Shown here: positions 1-64,000 of the stretch, one piece after another | Layout: each line of letters starts with the position of its first letter | Numbering within the stretch: position 1 is the stretch's first letter | Origin: Baylisascaris procyonis | Lineage: Eukaryota > Nematoda > Chromadorea > Rhabditida > Ascarididae | Assembly: GCA_037389465.1 (NCBI GenBank) | Contig: JAZARR010000127.1 | Location: forward strand, 30,448-94,447 | DNA length: 64,000 bases | Direction of reading: 5' to 3' | Program-made: the position numbers and the translations under genes | Notes under the pieces: model-generated | The model's input: the letters and a program-made list of their open reading frames with translations, nothing else | Told to the model about the DNA's origin: nothing | The model's database searches: none

Positions 1-322
1 CGTGAATGTCATGTTCTTCCCTATACAGACCGATCTCTGAAGAATCCTAACTAGCAATTGTAATGTAGAGAGGTTGGCCAGTTAGAGAAATATCTGCGCA
101 AAGGGTGGTCGGAAGGAGGGGAGGAGGGAAAAGGAGTGGATTACTAGTTCATGGGCATATGCTGTCTTCCTTGGCCTCGTGAACTGTTTTCGCAGTTAAA
201 AGGCCAGGAAACCACTTCTTCCACAAGCTACCAGCTTCTAAGTGTTCTGTTATGATGTAGCTACCTAGCAGCGCATTCACAACGGAATTACGGATAAAAT
301 GGCTATAGCAATATAATTTCAG

Positions 323-654
323 TGTCCGTTAACACGTCGCTCGGCAGCAATTATCAAGCAAGCCGTTCCTCGGGTGGAATATTTAGATGCGCCATTTATT
401 CTGAGAGGCGCTATCAACATTATGGTCGCATGTTTCATCATTATTTTCCTATATATTTGCTCGATTATGTAAACCTTGTTCGAGTGAAGCAAATGTACAT
501 TGGAATTGTTTGATTATGCTTTTTAATTCTTATAATAAGAACGGTTCTCATCCAGTTTATGAGACGACAGGACCATAATGACGCTAAAGGAGAGACAAAG
601 GAAGGAGTGCTGAGAGGACAGCCGACCCATCGTCAGGATCCCCACTGCATTTAG
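323..654 (+). CDS. Candidate last two exons of a host gene (5' part lies outside the window)
   Basis: Two open stretches are bounded by good splice signals: 323-468 follows an ATTTCAG acceptor and ends at a GTAAAC donor, and 556-654 follows a CTCATCCAG acceptor and ends at TAG. One reading of the first stretch gives a strong transmembrane helix (AINIMVACFIIIFLYIC). The second gives a polar tail (RRQDHNDAKGETKEG) like a cytoplasmic tail after such a helix. Joining those two readings in phase needs a weaker acceptor eight bases further in (exon start 564). The phase-perfect join at 556 instead uses a polar reading of the first exon. I cannot choose between them, and I recognise no family. Confidence 0.3.
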
Positions 655-660
655 AGATGG

Positions 661-2292
661 AATGGAATTTTTCACGGAATTTTACGGCATCACCTTTTCC
701 CGAGTCATTCATGGACCAACTCTGCAGTGGCTTGACGGTTATCTCTCGATCTTAGTCGACAGTGAATGTTGTTCCAAATTTCGTATAATAATTTCTTTAA
801 CCTGGGGTATGCTTCCTGTTCTTTAGGATCATTAGATGCTTCGAAAAGTACATAAATATAACTGTTCGATTCACTTGCCGTCTGCGATAACGTACACTGC
901 TACATTTGGTATATGCGATTAGAGCAAAAAATATGTACAGCAATGATACAGGCATATCTAACACAGAAAGCTTTTTTGTGCCGTTGATAAGTATGAAGAT
1001 CACATACGATGAGCGTATTCACAAATAACGTTCACACGATGCATTGTTTGTATCAACATCCATATGCCCTTACTGATTGACAGCAACGATTATCCGCATA
1101 ATACAACGAATCCCTCAGGCGAGTACATGCGGTCTGAAATGTGATCTTATATTCGACTGCTATTTCATAAGTGAATAAGTTCTTGAGGCTTTTTTCCGTA
1201 CTAATCTTCAACCCATCGAAAGTCCGTTAAACCGAAAGTTGTCGCCCTTGAGATGGATTTGATAGCCTACTATACTGATGATGGATAAACAAGCGTTGAA
1301 AAATTCAGAAGGGAGAAGAGAACCCGTGAAGTCATAAAGTTTTTAGCAATCATAAAGTGTGTGTCAATAGTCTTGACAGTGTTCTTCCAATTGACTAAAA
1401 AATGAATGCCAGATAAATTATCCAAGAAAAGGAATATTATCTATGTGATACTTATATTCGCTTGTGAAGAGATTTGCAAATGAGCAAAAGAACGCATTGA
1501 AAAACTTCGTGGCTAACGTAAAGATTCAAATAATCTTAAATACCAAAAAAGGGCACAATAAATTCTAGTTGAAGGAAAACTCTTTGGAGCAATGTGAATG
1601 TTGAGAGGGGAAAGAAGAAAAATGGTTGCTTGAATTCAAGCTACTGCTTCGCTTTTCTCCACTCTTCTAACATAACTAACGATGAAATTCTTTTTAATGA
1701 CCAAATATATTTGATAAACAGTTCCTCAAAGGACAATTTGAAAAATGTTTGTGGAAAAAGCGCACATCTGAACAACCATTAATTCAAAAGAAACGCATAT
1801 GCAAGACAAATGTCTCAAAAATGGTCATTCATTTTTTAGTACATTTCAAATAGTCAAAAATAGTCATTTCGAAAGAAACAGTCTATAATTAATTCCAAAA
1901 CGAGAAGTTGAAAAATGGCAATACTGATACAATCTAATATTGCCTTTTAACGGGATCCGTATGCATTGAAAATGGAGAACTAGGAGATAATTGTTTGTCA
2001 AATGAGGAGTAGCTGATGCAAAATATAGCACTTTGTTTAGAAAACAATTCACCTGCATTGAAGCATGATCGAAATCGATTTGCCAATTCATATACTGCTG
2101 AACGTAACTCTCACACCAGTAAGGATCGGCTCGAATACAAGCCTCATCTAAAAAATGCTTTAGAGAGAAAATGCAGTGAAGATATAATAATCAGCTAGCA
2201 ATGAACAATGATATATTTGAAAGTATTTGAACCAGCTATATACTTACATAATCGGTTCAATAACAACCGCCAATTAGCATAATCAAGTACCA
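661..2292. other. Intergenic or intronic stretch, nothing recognised
   Basis: AT-rich sequence with short random open frames only. No splice-bounded coding stretch, repeat array or RNA gene could be supported on either strand. Confidence 0.5.
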
Positions 2293-5200
2293 TTAATACA
2301 ATCCGTCATCGAGGAAAGAACTCTCTTGCATTTCTGAGATCTCCTCGAATAACAAGTTTCGTAAAGTTTCACTCCTATAGTCGTTATTAATCCACGATTT
2401 CTGCCGATTAGCTTCATGTCCAATCTGCCAATTTCTGTTAACTTTTTCCTTCCGCGAGTAGAGAGGATTCCCGCAAGGAATCAAACTCATCCAGCGAACA
2501 ATGCAGGATTGTGCCTTTCTCTTCCTAATGCTTGTACTGAAGAAACAGTATGATGCTTCTATGTTTTTCAGAGGTGATAAAGTGGTGGATAAATATTGCA
2601 TAGCTGAGCAAAATTATGCAAAATTCAACTACCAAAAATTCAGGCAATAGATATTATCCAAACGAAACCTTTCTTTTGAAAATCCTAACTATGTACGCTG
2701 CGTTTTCGAAACAAAGTTTTCAAATCCTATACGACTGACATGGAGATGAGAGACATGGGAATGCCGCACCACACACATAATTGGGAAAGATACAAATGAG
2801 CAAGGGATTTGCATAAATAATCCTTATTCATTTCGGTGCTAACAAACTGCATTCCAGCTCGTTCAGCATGACAGCAAAATAAACATCGTCAGTTATGGCT
2901 GATTGTATTTGATAGCATCAAGAATCAGGAAAATGATCACTTATGGACCTAGGACGTACAACCTTCTCAAGCAAACCGAAACTATCGATCAATCGATTAA
3001 ACGGCAACATGCTATAGCAGCCAACAACCTAGTAAAATTGGCACAGTGCAACTCAACCTACATAAGACGAAAGTGATGAATTGACACAAGAAAAGCACCT
3101 CTGTATATATTAATTGCCTGTTCGTTTTGTTGAAGAACTGCAGTGAAGTTAGGTGAATAGATCGTTACAGTTGGCGTATACATCGATGGGAGATTAGCGT
3201 TGATTGAGTTCTGTTGACGTCGACGTCGTATCAGCGGAGCTGAAGTTTCCTTCATAACCATAACATTAGAATCCTCTTAAATGATTCGATTAAAAGAACG
3301 TCGATAATCCAAAGTCATTAATTTGAGCTTCAATAAAAGGAAAGCAAAGAGCATAAAGATCTAACTACCACTGCCTTGATCTATTCAAGAATAAAATGCT
3401 GCATCATAGCAAAACACTCTAAATATTTTGATATAGTACAATCATAGGCATATGAACGGTGATGAAAATATACTAGAAGAAGATAGGAGAATGCGAACCG
3501 AGTAGGATTCATCGGTTATCTGATTGAAACATTTCTCTTTAGGATTATTACAAGCTGATCAGCTACTATTTTCGAGTCGACTTTTTGGCTGTAATGAAGA
3601 ATTAGTTCTATACAATAGCAAATCCGTTCGTAGATGCTCGCTGCCTCAACGAATCTTCCATCATTACCGAAAATCAATCCCCACTCGAAGAAGAATATGT
3701 TAGATATTGGGGTCATAAAATGAACCAGTCCTCTGTACTCGAAACATGTGAAAGGTTACATGTTTGAAAGAATCGAAATTTGCAAAAATCAAAAAAACTC
3801 TACTCTACAACAATTCATCGCTATATAATGTGATTTTCAAAGTGTTGAGCGTAATCTGAAGAACATTTTCGTTACATATCGCTGAAAATGAGTGTCACAT
3901 AAAATAGATGCACTTATTTCAACTAGAGTTACATCTACGTTCACTTACCTCTTCGTGTGAAAAGCATGATTGGTGAGTTCGAAATGGAATGGTTGCACAT
4001 TGCAGATACATTGCAGATCGTGAAGTGCTTCGTCGGTTTTTCAACGTTGCTCCCGAACATTATCGGTTCAGCATAAAACTGCAGATTCCCTCATAAATTC
4101 ATAACATCAAACGCAATTTACTATTAAAAATTGGGAATTAATTTCAGCGTTGAATTGTTCAACGATAGACAGTCATCCACGAACTAATACATGCAACGGC
4201 TGAGAGTGCGATGACGAGCAATAACAGATACAGAATCATGCAAGAGCATGTATATATATATATATAAAATGATGCTGCTATTATGTGTTCGCTATAAAAA
4301 TGAATTATTTAAACAAGAAGAGCGTGTCTCGCCTGAAATGCTAATGGAAAATTCGCAACAAAGCATAATAATAATATGAACAATAAGCCGCAAGATGTTA
4401 TAAACGGCTCGCATACCATCCAAACTGAACAAATAGCCACATCAGTGCTGAAGTGCTCATTTGGCGATAGGAGTCGAGAAAAACTCCCTCGTATATCTGA
4501 AGCTTTGCCTCGAGGGAGTTTCTGACCTTCGTATTGTGCCTGTTGTCTGTTTGCCGCAAACTCTCTTCCCTCCTAGATAATTGTGAATAATTTTATTGCA
4601 AAATTTTGAAGATCAAATGTTCAGGCCTTGATATTTACATTAGCTAAACATCTACTCAATGTGAAACAAACTTTAGCTCACTTCAACTTTAGAACTCTTT
4701 ACTTTAATATTTTCGAAATTTTCGAACGCAGAAAATAACCTATTTATTCGTGCACATAAAATTTATTTCCCAAATGTGATTTAATATGCATTCATCATAA
4801 AAATTAGCCATCATATAGTTCGAAAATATAGCCGAATGAAAGTTATTGCCGAAATTTATTTGCATTTGAAATTTCATACGATCTGGTGAAATTATTCAAT
4901 TGTTCACTTCAGTAGCATCACTCAAATCTAGGGATATCATCACATCGGAAATGAATTTTGAATATAATTGAGTTTAAGGCATTTTCATTTAATTTTTTAA
5001 CGTTTAAGTTAGAGGAGAAAATTTCATAGCAATATCGGCTTACTCATAGAATAATAAAAAAACTAGTTTTTACTCCATTTACTCTAATGAATTGAACAGT
5101 CGAATTTGTTATTGTAAGATAAACAGAACGTATTCGAATCGTCTGCTATTATAACGGAAACGTTCATGTAAATAGATACATTCGGAATTGCTAAGAATGC

Positions 5201-7030
5201 ACAGCGATGCTAACTAGCTGAATACCACACACTGTAAACAATGAGGGGAACGTCACGTTGCTGAGCACACATCAAATAATCCACAACAATATTCTCATCT
5301 TAAATAAAATACCTCTAAGTTGAAAATCCTCATCGACAGATATCCGTTAATCTGTGAAAGCATAACGATATCAGTGCGATCACTCGACGAAGACTGCAAA
5401 AAAAAAAAAAAAAAATTCACATCGATTCATTTTTATTCTACGAGTGAAATCTTGATGAAGTAAAGCAAAAGAGGATATACGAGTGTAATCTTAATCGAAA
5501 GCTCTCGTAATGAGTGTGAAAATATAAAAAGAAATTTTCAAAAATCGTTGGACAAAGTAGTTCATTATATGCTCACATGTGATCGCAGATATTAATTAGT
5601 GATAAAAATGAACATTGGCGCTTCACTTCTAGTGGAAAAAATGAACAAGATGAGCTTAATGTTACCAAAAAATATATGCATTAGAAATGAAAGCGCAGAA
5701 GCGTATTAACTGCTCATCACCTTATAGATGCTACTCACTTATAATTTGCTACCACTTTTTATTTACTGTCAGTGGCGATCTATTTTGATAAATAAATAGC
5801 AAAAACAATGTGAAAGATAATATGGGACAAAAAAAGCGATCAGGAAAAAATGAAAGATTTGCAGAGATATAAAGCAATCGAATTTGATGGCAACAGAAGA
5901 GGTGAAAACTTCCTTGTGTTCCCCGATCACTGATGCAAGAGGAAAGCGAGATTTCTTGAGTTGTTCATAATTTTTTTCCTGATGCAACAGTGTCCACAAA
6001 ACTTTTCTGATGGGAATCAAGTAATATGTATACACCCGTTAGAGATAATTCCGACGGCCACCTTTTACGTCTTGAAGAAGATCGGAAACTATAAATGCAC
6101 TGTGCTGCTTCTTAACGCATCTCTCGACTTCTCATGAGTTTTATGTGTGAGGGAAGCTAATAACCTACTGAAGCATTTGCAAATCCAACACCGATCCAGA
6201 AATCGTCGAATGGCGCATTAGCCAAACTAATGTCCATCTTTAGTATCCCATCTTCAACCGTCCAATTTGCCGAGAAACCATTTGCACTATTGAATTCACA
6301 TCCTTCTAATGCTTGTGGGTTCGCAATCGCAAGCATGCAACCTATAAGGAACAGGTTGGAAGGTAAATAGGTTTAAAGGTACAGTCACATAAGAAGTTAG
6401 GCGATGAGATAACCGTAATGCAAATTTGTGCTTGAAAAAGCCAAAGGTCGTGATTCCTGAAAAATCGTCTCGCAAAAAGTTCGACTTTGTAAGTAACTGA
6501 TAAACTGTGCAGTTGGCACTTCGTTAAATAAAGGAGCGAAAGAAGGCGCATTTGGAAAGATTTGCTGGAAAAGGTGAAAGAATAAAAGCTTTTGTGGTAC
6601 CAGTCATTACGCTTGCGAGCCTCATAACTTCTTAGAAAATGGCAAAATCGGGCAATAACACATTTACTTTAAGCCGAACCGCCTAATTATGCAAGACTCC
6701 AAAAATCACTCATTTTAAGACCCGGTTGGTCCAAAAATGTGGCTTGATCGGTTGTGAGATATTTGCGGTTTTTATAGGCATTTTAAGTGCGTAGAGCTCC
6801 GTTTGAACCTAATAGATCAACTTGGAAAGTGATTAGCGCGTCGCCTATGGCGTAGATTATAGCCACAGAATCTCGCAACTTCGATCCAGTGCTACTCCAT
6901 TTGGATGTATCGGTGCAACAAGTGATTGACGATTGAAAACGATGACAGCAAGACTGAAAAGAACAAAATACGATATGAGAATATTAAAAAACTCACCTGC
7001 GAAAACGAGCAACACATGAAGATTGTTCAT
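2293..7030 (-). CDS. Secreted DOMON-like protein, five exons (264 aa)
   Basis: Exons read on the minus strand are 7030-6997, 6341-6169, 4078-3949, 3275-3062 and 2536-2293. Phases agree at all four junctions and the total is exactly 265 codons with stop TAA. Residues 1 to about 18 form a signal peptide (MNNLHVLLVFAGCMLAIA). Residues 26-69 resemble the start of a DOMON beta-sandwich, with C26, W38 and the strand DDFWIGVGF at 57-65. Sequons NWT (37), NAS (67), NVS (92), NHS (98) and NFT in exon 4 suggest N-glycosylation, and exon 3 adds C91 and C97. The C-terminal exon is basic then acidic (LFEEISEMQESS) and no clear membrane helix is seen. DOMON domains in other proteins bind haem or sugar, but no ligand can be inferred here. 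Splice sites include GCAG|GTGAGT, GAG|GTAAGT and the acceptor TTTCTTCAG. Introns are about 0.5-2.1 kb. The signal peptide and exon 2 are the firmest parts; exons 3-5 rest on splice phase and open frames. Confidence 0.55.
4250..4266. repeat. Short (TA)n microsatellite
   Basis: A run of TA dinucleotides inside intron 2 of the DOMON-like gene. Confidence 0.7.
4481..4521. repeat. Perfect 11-bp inverted repeat (hairpin)
   Basis: AAACTCCCTCG at 4481-4491 is matched by its reverse complement at 4511-4521, with a 19-nt loop. Pairing extends outward past a 2-nt bulge (AGAAA / TTTCT). It lies in the long intron 2 of the DOMON-like gene. An intronic small-RNA hairpin is possible but the stem is short for a miRNA precursor. 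Confidence 0.6.
5399..5416. repeat. A-tract
   Basis: A run of about 18 adenines in intron 2 of the DOMON-like gene. No retroelement tail or target duplication was seen beside it. Confidence 0.7.
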
Positions 7031-7263
7031 AATTGAATGATGAGTAAGGAGGCAATAAGCAGCATATAGCCGGTTTGTAAGAGACTCTTAGCAAATATGC
7101 TTTTGCAAACAAACTCCTATGAATCCACTTTGTAGACGGATATTCAGCCTCAACTATCTCCTTGTTACAAATTTACGTGGGATGAATATATCACCCATCT
7201 ATTTGGCATTTTATTTGTTGAAGGACATTATGGAGAACGATGTAACCATCACTTAGATGTCAC

Positions 7264-7387
7264 CTATTTCCATTTGTGTTGGAAGCAACAAGATAAGCAT
7301 TTCGTTTCTCTGTTAGGCTTCTGCCATGCTTCAGCTTGCTTACATCTTCTCGGGACTGTTTAAATGGCCTGGGTTTGAATTTAGTGC
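7264..7387 (-). CDS. Candidate isolated host exon
   Basis: A 124-nt stretch between an acceptor (CTTCTCTCAG) and AG|GTGACA is open in one frame for about 41 codons with ordinary protein composition (for example FKPRPFKQSREDVSKLKHG). It may be terminal, because the donor GTGA also supplies a TGA in frame. It lies about 230 bp upstream of the start of the DOMON-like gene on the same strand. No family is recognised and no partner exon could be joined with confidence. Confidence 0.25.
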
Positions 7388-7499
7388 CTGAGAGAAGTTG
7401 GAAAATTGTAATAGTGTTATGGAATGCTCGGCAAATACCGATCGAATGAGTAATCCATTTAGTTCTGAGGTGAGGTGTTCTACAATACGACATGAAGTG

Positions 7500-8362
7500 G
7501 ATTATGCAACGGTACGATAGCTAAAATTTACCGTACTGCAAATAAAGCACGGTGTAGTGGTTTTTCAATGGGAATTAGGTGAACAATTGCACTAGCAAAC
7601 ATCTTATTTATTATCGATTACTGGTCGGAACTATACAGTAAACTTAGTAGTTCGAAGCCACTAAAATTCCAGGCATCCTTCGACAGCTCCCTCTCGTTTC
7701 AAAAGTTTGATAAGATCCCGATTTGCCACTCGAAAGATCATACTCCAAATGCAATTGTCACATAGATTCAGATTTCCCGCTTTCAGTTCAACAGTTTAGA
7801 ACTAGATCTACCTCGACCTTAACCTTTCTCATTGAACCGAGTAGTCGAATAATTGTCGAACGATAGAGTCACAAAGTGCAAAAGTGTAGAGGTTGCGGTG
7901 TTGAGGTTTCGAGGAACTCACGGAGGTTTTCCTCTTTGAGGTTCAGAATTAAAAAATTCATCTAATTCACTCAGCAAAATTTATCGGTGATTAAAACGAT
8001 TCACTTTGGCTAATTTGTTTAAACATTTAAAATTCAACTTTTATAACATAATATGCTTCAATGTAATTTTCTATTTCTTTTAACGACCTCTTTAGAAGTT
8101 TTTATTTTATATCATTATCCACGTGTTCGTCGATATATTCATAGTTGTCGTTCGAATTGACTTGTTGTCTTCACATTTTTCTTTTCTTTTTTGTTAAGTT
8201 GATGTGATGGCTATCCTTGCAGTGACGAACAGAGAACTTCTTTTAATGAGCACTTCGAAGTATCCTTCATTTTTCGTTTTTGCGTTCGTCCTCCTCCTTG
8301 ATTAGCGTAAATGATGAATCACTCCACAAATTTGCACGAGTTGTTTCGCTTCACGATGATTC

Positions 8363-8398
<36 letters not shown>

Positions 8399-11300
8399 AA
8401 GAGAGGGAGGGAGAGAGAAAGAAAGAAACTGAAAGGATAAAGGAGAGAGAAAGAACAAACATCAAATCGGCTGCTTTAGAATCAATACCAAAGTAACGAC
8501 AAGTTTTTCATCTTTTTCGATTCACTTCTTTGAAACGCATTTACATTGAATATTCATTGAGACCGGTTAGGCGGTGCATGCATGCATAAGATATTTGCAT
8601 GTGAAAGTGCAGCATGAAGTTGCATTCTTGAAATGCGATAGTCATTCTATTTCGCTAACAATCTTTAATATGCGTGCGCTTCAACTTCAATGAATGAAGA
8701 AATTTTATTTCACCGTCTTTTCTTTTTACATTATTTCTATACACTTTTTGCAAAAATTCACTTTGAAAGGTGCACGATATGAGCGTGGTGACGGTGCCAT
8801 TTTAATGTGTATGTGTGTGTCTGCCTGTCTGCTTCTTCGTTTGTCGGCCCAGCAATTTCACGCCGAAAACTATTGGAGTCCCAATTATGAAAATAGATCG
8901 GCATAGTCAGCACCACAGGAATTGTTGTATCAGCTTTTAAGATGGTCTTAGAATCTCCAAAAGTTTATCTTCTCAAATAGACAATGAGATTTACATACAT
9001 TTTGCGATGGATTATTCGTATGCGAGCGTTCGGTTGAAAGAAAGTTGGAACATTGAGTTGACATCTTATGTTTCAGTCAACTTGGTCGCATACGCAGGTA
9101 CTATATAAAAGATTCTCTGCTTGAAGAATAAGCGACTGGTAAAAATGCATGTAGATTTTTCTCCCTCCAAATATCTGCAGCTTTTTCAGATCTAAAGATG
9201 AACAATACAGTCTTGCAAGGAAATTATTATCGAACAAAGATGGCATCAAATTTCCGCTCAACTCTTTCACAATTTCAATAATATTGCATTGCTTCTTTAA
9301 TCACAACAATCGAGCAGTTTATTGTTGAAAATATGACATTTGCATGTATCGTTCGAGCCAAAAAAAGATAAACACTTTTGAAAGCAATGGGAGGGGCTTC
9401 ATGTGAAATGACATCAACGAGCTATTCTCTCAAATGTACTTCGCATAAGCCAAAAAAAAAAACAAAACAAAACGAAGCACATCTTTGTTCTTAGCGGAAA
9501 TGTGCTATTCAAGAAAGTGAAATGAGCCTATTTATTCCTTTTTGAAGTTTCAACATTCATCTGATGACCTCCACTAATGAGTAATAAAGAATATAAAATA
9601 TCGGGCGCAGAATATTTTTGAAAAAAATATCTTCATTGATGCAAAAGTGAAATAAATCAAGTGAGGAAAAAGTGGGTTTCTAAAACTGTAAGTTTTTTAT
9701 AGATTATACAGTGGAGAAGATTGAAAAAAGTTGGAATATTAAAAAACGAAAGTGCATTGAAATATGGGAAATAACAAAGCGAAAATTTTGTTTATCAAAT
9801 GAAAGAACACTTTTTTAGGTGAAAAATCTCTCATCACATATGTTTCATTTAATGCAATTCGATTTAAGAAAGTCAAGTGGAAATTTTTCCCTAAATTTTT
9901 GCAAAAAGATTCAAAAATTCCTCTCAAAAATGAAGCATCTTTGAGAGGAATATTTTATTCAGTTTATTAATTTTTACTTCAAGAATCCATCTGATTGAAT
10001 GAATATTTCGACCATATAGAAGAACGTTGACAACATCGAAATTCATATGAAAGATAAAATTTATTTTAATTATAACATTAAAGGTGAATAATATTCATTC
10101 ACAAATGCACTTTAAATAGAATTCTTTAAAAAATTAAACTTTACCTCCGAAAAGAAATCGTCTCGTTAACCAAATACTCAATCTAAAATCAAATTTTTTC
10201 GAGCAGATAAAATATTTTGATAGCGGAAATTACTGTCGCATAAAATTATCAAATGAAAAATGGGATTAGAACTGAACGTCAATGCTATCAATACTGTTAA
10301 GAAAGTTTTGAATTAAATATCTAAGCATATCACGCAATAGAGCAGCAACAATATTTTGCGTGATCGAGTTTACAGATCAAAAAAAGAAGAATTGTTTAAG
10401 GCAAACATTTGCACAACTTTCCTCAAAGATTTAATGTTATTTCCATACGCAGATAGACCGTATAGAGCGAAGAGAATGGATTTCTCTATGGCATGCATGG
10501 CAACAGCAAAAAATAGCATATAGCCAGCAATGGGTTCATATTACAATAGACGGTGAGTTGAGGTTTTCACGATAAGCCAAAGAAGTATCATGAAATTGTT
10601 GTGAACGTTTGATAATCCCGTCTTCCGGCTTATAGAAACAAGCTGCAATTGTTTGCCGTTTTTTTTTGAGGGGGAGGGGAGGAAATTTATTCATTAACAT
10701 ATTGAAGAAATGAAAGGACAAGCATTTTATACGATCGTTACAATAAAGAGCTTTTGAAAGCATCAAATATAATTGATTGTATTTTTCTTTGCCTAAACAA
10801 AATCCTTAGTGCAATTCGCTAAGAACTGCAATTTAACTAGTTAATAGACATCAATAAAACTCTCTCTGGAAAGCATATCGCTCAATCTTTAACTATTTCA
10901 TCATTCATTCATTCGTAATCCTGAAAAAGTTTACAACAGCGATGTTCATTTGGCATTAGGGATAAATCCGTCCAATTTTAGCTTATCTGCTAAGATAAGT
11001 CTGATCGAGATTGCTTAGCTATAGATGTAGATCTATATTGTTGACTATGCTGAGGTAGAATTGGATTGAGTTTTTGAGTTGCAGCTTTTTCATCTTATCA
11101 AGGCACTCATCAGCATATGTATTATCTATATGCTGGTTTAATCGCTATGTGCTTTATATGTATATCATTGATGAACACTTTAATGGCAGTGGAACAATTT
11201 GGAGGATTAAATTTTCTAAGTTGAAGAATCAATAACAAATTTTTAAGGTATCTCGGAAGTGATCCTATCATTCATCAATGATTTATGAATAATAGAAACC

Positions 11301-14292
11301 TTTTTACTACGACCAATCACCAAAATTCGGAACTATACCTGTAATTCATTTCTTTTGCTCTTGCTTTCGCAATTATGAATGATATGCCAATATACACATA
11401 TCTTTTTAGATAAAGAAAACTGATAAACATAATGATGGGCTTATAGCAAGCAGAATTTATTGAGAACAAATAGCGACTTTTCATTGTGCATAAAAAGTGG
11501 GATCAGCATCTGACATTCCTTCATTATAGCTTCCTCAACCATGGGAACATTCAATACCTTCTCTAACCCTTCTTATTGAAGCGAAGAGAAGCCGTATTTA
11601 ACTATTCGCCTTTCATTAGATCATTCCTGTGATCTATCGCCGGAAGAATCGGTTCGTGTCATCCTTGCATGTGCCTACTTCCGTCAGTAGCTCATACCTG
11701 GTAGTAGGGAATGACAAAAAGTCATCAATAAATAACCTTCCCTGAACACATCGCTGACTGCTTTATTCTGAGATATTCCATGTAATTCACTTCTTTCTAT
11801 TCGCAGAATATATGCCAAACTCTGCAAGTAAAATTCAAGTTTTTATTTGACCTTAGAAGAGGGGATTCCAAGGCTGAGCAAGTTATCCCCCTTCCTCATC
11901 GATAGCCGATCCGAGAAGGCGAAGAGGATCTCGTGTCTGTTAATCTTCCTCTTTCATCTTTCTTTCTGTCGTAATGGCAGCCCTGACAGTAATTGTGATC
12001 GAAGATCAAAGGAAACAAGTCGAGACTGGTTGGAACTATAAGCTTCTCTGCTTTCTGCACGCTTCACCAACCAGTCCCATAGGTTGTTGGCAAAGATGAA
12101 AAAAAGTGAATAATGATTTCATGTAGAAAGACACGCACTCATGAATATAACAGGACACCTTGACGAATGCAAAGTTGCAAAAATGCAAAGAAAGAAGTCA
12201 AAGATGAATGGAAACTGAAACAGAGTCTGCATTCTGCTCCACTGAACAAGCACTTCCATGAGTAGTTGGCCAATACTGGGCTACAAACACCTCAACGGTA
12301 CTTGGGGAATACGAAAAAATGTGGGTCGAAATTCACTTGTCGAACAGTCTTCACCTATTTGTTAAAGCGTACCAACGACGCATTCCAATTTTATGCTTGA
12401 AGTTGAACATTTTCAGCAGCTTATTTCAGCGTCAAACAGGAAGCCTAAATGAATCCGCGCATCCGAGGAGTTATGACTCTGCAATGGCTTCTCGGATATA
12501 GGCATCAGTTTGTCCGATGAATATAATACTATCAGAGTCATATATCATTCGCTGTCTCAAAAAGCCGCTGCTGTTTTGCTTCTATGAGTACATTTTTGAA
12601 AATGTTTTGACAGTCTGAAGAATATAAGTGTTAGCAATAGTTGAACATGGTCATCTTATTTTTAGTCCGCAGATTCATCGAGTCGGTGAATGACGTTTCA
12701 TGAGCCTTCTAAAACTGCACCAGTTAGTCCGCATGGAGCTATCTTCGAAGATTGTGGCTTTAAAAAAATGCAAAAATGAAGCGTTATGCTGATCATACAA
12801 GTCGTATTTCCATCCCATATCGTCTCTGTTTGCCATTTTAGCCTCACATTAAATCCCTCCTTAGCCGGTAAGGCGTACTTTCGTTTGAGTGCGTGAATTA
12901 CATAGATCCGCTTCAGAAGTAGCTCCTCCCTCCCTCGATATAAGACACCTCTCTTTGTAGCATCAACGCTATAACAAATCGCGCATTTCTATATCTGTGG
13001 CCTCTTGTGTCATCTTTTTGTATGTTTTTTCAACGTTTTTATGCATCAACTGTGCTTAAGGCATGCATTCCTATTTTGCTATCTTTTTTTTTTTTACTTT
13101 CTTTTCCAAAGCGATTGTGTTGAAAATGTCCGTCATCTCATAAAAGAACATCTCGTAATAAACGTCTATAATTCTATCCACTCATTCCTACCTCGCATCT
13201 TTTCAACGCGAAATTCCCTGGTGATCGTTGTGTAATTCCCAAACTGAATGTACACATTCTAATGTGCTCGAGCGTTAGTTGCACCGGCATGTTTTTTTTT
13301 TTCAACAACGTCCACTTTTTTCTAGCGATTGTGCAGTAAGCCCTCAGGAGTGACCAGCCGTCTCTCTTTCTCAGTCACTTTGCATCAACCCATCCTGCCC
13401 CCACATCATAGAAAAAAGCACTGTAACGTCGAATATGCATGAGAAGCTAAGTGCAGAAAACGATTTTTTCTTTTAAAATACAGCTAGAGCTATTAAAGAT
13501 CAACCGTTCACTCATTGTTGCTTGTCCTGTCGTCGTCACTTTCCACTCTTCCGACGAAGGGACATGCTAGTTTTAAATCAGCCTGCAATACACAAGATGA
13601 GCAAAATTCTACATTCAAAAGCATTCAGATAAATTCGAAAGCATTTGAATAAGTACGGAATATTGAAATAGCAACTCCGGATTACATTAAACGATTCAGC
13701 AACGACGAATCTATAGGAAGTATTCGGATTTCAGGTTCACATCTCTCATCTCTTCATAAAATCGTTGAATGCAAGTTGGTGAATTAAAGTAAAACGCTCT
13801 AAATCAATTTTTTATGTTTTATGTTGCATTTTGAAATGAGGCACTAATATATTTAAAGCATTTGTTTACTGAAATTCATCGAGAAAAAAAATTTTTCAGA
13901 GCGAAATGAAGCGAGAGTCTCTCAACTAATTGCATAGCACTTTCTTATTAGTGTGTGAATGCATCGTCGTTGATTTATCACAGAAGAATTTCCGAGAAGT
14001 CTTTTCCTTGAAATACACCACAATATTGCACATCAAATTCATTTCAACGATTGAAGAATCTGAAGAGTTGAAAAAAACTTCAAATTTGATCGCATTAGAA
14101 TATGATGAGCACAATCAATTAGCACTTTTTTTTATTTGTTACTTAATAAGGGTTTTGCTGTCGAATTTTCCTCCCAAAACTTCCTCTTAAACCGCAATTA
14201 CAAATGAAAAGCAGAAATCTTTTATTTTTTTTGAACAACCGAGGCATCTCAATGAATTTACTAACGCTCAGCAGGGAGATTAAGGTCGCTTC
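7500..14292. other. Long stretch without a defensible gene
   Basis: Apart from the GA microsatellite near 8365, I see AT-rich DNA with scattered short open frames. Slightly GC-richer patches at 11.85-12.05 kb and 12.3-12.5 kb have short splice-bounded open pieces on both strands, none convincing. The BEL/Pao element inserted at the right edge of this stretch. Confidence 0.45.
8365..8450. repeat. (GA)n microsatellite with purine-rich tail
   Basis: About 16 AG units from 8365 to about 8396, followed by imperfect GAAA/GGGA purine sequence to about 8450. Confidence 0.85.
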
Positions 14293-14297
14293 AATTG
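14293..14297. repeat. Target-site duplication AATTG (left)
   Basis: AATTG directly precedes the TGTCG end of the left LTR and matches 22009-22013. Five bases is usual for BEL/Pao. Confidence 0.93.
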
Positions 14298-14365
14298 TGT
14301 CGTGAACAAAACGAAGTTGGTGGTCGTATGTAGACGACAGAAAAAGATAAAGAAGAGATCGACGG

Positions 14366-14371
14366 TTTATT
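14366..14371 (-). promoter_or_regulatory. Candidate polyadenylation signal AATAAA in the 3' LTR
   Basis: TTTATT on the plus strand reads AATAAA in element orientation, about 70 nt before the LTR end. The same hexamer lies at 20935-20940 in the 5' LTR. It could direct the 3' end of R. The assignment rests only on motif and position. Confidence 0.4.
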
Positions 14372-14633
14372 AGAAAAGAGATCAACAAAGTTAAGGTCAC
14401 AATGCACGTGAAGTAAAACCAACAAGCTGCACAGGCCTGTCAAAATTAATCGGCAATATAAAAGCAATAAACGAAACAACGACAATCGAAGGCCAGAGCT
14501 TTGACTTGGGGCAGGTTGAGCGAAATGAGCAATATAACACCGAATGAGCGGGACACACCTTCAGAATATGATACTTATTGTCAACTGTCTCACGGTATGA
14601 TGCACTGAAACGCAATATAAGCACAAGAGAAAC

Positions 14634-14666
14634 GAGGTGTCGGGCGGTTGCTTTCGTGCCGACACC
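14634..14666. repeat. Hairpin plus distant inverted repeat inside the LTR
   Basis: GGTGTCGG (14636-14643) and CCGACACC (14659-14666) form a perfect 8-bp stem with a 15-nt loop. GAGGTGTCGGGCG at 14634-14646 is also the exact reverse complement of 14946-14958, the junction just 3' of the SL1 match. Both occur again in the other LTR at +6569. Confidence 0.7.
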
Positions 14667-14955
14667 CAGTTATCAACGTATCAAGGTATCAGTGCCTATC
14701 TCGTGCGGTTGATTCCGTTCACCGCAATTTCTTTTCTCCCGCTCTGAGGTTGATTCTTCGGGCTTGTGGCTACTGGACAACTTGAAAAGTAATAATTGAT
14801 TTCAACAAAGAAACCGGCCTGTTTTGATGAGGGCTCGTCCGCTTGCGCCCTTTTTCTTCTTTTTGTGCTTGGCTATACCAACCTCCTGGTTGGTCCGTCC
14901 CAAGTTTGTTCTCACGGTTCGGGGGACACCTTTTTGCGTGCGAATCGCCCGACAC

Positions 14956-14977
14956 CTCAAACTTGGGTAATTAAACC
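14956..14977 (-). promoter_or_regulatory. Exact SL1 spliced-leader sequence in the 3' LTR
   Basis: In element orientation these 22 bases begin GGTTTAATTA and end AGTTTGAG, identical to the nematode SL1 leader exon. The next bases are GTGTCG, so a GT follows directly, as at the donor of a true SL RNA. No Sm-binding site or the other SL RNA stem-loops were found in the following 100 nt, so this is not a complete SL RNA gene. Confidence 0.92.
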
Positions 14978-15009
14978 TTCTGATGCTTTACAAACAACGT
15001 AAAAACGCG

Positions 15010-15014
15010 ATATA
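15010..15014 (-). promoter_or_regulatory. TATA-like box upstream of SL1 in the LTR
   Basis: In element orientation AGTATATCG places TATAT 33-37 nt before the first G of the SL1 match, close to usual TATA spacing. The copy in the 5' LTR, which would drive the element, is at 21579-21583. If it is the core promoter, U3 is about 462 nt and R begins with SL1. Confidence 0.35.
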
Positions 15015-15439
15015 CTCGAAAAACGAATACAAAACCATCATAAAACATGATCTGAGTCAAATGCGATGATTCTGGTAATGAGCTAACGAAAAGGTACAAA
15101 CAAATGACGAGGAGAGTGAAAAAAAAACGTCACAAACTACTGACGAGATCGTGGAACTTTGAGGCAATCCACAAGTAACCATGAAAATAAAGTTTAAATT
15201 CAGAAAAAACAATGAAGAAGAAAGTGCTGACAAATGAAGTAAAGGCGCTACACTTACACGCTTACACACGACGCATTAGAAGACACGCGTTTACACACGA
15301 CCGCAACGCCGCATTAGAAGACGATATAGTCGCCACAGTCAGAGATCAACTTAGATCGTTCTTTGAGTTATTGCGTTGACACACAGTTTGATTTACTGTG
15401 TGCAGCAGCCCACTAACTCATTCGCGAATCTTCGCGACA

Positions 15440-15447
15440 CTCCGACC
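15440..15447 (-). other. Candidate polypurine tract next to the 3' LTR
   Basis: GGTCGGAG directly abuts the TGTCG start of the 3' LTR in element orientation. It is short and interrupted by TC. A longer purine run (AAGAGGGGAGGAGG) lies about 130 bp further inside, near 15575-15590. Confidence 0.4.
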
Positions 15448-15604
15448 GCAGCGAAAATACCCTTTTTAGACTGGTGCCTCGTTATCATCTATTTCGAGCG
15501 GGTACAACTGGCTTATGGGTCTGGTCCATTCATTTCCATTACCCAGTTTCACTCTTGCTGTACGTATGGATCGACCTCCTCCCCTCTTATTTCCACTATT
15601 CGAC

Positions 15605-18600
15605 CTAATTTCCACACTGCTTTGGGGGTCTCTCTTCTTCTATGATAACCACCTCGTTTATTCGCGGCTCTCTAGTTACTGATCCTCTAACGGCTCGATG
15701 ATTTCGTTGTGTTCGCTCTCGCAGCGATGTGAGATACTCTGACCGCCAGTAATTCCAGAAGCGATCGAGTGTGCTAAGTGTTGCTTTCCATCTCATTAAC
15801 ATTTTTTCTCTAGACATCACCTCCTTTGGAAGGTAGCTTGGATCTTCCTTTTCTCCCTCTTCGTTTACCGTGAAGATCAACTCAGCAGCTGGTATCAGAA
15901 AATCGATCGGCCGAATAATATCGACTGACGTTTCATGCACATAAGTGAGTGGTCTACTGTTGACTACTCCTTCTACTTCTACAATAAGTGTTCGAAACTC
16001 TTCTTCGCTTAATCGTTTTCTTCCCACTGCTTTACGAAGCGAAGTTTTGGTTAGACCTATCATTCTTTCATAAACTCCTCCTTGCCATGGAGCGAAAGGT
16101 GTTATGAAGTTCCATTTGATTTCCTCTGCTCTGCTGATTTGTCTTAGGACTTCTGCGGCGAGCGTAAAATTGCTCCCGTTGTCGCTAAATACAAGTTTAG
16201 GTTTTCCTCGTCGACTCACATATCTTTGAAAGCAGTTGAGGAACGAAGATGCTGACAAGTCATTTGCCACTTCCAAATGGACAGCGCGTGTCGTAAGACA
16301 TGTAAACAATGCTACCCAACTTTTTTGAAGTTTAATTTCATTGCCCAAAATAGCTTTCAAGTTGAACGGTCCAAAATAGTCCAGTCCCACATTTTCGAAG
16401 GCTCGCGTTACAACTGTGCGGCATGATGGTAGATCTGGCATTTTTGGAAGCTTGAACGGATGTGTGAGCCATCTACGACATTTCATGCACCTTTTCTTTA
16501 TGACCTTTTTTACCATTTCTCTCCCTTTGGCTATCCAGTATTTCGACCGCAGTTGGTTTAACGTATGGGCTGGCCCCGAATGCATTAAAATTTCGTGTTG
16601 ATGAGTAATAAGCATTTCCGTGATGGGATGTTTAGGTAGAAAAATCGGAAACTTGGTGTCTCGTGGGAGGTCTGAATAGGCAAGACGTCCTCCACATCTC
16701 CAGAGATTGTCATCGCCTCGAAAAAGCTCCCAACGCACAATCTCCGCTTTCGTGATCATTTCTTCTTGAGCCTGTCTAATGAGATGTTTTTCCGCTTCTA
16801 TTTGGTCCTCCACTCCTACTGCCTTTCTTTTCCGTTCCTTGAGGTTCTTTACGAATCTTATCACGGCAGCCGTGATTCCCTTCACTTTCCTCCAACTGTT
16901 ATACTTGCTTGCATCGATTACACAGTGATTTATGGCACAATCGTTTTCTTCTTCTGTACCGACTTCGAGCGCTGTAACTGTTGTCGTAGGTTGTTTGTTA
17001 CGGTCTCTCTTCCCTTTGCTCTTTTGAAAGATGTCTTCGCTGATTACACACTGCTGCGGATTCGAAAGTTCCCATTTCGGCCAATTCTCTTCGGATTGTC
17101 TGAGCCATGGTGGGCCATGCCACCACAAGGAACTTTCCTTAAGCTTGTCAGGATCAACACCCTTTGTCGCAATATCGCTCGGGTTTTGATCGGATGGGAC
17201 GTAACTCCACCATTTCGCCGTATTGCGCATTTGCTTTAAACAGTTTTCGATGAACCTCGTATTGATCTCTTTATCTGAACGTATCCAGTGCAACACACAT
17301 TTGCTATCGCTCCAGTAATGGGTCTCCACTTCCTCCATCGAAAGCTGTTTCTTTACGAACTCGAGTAATCGTACTCCGATGAAGGCTGCTAACAATTCGA
17401 GTCTTGGAACCGAAGCTCCCTTGACGGGGCACAGACGCGTTTTAGCCATAATTAAGTTCGTCAATACTGCACCATTTACGATTTCACGATTGTATACCGC
17501 TGCGGCGTAAGCCTGCATCGATGCATCGACAAAAACGTGCAGTTGTCTCTCCTTTGCACAACGAAAGAATATTTGACGAGGGATGTCGTTTACTGTATTA
17601 TTCCAACTTTTCTGTAATCTTTCCCACAGTAACTTCTCTTCTTCTTTCAATGAGTCATCCCATTTGTATTTCTTCTTCCATAATTCCTGAAGGAATACTT
17701 TTAATGGGACAAGCAACGGAGCCATTAATCCGAGAGGATCAAAGTGGGAGGCTACAAAGCTCAGTACTTGTCGCTTGGTTTGGGCGGCACCAATCTTGTC
17801 TTTTACACCTAGTGTTATTTTATCCTCCTTTAACGACCATGTTATTCCTAACACTTTGGTCTCTTGTACTTCTTCTCGATCTTCCGGAGGAATAGCATCA
17901 TACACTTCTTTGTTATTTGACACGAACGATCTCAAGTTCATTCCGGCACCTGCGAAAATTGCTTTTCCTTCACTACATAGTTGTATCGCTGTCTCTGAAT
18001 TTTCTGCCTGCAACATGACATTGTCTACGTACAGATTTTTTAAGATTTCTTGAGCTGTAGTGGATCCAATTTCTGTCAAATGTTTCGTCAAAGTTGCAGC
18101 AAGTAAGAATGGGCTGGAAATCATTCCGAACGGTACTCTACAAAATCGATACACTTCGATATTGTTTTCATCGACCGGACCCTTCTCTTTTACCCACAAA
18201 AACCGGGTCGTATCACGATCCTTCACATTCAGCTCCAGTTGCAGAAACGCTTTTTCTACGTCAGCAAGAACAACGTATTTAGAAGTTCGAAACCGTAACA
18301 GTATGCCTGCTAAGTCGTTTAACATCACTGGGCCTCTGAGCAATTGACTGTTCAGGGAATTACCTTTCTCGTCTTTAGCACTTGCATCAAAAACCACCCG
18401 TAATTTAGTTGTAGATTTTTGGGGGGTTAGGACTGCTTGATGTGGTATATACGAAATGAGAGGTCCATCTGGGACTTTGGGTGCCTTTTCGATTATACCT
18501 AATTCTAGCTGTTGTCGGAAGGTATCATCGTATCTTTTGAACAATTCCTCGTCTCCCTTTAAGCGTTTCAACGTGGACCTTAGTCTGCCAATGCATAGGC

Positions 18601-20824
18601 CGAAGTTATAAGGAACTTTAGGCGTGGCAGATTTCCACGGCCAGTTCACGACATATCGACCATCTTCCGATTTAGTTATTGTTGCTTTGAATTGTTCTAG
18701 TGCTGCGACATCCTCTTTTGAGTCTATTGGGTCGTCAATTCCAAGCGTTTCCAATCTCCAGAATTGGGCAATATCTGCTTCACTAGTAACTGCAGCAGAT
18801 GTCATTACTAACGCCGTATCTGCAGATGAAAAGGCTCTTTGTGTATTTAGTTTTGCATAACCACTTCCTGCTAGCATATCTCCAACTTTCGATTTGACCA
18901 GGTGGAACCCGGATGGTAATTTCTGTGAACCTTCGATCAGGTCGAAGAAGTAATCTGCACCAATTATTAGCTGCGGTTGTTCCCATTTTTCCGGAATACA
19001 CAGCCGATGCTTTTGTTTTGCGTTTGGGATGAGAATTTCGTTGGATTCAACATTTACTCTTTGAAGCTCTTTGGTCAAAAAGGGCATTGTACTGGCTCTG
19101 ATCTGTTTTTTATTTCCGTTTTTCAGTTGTAACGTAATGTTTACCTGCTTTGTATCATAACATTTCGGTTGCTGAGCGCCGAATCCCGCTATGGATATTT
19201 GGCTTCTTTTCCCAGTAGTCAGCTTCAGTTGATCACAAAGTTCTTCTGTTATGAATGATCCTTGACAACCCGCGTCAAAGAACGCAAAAATAGTTTTCCC
19301 CATTTCCGGTTTCTCCGGATTGTACACGTTCACCTCCTTACAAAGAAGCAAAACGGTCTTCTTTTCCCTTCGCTTTTGGGTGACCGCCGCTGTCAACGCC
19401 GATTCGTCAGGTGATCGGTTTACTTCCTTTTCGAAAGTGACTTTTTGTTTCCCTCTATTGTCTTCTGGTTCCTTCGGTTTACTTCCTTTCTCGGAACCAC
19501 TTTTATTCTCCCTCTTTGGGCAGAGCGCCGAGTTGTGTTCCTCTCTGCAATAGAAACACATTCCTCTCCTTGCGCAATCCTTTGCGCTATGTCCCTCTGC
19601 GAGACACCTGAAGCAAAGCCTTTTCTCTCTTATCCGACCACTGCGCTCCTTCACGGTTGCGTACTCATGGCAATCACTATTCCAGTGAGGGCCCCCGCAA
19701 AAGGCACAACTTCGTTTTTTACTTTTCGGCGCTTGATTTTCTCTCCTCCCACGGTAGTTGCTTACTGCTGAGGAAAATGCAGACGTTTCCTTTGAGTCAT
19801 ACTTTGTCGGCTTTCTGTCCCCATGACGATCTCTTCTCTGTGCCGTCATGCTACTGGTCACGCGCATTATCGTTTCTTTTCGAGCAATCAATTTGTCGAC
19901 ATACTCACGAAGTTTATCGACATTCCAAGACGGGTCTTCACTCTTTTTTTCATAAACTTCGAATAAGATCCACCTCGGCAATTTCTCTTCTACCATCAGC
20001 TCGATTATCGGATGATTCGTATCCTCATTCATCACATTTAGCTGTCTGAGAATTCTTTCGACCTCGTCTAGAACGACCCTAGGATTTCTAGGATCCGCCT
20101 GAGGCAACCTCCTCAATTCGTCATGGAGGCATTTTTTGATGAGGACTTCATTTCCATAACGCCTTTTCAAAACGTCTACCACTACTCTGTAATTGGAAGC
20201 CGTAATTGCGTATCCAGCTACTGTTGCATAAGCCGCACCCTTCAGACTACATAGTAAATAGTTGAGTTTGTTGACGTCGGGTATTGGCTGTTGATCTACT
20301 GCTGCCTCAAATGAAGACCAAAATTCAGGCCATTTGCGTATATCTCCCGAAAAAGTAGCTAGCTCCAATTTTGGGAGTTTAATTCTCGGTGCCGATCTTG
20401 GCAGTTCAGTTACCTCTTGTGCTTCAGCCTTATTTTTATCCTGTAATCCGTGGAGTAGTCTTACTGCTTTTTGTTTTCGGCTTTCGACTAGCTCAAGAGT
20501 TTCTCGAGCTTTCTCCATAACTTGGAGCACTCCATTCGGATCGTCTGCCATTTGTTGATAAATGCGATCTTCCTCTTTTGCTTCATCTCCTCTTAAACTG
20601 ATTCTCAAGGAGAGCCATTGTCCGTGATATTTTTCTAACACACCGATAGCGGCATTTATCTTATGCATGTAGCTGTCAAACTCTTCAACTTGATCTTCGA
20701 GAGAAGCAATTTGTTTAGCTGGGGGGTCGTCAATTTTTGGGACTTCTAACCCCGGGATTTCCTTCAGATACCCTATCAACCTACCCTTTGTGGGTCCCAT
20801 AGCCTGCCGATATACTCCCGACAT
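15605..20824 (-). CDS. BEL/Pao gag-pol polyprotein (1739 aa)
   Basis: One uninterrupted frame encodes the replication proteins of the element. In order: coiled-coil-like N-terminus (about 35-130); DUF1759-type gag core (about 147-320); three zinc knuckles (C373-C376-H380-C385, C404-C407-H412-C417, C423-C426-H430-C435); DUF1758-type aspartic protease with D517 in FFDAGCQGSFI; reverse transcriptase with D855 in VLADVEKAF and YVDN at 932-935; RNase H with D1100, E1143 and D1173; integrase zinc finger (H1410/H1415, C1446, C1449); integrase core D1482, D1548, E1586; and a DUF5641-type C-terminus (about 1630-1715). The RT box is YVDN rather than YVDD, and the protease box is DAG. The ATG lies 42 nt inside the 5' LTR edge, just past the primer site. 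No frameshift, stop or envelope region is seen, and 165 nt of untranslated sequence precede the 3' LTR. Confidence 0.96.
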   Translation of the reverse strand: MSGVYRQAMGPTKGRLIGYLKEIPGLEVPKIDDPPAKQIASLEDQVEEFDSYMHKINAAIGVLEKYHGQWLSLRISLRGDEAKEEDRIYQQMADDPNGVLQVMEKARETLELVESRKQKAVRLLHGLQDKNKAEAQEVTELPRSAPRIKLPKLELATFSGDIRKWPEFWSSFEAAVDQQPIPDVNKLNYLLCSLKGAAYATVAGYAITASNYRVVVDVLKRRYGNEVLIKKCLHDELRRLPQADPRNPRVVLDEVERILRQLNVMNEDTNHPIIELMVEEKLPRWILFEVYEKKSEDPSWNVDKLREYVDKLIARKETIMRVTSSMTAQRRDRHGDRKPTKYDSKETSAFSSAVSNYRGRRENQAPKSKKRSCAFCGGPHWNSDCHEYATVKERSGRIREKRLCFRCLAEGHSAKDCARRGMCFYCREEHNSALCPKRENKSGSEKGSKPKEPEDNRGKQKVTFEKEVNRSPDESALTAAVTQKRREKKTVLLLCKEVNVYNPEKPEMGKTIFAFFDAGCQGSFITEELCDQLKLTTGKRSQISIAGFGAQQPKCYDTKQVNITLQLKNGNKKQIRASTMPFLTKELQRVNVESNEILIPNAKQKHRLCIPEKWEQPQLIIGADYFFDLIEGSQKLPSGFHLVKSKVGDMLAGSGYAKLNTQRAFSSADTALVMTSAAVTSEADIAQFWRLETLGIDDPIDSKEDVAALEQFKATITKSEDGRYVVNWPWKSATPKVPYNFGLCIGRLRSTLKRLKGDEELFKRYDDTFRQQLELGIIEKAPKVPDGPLISYIPHQAVLTPQKSTTKLRVVFDASAKDEKGNSLNSQLLRGPVMLNDLAGILLRFRTSKYVVLADVEKAFLQLELNVKDRDTTRFLWVKEKGPVDENNIEVYRFCRVPFGMISSPFLLAATLTKHLTEIGSTTAQEILKNLYVDNVMLQAENSETAIQLCSEGKAIFAGAGMNLRSFVSNNKEVYDAIPPEDREEVQETKVLGITWSLKEDKITLGVKDKIGAAQTKRQVLSFVASHFDPLGLMAPLLVPLKVFLQELWKKKYKWDDSLKEEEKLLWERLQKSWNNTVNDIPRQIFFRCAKERQLHVFVDASMQAYAAAVYNREIVNGAVLTNLIMAKTRLCPVKGASVPRLELLAAFIGVRLLEFVKKQLSMEEVETHYWSDSKCVLHWIRSDKEINTRFIENCLKQMRNTAKWWSYVPSDQNPSDIATKGVDPDKLKESSLWWHGPPWLRQSEENWPKWELSNPQQCVISEDIFQKSKGKRDRNKQPTTTVTALEVGTEEENDCAINHCVIDASKYNSWRKVKGITAAVIRFVKNLKERKRKAVGVEDQIEAEKHLIRQAQEEMITKAEIVRWELFRGDDNLWRCGGRLAYSDLPRDTKFPIFLPKHPITEMLITHQHEILMHSGPAHTLNQLRSKYWIAKGREMVKKVIKKRCMKCRRWLTHPFKLPKMPDLPSCRTVVTRAFENVGLDYFGPFNLKAILGNEIKLQKSWVALFTCLTTRAVHLEVANDLSASSFLNCFQRYVSRRGKPKLVFSDNGSNFTLAAEVLRQISRAEEIKWNFITPFAPWQGGVYERMIGLTKTSLRKAVGRKRLSEEEFRTLIVEVEGVVNSRPLTYVHETSVDIIRPIDFLIPAAELIFTVNEEGEKEDPSYLPKEVMSREKMLMRWKATLSTLDRFWNYWRSEYLTSLRERTQRNHRAVRGSVTREPRINEVVIIEEERPPKQCGN

Positions 20825-20838
20825 TGTAACTGCTTAAC

Positions 20839-20856
20839 TCCCGGCTCGTGGCACCA
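20839..20856 (-). other. Candidate primer-binding site
   Basis: In element orientation TGGTGCCACGAGCCGGGA starts 10 nt inside the 5' LTR and begins with TGG, the complement of a tRNA CCA end. I could not match the remaining bases to a specific tRNA. Confidence 0.6.
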
Positions 20857-20866
20857 AAATTTTTTC

Positions 20867-22008
20867 CGTCGTGAACAAAACGAAGGTGGTGGTCGTATGT
20901 AGACGACAGAAAAAGATAAAGAAGAGATCGACGGTTTATTAGAAAAGAGATCAACAAAGTTAAGGTCACAATGCACGTGAAGTAAAACCAACAAGCTGCA
21001 CAGGCCTGTCAAAATTAATCGGCAATATAAAAGCAATAAACGAAACAACGACAATCGAAGGCCAGAGCTTTGACTTGGGGCAGGTTGAGCGAAATGAGCA
21101 ATATAACACCGAATGAGCGGGACACACCTTCAGAATATGATACTTATTGTCAACTGTCTCACGGTATGATGCACTGAAACGCAATATAAGCACAAGAGAA
21201 ACGAGGTGTCGGGCGGTTGCTTTCGTGCCGACACCCAGTTATCAACGTATCAAGGTATCAGTGCCTATCTCGTGCGGTTGATTCCGTTCACCGCAATTTC
21301 TTTTCTCCCGCTCTGAGGTTGATTCTTCGGGCTTGTGGCTACTGGACAACTTGAAAAGTAATAATTGATTTCAACAAAGAAACCGGCCTGTTTTGATGAG
21401 GGCTCGTCCGCTTGCGCCCTTTTTCTTCTTTTTGTGCTTGGCTATACCAACCTCCTGGTTGGTCCGTCCCAAGTTTGTTCTCACGGTTCGGGGGACACCT
21501 TTTTGCGTGCGAATCGCCCGACACCTCAAACTTGGGTAATTAAACCTTCTGATGCTTTACAAACAACGTAAAAACGCGATATACTCGAAAAACGAATACA
21601 AAACCATCATAAAACATGATCTGAGTCAAATGCGATGATTCTGGTAATGAGCTAACGAAAAGGTACAAACAAATGACGAGGAGAGTGAAAAAAAAACGTC
21701 ACAAACTACTGACGAGATCGTGGAACTTTGAGGCAATCCACAAGTAACCATGAAAATAAAGTTTAAATTCAGAAAAAACAATGAAGAAGAAAGTGCTGAC
21801 AAATGAAGTAAAGGCGCTACACTTACACGCTTACACACGACGCATTAGAAGACACGCGTTTACACACGACCGCAACGCCGCATTAGAAGACGATATAGTC
21901 GCCACAGTCAGAGATCAACTTAGATCGTTCTTTGAGTTATTGCGTTGACACACAGTTTGATTTACTGTGTGCAGCAGCCCACTAACTCATTCGCGAATCT
22001 TCGCGACA
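20867..22008 (-). repeat. 5' LTR of the BEL/Pao element (1142 bp)
   Basis: Gap-free copy of 14298-15439 with two differences, both within the last 20 nt in element orientation (20867 and 20886). Its internal end reads CG where the 3' LTR has the canonical CA. This is the promoter copy and it carries the second SL1 match at 21525-21546. Confidence 0.97.
21525..21546 (-). promoter_or_regulatory. Exact SL1 spliced-leader sequence in the 5' LTR
   Basis: Identical to 14956-14977. In the 5' LTR it is placed where the element's transcript could start, with the TATA-like box at 21579-21583 just upstream in sense orientation. Confidence 0.92.
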
Positions 22009-22013
22009 AATTG
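22009..22013. repeat. Target-site duplication AATTG (right)
   Basis: AATTG directly follows the right LTR and matches 14293-14297. Confidence 0.93.
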
Positions 22014-25000
22014 ATCGCTCTGTAAAGGTACCTAGAAACTTAAAAATAACACCATATATAATGGGCAAGGAATCAGGCCATAAGCAAATTTAACTGAGTT
22101 TCTCATCTGATTGTTTTTTGTTTGAATGGGGTGCTTGGTGCAAAGACTATGTAGATGCGTATGTAAACTATTGTATTTGAAGCATATACTATAAATCTGG
22201 TGTTTAGAACCGTTAACTGTTAGGTTTTCACTAGCGTAGTTCCTGAAAATTTTACTATAGATCGATGGGGGCACAAAAAGAATTTCTCAAACATTTGTGC
22301 ATTTGATCTGAAAAGAGAAGGAAAAAAATTTATCACTAAAATCAATTTCATTGTTTCTGAATCCCTCAGAGGTGATCATTCCAACAGTCGCGATTTAAAG
22401 ATTAGTAACGTTTTCTTAATGTTTCGTCGACTCCTTTGTTTGTCTTCATTGCAATCAGATTGGTAATCGTAAACATAACATTTTGCACTGTGTTGCATTT
22501 TTCCATCCATCTATAGATCATTAACATATTGATGGTCTCTGAAAGAAATTTCATCATTTGTTTCTCCTTCATCATCTTTAATAGCTACATTTCTGATTGA
22601 ACGATCAGCAACCTCTTTGTTTTCTTTGTATTCGCGCTATCGCGACACTATCTTTGTTTATATTGAGCAGAGGAGTATGTATGCATTTTGCATGAGTGAA
22701 AGAAATTATTATTTTTTATGAATATGGAATATGGTAAGGAAATTAAAGCGCTATGAATACGTTAAAGTGCATCAAAAATACCAAGTCTGCTGATGAAAAA
22801 AGATTTGAGAACTTAAGGGGATTTAAGACTTATGCCGACAACCGTTTTCATCCATCCACTTCTCCATATATGTAGGATGAAGAAGAGGAGGGAGTAGTGG
22901 GGGAGGGGACACGTCCGCAAACCTTGGGATTCCAAGCACTATTTAATAATTAAACGGGAATTAAATGCAGGAAATGATGGAAATTCTGCAAGTATACAGA
23001 AATTCTTTAGGTATAAGAGCAACGTATATGTTCATCGATATCAGATATTAGAGAATTTGTTTAAAAGTGCTTTCAGAGGCACTCTTGAACACCTTTCACC
23101 TATTGGGCGGTTCCAGTTTCCTGTGTCTATGAAAGAACAATCGATTTCAACCATCTATAATAAATGCGATATGAGCTCAATGACATATGAAGCTCACTGA
23201 AAGGTACTTTCGCTTTTCGCTATTTTTGCACAATTATTCTCATGCAATAATTTGGGCAGAAATGATCGTATAAGATAGCAGCGTCTAGTCCATAAATGGA
23301 ACTACTTATTATGGCTATGCAATCGCAGCGAATTGGCTCAATTATAGATATTCGTTTAACACTCATATTCTCCATTATTCTCCTTCTTACTAAAGAAGGA
23401 CATACTAAGCTACTTTCATTCGACCTTCCATTCACTTCAGACCTCAACAGCTGATGATGTTTTGCAGCTATTTCGGGCAGTTCCTTGCCGATGCACTCTT
23501 TCATTCAATAGTATCGCTAGGTGGGCAAGCGCTACCATGCTGGGCCTATAAACGTACCCATTTCAACAGCCAAAATACATGCAAATACAACGTTTTCTCT
23601 AAATTCTCGCATATGGGTGCATAATAAGCTTTATTATCCTTGGTCACCATTATACAAATTGATTGGTGGCTACAATGGACGTATTCTGCTGTGTCTTTCG
23701 TCCCACAGTAAATACATGCATCAGTATAGACAACTAAAGACATGTTTGGGATCTAAAATTCTTTTCACTCTGTATTCTTATTGGCTGTTTAAATAAAAAT
23801 TTCAGTCCGCATTCTTCTAAAATGTCTGAATTCTTCTTGAATTGGCAAAAGGAAAAACTTTGAAGTGAATGAAAAGACGAATGAAAGTATGTACCTGTAA
23901 TATGCAAATGCTTTGACACTTTTGGTTTCATCTGCAATCCTGAACAGCTATAGGATTCCGATTACATTTATACTCGTGAAGTATAACAGCTCGCTATTAA
24001 AGAGTTGGCAGTTTCTATCGTAAGGAAAATCTGAAATTACGAGATAAATATGCTTTGAGTAGAAGTACATCTCCAATTATTGTTGAAAGCTTCCCTCGGA
24101 AAAGAGCGAACATTTATGGCAATGTTCGCATGTCATTTCATTGGCTAATCGTTTCGAGAACAAAGTATAATGCTTTTTGGCATAATGATTTGTCGCCAGT
24201 CGGGTGGCATCTCACTAGAGGTACATCTTCATATGGTAAATGATCACACATTTCCCGTAGCTTTATTTGTTACATTAAGAACGCCATTCTACAACCTCAA
24301 ATGTTCATGGCCGCTTCATTTTGTCTACTTGATGACAGTTTTTTGAAGTGTTTCATAAGCCATGCAGTTCTTTGCCAACCGAAACAATCGAAGCTGTTTG
24401 CAGCATCTAGTAGGATCTGCCAATTGCAATTTGAACCGTTGCAAGGATGATTACCTTTCGGTGAATTATTTATTGATTCGAAAAGTATAAATGCTGATGT
24501 CGTGGTCCCTGTGTATGTTTGATGATAGTTCGATGCGGGTGGTCATTTTATGGCGAGTTTCGCTTCATTTGAAACACAATTTGACTGGCTATTCAAACGA
24601 AATATCTCTGTTAGCGTCATTATTGCTCCCTCAGGAAATCGAATTGATAGGCATCGTTCATGTTCCCGAGATCACCATTTCAGATGCCGCTCGTAATTCT
24701 AATTTATTTCAAATCGCTTCATTCAACAAGGGAATTGCTGATTGCAATAATGGTTGCGTAAATGTGTTTGTTTTTATGTAAAAGTATAACATAGAAACAA
24801 ACTCACATCATTGTTTTTCTTCGTAGAAACAAACGGCATCAATGAGAAAATTGCAACGTGATGAACAACGCCATGACCCTTTTTTATATTTTCCCGTCTA
24901 TAAATGTTAACGATATTCGATAGACTTCCTTAATATTATAAGTGTTTTTGTTGAAAGTTTCTCCACTCATATCGAATGAAGGAGGCGACTCTATGGTAAG

Positions 25001-25361
25001 AATTTTTCGTACAATCTGAGTAGATCATATAGAATGATTGGAGAAAAAGCACGATGATGAGGAAAATTTGATATTCATTGAACTCGTGCTTAAGGAATAG
25101 ATCTAATAAAAATTAGCAATAGGTGTATGGCGACACTTTGAAGAATTAATTTGTCGCATCACCTCGTGGCTATTAATTTTGTATGATTTCAAGATTTGGA
25201 GACGAAGTATTGGAGATTCCAGTCATACGTAATTGATCTTCTTCTAGAAATTGAAAGGTTTGCGCCAACAATATAGCATTTCGGGCATATGTAAACAAAA
25301 TTATTTTCTAAGTTTTGTAAACGGCTGGTATATTGATATGCTGGATAGGGTTTATTTGCAG
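22014..25361. other. Stretch without a confident gene
   Basis: AT-rich. Contains a purine-rich patch at about 22873-22910, an open 94-codon minus-strand frame at 23220-23504, and overlapping open plus-strand frames near 24.5-24.8 kb. None has a recognisable family or a firm splice partner. A donor-like site (CTATG|GTAAGA) at about 24995 hints that introns of the gene at 25.36 kb extend into this stretch. Confidence 0.4.
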
Positions 25362-25537
25362 AGGAAGCGAGGCAACTTTATTTAGAGGATTGCATTGAAG
25401 TAGTACGGTTTTTGGAAGGCAAGCAAGCCTTATGGACAAAGTACATCAACCTAATGAACAAACCCAATGGGAAAGTTGATGCACAGCAAATTTTTGTCCA
25501 AAAGCTTCCAAAATACTTTAGCCCTTCAGATTTGTAG
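25362..25537 (+). CDS. Candidate host exon (possibly terminal)
   Basis: After the strong acceptor TTTATTTGCAG, a 57-codon stretch is open to TAG. Its composition is typical of soluble protein, rich in Lys and Glu (for example YLEDCIEVVRFLEGK and WTKYINLMNKPNGK). It needs a preceding exon ending in phase 1. Two upstream stretches would give that phase: one ending at about 24692 (IGIVHVPEITISD) and one just before a GTAATT at about 25226 (FGDEVLEIPVI). I cannot tell which is used. No family is recognised. Confidence 0.4.
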
Positions 25538-25848
25538 CGCAATTTTTTCGAAAAAAAAAATTTGTACTTTTAGGTACGTCTACCTTGCACTAACTCTTAT
25601 GCTGGGAGCAATTTTTTCCTTCTTAACAGAGCTTTCCGAGTAAAAGAAACATCCCGCAGGGTTTTGGTGACCGGACTGCCAAGGAATTCGAGGACGAAAA
25701 CGTGGACTAGGATCTTGGTTCATGGCCTTCTTGAAGCACAGATTCTCAGTAATAAGTATAACGGATAGGAAAGATCACTGTTGCTTCCGAACGCTAAAAT
25801 TGATGGACCTCAAATGAGTTGCTGCTGCAGCTCATTCTGCTATTACAG

Positions 25849-25930
25849 GAGAGGCTTCATGAAGACGGCTTTAAACCGGTAGTTTGCAATGGTCAAAGAT
25901 ACTCACTCAATTTCATGACATTCATTGCGA
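25849..25930 (+). CDS. Candidate internal host exon
   Basis: 82 nt lie between an acceptor (CTATTACAG) and a consensus donor (GCGA|GTAAGC), open in one frame (ERLHEDGFKPVVCNGQRYS). It may belong to the same gene as the exon ending at 25537, but the join through 25.6-25.75 kb is ambiguous: two open readings follow an acceptor at about 25630. Confidence 0.35.
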
Positions 25931-25999
25931 GTAAGCTATTTCCTATCTTCATTGAGAATAGTTGTGTTAAAAAATTCCCTTCTCTCAAACCCCTTCGAG

Positions 26000-28900
26000 C
26001 TTCAATATAGAACTGTACATTCCATGTTTTAACTCAGCAAGCGAAACCTTCTGGCGGTGAATATGCGAATGAGTCGGTTTGTGCATCAATAAATTGGCTT
26101 CGTTAAAACGTCCATATGTGTGCAGTTGCGAGAAAGGCACGACTGGTAAGTGGGCAATCAGCGTTGCCGAAAATGTACGCAGCACAGAATAACTTCCATG
26201 ATTGGGCGATTGTCTTCTTTGTTAAGCGTTCAAACATTTACACTTTTTAAGCTTTGAGCACCAATAATTTAGTGACCGGACAATTGCGCCCTAACACATT
26301 GACGCCTCCGAAATGCAATTCCAAGAAACACTCATACTCTCAGTTGATTTTATTTTCAACTTAAAGAATGCTATCCATAAGGCATTAACCTTTGGTCTTC
26401 ATGAGTGACTAACCAGTTTAGCAGTATTCACCCGGAGCTTGGCTCATTCACTTACTTAAAATGCAACTGCTTTTTATGTATGACAAGTGAAAAAAGTTTG
26501 CTGTAAACATTTGGCACTAATTTTCTGGCGTGAGGGACGTTGAAGCGTGACGAAGGTGAAATTGCAATGTGACAAACTGAGGATTATAAGGTTCACCTGA
26601 GTTAGCCCAAAAACTCACCTTATAGATTGCTTGCCCACTCAGTCGATATTTTTGTGCCGTTGACTTCTTTATTGCTCATATATATGCAAGTTTTGCCAGT
26701 ATACCAACAAGTTGCTGAGTAAATGTATCTTCTGAAGATGGTCCTAACTTCCTTAAAAATTTAATTCTCATAGATAATTCTCTTTAATTTTTACAGCATT
26801 CTTAATATAGCCTCCCTGATTGATCTGTGGAATCGGTCGTAGCGTAATGAGCTCTGCATTCTGCATCCGATCCTGTTTCATTGAGTGAATCGTGAGTAGT
26901 GGATTATTTAAAATTGTATCAATGGACTGGCGTAATGCTAATCCTAGGTCTAAATGGATCGTGATAACGAGTAATTCGAAGTGATAACGTTGTCATAGAG
27001 GTTACGTTCTAAAAAGTGATGCTTGCTTCAGGCCTGTATGTAAAATTTGCCTATTCATAACTGGAGACCAATGAGGCTACTCACATGCATACTTCAATTG
27101 GCGTGAAAATCGAGAGAAATCTGCTGAAAAAAAAGCGCTTTTATCATTACAAACAATCTACATAATTATTGCAGATATTCAAATGAACATGCGCACATTT
27201 ATTCCTTTGTTACTGAATTGGCTTTCGACCATTTGAGTTTTTCCGAATTTTTATGTAACCCGAATTGATAAAATTATTTGGTCATCGCTGATTAGATTGT
27301 CAATCTGCAAAAACAAAGTCAAATATTCTATTAGGTTATTGTAAAGAAGTAGCTGGGCATTGCAGTGCCCAACAGTTGGCATGCAAGGAACAGCAAGAAC
27401 TCAAAATACTTCTAAGCGTTTCGATCTTCTGAAGTGACATGGAGCAAAAGATGCGTGGAGTTTATATAAGAAGGAAACGAAGAATGGAGTGAGAAGTGGA
27501 AGAGGTAGGGAAGAAGGAGACAGTAAAGCAAACTGAGTGACCCCAAATGAAGGAAGTAAATTTTAATCAAGAAATTCGTAAAATTAGCGAATAAATCAAT
27601 GAGAAAATAATAAAGACGACTCGATAGAACAACACATGTGACGTATTTGTTTCTCTTCTCTACGAATTTTTCGTATTTCGTTAGAAATTTATTTCCTCTA
27701 TCTCAACTTCAATTAACGAAATTGTCATACCACATCTGTTCGATGCTAATAATATTTAATTCCCTCATCCGCCTCTACCTTCGATGCTATGTCTTCTACA
27801 CATGCGTTTTATTCCTTAGCACAAGTGTTGTTATGTGATGTTTCCATAGGGCGATAAAACGCTCTGATAGCACTTTTCTTTCAGGATGTAAAAGAGTATC
27901 GCTTTGCTTTCTCTAATTGTATTTTGCAAGATGCTGCTAGTCGATCGGGCACTCATTTAAGATTGCGTGCACCGCTTGAAGCGTGATGCTTAGATATATT
28001 CACTGCTGAAATTCAATAAATTCTCCGATGCATTTTCTCACCAATAGAACGGCGGAAGTCGATGTAGTCTTCATTGAAATTGATGCAAAGTAGTCATTCT
28101 TTTCTCGTAATACAGTTGTAAATTTTTGCTGGAGATTATTTTAATTTTGAAATTTTCAAATTACATTTTCGGTTGTTGCTATTCTACAGAAAATATTCAA
28201 TGTCCGGTTTGCAAATATTTACTTAGTTGCAATCAGATGAATTTTCAAATTTGATCGCAAATTTATTCTTCGTTTCTTCCTTATGTTGGTGTGAATGCCT
28301 GTTATAGAACTTATTAAAATATATCCGCATGAAATGCACAGCCGAAGCATGATGCAACGCAGTATGCAAATTGCAAATCGCCCATGAATTTTCTTAATTC
28401 AGTGATGAATTGAATGATTTGTGCCGCGAGTTTGTGGTGAAACACTTGCATCGCATATGATCAGCGAGAACGTGGCATGAACGAATTTACGCGAGCAGGT
28501 GAAACGATCGAATATATACGAAATTGTGGTGCACACTACTGCAAAGACTCCACAGATCTTTAATTCTCTCTATATTAACATCATTAAAAAACTCTTTTCG
28601 GTCGCGTGATGCAAATTTTGCAATTAGCACGTCGCCGCTAAAAATTTCCACAAATTTAGCGACTAATCCATCAAATACGCTAGTGAATTTCATTTCAAAA
28701 TGTCACCTGCATCAAAAATTTGCGAACTATTGCGCAGAAAACGTGCATCCTTAGCGGTTTCAAAGTATTTTTTTAGAAAATTTTGTGCAAAAATATTATT
28801 TCTTTTCCCCTTGGTTGATTATTTATTCTTAGTTTGAAATTGTGTCTCAATTTTCAGTTTCCTATTTTTTCTTTGAATTTTTATTCTCGAATGACATATG

Positions 28901-30241
28901 ATCACACTCTCATTAGAGCTATTTAAGGAGAAATTTGAGTGCTTTCTTTTAAAGTTCATCTTGACGCTTTATTTTAATATTTCATTAATAGCGCACTGCA
29001 GATTATTCAACTTCATATAAGTTATTCATATTGGAAGGACGTTTGTGATTTCTTGTTAGCAACTTTTGAACTAAAAGCTTTCATTTGCTCATTCATTGTT
29101 GCAAGATGGCAAACAAATCTCAAGCGAATTCTTAATGAATGATCGATTTCTTCGTTCTTTTATCCTTTTAAATGTTTGCAATGGCAAACATCAAATTTCT
29201 CCACTAATATCATAATCTCGCACTTCTCTATTCGTTAGAATAAAAGCGTTCGATTTATTAATAGCTTTTCAATTCTTTTCATCAACGAATATATTCATGT
29301 GACATTGAGATTATAAGTCGTTGTTCGCATGTGAGAGGGGAAATTAGCGAACGTCTCCAAAAGGCTAGGGCTTATACAGAATTTTCCATCATTAGTGTAC
29401 ACTCCTTTATAGTGCAAACTTTTCAACGATTTTTGGATGTTCTGGTTGTGATCGACTTTTTTTGCTGCATTTAGCAGTGAAAATTCTTTGCTTGACCTGA
29501 GCTTTTATGTTCTATTTTTCTCACTGAAGCCGTCAATAGGAAGCGTTCCATACCGTTAAAGCAATTCACAGCGTTAACTGGCGCTTTATAATAACCGTTA
29601 ACCGGCGCTTCTTTATAAATGAAATGTGAAATTTAATTTTGAGCCTTCTTACTGCATTAAATGAGGAACTCTATATGGAGCGGTGAATTCCAAACGAAGT
29701 GCACTTTCCTCTCTATGCGACTAACAACTTAGCTGCACGTTGAATAGTTCTTAGTAAATGTAACGATTTCGAAAATGTGGTTGTTTTTGAATGGTGTTCA
29801 CTTTTAGTTGTTTTGTAGATTCTATATGCGTTTATGAATTGCTTTTCTCGTAAATTTTTGTGAATAAAAGTGCTTAAACAATTTCGTAGAATTCAGTTTG
29901 AAGAATGGTTGTAAATTTTTCATGTTTCGGTGAACAATATGATGGATTGCGAAGCTAATTCTCAAATTATGAAGAAGTTATAACGACTGAGGAAACAACT
30001 TGAAAAAAAATGTTTTTGTTAATCTTAGCCCTATAACACAACGGACCTGAGTGACGGCTACGGAGTTTCGGTATGGGATTTAGTATAAAACAAATAATTT
30101 CCATTGTTGTATGTGCACTTCGTGCTATGTTTGACTTCGGTGAACACTGGGAAAACGAACGCACAGTGATCAGTGTTTGCAGTGTACTAGGCATGAATAC
30201 CGACGGACAGCTGAACGCATAGAGCATATGCGATGCTAGTG
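26000..30241. other. Long stretch without a confident gene
   Basis: Very AT-rich, with short open frames only. The last 200 bases (from about 30030) are distinctly GC-richer and flank the LINE insertion. Confidence 0.45.
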
Positions 30242-30250
30242 ACTGCGGAC
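30242..30250. repeat. LINE target-site duplication ACTGCGGAC (left copy)
   Basis: Nine bases identical to 31358-31366. It abuts the LINE 3' tail. Confidence 0.85.
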
Positions 30251-31357
30251 TTACTTAGATTACTTAGAATTCGTTATTCAACGAGATGTCCCTGTCGCAA
30301 CAGACAGTCCCGTGACGACGTTCCGCACGATGCCCTTCCATAACGATCTGTCTACTGCTTTTCTTCTCCATGTTGTTCCTACATTTGTCTTGAGGAAGTC
30401 TTCCCATCTGCGTGGTGGCCTTCCTCTGTGTCTTTTGCGATCTCTTGGACACCACTGCAGTATTCTGGCGCTCCACCTATTGTCATCTTTGCATGCAACA
30501 TGGCCGGCCCAGCGTAATTTGTTTAACTTGTATTCAATTACTACGTCCTTCAGCAACGTTCTTTGCCTTATCACTTCGTTTTTCACTTTATCGCGGAGCG
30601 ATATTCCGAGCATTGATCTCTCCATTGCTCGTTGTGTTGTTTGTAGTTTTTTCTCTTCTGCGGCTGTTAGCGCTCAGGTTTCGCTACCGTATGTCATTGC
30701 TTTCAAGACTGTAGAGTTGAACAGTTTCGGTTTCGTTTCTCGCTTGAGTTTTGATTTTAGGATATCAGATATTTCTTTGAATTTACTCCAGGCGGCTCTT
30801 TGTCTTCTAGTGATTTCTTCCTTCAGATCGTTGTCCATCCTGACTGCTTGTCCCAAGTAAACGTAGCTTTCCACTTCTTCTATATGCTCGTTGCCAAGTT
30901 TTATTCCGTCGCAAGGCAAGTCTTTTGACTTCATGAACTTGGTTTTAGTTTTGTTGACCTTCAGACCGATTTTTGCATCTTCCCTGTCCAATTCCATCAG
31001 CATTTTTTGTAGCTCATCCGTTGAGCTACCTATGAGGACAATGTCGTCGGCGAACCTTAGGTGGTTTAGCTTCTCGCCGTCAATTGTAATACCTTCTGTC
31101 CAATTCAACTTACGCATCACCATTTCGAGGCAAGCAGAGAATAGCTTAGGAGATATCGTGTCACCTGCTTGACTCCTTTACAGACTGGGATTTGTAACTC
31201 GTTATTGAACAGGGTAATGCTCGTGAAATTGCCCTTTTGCGCTGACTGAAGTAGTTTAATGTAGCCGGGGTGGATTCCTTGGTCCTTTAGTGCTTCGAGC
31301 ACTGCATTGACCTCCACGCTATCGAACGCCTGCCTTTTCGAAGTCCACAAAGGCGTA
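30251..31357 (-). mobile_element. 5'-truncated RTE-type non-LTR retrotransposon
   Basis: A minus-strand LINE fragment of 1107 bp. It starts inside the reverse transcriptase domain (at the FVDFEKAFD block) and runs to a short 3' tail made of two CTAAGTAAT-like units (30251-30268). The 9-bp duplication ACTGCGGAC flanks both ends, so this is one target-primed insertion truncated at its 5' end. Very short 3' sequence and a tandem-repeat tail are typical of RTE-clade elements. The coding part has two frame changes and one nonsense codon. Confidence 0.88.
30278..31357 (-). pseudogene. Broken RTE reverse transcriptase, C-terminal part
   Basis: Read on the minus strand, homology continues through three frames-worth of damage. 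The DFEK-AFDSVE block is disrupted by extra bases near 31328-31336. The GVKQ-GD block (RT motif 4 region) has lost one base near 31162-31166. A TGA at 30674-30676 stands where relatives have Trp after YGSET. Between the breaks the catalytic box FADDIV and the downstream conserved text YVYLGQ are intact. After the stop come LRWAGHVA and RGRPPRRW, the usual RTE C-terminal signature, ending at TGA (30278-30280). The endonuclease and the first RT blocks are absent by truncation. Confidence 0.9.
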
Positions 31358-31366
31358 ACTGCGGAC
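31358..31366. repeat. LINE target-site duplication ACTGCGGAC (right copy)
   Basis: Identical to 30242-30250. It abuts the truncated 5' end of the LINE. Confidence 0.85.
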
Positions 31367-32690
31367 GCTGGATTCTTTATCTCTATGCCCATTTGTGGGC
31401 ATTTCCGACGATCAAAACCAACCTGAATTTTGAGTGTTCTACGGATTTTAGGTGCTCAAAAGTAGGCGAAACTCCAAAACGTAGAAGAACCTTTAAGCCT
31501 AGGCGCAGATGATATTATAGTTTAATACTAACTGCATCCCACCCATACGTTTATTCACAGCGGAACCAAGGAATCAACAAATTTTTAGTGGTTACCTTCG
31601 AGTAGCAATAATAGAAAAAACTCTAATGTTTGATTTCACACTATCCGTTGGGTGGCTGAAAATCGTTGCCTTTTGCTATAAACTTCAACAATTAGAAGCA
31701 AAATTTCCATTAAAATTTCATTGATTGCGTTGTTCCAAGCAAAACGATGGAGCAGCATTATGCAGTGGTTTCAATCTCTGTTGGGATTTTTTTGTTTGTT
31801 CAAATGAGCAATCGCTGCGGTAAAATGTCATAAAGTCGCTGCCAGTATTGAACATGAGTAAAATCCGCAATAAATTTTCTTCAATTTCCGCTATAAACGT
31901 CTACATAGCGTTGCTATTTGCTGACGGAGATGCTATGTGAGCGCCTTCTTCTCTTTTACGAACGAACATCATAACGTAGCTGACATGGACGAAAGCGTCT
32001 ATTAGTTGGGCGGTTGAATATTGATGAAACATTTCCATTCGGTGAGGATTAATTAGTGACTAGCTGTCCCGCTACTTGCTCAACTTACGAATAACCCTCA
32101 TCTCACTTTCTTCTTTTGAGGCAATTTGAAAATCCACCGATAAATAACGACTGAGTGGATTTGAGGGAATTTGATCAATTTGAATACGCCAGTGGATATA
32201 ATGCACGAATTTCGTAATTACTCTAATCCCACCAACTAATATGGAAACACATAATAGTAAAATTTACCACATAGCGATCCCTTGTTAAATTACTGACTAT
32301 TGCTCGACTTAAATGAATCAAAAATTCTGTTTACTCAGAGTTGATTTTTCAGACATGATGAGTGTTGCCTCCGGCAGCAAAGGGTTTATCAGAGATCATC
32401 ATACATTCGCGCTAAATAAAGCATAAATCCTCTCAACTCGCGTATAAATGAGTACTGGCTACTCGTATTCGTTGAAGGCGTTCTAGGAATTGAGTGGGAA
32501 GTGTGAGATCGAATAAAGCTGTGCATAGAGCATTTCGAGAGGTCAAGCCCCCGCATGCATTAGGTCCATATTTAAAGGAACCCAACTTAAACAACAAGCG
32601 GATGGCTAAGAGGAAACGGCATTGCAGCTAATGGACTCATGTTATTAGATAGCTTTTCGGGTACTGAATAAACTTCAATAAACGTATTTT
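31367..32690. other. Flank of the LINE; no gene recognised
   Basis: The first 130 bases are GC-richer, matching the patch on the other side of the LINE, and contain the 7-bp hairpin ATGCCCA-TTTG-TGGGCAT (31387-31404). The rest is AT-rich with no supported gene. Confidence 0.45.
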
Positions 32691-32693
32691 CCT

Positions 32694-33014
32694 TTATCCA
32701 GTCGGCGGCGAAATGCAACGATCGGAGTCAGTCTGCAAAAAGTAAGCTTGTCTGCGACCGTTCATGGGTGTGAAGAACCTCACTGAAACAATGACCTCGT
32801 TTATTATGAGTGACAACACCAAGAGACGATAAAAGGCAACGCGGTTTAGCAAGCAAGACCGCAGCCTATTCATGTCCTCAGCTACGGTCCCTAGGGCAAA
32901 CCATAATCCAAATTCGGAAAGATCAACAACAAGATCAATACAAGTATAAACAAAACAACCTATAAGATAAATGATCACCAAGATCACAGAGATCATAAGA
33001 ATTCGTTTGTTCAT
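32694..33014 (-). CDS. Candidate exon with a transmembrane segment
   Basis: A 106-codon frame starts at ATG (33014) and begins MNKRILMISVILVIIYLIG, a convincing hydrophobic helix (residues 5-30). A second hydrophobic patch lies near residues 65-85. A donor-like CA|GTGAGG inside the frame would end an exon at about residue 77. It resembles a piece of a small membrane protein, but I recognise no receptor family. Confidence 0.2.
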   Translation of the reverse strand: MNKRILMISVILVIIYLIGCFVYTCIDLVVDLSEFGLWFALGTVAEDMNRLRSCLLNRVAFYRLLVLSLIINEVIVSVRFFTPMNGRRQAYFLQTDSDRCISPPTG

Positions 33015-33418
33015 GATAGATCACTCGTTAGCAGTAGCATTCCAAAAAACTTTGTATAGATTGCTGCCATTCGAAATTCCATGGAATATGCATTCTGCTG
33101 GTTACAGTTTACGAAACGTAGAGTTTGTTTTTAATTTTTCGATCAACCAGTGGTCTAGAGCACTACCACGGAGTTGATTATTAAGTTAAAGCTAATCGGG
33201 GAAGCGAGTAAAACGTTTTAAGGAAACTGCCCCTTACTTAAAACAGGTCAGCGAGTATTCATATTCTCTTGTAAACCGAACATGTTAAACCAATTGTCTA
33301 AGTTCTGGATTCACTTAGTACAATTTAGTGATAGAAGGAAAACCGTGGACTGAAAGCTACAGCATGTTTAATCTTCCTGATGGGCGAAGAGATGATATCA
33401 GGACAATCGTCATGGCAG

Positions 33419-33469
<51 letters not shown>
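33419..33469. repeat. (TA)n microsatellite, about 25 units
   Basis: Uninterrupted alternating AT from 33419 to 33469. Confidence 0.95.
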
Positions 33470-33471
<2 letters not shown>

Positions 33472-33539
33472 AAGAGTCATAACTTTGGCAAGCTAGCAAT
33501 AAAGCTTTCGTTAGAATATTTCAATCATTTTCCATAAAT

Positions 33540-35890
33540 ATGCACGCAACGTATTGCTCTATATAAAACATCCGTTGTTTACTCAATGTGATTCGGAATT
33601 GAAGCGCACGATCTGTTCCCGCTGAGAGCAATAAGAAAGTCTCTTTAAACTGGCAATTTACATAAATGCGTTCATTACTAGGTTCGTATTTTCGACAACG
33701 CTATCAAGAAATGCATGCTGATGGTTGGTTCACAATCTGCCAATGACGGTTAGAAAAAATTCTTAGCACTTGGCGCTCAAATTTCTCACACATGGATGTG
33801 TGACTGACAACATACATATGCAGTTGGCGTAATCTCTACTCAGTTCTCTTCGAAATAACGCAAAAACAATCCTCTCTGTAACTCACGGACGTTTCTGCTC
33901 ATTTTTTTGTTTGCGTTATTAAAGAATTGATTATCGTCAAGAAAAACTCATAGCATCATGTTTATTCTAATCCGACTTAACCGGTGAAATGGCGATGTTC
34001 GGTATGTTCTCACATAAACGCGACCATTGGAATCTTTTAAAAAAATGCTTAGTTTATAGAACACAATCGATCGGTGATGTAGTTGAATGATCATACCATC
34101 GTCATATTGCGCCTTAACCATTACTGTAATTATATTCTTTTCATCAAGCTCGGATCTCTCCATTGACCATTTCCAAAAACAGTTAATCCCTTATGACAAC
34201 TGAGGATTGCTCGGTAAACATCTAAACGAAGTTAATTTTAATTCGTTCAACAACCTCAAAAAGATTTAGAGGCCTAAAAATTTGTCCGCACTTGATAAGA
34301 GCGTGATTGTCTTTGTTTGCTGTGGTCGAAAAACTAAATTTTTTTCGTCGATTTCTGTCGCCAAAAGTGTTGACCAGTTCGTTATAGTCTATGTTTTGTT
34401 GAGTGTGTATGAAACTAGCTACTCTTATAAATGAGGCTGTAGAAGAGGATTTTTATCACTCATTCGGGCTTATTTTTACCATTTTTTTCTTACAAAGAAA
34501 TTTCATAGTTCAAATTCGTCAACAACTGTATCGCTACACCATACTATGTGAATGTCAACAACAACTCAATTTTCTCTCACATTTATATCTGTTTTGCGTG
34601 GTTTTCGCACCTCTTATTTTCTGTTAGCATATCGTTTATCAGAACACAAGCTACATTTAAGCATTCATTTGGTGTTACATTCGTTCTAATTGCTTGATAT
34701 TGTGTCACTTTTCATGGCCATCACTAATGTGCACAAATACAATATCCAATCTGAGAGTATAGGTGGCTGTTAGCAATATTTATCAACTTCCTCATGTGCA
34801 TTGATGAGAGCGAAAAATTGAGCAGTGAGACTAATTTATTTTTCTATCTTCTCAAACTACGACTAACATTGATATTGGAGATGCATTATGATGAACATGT
34901 CACTAACGAATATTTCTTTCATTTGCTTTCCGTGAGTATCTCATTCCGCCTGCGTCATTTTGCACGTTCTAAAGCCTCACATTTCTCACTAATTGCTCTT
35001 CGTTGACTGCTTTCTGCACTTCGGAAACACTATTCGGCAATTTTCTTTGGTCTTTCTTTGAGAAGAAGATTACAGCAGACAGACTGTGGCAATGAAAGGA
35101 AGCGAAGATCTGTGAGGCATCGAATTTCATATTCGACTAGAATTAGTGCTGATGATTGCGCCCTGTACTTTTTCTGAAGGAAAAGCAGCAAAAGAATGGC
35201 GTTTGCACCACACAGACGCATGAACCTCCACTTCCCTTGTGCAGTCTTAAGAAAACTTTGCGATGCACTATTTAATTAAAATTCATGCACCACTTAACTT
35301 CGCTGGCAGCACTAACAATTTTAAGCCATCAGATGTTTCTTTTCTAAACATGAAATTTCAATTGCTTGCAGTGCGATTTTGCTGTCTCATAGGGAAACTT
35401 TTTTTCGAAAAACTCGGAATTAGCGATTTGTTTGAGTGATAATGGATACTGCTAGTTTGCATTAAGCGCATCTTTTATTCCTCTGTTTTTTATTTTGTTC
35501 CGATTCCAAGAGTATATTTTATTAAAAATGGCATTTATTGCTTATGCTAGGGCCTTTCTAAGCATCCAAAGCAAAAAAAAAGAAACATCTGAGACTTCTT
35601 TGATGAGTTTTCTCATACAATTGTTTATTGTTGTTTTTATCGTTCATTTATTCACAATTTACCTTATCTTTCATTTCAATTTATAAATATTTCTACGGAA
35701 ACTATACCAACATATACTATTTGGTCCATTTATTATGATAGGGAACTTCAGCTTGCTGCTATTTGCGTTTTATGAAGTTGGAAGAGATAGTTTGCCTATA
35801 TTGCCGCCCTTGTAGCCTGCTTACCCGGTCACAACCAAGATCAAATCGTCCTTCCATCACATCCAACTTGAATACTCTTTCCATTGTTTC
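33540..35890. other. Stretch without a confident gene
   Basis: AT-rich, short open frames only, no repeat array or RNA gene seen. Confidence 0.45.
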
Positions 35891-35892
35891 AG

Positions 35893-36559
35893 TATGTCGT
35901 CACCAAAGTTTACAAAAGTTACGATTCAAAATTCAAATTCCATTAAAGCGAACATCAGTAAGCCGAACACATAGTCTTGGCTCTTTTGATGTTCAGTCGA
36001 GTGCACATTAGTTCCTTTTCATCCTCAATCATATTACACTATGCATCCGTTTCTCAAGCACTCCAGTTTGTGATCCAGTAAAGTATGGCGATACTACTTG
36101 GTTCGTATAGACATAGTATATTTGTATCCCCTTTCCTGCTATTTACAAACGTATAAAAGAAGCATAAAACCTGCGGGTTAGTTTTATTTGCAGGTTTATT
36201 TGGTTCGGAGCAGGAGCGATTTCTTACCGATGAGACTCATAGCAGGCCGGCGCAGGTAAAAGAATAGAAGTCGTTATTTTATTCTGCGCAGTTGTTGTCA
36301 TAGGAAGTAATATCTAAATGGGACCTCTGTTTTTCACAGGTTTATTTCTTGGTGCTATCCAGATCCATTCAAGGGGCTGCCATCGAAAATCCCCTCCCTA
36401 ATCTTCCTTGCCATCCTATCATTTTATGTTCTTCGGCAGTTTGTTCCTCGGCTCGAGTCGTTATATGGAGAAGTTCTCCTCAAATTCATCACTATAAAAA
36501 GTCATATGAGCAGCCTCGACTATATCTTTGCAGACAGAACCACTGCGGATGAAGAGTGA
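35893..36559 (+). CDS. Candidate three-exon host gene, frame ambiguous
   Basis: Three stretches have strong boundaries: 35893-35957 (acceptor TTGTTTCAG, donor TCA|GTAAGC), 36194-36255 (acceptor TTTATTTGCAG, donor CAG|GTAAAA) and 36340 onward (acceptor TTTTTCACAG). Two readings pass through all three in phase. Reading A has an ATG one base after the first acceptor, as in an SL trans-spliced mRNA, and yields 112 aa (MSSPKFTKVTIQNSNS..., stop at 36550-36552). Reading B has no start codon but gives a more protein-like last exon with a membrane helix (IPSLIFLAILSFYVL) and ends at TGA 36557-36559. Homology would decide. No family is recognised. Confidence 0.35.
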
Positions 36560-36751
36560 GGGGAGAGGAAAGGAGATAGGGCAAACGTGAGGAACTAGAC
36601 ACATCCTGGCTGCTAGTACACTGCAGAGATGTTCAATGCGCGACAAAAAGCTCTTAATATAATGAGATGTGGCATATCCATCCCAATTCAATTTCCCATA
36701 AAATGGTTATTTTGCCGCAGAACCGCCTTTCCTGCCCTCCCTTATAACATT

Positions 36752-36976
36752 TCAATCCAAAGCGCCCTTAACGGATTCTTTGTTGCGTGCCAAATCCAAA
36801 TACGCGAAATTACCTCTGTTACCAAATCTTTTCAACCCGACACTGAAGCCTGAAAGATTGTAATTAACTTTATGGGATAGCCTGTCGGCCGCCGTATTAG
36901 TGTACACTTTGTGAGTTTTGCCATAGCGTCTGCATGTTTTAAGGGCATGGTGCAGAGTTTCGACTCCCAGTTCTTC
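36752..36976 (-). CDS. Candidate terminal host exon
   Basis: Exactly 75 codons including the stop follow an acceptor (TACCTGTTAG) on the minus strand. The composition is balanced and protein-like (TLHHALKTCRRYGKTHKVY and SGFSVGLKRFGNRGNFAYL). It is convergent with the plus-strand candidate ending at 36559. Upstream minus-strand open pieces near 37395-37490, one ending GCAG|GTAGAT, could be preceding exons. No family is recognised. Confidence 0.35.
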   Translation of the reverse strand, partial: EELGVETLHHALKTCRRYGKTHKVYTNTAADRLSHKVNYNLSGFSVGLKRFGNRGNFAYLDLARNKESVKGALD

Positions 36977-37599
36977 CTAACAGGTATTGCTGCAATCCTC
37001 ACCCTATGCAATCCTGCACAACCCATATGACACCTTACAAGCCTGCGCCTTATGCGGTCTTTTCAAACATCACATGTCCCGAAGTGAAAATGAGTTTTTC
37101 CGTGTTTCATCTAGCAGCTTATTGAGTCCGTATGCAAGCTGAAGAGTGCAGTCGCTACAACTACTCAAACTTTCCGCTCTAATAATTACAATGAGCTGCT
37201 AATGCTCAAAGCTCTCATAAATTCAGATGTCTAATATAGATCACAGCAAGCCGGACACTTTCTTCGATTCAAGACTGCAGAGTTCAGCTTCCTATTAATT
37301 GTAAGAGCAACCGTTTGAACTGATGGTTGAGACGCGAATGCACCAAATATCCTCCAACATTCTCCGACACATCTACCTGCTCGTTCCAATGAAACACTAG
37401 CGTGACTCAAAACTCGGATTGACGGTGTTTCACAGACATTCTTCCATCTCCTACGTAATTTATCAACATAGACTGGTCCCACCTGTGAACATAACTTTGA
37501 ACCCCAGTGGCTGGCCCTGTCACAGTGTTGTAGCACCATATCAAATGAAGAATCGTGCGAGAGGAGTTGAAAACAGGAAGTGGAAAATACCATTTTTTT

Positions 37600-40500
37600 T
37601 ATTCCTATTTAAAGCGAGCCAACTGCATATAGGAGCTTCTATAAAACACTTTTTTGTGAGCCTCGTGACATGAAAATTCACTTGATATGAAAGGCATTAA
37701 TAAATTTAGTCAAAATGAAGTAATGTGTTTCTCAAGTACGGCGAAGATGAATTACTTGGATGGATACGCTATACTGCAAATTTAGTTTCCTCAATAGGTT
37801 GAATTTGCTCATATTTTGCAATGGTTTTCAAATGAGTTGATTATGAAGCTAATCTAAAATTCAATGATTTTTTTCACATTTTTTCCAACAGCTGTTCCAA
37901 CAGAACATGGCCACTTTATAACTTCCACGTTTTCATAAAATCGACAGTTTTTATTTATTGGGTTATTGGCAATTAGAATTTCTATCCTGCAAAAGCGGCT
38001 ATTCCAGAAGATCGGTGAATTTCTTTCTTCCTTCGTGAAAAAATTTCACCTACGGATTTGAATTTTAAATCTCTGATTCGATTACAATGATTGAGTAGTA
38101 TGATGACTCATTTTTTTTGTGAAACTATTAATTGATATTTCATAGGCAATAAATGATAACTACATAAATAACAACTATATTTTCTACCTCTATAGCCCAC
38201 TTTTTAGCTCCTACTGCAATTATGCAAATCGGTTTACCAAAGGAGTGATCGAATAATTGAATGGCGCAATTTTATTGCTTTCAGCCATAAATGTTTACTC
38301 ATTTTTCTCATCCTCTTGTGCACGCTTCTTGTTATTTTCCGTTCTACCAATCGCAATGATTTGCTTGCCGGAGCTTTTTTTCTGCAAATACCTTCACCTT
38401 ACTATTCATTCACCTTCAATATGTTTTGTTATCCTTTTATTTTTCACTACTTCATTGATGAAAAGATAAATGCGTGTGTAGTAAGACGTTTATTACTAGA
38501 GTAGATATACATGAATATCAGGCTTATTTTTATTGTTTTATCTTTATATTGGGAATGATTAGTCGAATGCAGATGTTCTAGGTATCTGCATTTCCATCTC
38601 CAAGCGAAAACTGCTAGGAAAATATAGGAGAATACTGAATTTCGTTTATCCTTAACTTGGCTTACCGCTTACCTATGCCATTTTGGTAAGATGGATTTTC
38701 TCTTCAATTTCCATTTTTATTGTTTTTGAAAACGCATTATAAAGACACCTCCAATTTCTATAATCTTCTTTAGTAATCTCCAAATAGCTCCAAATTTTTA
38801 TCTCCAAATGGTCTCATGCTGTTAACAATCAATGACGTTACAAATAGAAATTGTTGTCTGCTCTTTTCGTTGAAAGCGCCAAATCTCATACCATTGCTTA
38901 CACTTATAGCATAGCAATTCCTCTTTTGACATTTTCTTTGAATTATTTATGCCTTTAAATTTTACTGAAAAAACAATCCGTTGGACTGATCCCAAATAGT
39001 ACTACTCTTATATTTATGCTTAAAAGTCCTATTATTTATACATGATGTGAACATATATAAGTAACTGCTATCATTTACAGATCTTATAGAAGTTTTCGTA
39101 TGGACTGAAGCCAATGAATGTGTGACATTTGTTGTTCATTTTTGTAAAGTTGATGATGTTGTTCTGTCGGCTTATTAATCTCCCTTATCCGATTCATTCG
39201 AGATAGATGAATATTATTTCTGCCAATTAAATCTCGCAGCTGTGAATACACTCATTTCGCATTATCGCTCATGCAGCTGGTCGCTTACTAGCGAATACAA
39301 AGAATAAATAGGCTGGCAGCAATCAAATGCGGGAATGTATGACTAATCCACTCAAGATGATACTAATTTTATTATGCGCAAACACTATGCAGTGTTGAAT
39401 TCGAATAAGTTTCCCACTGGAATAGAATCCTACGTAAAAAAAGGGAAATTTGAGATTATTTTGTTGAGGATATCGAATTCAAGTGCAAAGACCAGGCGAT
39501 GGAGTAGCCATTCGGTGTCGTGAATAAACAAAAACGCATCCTGTTGCGAAAGGAATAATTTCAATTTCGCACTCTCTTCGCATTATTTATCATATGAATG
39601 TATCTAAATATATAAATACAAGTATAAATTGTATATATATATGTATATATATATAATGTGCGAGTAGCCTTTTCATTTATGCACGAAAGCCTTAAGAAAA
39701 TCTTATCGAACCGTTTTCATAGTTGCTGCTGTATTGAAGTGGCGGAGTTGCATTACATTTCTGCAGCCCACTTCAGGGCATTTAATTTTCTTTTAAGTGA
39801 AATAAAAAAGCGCATGCATTTACGTCACTCTGATATCTCCACGCTTAGGTGATTTGCTATTTCGCTTTCAACACTTGAGCAATATGCATCGCAACACGCT
39901 ATCCTCATTTAGCCATAGACGATCATTTTTGCAATATTCTCTTTGTACTCACTCTCTAATATATAATTAAAATTCACCTAATCTAGTCGATGGGATAGTG
40001 ACTGTTCCCATTACCTGTAATATTTGGGGTCTAATTGAACTGTTCACTTTATTATTTCAATATTCTATAGTATTAAATCACTCGAGTAGCCAAATATCTA
40101 TAGTGTTAAATTAAAATAGCTTTCGAAAAACTACACATGCCGTCATAATCAGCGACCATTTTCCCTTCTTTGGCAATATGCATATAAAGATCAGCTCATC
40201 AGTCCCTAGTTATCCGTCGTATTACTCACCTGTAAATGTGCAGCTCCCTCAGATGCAACCTCCTACGCGCACAATCAATGTGGTTTATATTCTCGATCGA
40301 TGCAAGTTGTTGCTCTATAACAAAATTGCCAAGCAGGCGAAGGGCAAATGAAGAAAATAAACGAATAACTTTGCCAGTCGTTATTAACGGCATTCAAAAC
40401 GGAACATACAAACACACTGTAAGGCTATGTAAACATGTATATTGCTCATTGATGCGTTACTAAACAACACTGATTGAAAATAACCATATGTGCTTTTATT

Positions 40501-41879
40501 GCATTAGCGGCAAAAGCAGTAAACATTGGTCAGCTGCTAGTCTTGTTTCACATTAAAATCCACTGCAGCTTTCAGCAAATTCATGTGAAAGCTATGACGA
40601 GGACGGATAAAATTTAAATATCTCCAACGTTCGAATTCTCGTTTTTTTTTTTCGGAAGGGGGAGCGTAAAGGGAGGATAAGGAGGAAATGCGGGTGCGCA
40701 AAGTTAAAGCTGTGATCCTTTCCATTTTATACCGATATTTCTTTAAGATGATTAGCGATCACATTGCCTCACGAGATGACCGCATATTTTCAAAACTCTG
40801 CTTTAAAACCGTTTGGGCGCCCAATTTCCAGAAAAGCGATATCCCGAACTGATGCGTAGCGTTGATTTGCTGTTCTATGAGACACAAATCCGATTCATAC
40901 TATTGATTCGCCGCAGTTGCTTTGGGCGTTTCAAATGCGAAATATCGCTTCTACCTGATTAGGAAGTGCCACAAACAATGTTGTTTTTTCTTTTGGATTC
41001 CATTTCCTATCATGCGCTTCCGACGTATACATTTGGCTGCAACGAACTTACTCGTCGTTAGATTCGGCTGTCTACTGATCGCATTTCATAGCGAATTCTT
41101 GATGAAGCCTAATTTGTTTCCGTTCATTGAACGTGCCGAATGTATCGAATCCTTCAGACACTCGCTGCTAATGCGAGCTTCTCATCGATGAAGATATTCT
41201 CGCTAGCTCTATTACGTTGCCTATGTGACTTTTATGAATCGCCATATCCATATGCTTGCTTCGAGAAATTTGATGCTTCAGCAACGAATATTTGCCAGCG
41301 CACATTTTAATCATTCGTTTTCACGCACATTCTATTAGCAAACACTTTTTTTCATATATAAATGATTGAATGCGCCTTCAGTAAGTTCTTATCGTCAACA
41401 TTTCTCTTATATGCAAAATTTTTCGTGCATGTGAATTAGTCATACTCTAGCTAGTAATGTAAGCCCATTGCACTACTGGTTGTGAAAAACATATCCTTGT
41501 TGAACCAAACCCAATAGATGCTCGGTCCTTCTCACTCTGTCTTCCTGCCACCAAATGCTAAAAATTTTTGCCCCGAACGAACACAGTGAACGCTTCAAGA
41601 ACTCCAACGGTAACGTCTGGCCCTGTAATATTAAAAACGCCACACTGTGGCAAGTAGATGAAGTTAGAATCTGATGGATCAGATGAAGGATTGTGCATGA
41701 AGGACTTTGCAGTTCATGGGTTTCTGCAAACTAAATCATAGAAACCCTGTCCAAACTGCAAAATGACCGAAAAAAGCAGAAGGATCATGACCTTCGCGCC
41801 ATCACCATCATTTATTTATGTGCGGCACCTTATTCTTGAGTGCAAACAACGGTTTAAAAAATTCCAGCAAAAAAAAACG
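37600..41879. other. Long stretch without a confident gene
   Basis: AT-rich. A short (TA)n/TATG repeat lies at 39635-39657. No splice-bounded coding stretch could be defended. Confidence 0.45.
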
Positions 41880-42131
41880 TCAAGGGTATGGTGCTCTTCT
41901 CCTGTCGATGGTGAAGAACTCAAGAGAGAAATTTCTTCCTCCCTCATGAAAGTGATGATTCACCCAAATAGCATCGCACCATCGTGAAAAGTGAAAGGCC
42001 TGTTCGGTTGTGCAAACTTCACAAATCTCATACATTTCTAGTCTTGCTTTCCCTTTTCTCACAAGACGATTAGTAGGTTGGCTTGGCAATCTCCAATGGT
42101 CGGGATTCGATATCTGGCGTCGATCAATCAA
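41880..42131 (-). CDS. Candidate terminal host exon (83 codons)
   Basis: The minus-strand frame is open for 83 codons to TGA at 41880-41882 and has protein-like composition with several Trp, Cys and His (PDHWRLPSQPTNRLV, EICEVCTTEQAFHFSRWCD). An AG at about 42114 could be its acceptor. A plus-strand frame at 41763-41987 overlaps it and is less convincing. No family is recognised. Confidence 0.3.
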   Translation of the reverse strand: MIDRRQISNPDHWRLPSQPTNRLVRKGKARLEMYEICEVCTTEQAFHFSRWCDAIWVNHHFHEGGRNFSLEFFTIDRRRAPYP

Positions 42132-42139
42132 GAATGAAA

Positions 42140-45100
42140 ATAACCTTTTTAATCGAAATCATAGCATTGAATGACTTCCTTTTGGTTTCTTTTGACCTCG
42201 CAAACAATATTATTCTGTAAAAATTATGAAGGAGGTTGGAGTGCTTAGTCTCGTTTTTCGATAAAATGAGCACTAAAATGTCCATTCGCTTCAACGTGCA
42301 CAAAATTTGAAAAGCGCTCAATAAGGTTGCATTTAAATAAATAAATAAATAATGGTTGCATGAAGTTACATGAAGATACAATAGAAAAAATTTCGTCATA
42401 ACATAAAAAGACTCAAGCGCAACTTTATTATTCATAACAGATAAAACCAAAATATTGTCGTCAATGTGAGCGAAGCGGATCTATATCGTTTTTACAAAAA
42501 TTCCTGTCTCCAGACGTGATGAACCGTTGGAGAGCAAGTTCAACGCCCCCACGCTACTGAACCGTTTCTCGCGAAAAAAAAGTTTGCTCTTCGCTGCTTC
42601 TCGGTTTTGCAACCACATTAACCGTTTCCTCGACATTTTTATCACTTGCAGTGGAAAGTACGATAACAAAAAGGAACTCCTCGTTAAAACCTTCATAAGG
42701 GCGGGCTCGGTAAGAGATCCCACAAGGCGAGATACTTAGCTGGAGTCATGCTAACTGCTTAGTGCTTCAATCCCTGCGTTTATTCCTTTACAGTTTCCTG
42801 TCAAGCAATAGAACAATTGCACTTAATCCTACTGTTCGCCCTTAGTTAACACAAAACCTATCATCCAAATTCACGGCAACACCTCACGCCACAAGAAGCG
42901 ACCTGAATGGGAGATGAATTGCTTTCATCATCTTACTCTCCGAACGTTTACCAACATAGCTCCACGATTCTTGCAGCCTCGACTATTTCCTTCGAAAGAA
43001 ACTGCTCAACAGCGATAGGAATGCCAAATATGCCTTCCGAAAGTCCTAAATTTTTGAGAAAATAGTATAACTTCTTTGGCATTCATGCCAATGCGTTGAC
43101 TTGGAATGACGTTCATTCTGAATAAAAATATTTGCAATGAGGATGTAACAGTTTGATACGTTAAAATGCTCGTCACCTTCTAATCCACCTAATAATCTGA
43201 ATCTGCCGTAAATGATGCCTAACAATAATACTCGAGTAACCTTACTGAGCAAAACAATATATAGGAAATGGGTTCTTGGTGTGTATGTGCATCAGTCTTC
43301 TGCATAGGAAATCTGGTCGCGTGGGAGATCCACTTCATAGCAGAACGCATAACGCAATTATTGCATTTGTCGATGACGATGATAGTTATATGAGTTTCCG
43401 ATCGTGAATCTCTGTTGATATTGTAAATTAATTTTTAGAAGTTTGCATCTATCTACTACCCTCACCGATCGACATAAATACAACGCGCGTTTATTGATGC
43501 CATTGTCATGTCTTTTTGAATTAACCTCTAATAATTTATACACTTACTTTGATATTATTGTTTGTACTGCATTATCTATCTCAGAGATTTGTGCCTTGAA
43601 TGATCACAAATGATGTAATGAGTTGCGAACTTAATTTCTATACTATTTTTGAATGTCTTTCCCACGTTATCGGGTGAGATTTCAGTCATCTCTTAATCGT
43701 TCTTCAGAATTTTAAAATATTTAAGTTGGACATTTACTCAACCAAAACATTAACAAAGACTGGAATCTGTTATAACGAATATCCGTTTGCTGCTCCACAG
43801 ATGAGGTGTTAATTGATAAACATTAAGAGAAATGAACAAGGTTGATAGCTATATTTGCATTTTAAACGAATTGCTTGCAAACGTTCATCGATAGTTAGCT
43901 GTCAATATGCACAACTAAGTAGCTGTTGCACTTTGCTATTCGTGACTATTTGCAACATATTCAATGGATGTAGTGATGGAGGGCGACAAAAAAAGAGAGA
44001 ATCGACGTACGACTTCAATTACCGAACGAGCTATGAACATCCCTTATGGTTGTGTCATTCTTAACGGATCGCATCACAAAGCAATAGCATTCGAAAATGA
44101 GCACCACTAATGGATTGAATTGCAGCCATCAGTGATCCCAATCACATCCCAGATGCACATCTCATTTATGCGATCAGCAAGTGCCGCATCTACAGATTCA
44201 CTAATATTATATCATTTGGACACTCATAGTTTTTATCCTCCATCCTGCATTTTCTTCCTCCCATCCTTTCATCTTTGACTTTCTGTTTAACTCAATTGAC
44301 ACGTTATGCGATTTTACAATTCCACCTAGTAATCAAAAATTTTCATAATCCGCCAGCGAATAAAACAACATTCACAGCGAAAAATTCGCATTTAAGTCGA
44401 GCTCAGCATTCGTGCAAATCTCTCAGGACGAATTCGTTTCAGGCATATTTTGCAATAACAGATCGTGTTTTGCTTCCCCCCCCCCCCCTCCTGCCTTTTG
44501 CTCCTCTTCTCTTTGCCCCATGCCTTATGTCCCTTTACTTTAGGAAAATTTGTCGGAGTATAGATTTATGTTTATGCTAGACGAAAGCAATGAGCGAGTC
44601 AATGTTGCCTATGAAACGCAGTTAGTAGGAAGATTGCTGAAATGAGTTCGTGCACTGAGCACAGGAAAAGATTTGTTGACATGAGGGAATGAACGAGTTT
44701 TTTCTGCAATGAGCAATCAGAGTTGTAGTGCTTTTCCATTGCAGCTGAGTTGTTCAACATTCATCTGCCAATCTTGTTCAGGCAATCGCTTTTCCTCTGC
44801 TTCTGTGTTGAATATTATTGGCATGTCAGCGCCTCATATGTAATAGTGAATATAATCTGCCAACGAACTCAAATCGCTATCAAAGGATTTTCTACTTTCG
44901 TTAGCAGTTTTATCTTTTTAGTGCGAATTTCACTTCGAAATGAAATGTCTGCTGAAGGCTCTCTTGCTATAATTGGCCAAATCAGCGCATAGAATAATGT
45001 ATTTTCTTTTTCAATCCAGAAACTACATCAGTAAAATGGTGATTTCCGCATACGTTGCATTGAACTAATGCGCATAGCTGTGCCAAATATACGCATATAA

Positions 45101-48100
45101 TTTCTAGAATAATACTGCAACGCGCTTGAAGCTATCAGTTGCACATGATGTGTTAACTCTATGATTGAAAGCTAAACCCTCACAAGTGAAATTTTGCACC
45201 ATAAGGAAGCACTAACGAAAGTAATAACGACAATAAAGAGCTAGTTTTGTTCGCGAATAAATATATATAATCAATGAGAGTTGTAATGTGGAAATTGATA
45301 AATGATCAACAATTGTGTCAAAGTTGTTGCGTATATAACTTACGCATTGAGATCAATGCTAACATTATGAATATCAGTATAATTAAAGCATTTTTTGGAT
45401 GATTGCTTAGCATCTTTTTTCGTTATTCACCTAGCAAAAGATTTTTACTGCAGTGAGCAATAACTGATATTTGCTAATATACCATTAATTACGGCGACAT
45501 TTGCAGAAATTAGAATATAAAAGAATCCGAATTGTTTTTCAGAAGCATTCGCACATCGATCGCATCAATGCATGATCTACATTGATTTTTGTAATTTGTG
45601 AATATGCTGCCGATATCAATCGTTTTTGTTCTAATAATACCTCGAGAAATCTCTAAACTAAATGGATTCAATACGTTATTAGTGCCTATCCATGATCAAA
45701 TATCTATCTGAATGTTATCCAATGAAAGTTATACCTATTTACTCAGCCAATATGTACTTTAAGAATGAGAAGGCGATAAAGAGAAGGTTTCATTCACAAA
45801 TTTCACTTCGTTCATTCATTCATAAGAACAATTTCAGCATTATTTCAGCTTTGTCTAAGATATTTTCTTACGACATCCTGCTGCCTTGCGGGAATATTAG
45901 CATTCTTTGGTGTGACATCAAAAAATTGTCTGATTTGACTGGGATGTTGAAGGCATAGACGCCCGAAGATTCATTAATGAATTTGGTTTGCACTCATATG
46001 CCATCTTGGGTTGCTTGCATTCGCGTTGCATATCCATCCATTCAACGAACTTTATTCGATCAACGGAATGCTAACGCTCGCAAACTTCAGTACACGCCCA
46101 TTCATCCACCCTGGCACCTGAGAGCACGTTCAGTGTTCCGCCTCCTGGATTCAGCGGTCCGTTTATCTCTCGAGCGTCAATCATCATTTCACAACCTCCC
46201 CATCCTCTCTCCCCCCTTCCTCTTCCTTTCAACGCATATATGAGATTGATTGTATAAAATCAAGTTTTGATGCGGTTCCTTCATTCATCGTCGATAACGT
46301 CAACGTTGCACTTAAATCGCCACTTATTGTTAAATAATACATGTCATATAATGCTTTTTTTCTCTCTTTGATAGCCAGAATTTACTATTTGCTGTCGCTT
46401 GCATGATTTCCCATAAAAAACACCTATAATTTGCACAGGTGCATGTACCTTCAATCAATGTGTTGTGGAATTTTTCGTCGATTTATAGAAATGTTCATTT
46501 ATTTCTTCATTAAATATTTGCTTAAAAATATTCGTTAAGAGATGAACGTTTCAACAAACTTTCAAGAGATTTTTGTCTATGTGCAATTCTACAGAGTTCT
46601 TTAATAGAAATATTAATGCCAATTATATAATAATAAAATTCGATTTTGATGTATTCGCAATATTCAGTGTCATCCTACATACCTCGATGAAGTTTTTTGA
46701 TTAAAGCAATGAATGAGATAGCTTTAAACGTTTATACTCATTTCATGTATCGATTGCATTAAAAATTCACAATGAATATTTCATCGGAAAATGCTTTGAA
46801 TGTTCGATGAAATCGATTCGTTGAGTATGATAATTAGCCTAGTGCAGTGTTCATTTAATGTTCCGTTCATTATTCACTCTTCAAAGCGAATTAATTCCAT
46901 CGTGAAGCTGCTCTTTTCATATTATTTTCACTCCTCTAAGCATAACGGACACTCACTCTGTCTATACAAAATATTTCAAGCGAAGCGGAAATGATGTGCT
47001 ATATAAGCGTATATGTGTATATAATATGCATCTCAATATTACAAGATAATAATAGAGCTGCCTTGCGCAGTAATGTACTTCTTTCTATATGCCATAAGCG
47101 TGTTCTTCGATTTAATACTGTTAACGATCTGATTCGCAAATACGTTGCATCACATATCAGCATGAGAACCCATTACAGCTATTCTACTTTATAAGGCGGT
47201 CATTGATTGCACATTAATCATTTTTACATAACATCTCAAAGGTGAAAGATGAACAATAAAAATGCTGTGTGAAATTAACTTTTATGACTTATTTACAATT
47301 AATGTTTCTTTCACTCATGATCACGATATATGTAACTGTTAGTGAAGCGTGTCCCGATTCACTTGGTTCTGTAATTGCAGAGTGATGGTCATTGCGTAAC
47401 GATGGATAACGTTCTTTTTGCAATATTTCAGCACAATGTAGAAAATATGCAATGCAATGAAGCCATTTATGCATTAATGCAGAAAATAACGAAATGCAAT
47501 ATACATCAAAACATTGACATATTGCAGTGCAAATACTCACATGCAGCTAGCATATCAAATTTTTTCTTTACTTATTATCGACGTGTGTAAGTGGCTGGTA
47601 GAAATCCTACGGGAAGCACTTTGCTGCTGTGCAAATTGTTTCTTGTGTAAATGACATCCAATCTCTCTGCTTTCACGTTCAATTTATCACAACGAAAGCA
47701 CAACGAAGAAAAAAACGGTAGAGCATTGCTTCCGATTCAACTGTTCGAGTTTGATCGATGAAATCGTCATATTATTCATAAAACTGTCATATCCTAATGC
47801 CCTTCAAAAAGTGCAATAATGCGTCAAACTTCAGTCCACTTTTTTCTATTCAAATATAGGGCCACTTTCAACAATGGCTGATATGAAGGATACTACTGCT
47901 GTTAAAACATCTATCAACAAAGACTTACTTCCTTACATATTTTTATATTTTTAGGAAAAGAGCGCTTGTGAATTCTCCTATGCGCTACAAAAAATCGAAG
48001 CAATTTTCTGAAGTGAAACCATTGACTAAACCGATGTTTTCGCAGAAATTTTATAGTTTTTCCGTCGTTGCTTTAATATATTTACCACTACTCACTTAAC

Positions 48101-51100
48101 TATCTCTTCATTTAAGCTGTTTGCGTAAGCCGTTCAATCTCCGTCGCTTGTGTTTGTCGTTACGTCCATGAGTATCTTCTTAACAAATGGATGTATAATC
48201 AATTTTGGCATTCACAACCGCTGCGTATTGACTTCATTAGAGAACCTCATTTGTTGTTTCCATTAGTGGTAATAAGCGACTGATTAAATCGCTATGAGAA
48301 ACTTAATTTCAGTCAGTTTTTAATAATCAGTGTCAACTCTCGACTTCTTACGGTGTCTTTTTCGCTTACAGTAAAAATCAGTTTCCAGCGAACACCTTCA
48401 CTTGGTAACCGATTGTCATTTCTGAAAGAAAGGCGTTCGCTTTGAACAGAATTTCGAATGCAATCCAATGTTTTCGGCTTCTTGCCTTTTTTATTCTTCT
48501 ATGAACAGCATTTTTGAGTGAAACGGCAAATATTCGAAAAATTGTCGTGTTCCCTGCTGCGCTATAGTCACAACACAAATTATAAGATGTCTGAAATTTG
48601 TAAACACGGTCGTACCAATTATTGCTATAGAGCAGCGGAAATCAACGTAATTTGTTCAAGTGCAAAAGAATGTTGCAGAGAGAAGTTTCAAGTAAAAAAG
48701 AGTGGGATGGGAACGACAGGTGCATGGCTTCTCATATAACATCACGCTTTAAAGCAATCAAAGCGCCATATTAATTTGCAACATTTGTTTTCGGATCGTG
48801 ATGATTCGCGTGAAGGATTAATGAACCCTTTCAGCACTTACACATCTAAATGCTGTTTTCATCGATAAACGGATTTTTGCACTCTTGTTTGCACCGGGAA
48901 ATTTCACATTTATATTGCTCATTATAAGATTCGTTCGCTTCATATATGTTATATAACAAAATTATACTTGCATTGTTAATGAAGTTATTACGAGTTTTGC
49001 ATTTTCTCAGAAGTTAATTTTACTATTAGTCCATTATTTTTCTCAAATCGTTTTTTTTACTTGCATTGTTGCTTATGAATAGAAATTTGTAAGCAATTTA
49101 TAAATTTATTTATCTATTTTCAGTGCTTTATTGCTAAGCGAAACGTTGTTGAGAATTTATTCCAAAAAAAAGTCGTCATTGCTACTATATGCGATTGACG
49201 AGTATTCTTTCCTTAAGATAGAGAAAGAAAAATTCAATAGGGCCAGTTCATCTTGCATAAAGGTGCTCTCATATTGAAGATATTTTCTATTCGCATGAAT
49301 AATGTAATAGCTGGTGCTATTCGGTATGCTCATCATCGTTTTCGAGTTAATACCTTTAGGCGATTCTATGGCAAATCACATAGGATGATATTTGCGTGTT
49401 GAACTCATTTATGACTATTTTTTTTCTGCACAGTTTTCTGCGTTTTTTCCCCCTATTCTGATATCAAAACATTATTTCTATTTCGTTCGTATATTCAGCA
49501 GTAATACTTCTTCTTTTTCGTGCAACACATAGGATTTTGTGGTAGTTTCCATTGTTTTGATGCAAGTAGTATGGGCTGACGTTGAATAAACAAACAATAT
49601 TACATCGAATGCGCTTACGATCTGCGCAGATTAAACAAACAATATTGCAATGATCTACATGAAATCACTGTTGAAGAGGGCGAAAATTTTTGAGGATTTC
49701 ATGCGCATGCCACATGGGCAAATTAGCAGAACCTGTGACGATGTAAACGATGGTGGCGTGCAAGGAGAAAAGGACTTGCACAACAACAGGACAGGTTGTA
49801 ATACATCTCAAAATTAAGTGAAATGCAAAAGAAAAAACGACGAGAGTATTGTTGAAGTTGAGAGAGGTATACAACGGACGGATTGGCAAAGTGCAGAATT
49901 GTTTCAAGTCAATCTGCATAATCAGATACGTCGATTTGCATAACGAAGTTACACCGCGGCGTGCTGTGTCTTTTTCATTCATTGATCGCTACAGTATATG
50001 TAGCTTTCTTTTTTGCATTGCTCTGCGTCCCTTCTCATTTTGCTTCAACATTGATTCTCTAAAGTGTTTATGCATTCCAACATTGTTCCGTTCATGCATA
50101 CCCACAGATCGAAATGTCATCATGTCTTGCTGAACTCTACATTGCTTCAGAGCTGTTCAGCTGCACTTACAGCCGTTTGAGGTCGTCTGTTATATGATGA
50201 GGTTCCTTATTGCGTTATTTCTATTTGAGTCAGTGGCCATTGCCTTACTCTGCTCTTACCATGGTGCTGCATGGTACATTTCATCGTAATCAAAATTGCT
50301 GAATCAAGCCCGACAGCCTTTTTATTCGATATTTTTTCTTGGTTCTTTTTATTGGAGTTCCCTTTTCACTTTGGCATGTTCCAAAGACGATCCTCCTCTT
50401 CCATTCGGCTAGAGAGTTGTCAACACTTCATTTGCCTTCGTCGGCCATGTTGTTGCCTCTTTTATTGGGGTTGTATGTACGCTAATTGCTCTCGATAGTT
50501 GTTTTGACGTCGAATGAAAGCTTTATTTTGTTTGTATTCATTTTGTTGCATAGAAAAATACACTACCACTAAGCCTAATATCACTTGGAACAAAATGCTA
50601 ATTGCGGCATTCAAATGTTTGTCGTGGAAAATGTCACGTGGTGGCTCGCATCGACTTCCATAATAAATGTGTTTTTAGTTGGACTAGGAGATCGGATTTA
50701 TTGTTTTTGCAGATGGTGTTCTTAGTCTGCAGATCATAACGTAAACTTCATTGGAGATTGCAGTTTTACACTGTTGCTGGGAATTTGTTGAAAATTGCAA
50801 CCTCTACATGTCTATGCTTTGTAACATAGACATAGTAAACATAAACTAAAGGCTTTTCTTACTTTATGCTAAGCCATTAAGGAATACTATAATCATGTCG
50901 CGTCTTCTTACTTGTTTCTGATCTCGAATTTTTAAAGAACATCCATGAACACTTCACATATAGAAGTTTCTGCCTTCCCAGAAGCTTAACAACAATCCAT
51001 ATCTTCAAAAATATATTATCAGGTTACAAATATTTTGACAAGAATCGTCGGAGTATTGCAAGCTCAAGTGTCATTTGATTATTCCATTTTCTCACCTTTG

Positions 51101-51165
51101 TAGTCGATATAGGCGTTACTTTTAACTCACCAAGCATTATTGTCGCAAAAACGTTCTTATTTACA
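42140..51165. other. Long stretch without a confident gene
   Basis: Contains an (AAAT)n run near 42336-42352 and a C-tract at 44476-44488. Open but unconvincing frames occur on both strands at 42.48-42.73, 45.98-46.24 and 49.67-50.13 kb. None has a family signature. Confidence 0.4.
44476..44488. repeat. C-tract (13 C)
   Basis: Thirteen consecutive cytosines, unusual in this AT-rich window. Confidence 0.85.
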
Positions 51166-51168
51166 ATG

Positions 51169-51195
51169 TCCAGGTTCGTGTTGTATGAACCTGGA
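51169..51195. repeat. Compact perfect hairpin
   Basis: TCCAGGTTC and GAACCTGGA (9 bp each) are separated by a 9-nt loop. Function unknown. Confidence 0.55.
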
Positions 51196-52331
51196 ATTAA
51201 TGTCCTGATAACACCTTTAATGCATAAACTTCTTCCTTTTTCAACCTATGCCTGAACGCCTCCGATCTTCGCACTACTGCGGCTCGTATACATGAATATC
51301 CGCTCATCTGAATTATTGCTCTTCGAATATCTTGTTCTTCTTTTGTGCTGTTCCCATTCACGTTTTTTTGCCTTTAGCAGAAGATCACACATTTGATGCT
51401 CGTTTGCAGACGAGGATTCGATCGCTATCAAAATATGAATATTATCCAAGTTTGAGTTAAACTAAAAATAGGGTTAAGCCGAAAAATGTAGGTCAGCCGG
51501 TTTTTTCCGTTGCAAATGAGACTATGATTTCACCGGATGCCTTCGGTCGATGACCGAATGAAGTTTCTCTAGATGCACCGATTTCATGATATGCGAGCAA
51601 ATTCACCGCCAATGGTGTGAGCATTAATATGAGAAGTGCTACTTTATTTGCCATAAATATCCATTGTCGCGTTTCATTGTATTCTTATTGAGCATTACTC
51701 TTTAAGTACCAATGCATTGGTGAGTGAATGGACGATGCGACTTATAGATGGACGATGTGGCCTGTAGAATGTGCTTTGGTTTCAGAAGTGTTACTTAGTA
51801 AGCGATGAATCTCTATTTACAAGCTTTGTGGTATTAGCCGCTTAGCTTTCCCCAAATATGCCAACATATTTTTGATGCAGAGAATGATCTCGTAAGAGCG
51901 TTTCCAAACACCACTTGAGAAATGATCTCCGGAGATATTAAGTTACTTTAGTTTGCTTTATAAAGATATCTCTTCATATCGCTTCCATTTCTGTTGTTGT
52001 AAGGTCGCGTGTAGGTTGGGGCTTAGATTGGTCTTCTGCCCGTGTGATGCTGACGAGTCTATTTACCGTTGTTCAGCGCTTAGGAATAAGTCGGAGCTTA
52101 CTCAAAATTTTCACACTTAGGGAATTAGTCCTTACATGTGTCAGTTTGTCTATAAATGTAAATGTTCGTGTTAATTGCATATATGTAATTGTGCTGCAAG
52201 ATGTAATGTTTTGGGCACATCCGTTATTCTAAATATTCGTTCTATACAAAACGATGTCTGGTAACAAAAAAGTGATGTATCATAATAAAAGATGCATAAC
52301 GGGGCATAAATCTTTGAATTTATCCATCATA

Positions 52332-52402
52332 CGCGCAATTTGCGCAGCTTTCCTTCCATATGAATAAGCAATGGAATATTGCTTATGTTGATGAGCATAA
52401 GC
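52332..52402. repeat. Cluster of three short hairpins
   Basis: Within about 70 bp: GCGCAA-T-TTGCGC, ATAAGCAAT-GGAAT-ATTGCTTAT, and GCTTATG with CATAAGC. The last two overlap and are mutually exclusive folds. Confidence 0.5.
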
Positions 52403-53004
52403 TGTCCTTTATGAGCGATGAATTGAGCATCCCTTCAGGGGACAATATTTCCTTCGAACGTTCATAGCGTAGATGGATTTACTTCGCAAAGCAGTTTGTG
52501 GAACTCGCTAGATGCAATCTTAACTTAATCTGAATACTACTAACACATCACATGCTTTTTGATCACACATCTTAAGAATCAAACGCTTTATCAGAAATTC
52601 TTCTGAAAACTTCGCCGCCAGTATAAAAACATCTGCTCATAGTTCTGTATAGAATTCAGTTAGGATTAGGGCTATTTAATATTAGGGCTTTTTTAATAGT
52701 GAGTAAATGTAACGGCCTAGAGAACATTTTAACTTCGGATATTCAAGTTCTTTGCGCCTGACATTTATGCGTCTTATTGGAATAACTTGAGGACCGACAT
52801 GCTTCAATTATAAATTAAGTATTCAAATGGTTGGCTTCGTAAATAATAGATGTGAACGTGAATTTAGGCCAAATAAAACTGCGATGAGAAGAAATAAAAT
52901 TGAGAACAAATCGTCGAATGTTGATGGCAAACTTTTTCTTCTTGTTAAAATGGATGAAAGATATATTGACGCGCGCGAACACTCACAAAACATTTTCATG
53001 AATC

Positions 53005-53079
53005 ACTGCAAATGTCAACATATAATTCTTATCAATAAGTGAAACTTACTGATAAGAATTATATGTTGACATTTGCAGT
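53005..53079. repeat. Near-perfect 75-bp palindrome
   Basis: Arms 53005-53034 and 53050-53079 are 30-bp exact reverse complements. The centre pairs for five more bases after a single A/C mismatch, leaving a 3-nt GAA loop. The whole 75-bp segment folds as one 36-position stem. Confidence 0.93.
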
Positions 53080-56000
53080 AAACAATGACGTCGCGAAATC
53101 CACGAAAGGATTGATGATACTGCATCACTAGAAGCATCTAATGAAGGGAGAAACCGAAACGTTTTGGTTTTCAATTTTTTTTTTTGGTACCCGATGGGCC
53201 TAGCTTTTACCACTGCCGGTTCGATTTATTCTCCGATAAATTCTGCATAGAAACTTGAACGTTATGCTAAGACAATATTGTTCAGACGACAAGTTAAATT
53301 AACGCAGCAAAATCTATTCATATGCAGAAGAAATAAAACGTTTTAAACGCATTCTACTCACCTACTCATAACAATTTACTCATATAAACAAATTAATGCA
53401 GAAAGGTTTAAGATCATATGAGGGTTTAGGAAAAGTTTATGCCTATTTTTCTTCTTTTGAAAGAAACTTCAAAATCCTCAATACTACTTCCATAACTGAT
53501 GGGAATGGATAATTTTATCCATTGCAGCATATTCATAATGCGTAATACCCATAATACTACTTCATTTCGATATCCGAAGCAAAATTCCATGTCAAACATG
53601 AAAGGATAACGGCCTCGACATTTACTTTTTACTTGTTGCTGACAGTAGCATCTGTTTGCAAAGCCCCTAAATGGCAATCGTTGAGTTTTTAGAATACGAG
53701 GATTTATTCTTGAAGAAAACCTACCTCTGATTCTGTTTCACTCTCACAGCACCTAGCTGCTTCATTTTACACCTTCTATGTGGTGCTTGAATCCGCTTCA
53801 GTGATTTAGTGTTCGCAAAATCTTGCAAACAGTAATCGTGGTTGTATTTCTTCCGGTTGACAGCCGACGTAGATATATAGTGGATGTAAATGTGCATGGA
53901 CGCGTAACTCCTCACAAAGGCATCCATGCTCGAGTGGCAATATGCAATTGTCGCTAATTAACGTGAATTCTCAGAAATAAAGCCGTCACACATATGGCGT
54001 CGACAACAATGAAATTTTTTTTCCAGTTATGGTTTTTTTGTCCTCCACCCCGATCGATCGCATGAATACAGCCAAAAATCCGCCCATTTCTTGAGTGTGC
54101 CTTTTTCATATTGCTCGGCTAAGACCTCTTTCATTATATGTTGCAACTTTTTTGCTCTTATCGTCATACTACAAATGATCACTTTTTCTAAAAATTATCT
54201 GATGTTGGCAATATGCTATAAGGCAAAACATTGTTCGGTGTTCTTGCAAATTATATCACAGCAACTTTATTAGGCTGAATTAGTCGTCGATTGATCGTGA
54301 ATTATGGATGTTGTTTTTCAGAATCCCTCACCATTCCATTGATACAATGCCTAGTTCAAGTCGAAATCTCAACTGATAACTAAGAGTGGTAAGTGGCAAA
54401 GAGATTCTATTCATTATGGCAGTTGTTGCATCTTGCAAAATGCTCGTTATCTCTTCGAACTGTTCCCAACCCAAGAGAATTATTATGCAAAAGGGCTTTC
54501 ATACCGTCAGAGGTTTTTAAATTTTGCATTTTTCAATTTCCCTTACCAGCATCAACTTTTAATGAGCTGAAATACGCTTCCATGAGACACAGGTGTATTA
54601 GGATCGTTACAACTCAGCGCCACTAGTTCCAGACCATGCGCCAAAAAAAAAACAACTATCTGAGTTCGCACCTCGTTAAGAAAATTTTTAATAAAATGGA
54701 ATGCTACGATCGTAGCGTACACTCATAGCATAGATTTGAACAGTACGTTAGAGCCGTCTCCATCATTAGCTCGTCATTCACTACTAATGAAAGTGGCTGT
54801 GATATATTTTAGCCGCATTTCATGTATAATTCAATGAGAAAAAAATTAAAATTTCAGGCATGCTGCCGATAATGACTAACGTTAAATGGATGAACTGAAT
54901 ACGCCAAAGTACTCAGTTATCCTGAAGCATCGATCGATTAGAGGCTCACTGACTAGCAGATTATAAAACTGATAGGTTTTTATTAGCAATTTTTGTTTTG
55001 TGATTTTCTTATTGCGTAAAATTACAATTTGCTTACGATGCTTAATGCTCATTGGCAACTCATGTGGAATAATGAAACTCTCAAAAACGCATAAATTATG
55101 CGTGTAGAATGGTATCCCTTTTATCAAATCTCAGTCATCTTCGTTTCGTTTCTTCCTTTCATGATTTCTTCTAATAACATGAATTTCTTCTGCACTTTGT
55201 TCACTCTGTTTTTTTTCGTTCACGCACTCTCTCTCCTTCCCTCTCTCCCACTTTCTCTCTCTCTCTCTTTCTCTCTCTCTTACTGCCATAAAACTTTGCG
55301 TGCCGATTGGTACTTACTTTTCCTGCCTCTTGTAAATGACATGCACGTTTGCATTCCAGTCGTATAACCAACCATTTTCATATGTGCCGCAAATAATCAA
55401 TATGTAAATAAATACTATATTCTTTTTTGTACCCTGGCTATGGCGAAAATTTATGCAATTTTTTTCACCTTTCAGTATTTATAACTCCTTCGGGAAATTT
55501 ATCGATGAGTTTAAAAAAACGGTGATACTGGAGGCAACCTGTAGTGTATATTATTATATCCAGCAAATTTCACAACTCTAGCTAATGTAGCTGCCGAGTT
55601 TCAAACTATCGAATAGATGAGTGGGTGAGCACAAACAGCACGTGGGCAAACACACAAATGCCACAATGCATCGTGCATATGTAAATTCATGAAGCCATAC
55701 AAAAAAGATGTGTTTCCATTATCAAATGAGATTAATTGGTGTTGTTTTGCATTATAAACTTCAGTGAACATTTCCGAGGCATTATATTTATGGATAAGCC
55801 ATTTTTCATGTAGTTTTGTTAATTGAGCTTATCGCCAATAAAAGATCGGTTGTCATCCAGGACGAATCACTGATTAGCAGGAAGTTTGTGTTACGAACAT
55901 TTCTCGCAGTGTAATTAAATATAAGAAATAGCCCTTAGAGCAAGCGTCTGAGCAATCTCGATCATAGACCGCAAACGTTTCGATGTGCAGCAGCCGTACT

Positions 56001-57460
56001 ATGAATGACGTATATCCCCTCAAGAAAGGCATGCCTTCAGTGATGAAAAATTGAAAAATTTTGTCATATAAGCTAAAGAAAAGTGAAACCAAAATTGCAT
56101 CGAAAAAAACAGGTGGAATTAGATGGCAAAACTAATTAATTTAAAGTATGAATAAGGTTGAGAAGAAATGTGGATTGAATTATAGAGAGAAAAAAGTATC
56201 TGTTGGAAAAAATAAATTAAGGAAAAAGGAATTAGAAGAAATGAAAAATATTTGCCTTCTTTTTTTTGTTGTCTTTTTACTATTTGTCTTAGCAATTTGT
56301 CCGTCTAATTATCCGTGTTTGTCTTGATGAATGCTCACTCGATGAATGCATCGATTCCACTCGCGTTTTCCCTTTCCGTATTTTTGATTTCTTCCTATCT
56401 TTTCTACTAAAACAGCTGTTCCGATTGAACTCGATTGAATGCACTTATCATTTACCCGATATTTTATGTGATTGCATCATCAAAGTGATGTTTGATATTC
56501 TCTCATTAGCTATGTTAAGCCGAAATACATTTTAATAGTGAATTCATACTGCGATCGCTATTTTTATGTTCACTAATTCCGTTTCTATATTATTGCTGTT
56601 AACAATGCTTAGTTTGTATTTCCTTCTTAATACAGCGAAAGAGAACAGCGAATTCTTTTCAAAGATGTTTCCATTGTAATACTTCGTTGAAAGATTTTAT
56701 CGTTTATTCGACGGCGTAATCCCGAAATCGATTTGATAGTATTGCTCATATCGCCTTAGGTAGCTTTTTAGAGCTTGTAGAATTGAGCCATCTAAAGTGT
56801 GGCCGTATATTCATTGAAGGCCCGAAAGAACGCCTTTTTATTCAAGCAGCTTTTTTATGTAGGACGGAAGCCTCATAACCGAACTACGACCAATGTCAAA
56901 GGGTAGAAAAGGGGAGGCTAGTGGAATTTGGCAACATTTCACAGTCGACGTACACTAAAAAGGAGGAGGTCTTGGAGCATCGGCTTCAAATAAGCTAACA
57001 TAGTGTGCATGTGTATATCTCACGTTCAAATGTTTTTTTATATGCTGAGCGCAATTTGTTTAAAGAGCGTCATTTGGACGGGCACATGAAAGAAGTAAAC
57101 CACTTAAATATGCTCGCCGAAACTTGAAACCAGTGTGATGAGGGGAGAGCTTCTTCGATTGCTTTAAGTCAACATTCACATTCGTATCGCAAACATCAAC
57201 GCAGTGAGTTTTATAGCGCAATGAGTTCTTATAAAATTATGAGGGTGCTTGATTAATTATAAACTAATGAAAGAAAATTACTTAACTTGCGCATAGCAGT
57301 ACTTTGTATGATTCATACGTAAAAACGTGTAGATGATTGGGCAGTTCGGAACAGCTATTAAACACGCTTCGATAGCACTTCATCAAAGTTTGGGCATGAA
57401 CAAATGCAACAAGCGAATTATCGTGCAACTTGTTACCTAAAGAATGTCCACAGCATATAA
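53080..57460. other. Stretch without a confident gene
   Basis: AT-rich with a pyrimidine microsatellite at 55225-55281. No supported gene or RNA. Confidence 0.45.
55225..55281. repeat. (CT)n microsatellite, interrupted
   Basis: Runs of CT units broken by CC, CA and TT. Confidence 0.85.
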
Positions 57461-57906
57461 CGCAACACTCTCGTGCCTGAATCAACATATTCATTCGATC
57501 TAATCTATGAGGACTACTCTCGTGTTTATCTCCCCATCCTGCTTTCACGCGGGGACGGAAGAAAGGGGAAGGATGTCAACAGAGAAAGCCCAAATGTTGT
57601 TTGCGACAGGAATTCATACCCGGTTTGTTTCCACTCGGTTCGTAAGCTACGCTAAAATGACGACTCATATGTTTCACTTTTTCGTTGCTAGGTCATTTCA
57701 ATCGCTCGTTTTGTGTAACAGCATCTTGCTCCACCATATCTGCTTCGACTTATCTGATTCTGAACCCGAAGGTAGTATGGCGGCTCATATTTTTGACATT
57801 AAACGGGAAGATGGTTCGCGCTTTAGGGCGCATGGCCTATAGCGGAAAAAAGCGCATAGCCCAAAAGGCAGTAAGCCCAATACCTTCCATCCTCTCTTTT
57901 TGCTAG
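57461..57906 (+). CDS. Candidate two-exon host gene fragment with a 50-nt intron
   Basis: A 50-nt interval, 57642-57691, starts GTAAGC and ends TTTTCGTTGCTAG, a typical nematode mini-intron. Joining across it, one reading stays open for about 60 codons before (EDYSRVYLPILLSRG) and 71 codons after (TLNGKMVRALGRMAYSGKK) to a stop at 57906. That reading has no ATG. Two alternatives exist: an ATG at 57507 that stops soon after the splice, or the same ATG read unspliced for 111 codons (ending DIKREDGSRFRAHGL). No family is recognised. Confidence 0.28.
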
Positions 57907-57909
57907 CTG

Positions 57910-59810
57910 ATTGAGGGAGAGTTAGATGGATAGATGGCAGATCAACACTTGGTTATCTCTGTCATATTTTATCTCAGTGTAAACTACTCACTTTGTCATT
58001 TTGTCGTATAAGTGATCAGAAAAGTTAACATATGCGTACAGGAGGGAGGAGAGGATGCCGGAACGGTGGCCTACGAGTCCCGCTGACATTCCATGGATCG
58101 TCGAAAGATTTTGCAATCAACTACTGCAAAAGGAACATTCGCCATGCATAAGGCGCCCCCTCGCCCTACCACCCCCTTCTGCAAAAGGTATTTATTTGCG
58201 TTCATAAGCTAACAGCCATATAAAGTTAGATTATCCCAAATGGAACGACAAACACGCGAACCTTCGTATGCAATTCAACAACGAAGGACCCTCATCAAAT
58301 GTTGTAGAAATAAAGCGTTTCACTAAGAACGTTTCACAAATGCATACCTATCATTCGCCTATGCGAAGGATAAGTGTTCATGGCACAAATGGTAGGCAGA
58401 GATTCGGATATTGAGATGACGGCATAATTGAATCGATAGGCGAAAGATGTAAAACATGGTGACTCATCATCCTTTAATCCTAGCTGATGATATCTCTCTA
58501 ATTCTTGGCAGTCCACTATGTTCTTGAATACAAATTGCACCGTTCGAATGTGCGACGTGCTAACAATGGAACTTTTCTATGCTATTTCCGCAACAAGCAA
58601 TGGCTAATCTTCTTATACGAAATCGCAACATTGTTCTGCGCCCGATTATTTTGCTCGATGGGGTGGAATTACATTGCATTTCAAAGTCTATGTTTGAGAA
58701 ATATTCTGCAGAAAACAGGACAAACAAATTTCTTTTCGAAAACTTGGTTGAAATGAATGCTTTAAGTTCTTATAATATGTCTTTAATTATTCGATTATTC
58801 TATACCAGTAATGGAAAGAAATCAATGATGCTTTTTTGTGAGTGTAAAAGTAAATAGTCTCGTATGTGAAAGTAAATGTGTTAAACCTGAAAGGTCTACT
58901 AAGCAAGAGAAGAGGATGGCAGCCCACTAAATCATTTTTCATGCTGCATTTTGCATGCTCAAAGCCGAATAATCTCGCTGAATATTCAGCGGGAAAATTT
59001 TGCTGAGAATTTCTCTGTAGTCAACATTATATAATCGCCTTTTATTCGAAATAACTTTGGAATCCTCATTTTTTCCCATTATTTTTTGCTAACAGTGTTC
59101 ATCTACACAAGAAAGATTGATGTTAGAAAGATCAAGATTGATGCATACGCGTATAATACCGAAAATTTAGCCTATCCTTGGCTGTCTCTTATCAACCATG
59201 CCTCTTCCTCCACCTCCAACCAGCCATGATACCGACTAATAAGGGAATATCCTATTATCATGCCGTGCTTCAATTGCATCATGATTTCCATCATCTACCG
59301 CGATCAAATTTCTTCTATAATAGCTTATTGCCGTGTTTCAGCTCATAAATTCTTCTTCTATAAACGGGATCGTTGAGTTTGTTCGATTCTCTGAGATGAA
59401 ATGTATAAGCGCATCAACGATCGTTGAAATCGGGTAACTATGAACTGATTATGAAGATTGCCTCAAGAATGCAGCAAATATGGGTCATACGGATAAATAT
59501 GCTCACTTTTGCATGAGCAAATCGATGCACGACTATGCACACCATCTTTTGATAATTCTTTGAGCACAGCGTTGAGTAAATACCTCGCGGCAATCGCATC
59601 ATCACTCGCTTCTTATGTGGTGAGCCAATTTGGAAGGCTATCATAGATTAGTTGTGTGTTTATGCGTAAGTTTATGTATAACTTCGTATGATTTTCATTC
59701 ATATCGATGCTATTTTCATTCATAAAAGTATTTGCTTTTAAATTAATAATGATACAGGTGTAGGGGGCTGAAATAGATCATTCTTAGCGTATGCATTTCT
59801 AGAAATTTGA
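57910..59810. other. Stretch without a confident gene
   Basis: A moderately GC-rich patch at 58.03-58.17 kb has no convincing frame. The rest is AT-rich and featureless. Confidence 0.4.
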
Positions 59811-59824
59811 TCGACGCTTGAAAT

Positions 59825-60200
59825 CTATAGAGGCCTCCAAAGCATTTCTACAGTCTACGAAGAAGATCACTTTGCCGAAAAGGTACCTGAAAATGATATT
59901 CGCGCTGCAAGAAGGTTTAATGTTACTTCATTTTCTGCATAGCCTGTTCTGTTGGATGAAGAAAAATTAAATGTTCTAGTGCATCTTCAAACAAGTCGTG
60001 AATTAGCGAGGCTTACGCGAAAGACAACATTGTTTGGCATTTGTTGTTGATGAAAACGTTCAGAAGCTTGCCTTATGAATCCCACAAAAAGGGCAAAATC
60101 CAACGCATGAAGCTACTGGATTTTATTGTTCCGTCTGTCCGCTTGTTCTAGAAACCTCAAATTACGAAATTTGCATGGGTGCAATCTACACCATAATCTT
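59825..60200 (+). pseudogene. Decayed mariner-like transposase fragment
   Basis: The conceptual translation at 59946-60020 reads VLLDEEKLNVLVHLQTSREL then ARL. This matches the mariner N-terminal region where a GRP-V-LDEE-L..LV block leads into a T-RELA helix. A stop lies just before it (59941-59943 region), and the preceding text RAARRFNVTSFSA fits the ...RF..GD.S block. After it the frame shifts, and KGKIQRMKLLD near 60095-60127 resembles the IGKVKKLDKW block. The catalytic D,D region and terminal repeats were not found. The call rests on short motif resemblance only. Confidence 0.35.
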
Positions 60201-62930
60201 ACCTCGTATGGCACGCTTCCCTTGAAGCATCAACTTAAAGAATAGTTCAGGGCACTTATAGATGGAAGAAAAATTTGCATGAAATTTTTATTGGTTCGGA
60301 TCACTTTAAAAAGTCTTTTGTAATCTTTGCAATTCAGTCACAATATCAGAGCATTATTTGCTTAGTTGCTACTTTTTCTTAACTTATAGATCTGGTTGCT
60401 CACTTCTGGAGAACGTGGAGTCGTACTCCATACCAGCTTCGTTGATACATTTCTATACAAACTTCAACCTCACATTGCTTCGTCTTAAATCATCCTCATA
60501 GATATAAAGCGTTATATTGGTGTGTTTTCGTTCATGATGCCTATATGAATGCTCTCATCAACCTTTTGAGGATATTTATGCGAGGTGTATATTTTATAAA
60601 CTCTTCGCAGTAAAATGTTCCACGTGGCATCGACAAAAAACTGGGTTCTCATCGGAGCTTTCCTTCAAAAATAACACTGTCGGATGCATCAATGATACAA
60701 AAAAAATTGTTGACAGCTGGAGAATATGGAATTTCGAAAAAAAAACGTTACTGACTTGTAAGCTGGCTCTAAATAGCTGTCGAGGTGACAAATTTAACCG
60801 ATTGGGGAAGCTTGTTGTCATCGCTTGCCTGACGTCATTGTTGCTCGTCATCACTCAATTTGCCGACAATTTTTCAATGGCGCATCATTCATTCTATAAA
60901 TGTCCTCTTTCCCAAAAGATTTCTGCAATGCTTTTATTTATTATTGCGTTAACGGTCGAATTGATGCATGTAGAATTTCTGCTTAGAATTGTCGGTTGCT
61001 TCATTGACATCCTTATCGCTGCATTCTGTTCCTTCTTTTTTTTCCACTCCTCGACGTATTTTAATCTCAATTTTTCACCTCAGTTTATTCTTTCTCAGTT
61101 TCTTTCTATGAAAAATTCTTTGCTGTTGAAATTTTTTGAAGCAATCTGAAGCTTGCAGTTTATGCTGAGCATATAATTCCATTATCAAAAAAAAAAAAAA
61201 ACATTAGAGGAGCATGTTCATCATTCGCTGCGCTCCATCAAATTCAATAGCAGACAAAACTTTGTTTGCAATTCCTTTTACATTCAACTATGTGAAAGTG
61301 TGTGTGAATACTTCATTAACAATAGTGAATTTGGTCTCATTCACGGGCTTCTGTTAAATAATTCAGCTTGGATGATGCTGTCGAAATAATCAAAAATGAG
61401 TTTTGCACATCTTATATAATTGACTATCACTATCAACTTGATTGTAATTGAGATTGAAATTTAAATCAGTTCACATTCTTCTGTCAACTCTTGTTGCTTT
61501 AAAATGCCAAAATCATCTGCCGTTTCCTAACTTCACCTAAGCTTTCCAAATTCCATGGTCCGATTGAGAGTACTCTAACAGTAGCACTTCGCAGTACGTA
61601 TATTTTTTTTTAGCTCAGATTATGCAATGATTTTCAACTTCTACTTAAACGGCTCAATTTTGTTGATCATGAGGCAAATAATCATAAGCTTACTTCTCTA
61701 GCTGTTTATTTGATTTCGTTTTAGTGTGCAAAATAAATGCAGATTCCCCTTCAAACTACGAATCTAAGTAATGGGAAATTTCTGCAAGAGAATAGCTTAA
61801 GCATCGGCCGCTTCTGAATTATTAACAACATGATATGTAGGAGCTTTTAATTATGCGAAAATCTTAGGGTAGTGTTTAGTATATACCATTGAAATGGTTG
61901 CACCAATAGCTGCAACTGAATTGCTTTCGTATTTAGAGGCTTTCTCTTCTTCTTTTTTTCTCTCTCGTTGAACTATCCTCATGGAGAGTGCTCCTGAGAT
62001 TAAGCTATCATTTCTGGGAAGCTTTTAGCAAAATTTCGCTTTTCTTGCAAACATTTTTGCAGTATTAACGGTCAATGATCGTGCAAATAGCTCTAGCTTC
62101 ATGCCGTGCTTCACAACACTACAATTTCATAATTGGCAATAGCAATGTCAATGCTTATTTTGGAGTGATTCCACATACCCGAAATAGGTTCTCGAGTACT
62201 TTGGCATGCTTGTTGAATGTTATCGACAGCCACTATAGAGCTCAATGCATGCGTTATGAATATATGAGTTCTATAAAACGAATCACCAACAAGTAAATCG
62301 TTGATCATCAAATAATGCTGAAATCTATAAAAATTTGTGCGTTATGAAATTATCAAAGTGAATTAATATATATTAAAGTTTTATGCAATTAATGTTTTAT
62401 GCATTTTTCATCTATTTGTCAACTGTTATGATTACCTATGCTGATGCAGTGAGGAAAATATTTTTGAAAATATTCCAGAGAATTTTATACAATACAACTT
62501 GAAGTAGTTTTTCCAACATGAAAAACTTCATTGCCCCGAAGTAGGATTTTTTCGATAACACTTTTTTTTGCTAATACAAACGAAGATTTAAATCGACTAA
62601 AAATTTGGCAAGCTAAATGCATATATATCTGGTATACTGACTACTGAAAAGGCAAGGCATATTGTTGCAATTCCAACACTTGAAAACATTTAGATTTTTA
62701 ATGTTTACTTATTTGGCGGTTGCAATGAGGTCTTTCGTTTTCAATTTCATTGCTAGCGGTAGTGCCGAAGAAACCTTCATTTAAAATCCAAATTCTGTAA
62801 ACGCGGCAGTTGAAGCTTTTCTTATAGACCCCATAGCAACTCAAAACAGTGAACCTAAATATGCTCTTTTGAACCCATGAACGGTTTTTGATCAGCAAAT
62901 CTGTGCTTAAACCACTTATGATTTTAGAAG
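60200..62930. other. Stretch without a confident gene
   Basis: Includes a T-rich hydrophobic open frame at 60802-61149 judged to be compositional, and an A-tract at about 61188-61203. Confidence 0.4.
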
Positions 62931-62934
62931 GTAA

Positions 62935-63371
62935 AATCTAGCTCGTTTTGGTCGACAAATCAAGCTATTAAAAATTTGTGCTCGAGAAATAGCAAATCCT
63001 CTGGACAAGCAGAAACTTTTTGGCAAGGCAATCGAACTTCAAGGCTTCGAAACGGTCCATCAGAAACAAATTGAACCTTTCGAATTTATTAAGCAATATT
63101 TTACAGCCTACACTCTTTACCATTATATTTTCAATAAGGAGAACCCTCTTCGTTTCGATGTTCACTCGCTCGTCTCGAAAGGCCAACGAGTAAAAAGCGA
63201 GTTATTTATCACGGGATTTGTGAGGGATTTCGACTGGTACTTATGGATAATAGTCAAGGAAGTGGGAGGAAGAGAAGACGGCACGATCCACTACGATATT
63301 AAACTAGTGAACAATTTTTTTTTTTTTTGCATACATTTACATCAGACGTCACCAAATCCCAAAACGCAGTG
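62935..63371 (+). CDS. Long internal-to-terminal host exon without ATG, family unknown
   Basis: From just after a TAA at 62932 the frame is open for 145 codons to TGA at 63369-63371. It has no methionine, so it must be an exon whose start lies upstream; the acceptor is probably TCTAG at about 62939. Composition is clearly protein-like (IEPFEFIKQYFTAYTLYHY, RFDVHSLVSKGQRVKSE, GFVRDFDWYLWIIVKEVGG). At 63307-63345 a GT...ACATCAG interval of 39 nt with a long T-run looks like a tiny intron. It is a multiple of three, so the frame reads on whether it is spliced or not. Splicing would remove a Phe run. No known family is recognised. Upstream partner exons could not be fixed. Confidence 0.6.
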
Positions 63372-63381
63372 AGCTGAAAAA

Positions 63382-63465
63382 ATGGGCGGCGATTTAGAGA
63401 AGTGGGTAACTCCGCCTTACAACTATTTTTGGAATGCTTGCCAGTTAGCCACGCTGAGTGTTTAA
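63382..63465 (+). CDS. Possible short ORF (27 aa) just downstream
   Basis: It starts 10 nt after the preceding stop with an A-rich context before ATG and reads MGGDLEKWVTPPYNYFWNA onward. It could be a small protein, the first exon of a longer one, or chance. Confidence 0.2.
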   Translation: MGGDLEKWVTPPYNYFWNACQLATLSV

Positions 63466-63525
63466 TTTTTTAAGCAGTACTAACGAAAGTCTGAACTATT
63501 TGCCATCGTTGCTTCGTTCTTCGAG

Positions 63526-63822
63526 TTGTCTTTATCCTTGAGTCCTGACTGCATTCACTATTTCAAAAATGGGAAACTTATCGTGTTTCTAATCAGATCA
63601 CATTACGGCTCCGATTTTCATTATGAGAGCTCCCTTCATAACTTTGTGCTACTTTATTCACTGCGTTCAAATAACCCGAACATTAACAGATGTCTGCCAT
63701 CCCACTATGGAGTAACGGAAGAGACTTTCATCCAAGCCCGTTTTTTGTCCCGATGTTCGGTAAATTCCTCTCAACTATGCGTTTCTGCTTATTTTCCCTC
63801 TATGTACGATTTTGGATTATGA
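63526..63822 (+). CDS. Candidate host exon (open 98 codons)
   Basis: The open frame has mixed, protein-like composition (HNFVLLYSLRSNNPN, SHYGVTEETFIQARFLSRC). A donor-like TCG|GTAAAT lies at about 63759. It has no ATG at its start and no recognised family. It may belong with the exon at 62935-63371. Confidence 0.25.
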   Translation: MSLSLSPDCIHYFKNGKLIVFLIRSHYGSDFHYESSLHNFVLLYSLRSNNPNINRCLPSHYGVTEETFIQARFLSRCSVNSSQLCVSAYFPSMYDFGL

Positions 63823-64000
63823 TAATTTCTGCTTCCAGCATACTCTGAAAACAACATCACTTTTTTAGCATCAATGAGCATTCTAATGTCTTCATTAGGT
63901 CAAGGATATCCAATCTAGAAACTCTCTTCATTGTGCTAAATAAAGTTCATATTTTTCGTTGCTTTTTCTTCCATTTCGTTCGTTTTCTTCCATTTCGTTT

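What the first reader, a model, noticed from the sequence alone, without database searches (positions are those of the whole stretch)
14956..14977. A perfect SL1 spliced leader is embedded in the LTR of a BEL/Pao retrotransposon
Seen: both LTRs carry, in the sense orientation of the element, all 22 bases of nematode SL1 (starts GGTTTAATTA, ends AGTTTGAG; second copy 21525-21546), followed by GT. A 22-base exact match is not chance. Known: SL1 is the leader trans-spliced onto many chromadorean mRNAs, and the NeSL-1 LINEs target SL genes. I do not know an established account of SL1 as an internal LTR component. Inference: the element either transcribes RNA that begins with SL1, mimicking host mRNA 5' ends, or captured SL1 by copying a trans-spliced transcript into R, or could even donate the leader.
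Basis: partly seen in the sequence, partly recalled or inferred. Interest (0 to 1): 0.92.

Follow-up and report, generated by a model that had tools for sequence, protein, structure and literature searches.

The report
SL1 leader built into retrotransposon LTRs
In this nematode genome, BEL/Pao jumping genes carry the worm's 22-base spliced leader inside their own terminal repeats, apparently exactly where their RNA begins, so their messages would look like ordinary leader-tagged worm messages without needing trans-splicing.

Summary
Both LTRs (1141 bp, one mismatch) of a BEL/Pao element with an open 1739-aa gag-pol frame carry an exact SL1 in sense. It is not a private insertion. The genome holds 981 exact SL1 copies, 261 of them SL RNA genes. 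SL1 lies at this LTR site in 36 of 40 U3-selected LTRs of the family; the other 4 have one substitution. A second BEL/Pao family, 35% identical in protein, has it too (30 of 40 LTRs exact).

Several lines put the RNA 5' end at SL1. No ATG occurs from SL1 to the gag-pol start 722 nt downstream (about 9 expected in the LTR part). In the second family the last upstream ATG is at -11 and the rest of the LTR has none. Linkage between LTR sites is lowest in an interval containing SL1. Two mutant SL1s are each shared by both LTRs of two independent insertions, so SL1 is inherited in element DNA rather than re-added each cycle.

Exon-exact borders suggest origin from a trans-spliced RNA. Donor activity is unsupported. 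SL1 beside PAO elements is published for Brugia malayi; the internal LTR cap-site role is the new part. No RNA data were available.

The parts
20868..22008 (-). 5' LTR (1141 bp)
   Evidence: BLASTN of the two copies, 99.9%
14299..15439 (-). 3' LTR (1141 bp); target duplication CAATT on both sides if the LTR is read TGTCG...CGACA
   Evidence: flanks read by eye
21525..21546 (-). SL1 copy in the 5' LTR; inferred first nucleotides of the genomic RNA (start of R) at 21546
14956..14977 (-). SL1 copy in the 3' LTR
15002..15010 (-). TCGCGTTTT, 33 to 25 nt before SL1; the same 9-mer begins 30 nt before SL1 in family B; possible core-promoter element
   Evidence: 236 of 10000 shuffles reach a 9-mer, so modest
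14899..14908 (-). anti-SL1 word CAAACTTGGG, pairs with SL1 nt 11-20 in RNA (a second copy lies 6569 bp higher in the 5' LTR)
14634..14646 (-). CGCCCGACACCTC, 13-nt complement of the SL1 3' end plus the following bases
14366..14371 (-). AATAAA, only one in this LTR, starting 73 nt before the LTR end; candidate poly(A) signal
20839..20856 (-). TGGTGCCACGAGCCGGGA, candidate primer binding site, also directly after the family B LTR
   Evidence: which tRNA: not tested
15605..20824 (-). gag-pol ORF, 1739 aa

Best explanation
The SL1 copy is the DNA-encoded 5' terminus of the element's genomic RNA. The U3 promoter starts RNA polymerase II transcription at the first G of SL1. Genomic RNA, which is also the gag-pol mRNA, therefore begins with GGTTTAATTACCCAAGTTTGAG without trans-splicing, and SL1 is the first part of R. 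It was probably taken over from a trans-spliced RNA copied by reverse transcriptase. It is now inherited like any other LTR sequence and kept because the element gains from a leader-like 5' end (translation, or resemblance to host mRNA). Shown: position, recurrence in two families, inheritance of SL1 mutations, ATG-free leader. Inferred: start site, promoter, origin, benefit.
For: 1) ATG desert. Family A has 0 ATG in the 679 nt from SL1 to the LTR end (shuffle mean 8.6, 0 of 2000 as low), and the first ATG after SL1 is gag-pol at +723; U3 has 7 in 462 nt. Family B has 0 in 546 nt (mean 6.3, 1 of 2000 as low), 22 in 762 nt of U3, the last at -11. Of 21 family A haplotypes 17 have none in this part and 4 have one. 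2) Linkage between LTR sites is lowest across 378-495 (mean r2 0.04-0.05, four-gamete 94-95%), which contains SL1, as expected if U3 and R-U5 come from different copies at strong-stop transfer. 3) Inherited SL1 variants: T9C in both LTRs of two insertions with unrelated flanks; G22C in both LTRs of two insertions with unrelated flanks; T8G, A7T and T3C each in both LTRs of one element. 4) Recurrence: family A 36 of 40 LTRs exact, 4 with one substitution (with 4, 51, 52, 61); family B 30 of 40 exact, 5 with one substitution, 5 without (with 4, 60, 69, 80). 5) Similarity to the SL RNA gene stops at the exon borders. 6) SL1 can pair with a different downstream word in each family (within 130 nt: A 0 of 1000, B 6 of 1000 shuffles).
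Against: No RNA data: start site and cap are not measured. The ATG desert and linkage locate the 5' end but do not by themselves separate a start site from a trans-splice site. Mutant SL1 shared by the two LTRs of a single element could arise by one reverse-transcription error; only T9C and G22C are shown in two insertions. Linkage is low over 118 bp, not at one base, and some of the 21 haplotypes were picked by SL1. SL1 diversity within family A is low (0.0087 vs 0.046 LTR-wide) but that set was partly picked by SL1 and other LTR stretches are as low; one-base SL1 variants are not rare. The shared 9-mer upstream is modest and the last 40 nt of U3 as a whole are not significantly alike. Over the whole LTR remainder the anti-SL1 word is weaker (A 10, B 26 of 1000), and the family B stem has no unusual folding energy (z -0.14). 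Some old copies have ATGs after SL1. Three other BEL/Pao families here, one element each, lack SL1, so it is not needed for the BEL/Pao life style; the later part of the C59 LTR is ATG-free too.
Confidence: 0.72

Rival explanations
1. Host SL RNA adds SL1 to element RNA by trans-splicing each cycle, and reverse transcription writes it into R again; the LTR copy is a repeatedly refreshed print of the leader.
For: Exon-exact borders. Perfect SL1 in most copies of two families (with the calls named above). Short duplications of the SL1 3' end right after SL1 (TTTGAG, ATTGAG, GTTTGAG, TCTGAG), of which the TTTGAG type is what splicing onto the AAG inside an older SL1 would leave. Authors of PMC7181701 infer trans-splicing for Brugia PAO.
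Against: T9C and G22C variants are each present in both LTRs of two independent insertions, which refreshing would erase. Bases before SL1 (CATCAGAA, GCGAATAAA) are not a typical TTTCAG acceptor; SL1's own GAG end would be a poor one (recalled consensus). The possible parents of the TCTGAG case are not close relatives, so plain duplication explains it as well.
Confidence: 0.13
2. SL1 was captured once (or a few times) by a trans-spliced RNA and is carried along passively; RNA starts elsewhere.
For: SL1 single-base variants occur even in elements with long open frames.
Against: The ATG desert begins at SL1 in two families; SL1 is 22/22 in both although BLASTN finds no other similarity between the two LTRs except a short stretch just before it.
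Confidence: 0.1
3. The LTR RNA works as an SL donor (an SL RNA mimic).
For: SL1 is followed by GT in family A, and SL1 can pair with a downstream word.
Against: Of 19 family B copies read with SL1, 14 have GC after it and 1 has GT; some end in GAC. A permissive Rfam scan of the element (E up to 1) finds nothing, whereas the SL RNA genes of this genome are found by the same kind of scan (RF00198, E 2.4e-12).
Confidence: 0.02
4. SL1 is a DNA-level initiator element: it is kept because the SL1 sequence itself helps place RNA polymerase II, as recalled for Ascaris SL RNA genes in vitro, rather than for what it does in RNA. Compatible with the main explanation.
For: Near-fixed spacing from an upstream shared word; recalled work of Hannon, Maroney and Nilsen (not read here).
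Against: No upstream similarity between LTR and SL RNA genes; not tested.
Confidence: 0.2

Closest known systems
PAO elements with SL1 in Brugia malayi (Foster et al. 2020, PMC7181701; passages read)
   Same: Exact SL1 copies outside SL RNA arrays; 60 of 120 lie within 1 kb of PAO elements, occasionally one on each side on the same strand
   Different: There described as flanking and explained by trans-splicing plus integration. Here placed inside the LTR at a fixed site with an ATG-free leader after it, in two distant families, with inherited mutations.
BEL/Pao (Belpaoviridae; example Ascaris Tas) (PMC8742986 whole short text; PMC3118150 passages and term counts)
   Same: Domain set, LTRs, tRNA-type primer site, single gag-pol ORF
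   Different: No spliced leader in the first text, and the terms spliced leader and trans-splic occur 0 times in the main text of the second; three other families of this genome lack SL1
Cer1 of C. elegans (PMC3315495, passages)
   Same: LTR element RNA and SL1 meet in a nematode
   Different: Cer1 has a real acceptor; the short mRNA occurs with and without SL1 and the 8-kb RNA was not SL1-spliced; SL1 is added, not encoded
Dinoflagellate retrogenes with spliced-leader relics (PMC12014239, start of abstract in listing)
   Same: A leader copied into DNA through a trans-spliced RNA
   Different: Host retrogenes, not LTRs; no role as the element's own cap site
NeSL-1 LINEs (recalled; named in the finding)
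   Same: Nematode retroelement linked to SL1
   Different: They insert into SL RNA genes; here SL1 is part of the element

Membership tests
BEL/Pao LTR retrotransposons | Pao-type peptidase with RT and integrase | tested here: met
   PF05380 1.3e-48, PF00078, PF17921 over cut-off; rve 2.8e-05 with a score below its cut-off
BEL/Pao LTR retrotransposons | Two near-identical LTRs flanking the coding region | tested here: met
   1141 bp, one mismatch
BEL/Pao LTR retrotransposons | tRNA-complementary primer site after the 5' LTR | tested here: inconclusive
   TGGTGCCACGAGCCGGGA present and shared with family B; matching tRNA not searched
BEL/Pao LTR retrotransposons | Short target duplication | tested here: met
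   CAATT here, CCAAC at C199, by reading the printed flanks; the C185 copy has a longer repeat instead
SL RNA genes | 22-nt leader exon | tested here: met
SL RNA genes | SL RNA structure and Sm-site part after the exon | tested here: not met
   No Rfam match up to E 1 in 14200-22100; sequence after SL1 unrelated to the SL RNA gene of this genome, which matches RF00198 at 73.7 bits, E 2.4e-12, just under its cut-off of 75
SL1-PAO elements as in Brugia malayi | PAO element with same-strand SL1 near both ends | tested here: met
SL1-PAO elements as in Brugia malayi | Common descent with the Brugia elements | not tested
   Brugia loci not at hand; filarial proteins P0010 and P0012 do not join family A or B in the RT-peptidase tree, and whether their LTRs hold SL1 is unknown

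The most novel reading that the evidence does not exclude
BEL/Pao elements have hard-wired the host's spliced leader as their own cap site (whether once or more often is open), escaping the need for trans-splicing. In family B the only AATAAA in the 3' half of the LTR abuts SL1, so the terminal repeat R may be SL1 itself. Every SL1-trans-spliced host mRNA would then begin with the element's R, which could let the element's reverse transcriptase join host cDNAs to its U3.
Probability: 0.3. Interest if true: 0.88.

Novelty: new variant of a known kind. Interest (0 to 1): 0.7.

Why it matters
If true, a genomic parasite makes RNA that carries the host's trans-spliced leader without being trans-spliced. 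That would separate what the SL1 sequence does from what trans-splicing and its cap do, give natural SL1 variants to compare, warn that SL1-anchored RNA-seq will call such RNAs trans-spliced, and offer a route by which leader-tagged RNAs enter LTRs.

Tried and rejected
Chance: rejected (0 expected; 981 against 0 reversed). Private insertion: rejected. SL donor: not supported. The first Rfam scan at gathering threshold proves little, because that threshold also missed the real SL RNA genes; hence the permissive scan. Re-splicing from the SL1 3'-end duplications: the suggested parents (L100, L101) are not close relatives of L026, inconclusive. Extra base between U3 and SL1 as a cap mark: G at C219 (both LTRs) and C270 (one place), A at C265 (two places) and C59, none before an exact SL1 in family B, though L107 has a G before a mutant SL1; not used. 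Alignment of the last 40 nt of U3 in A and B: not significant (808 of 5000 shuffles); the shared 9-mer is modest. Number of gains: holding A, B and L012 as one clade is rejected (p-AU 0.003), but not with P0001 added (0.056), and counted on the labelled rows alone one change is enough (support 89/89), since the LTRs of the rows in between are unknown; so one gain, several gains, loss or LTR exchange all stay open. Viral contigs: no SL1. Species: not identified.

Unanswered: the gapped pattern for CGCGTTTT before SL1, the search for the COX1 family, and the search with P0012.

Full report
WHAT IS THERE. The SL1 22-mer occurs exactly at 14956-14977 and 21525-21546 on the minus strand, with no other match within 3 mismatches in the window and none expected by chance. 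Both copies lie in the LTRs (1141 bp, one mismatch) of an element on the minus strand. Its 1739-aa ORF has the BEL/Pao domain set. LTR position 463 is the first G of SL1.

THE GENOME. The window lies in an unnamed 272.8-Mb genome. SL1 occurs there 981 times, against 0 for the reversed pattern (only about the first 100 places are listed). 261 are SL RNA genes by a 37-base pattern; one such array was read, carries 5S rRNA, and its SL RNA scores 73.7 bits with RF00198 (cut-off 75, E 2.4e-12). 56 copies follow directly on AATAAA and 72 follow CATCAGAA as here (76 listed, 4 of them mutant).

FAMILY A (this element). A search with U3 only, so not selected by SL1, scored 40 of 197 candidates. Of the 30 fetched, 26 have exact SL1 and 4 one substitution; the other 10 were not read but are exact by their places. 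So 36 of 40 are exact and none of the 40 lacks SL1. Ten further family A elements found through their peptidase gene and not already listed as exact were read in 18 stretches: 7 exact (one with an extra G before SL1 in both LTRs), 3 with one substitution; one of these stretches was cut by its end.

FAMILY B. L013 carries a 1933-aa BEL/Pao ORF, 35% identical to the window's. Its LTR is 1308 bp with SL1 at position 763, and the same candidate primer site follows it directly. A U3-only search scored 40 of 80 candidates: 30 LTRs exact, 5 with one substitution, 5 without SL1 at the site. The 5 without are one tandem array (C195), of which one unit was read (L072); the others end their match at the same point and are not there. 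Outside SL1 and a short stretch before it, BLASTN (E up to 1e-5) finds no similarity between the two LTRs.

WHERE THE RNA STARTS. In family A no ATG occurs in the 679 nt from SL1 to the LTR end (shuffle mean 8.6; 0 of 2000 as low) nor before the gag-pol ATG at +723, while U3 has 7 in 462 nt. Of 21 haplotypes 17 have none, 4 have one. In family B the numbers are 0 in 546 nt (mean 6.3; 1 of 2000 as low) and 22 in 762 nt, the last at -11; after the LTR, one short upstream reading frame starts where the LTR meets the primer site and another ATG lies 8 nt before the assumed start. Some old copies (for example L015, L028, L089) do have ATGs after SL1. An ATG-free leader is expected of a scanned 5' leader, so this puts the 5' end at or within about 10 nt of SL1, whether by transcription start or by trans-splicing. 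In a control family without SL1 (C59) the ATGs also stop part-way through the LTR, so the desert marks the leader, not SL1 as such.

LINKAGE. Among 21 family A haplotypes (some picked by SL1), U3 and later LTR variants combine almost freely, with lowest linkage for pairs across 378-495 (mean r2 0.04-0.054, four-gamete 0.94-0.95) against 0.11-0.33 elsewhere and up to 0.61. Strong-stop transfer between two RNAs predicts exchange at the U3/R border. The interval contains SL1 but is 118 bp wide.

ENCODED, NOT RE-ADDED. T9C occurs in both LTRs of C185 and of C199 elements, which sit in unrelated flanks. G22C occurs in both LTRs of C48 and C82 elements, also in unrelated flanks. T8G (C134), A7T (C88) and T3C (C95) occur in both LTRs of single elements. 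If the host re-supplied SL1 at each cycle the first two would be erased. A single reverse-transcription error explains only the one-element cases.

ORIGIN. Similarity to the SL RNA gene ends at the exon borders: upstream the longest shared words near the same place are 4 (A) and 6 (B), downstream the sequences differ after the GT of family A or the G of family B. That fits copying from a mature trans-spliced RNA rather than from an SL RNA gene. Brugia authors drew a like conclusion (PMC7181701, passages). In a tree of RT-peptidase pieces A and B do not group, and three SL1-less families of this genome lie nearer A, with moderate support (85 to 89%). One clade of A, B and L012 is rejected (p-AU 0.003), but not when P0001 is added (0.056), and counted on the labelled rows alone a single change suffices, because the LTRs of the rows in between are unknown. 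One gain, several gains, loss or LTR exchange remain possible. On contigs C1-C88, 24 of the 50 listed peptidase places have an exact SL1 within 7 kb (compiled, the latter scoring 150 of 263 candidates); two of the rest (C48:452184, C82:2376369) have the G22C form and one (C88:2578508) the A7T form.

SMALL FEATURES. SL1 can pair with CAAACTTGGG at +70 in A (0 of 1000 shuffles over 130 nt, 10 over 657) and CTTGGGTAA at +120 in B (6 of 1000 over 130 nt, 26 over 524); folding is better than shuffles in A (z -2.1) but not in B (z -0.14). The 9-mer TCGCGTTTT begins at -33 in A and -30 in B (236 of 10000 shuffles reach 9). In B the only AATAAA near SL1 is at -6 and none follows in the LTR; in A the only one is at +606. 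If the B signal is used, R would be SL1 or little more: inference.

VERDICT. Most likely SL1 is the encoded 5' end of the element's RNA. What it does for the element is not known from sequence; a leader-like 5' end for translation or resemblance to host mRNA is the best guess. SL1 near PAO elements is known from Brugia. The LTR-internal, start-of-RNA placement with inherited variants was not seen in the listings of searches or in the papers opened from them (passages or short text); these cover open-licence PMC papers only, and searches listed only part of their hits.

Noticed in passing
G000:C89 about 531900-609800 and from 2618500 on (L009): Arrays of SL RNA genes (261 in the genome by one pattern, the places listed all on C89), with units of about 1112 bp (with 5S rRNA in L009) and about 875 bp.
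   Followed up: partly
L001, L004, L018, L019, L020, L024: A third repeat of about 185 bp that begins exactly with SL1, with differing upstream sequence and inverted pieces at some loci. Several hundred of the 981 SL1 copies are not assigned to SL RNA genes or the two LTR families.
   Followed up: partly
G000:C78:125220-164639; also C22 and C66: Chains of SL1-bearing LTRs at regular spacing, seven at about 6567 bp on C78, as if tandem elements shared LTRs.
   Followed up: no
G000:C185:3185774 (L098, L032): A family A element flanked by a direct repeat of about 28 bp instead of 5 bp, its 5' LTR lacking the first T: possibly integrase-independent insertion.
   Followed up: no
G000:C195:55631-73527 (L072): Five matches to family B U3 at 4333-bp spacing that stop 8 nt before SL1; in the one read (L072) unrelated sequence follows.
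   Followed up: partly
L014: Two identical 1354-bp inverted copies around a family B LTR.
   Followed up: no
G000 C59:4166085, C88:1241468, C31:74979 and others: Other BEL/Pao families with long open frames (2208 to 2490 aa) and LTRs without SL1; in the 650-bp LTR of C59 the ATGs also stop after position 206.
   Followed up: partly
window 30677-31177 (-): Fragment with an RVT_1 reverse transcriptase match, not part of the BEL/Pao element.
   Followed up: no
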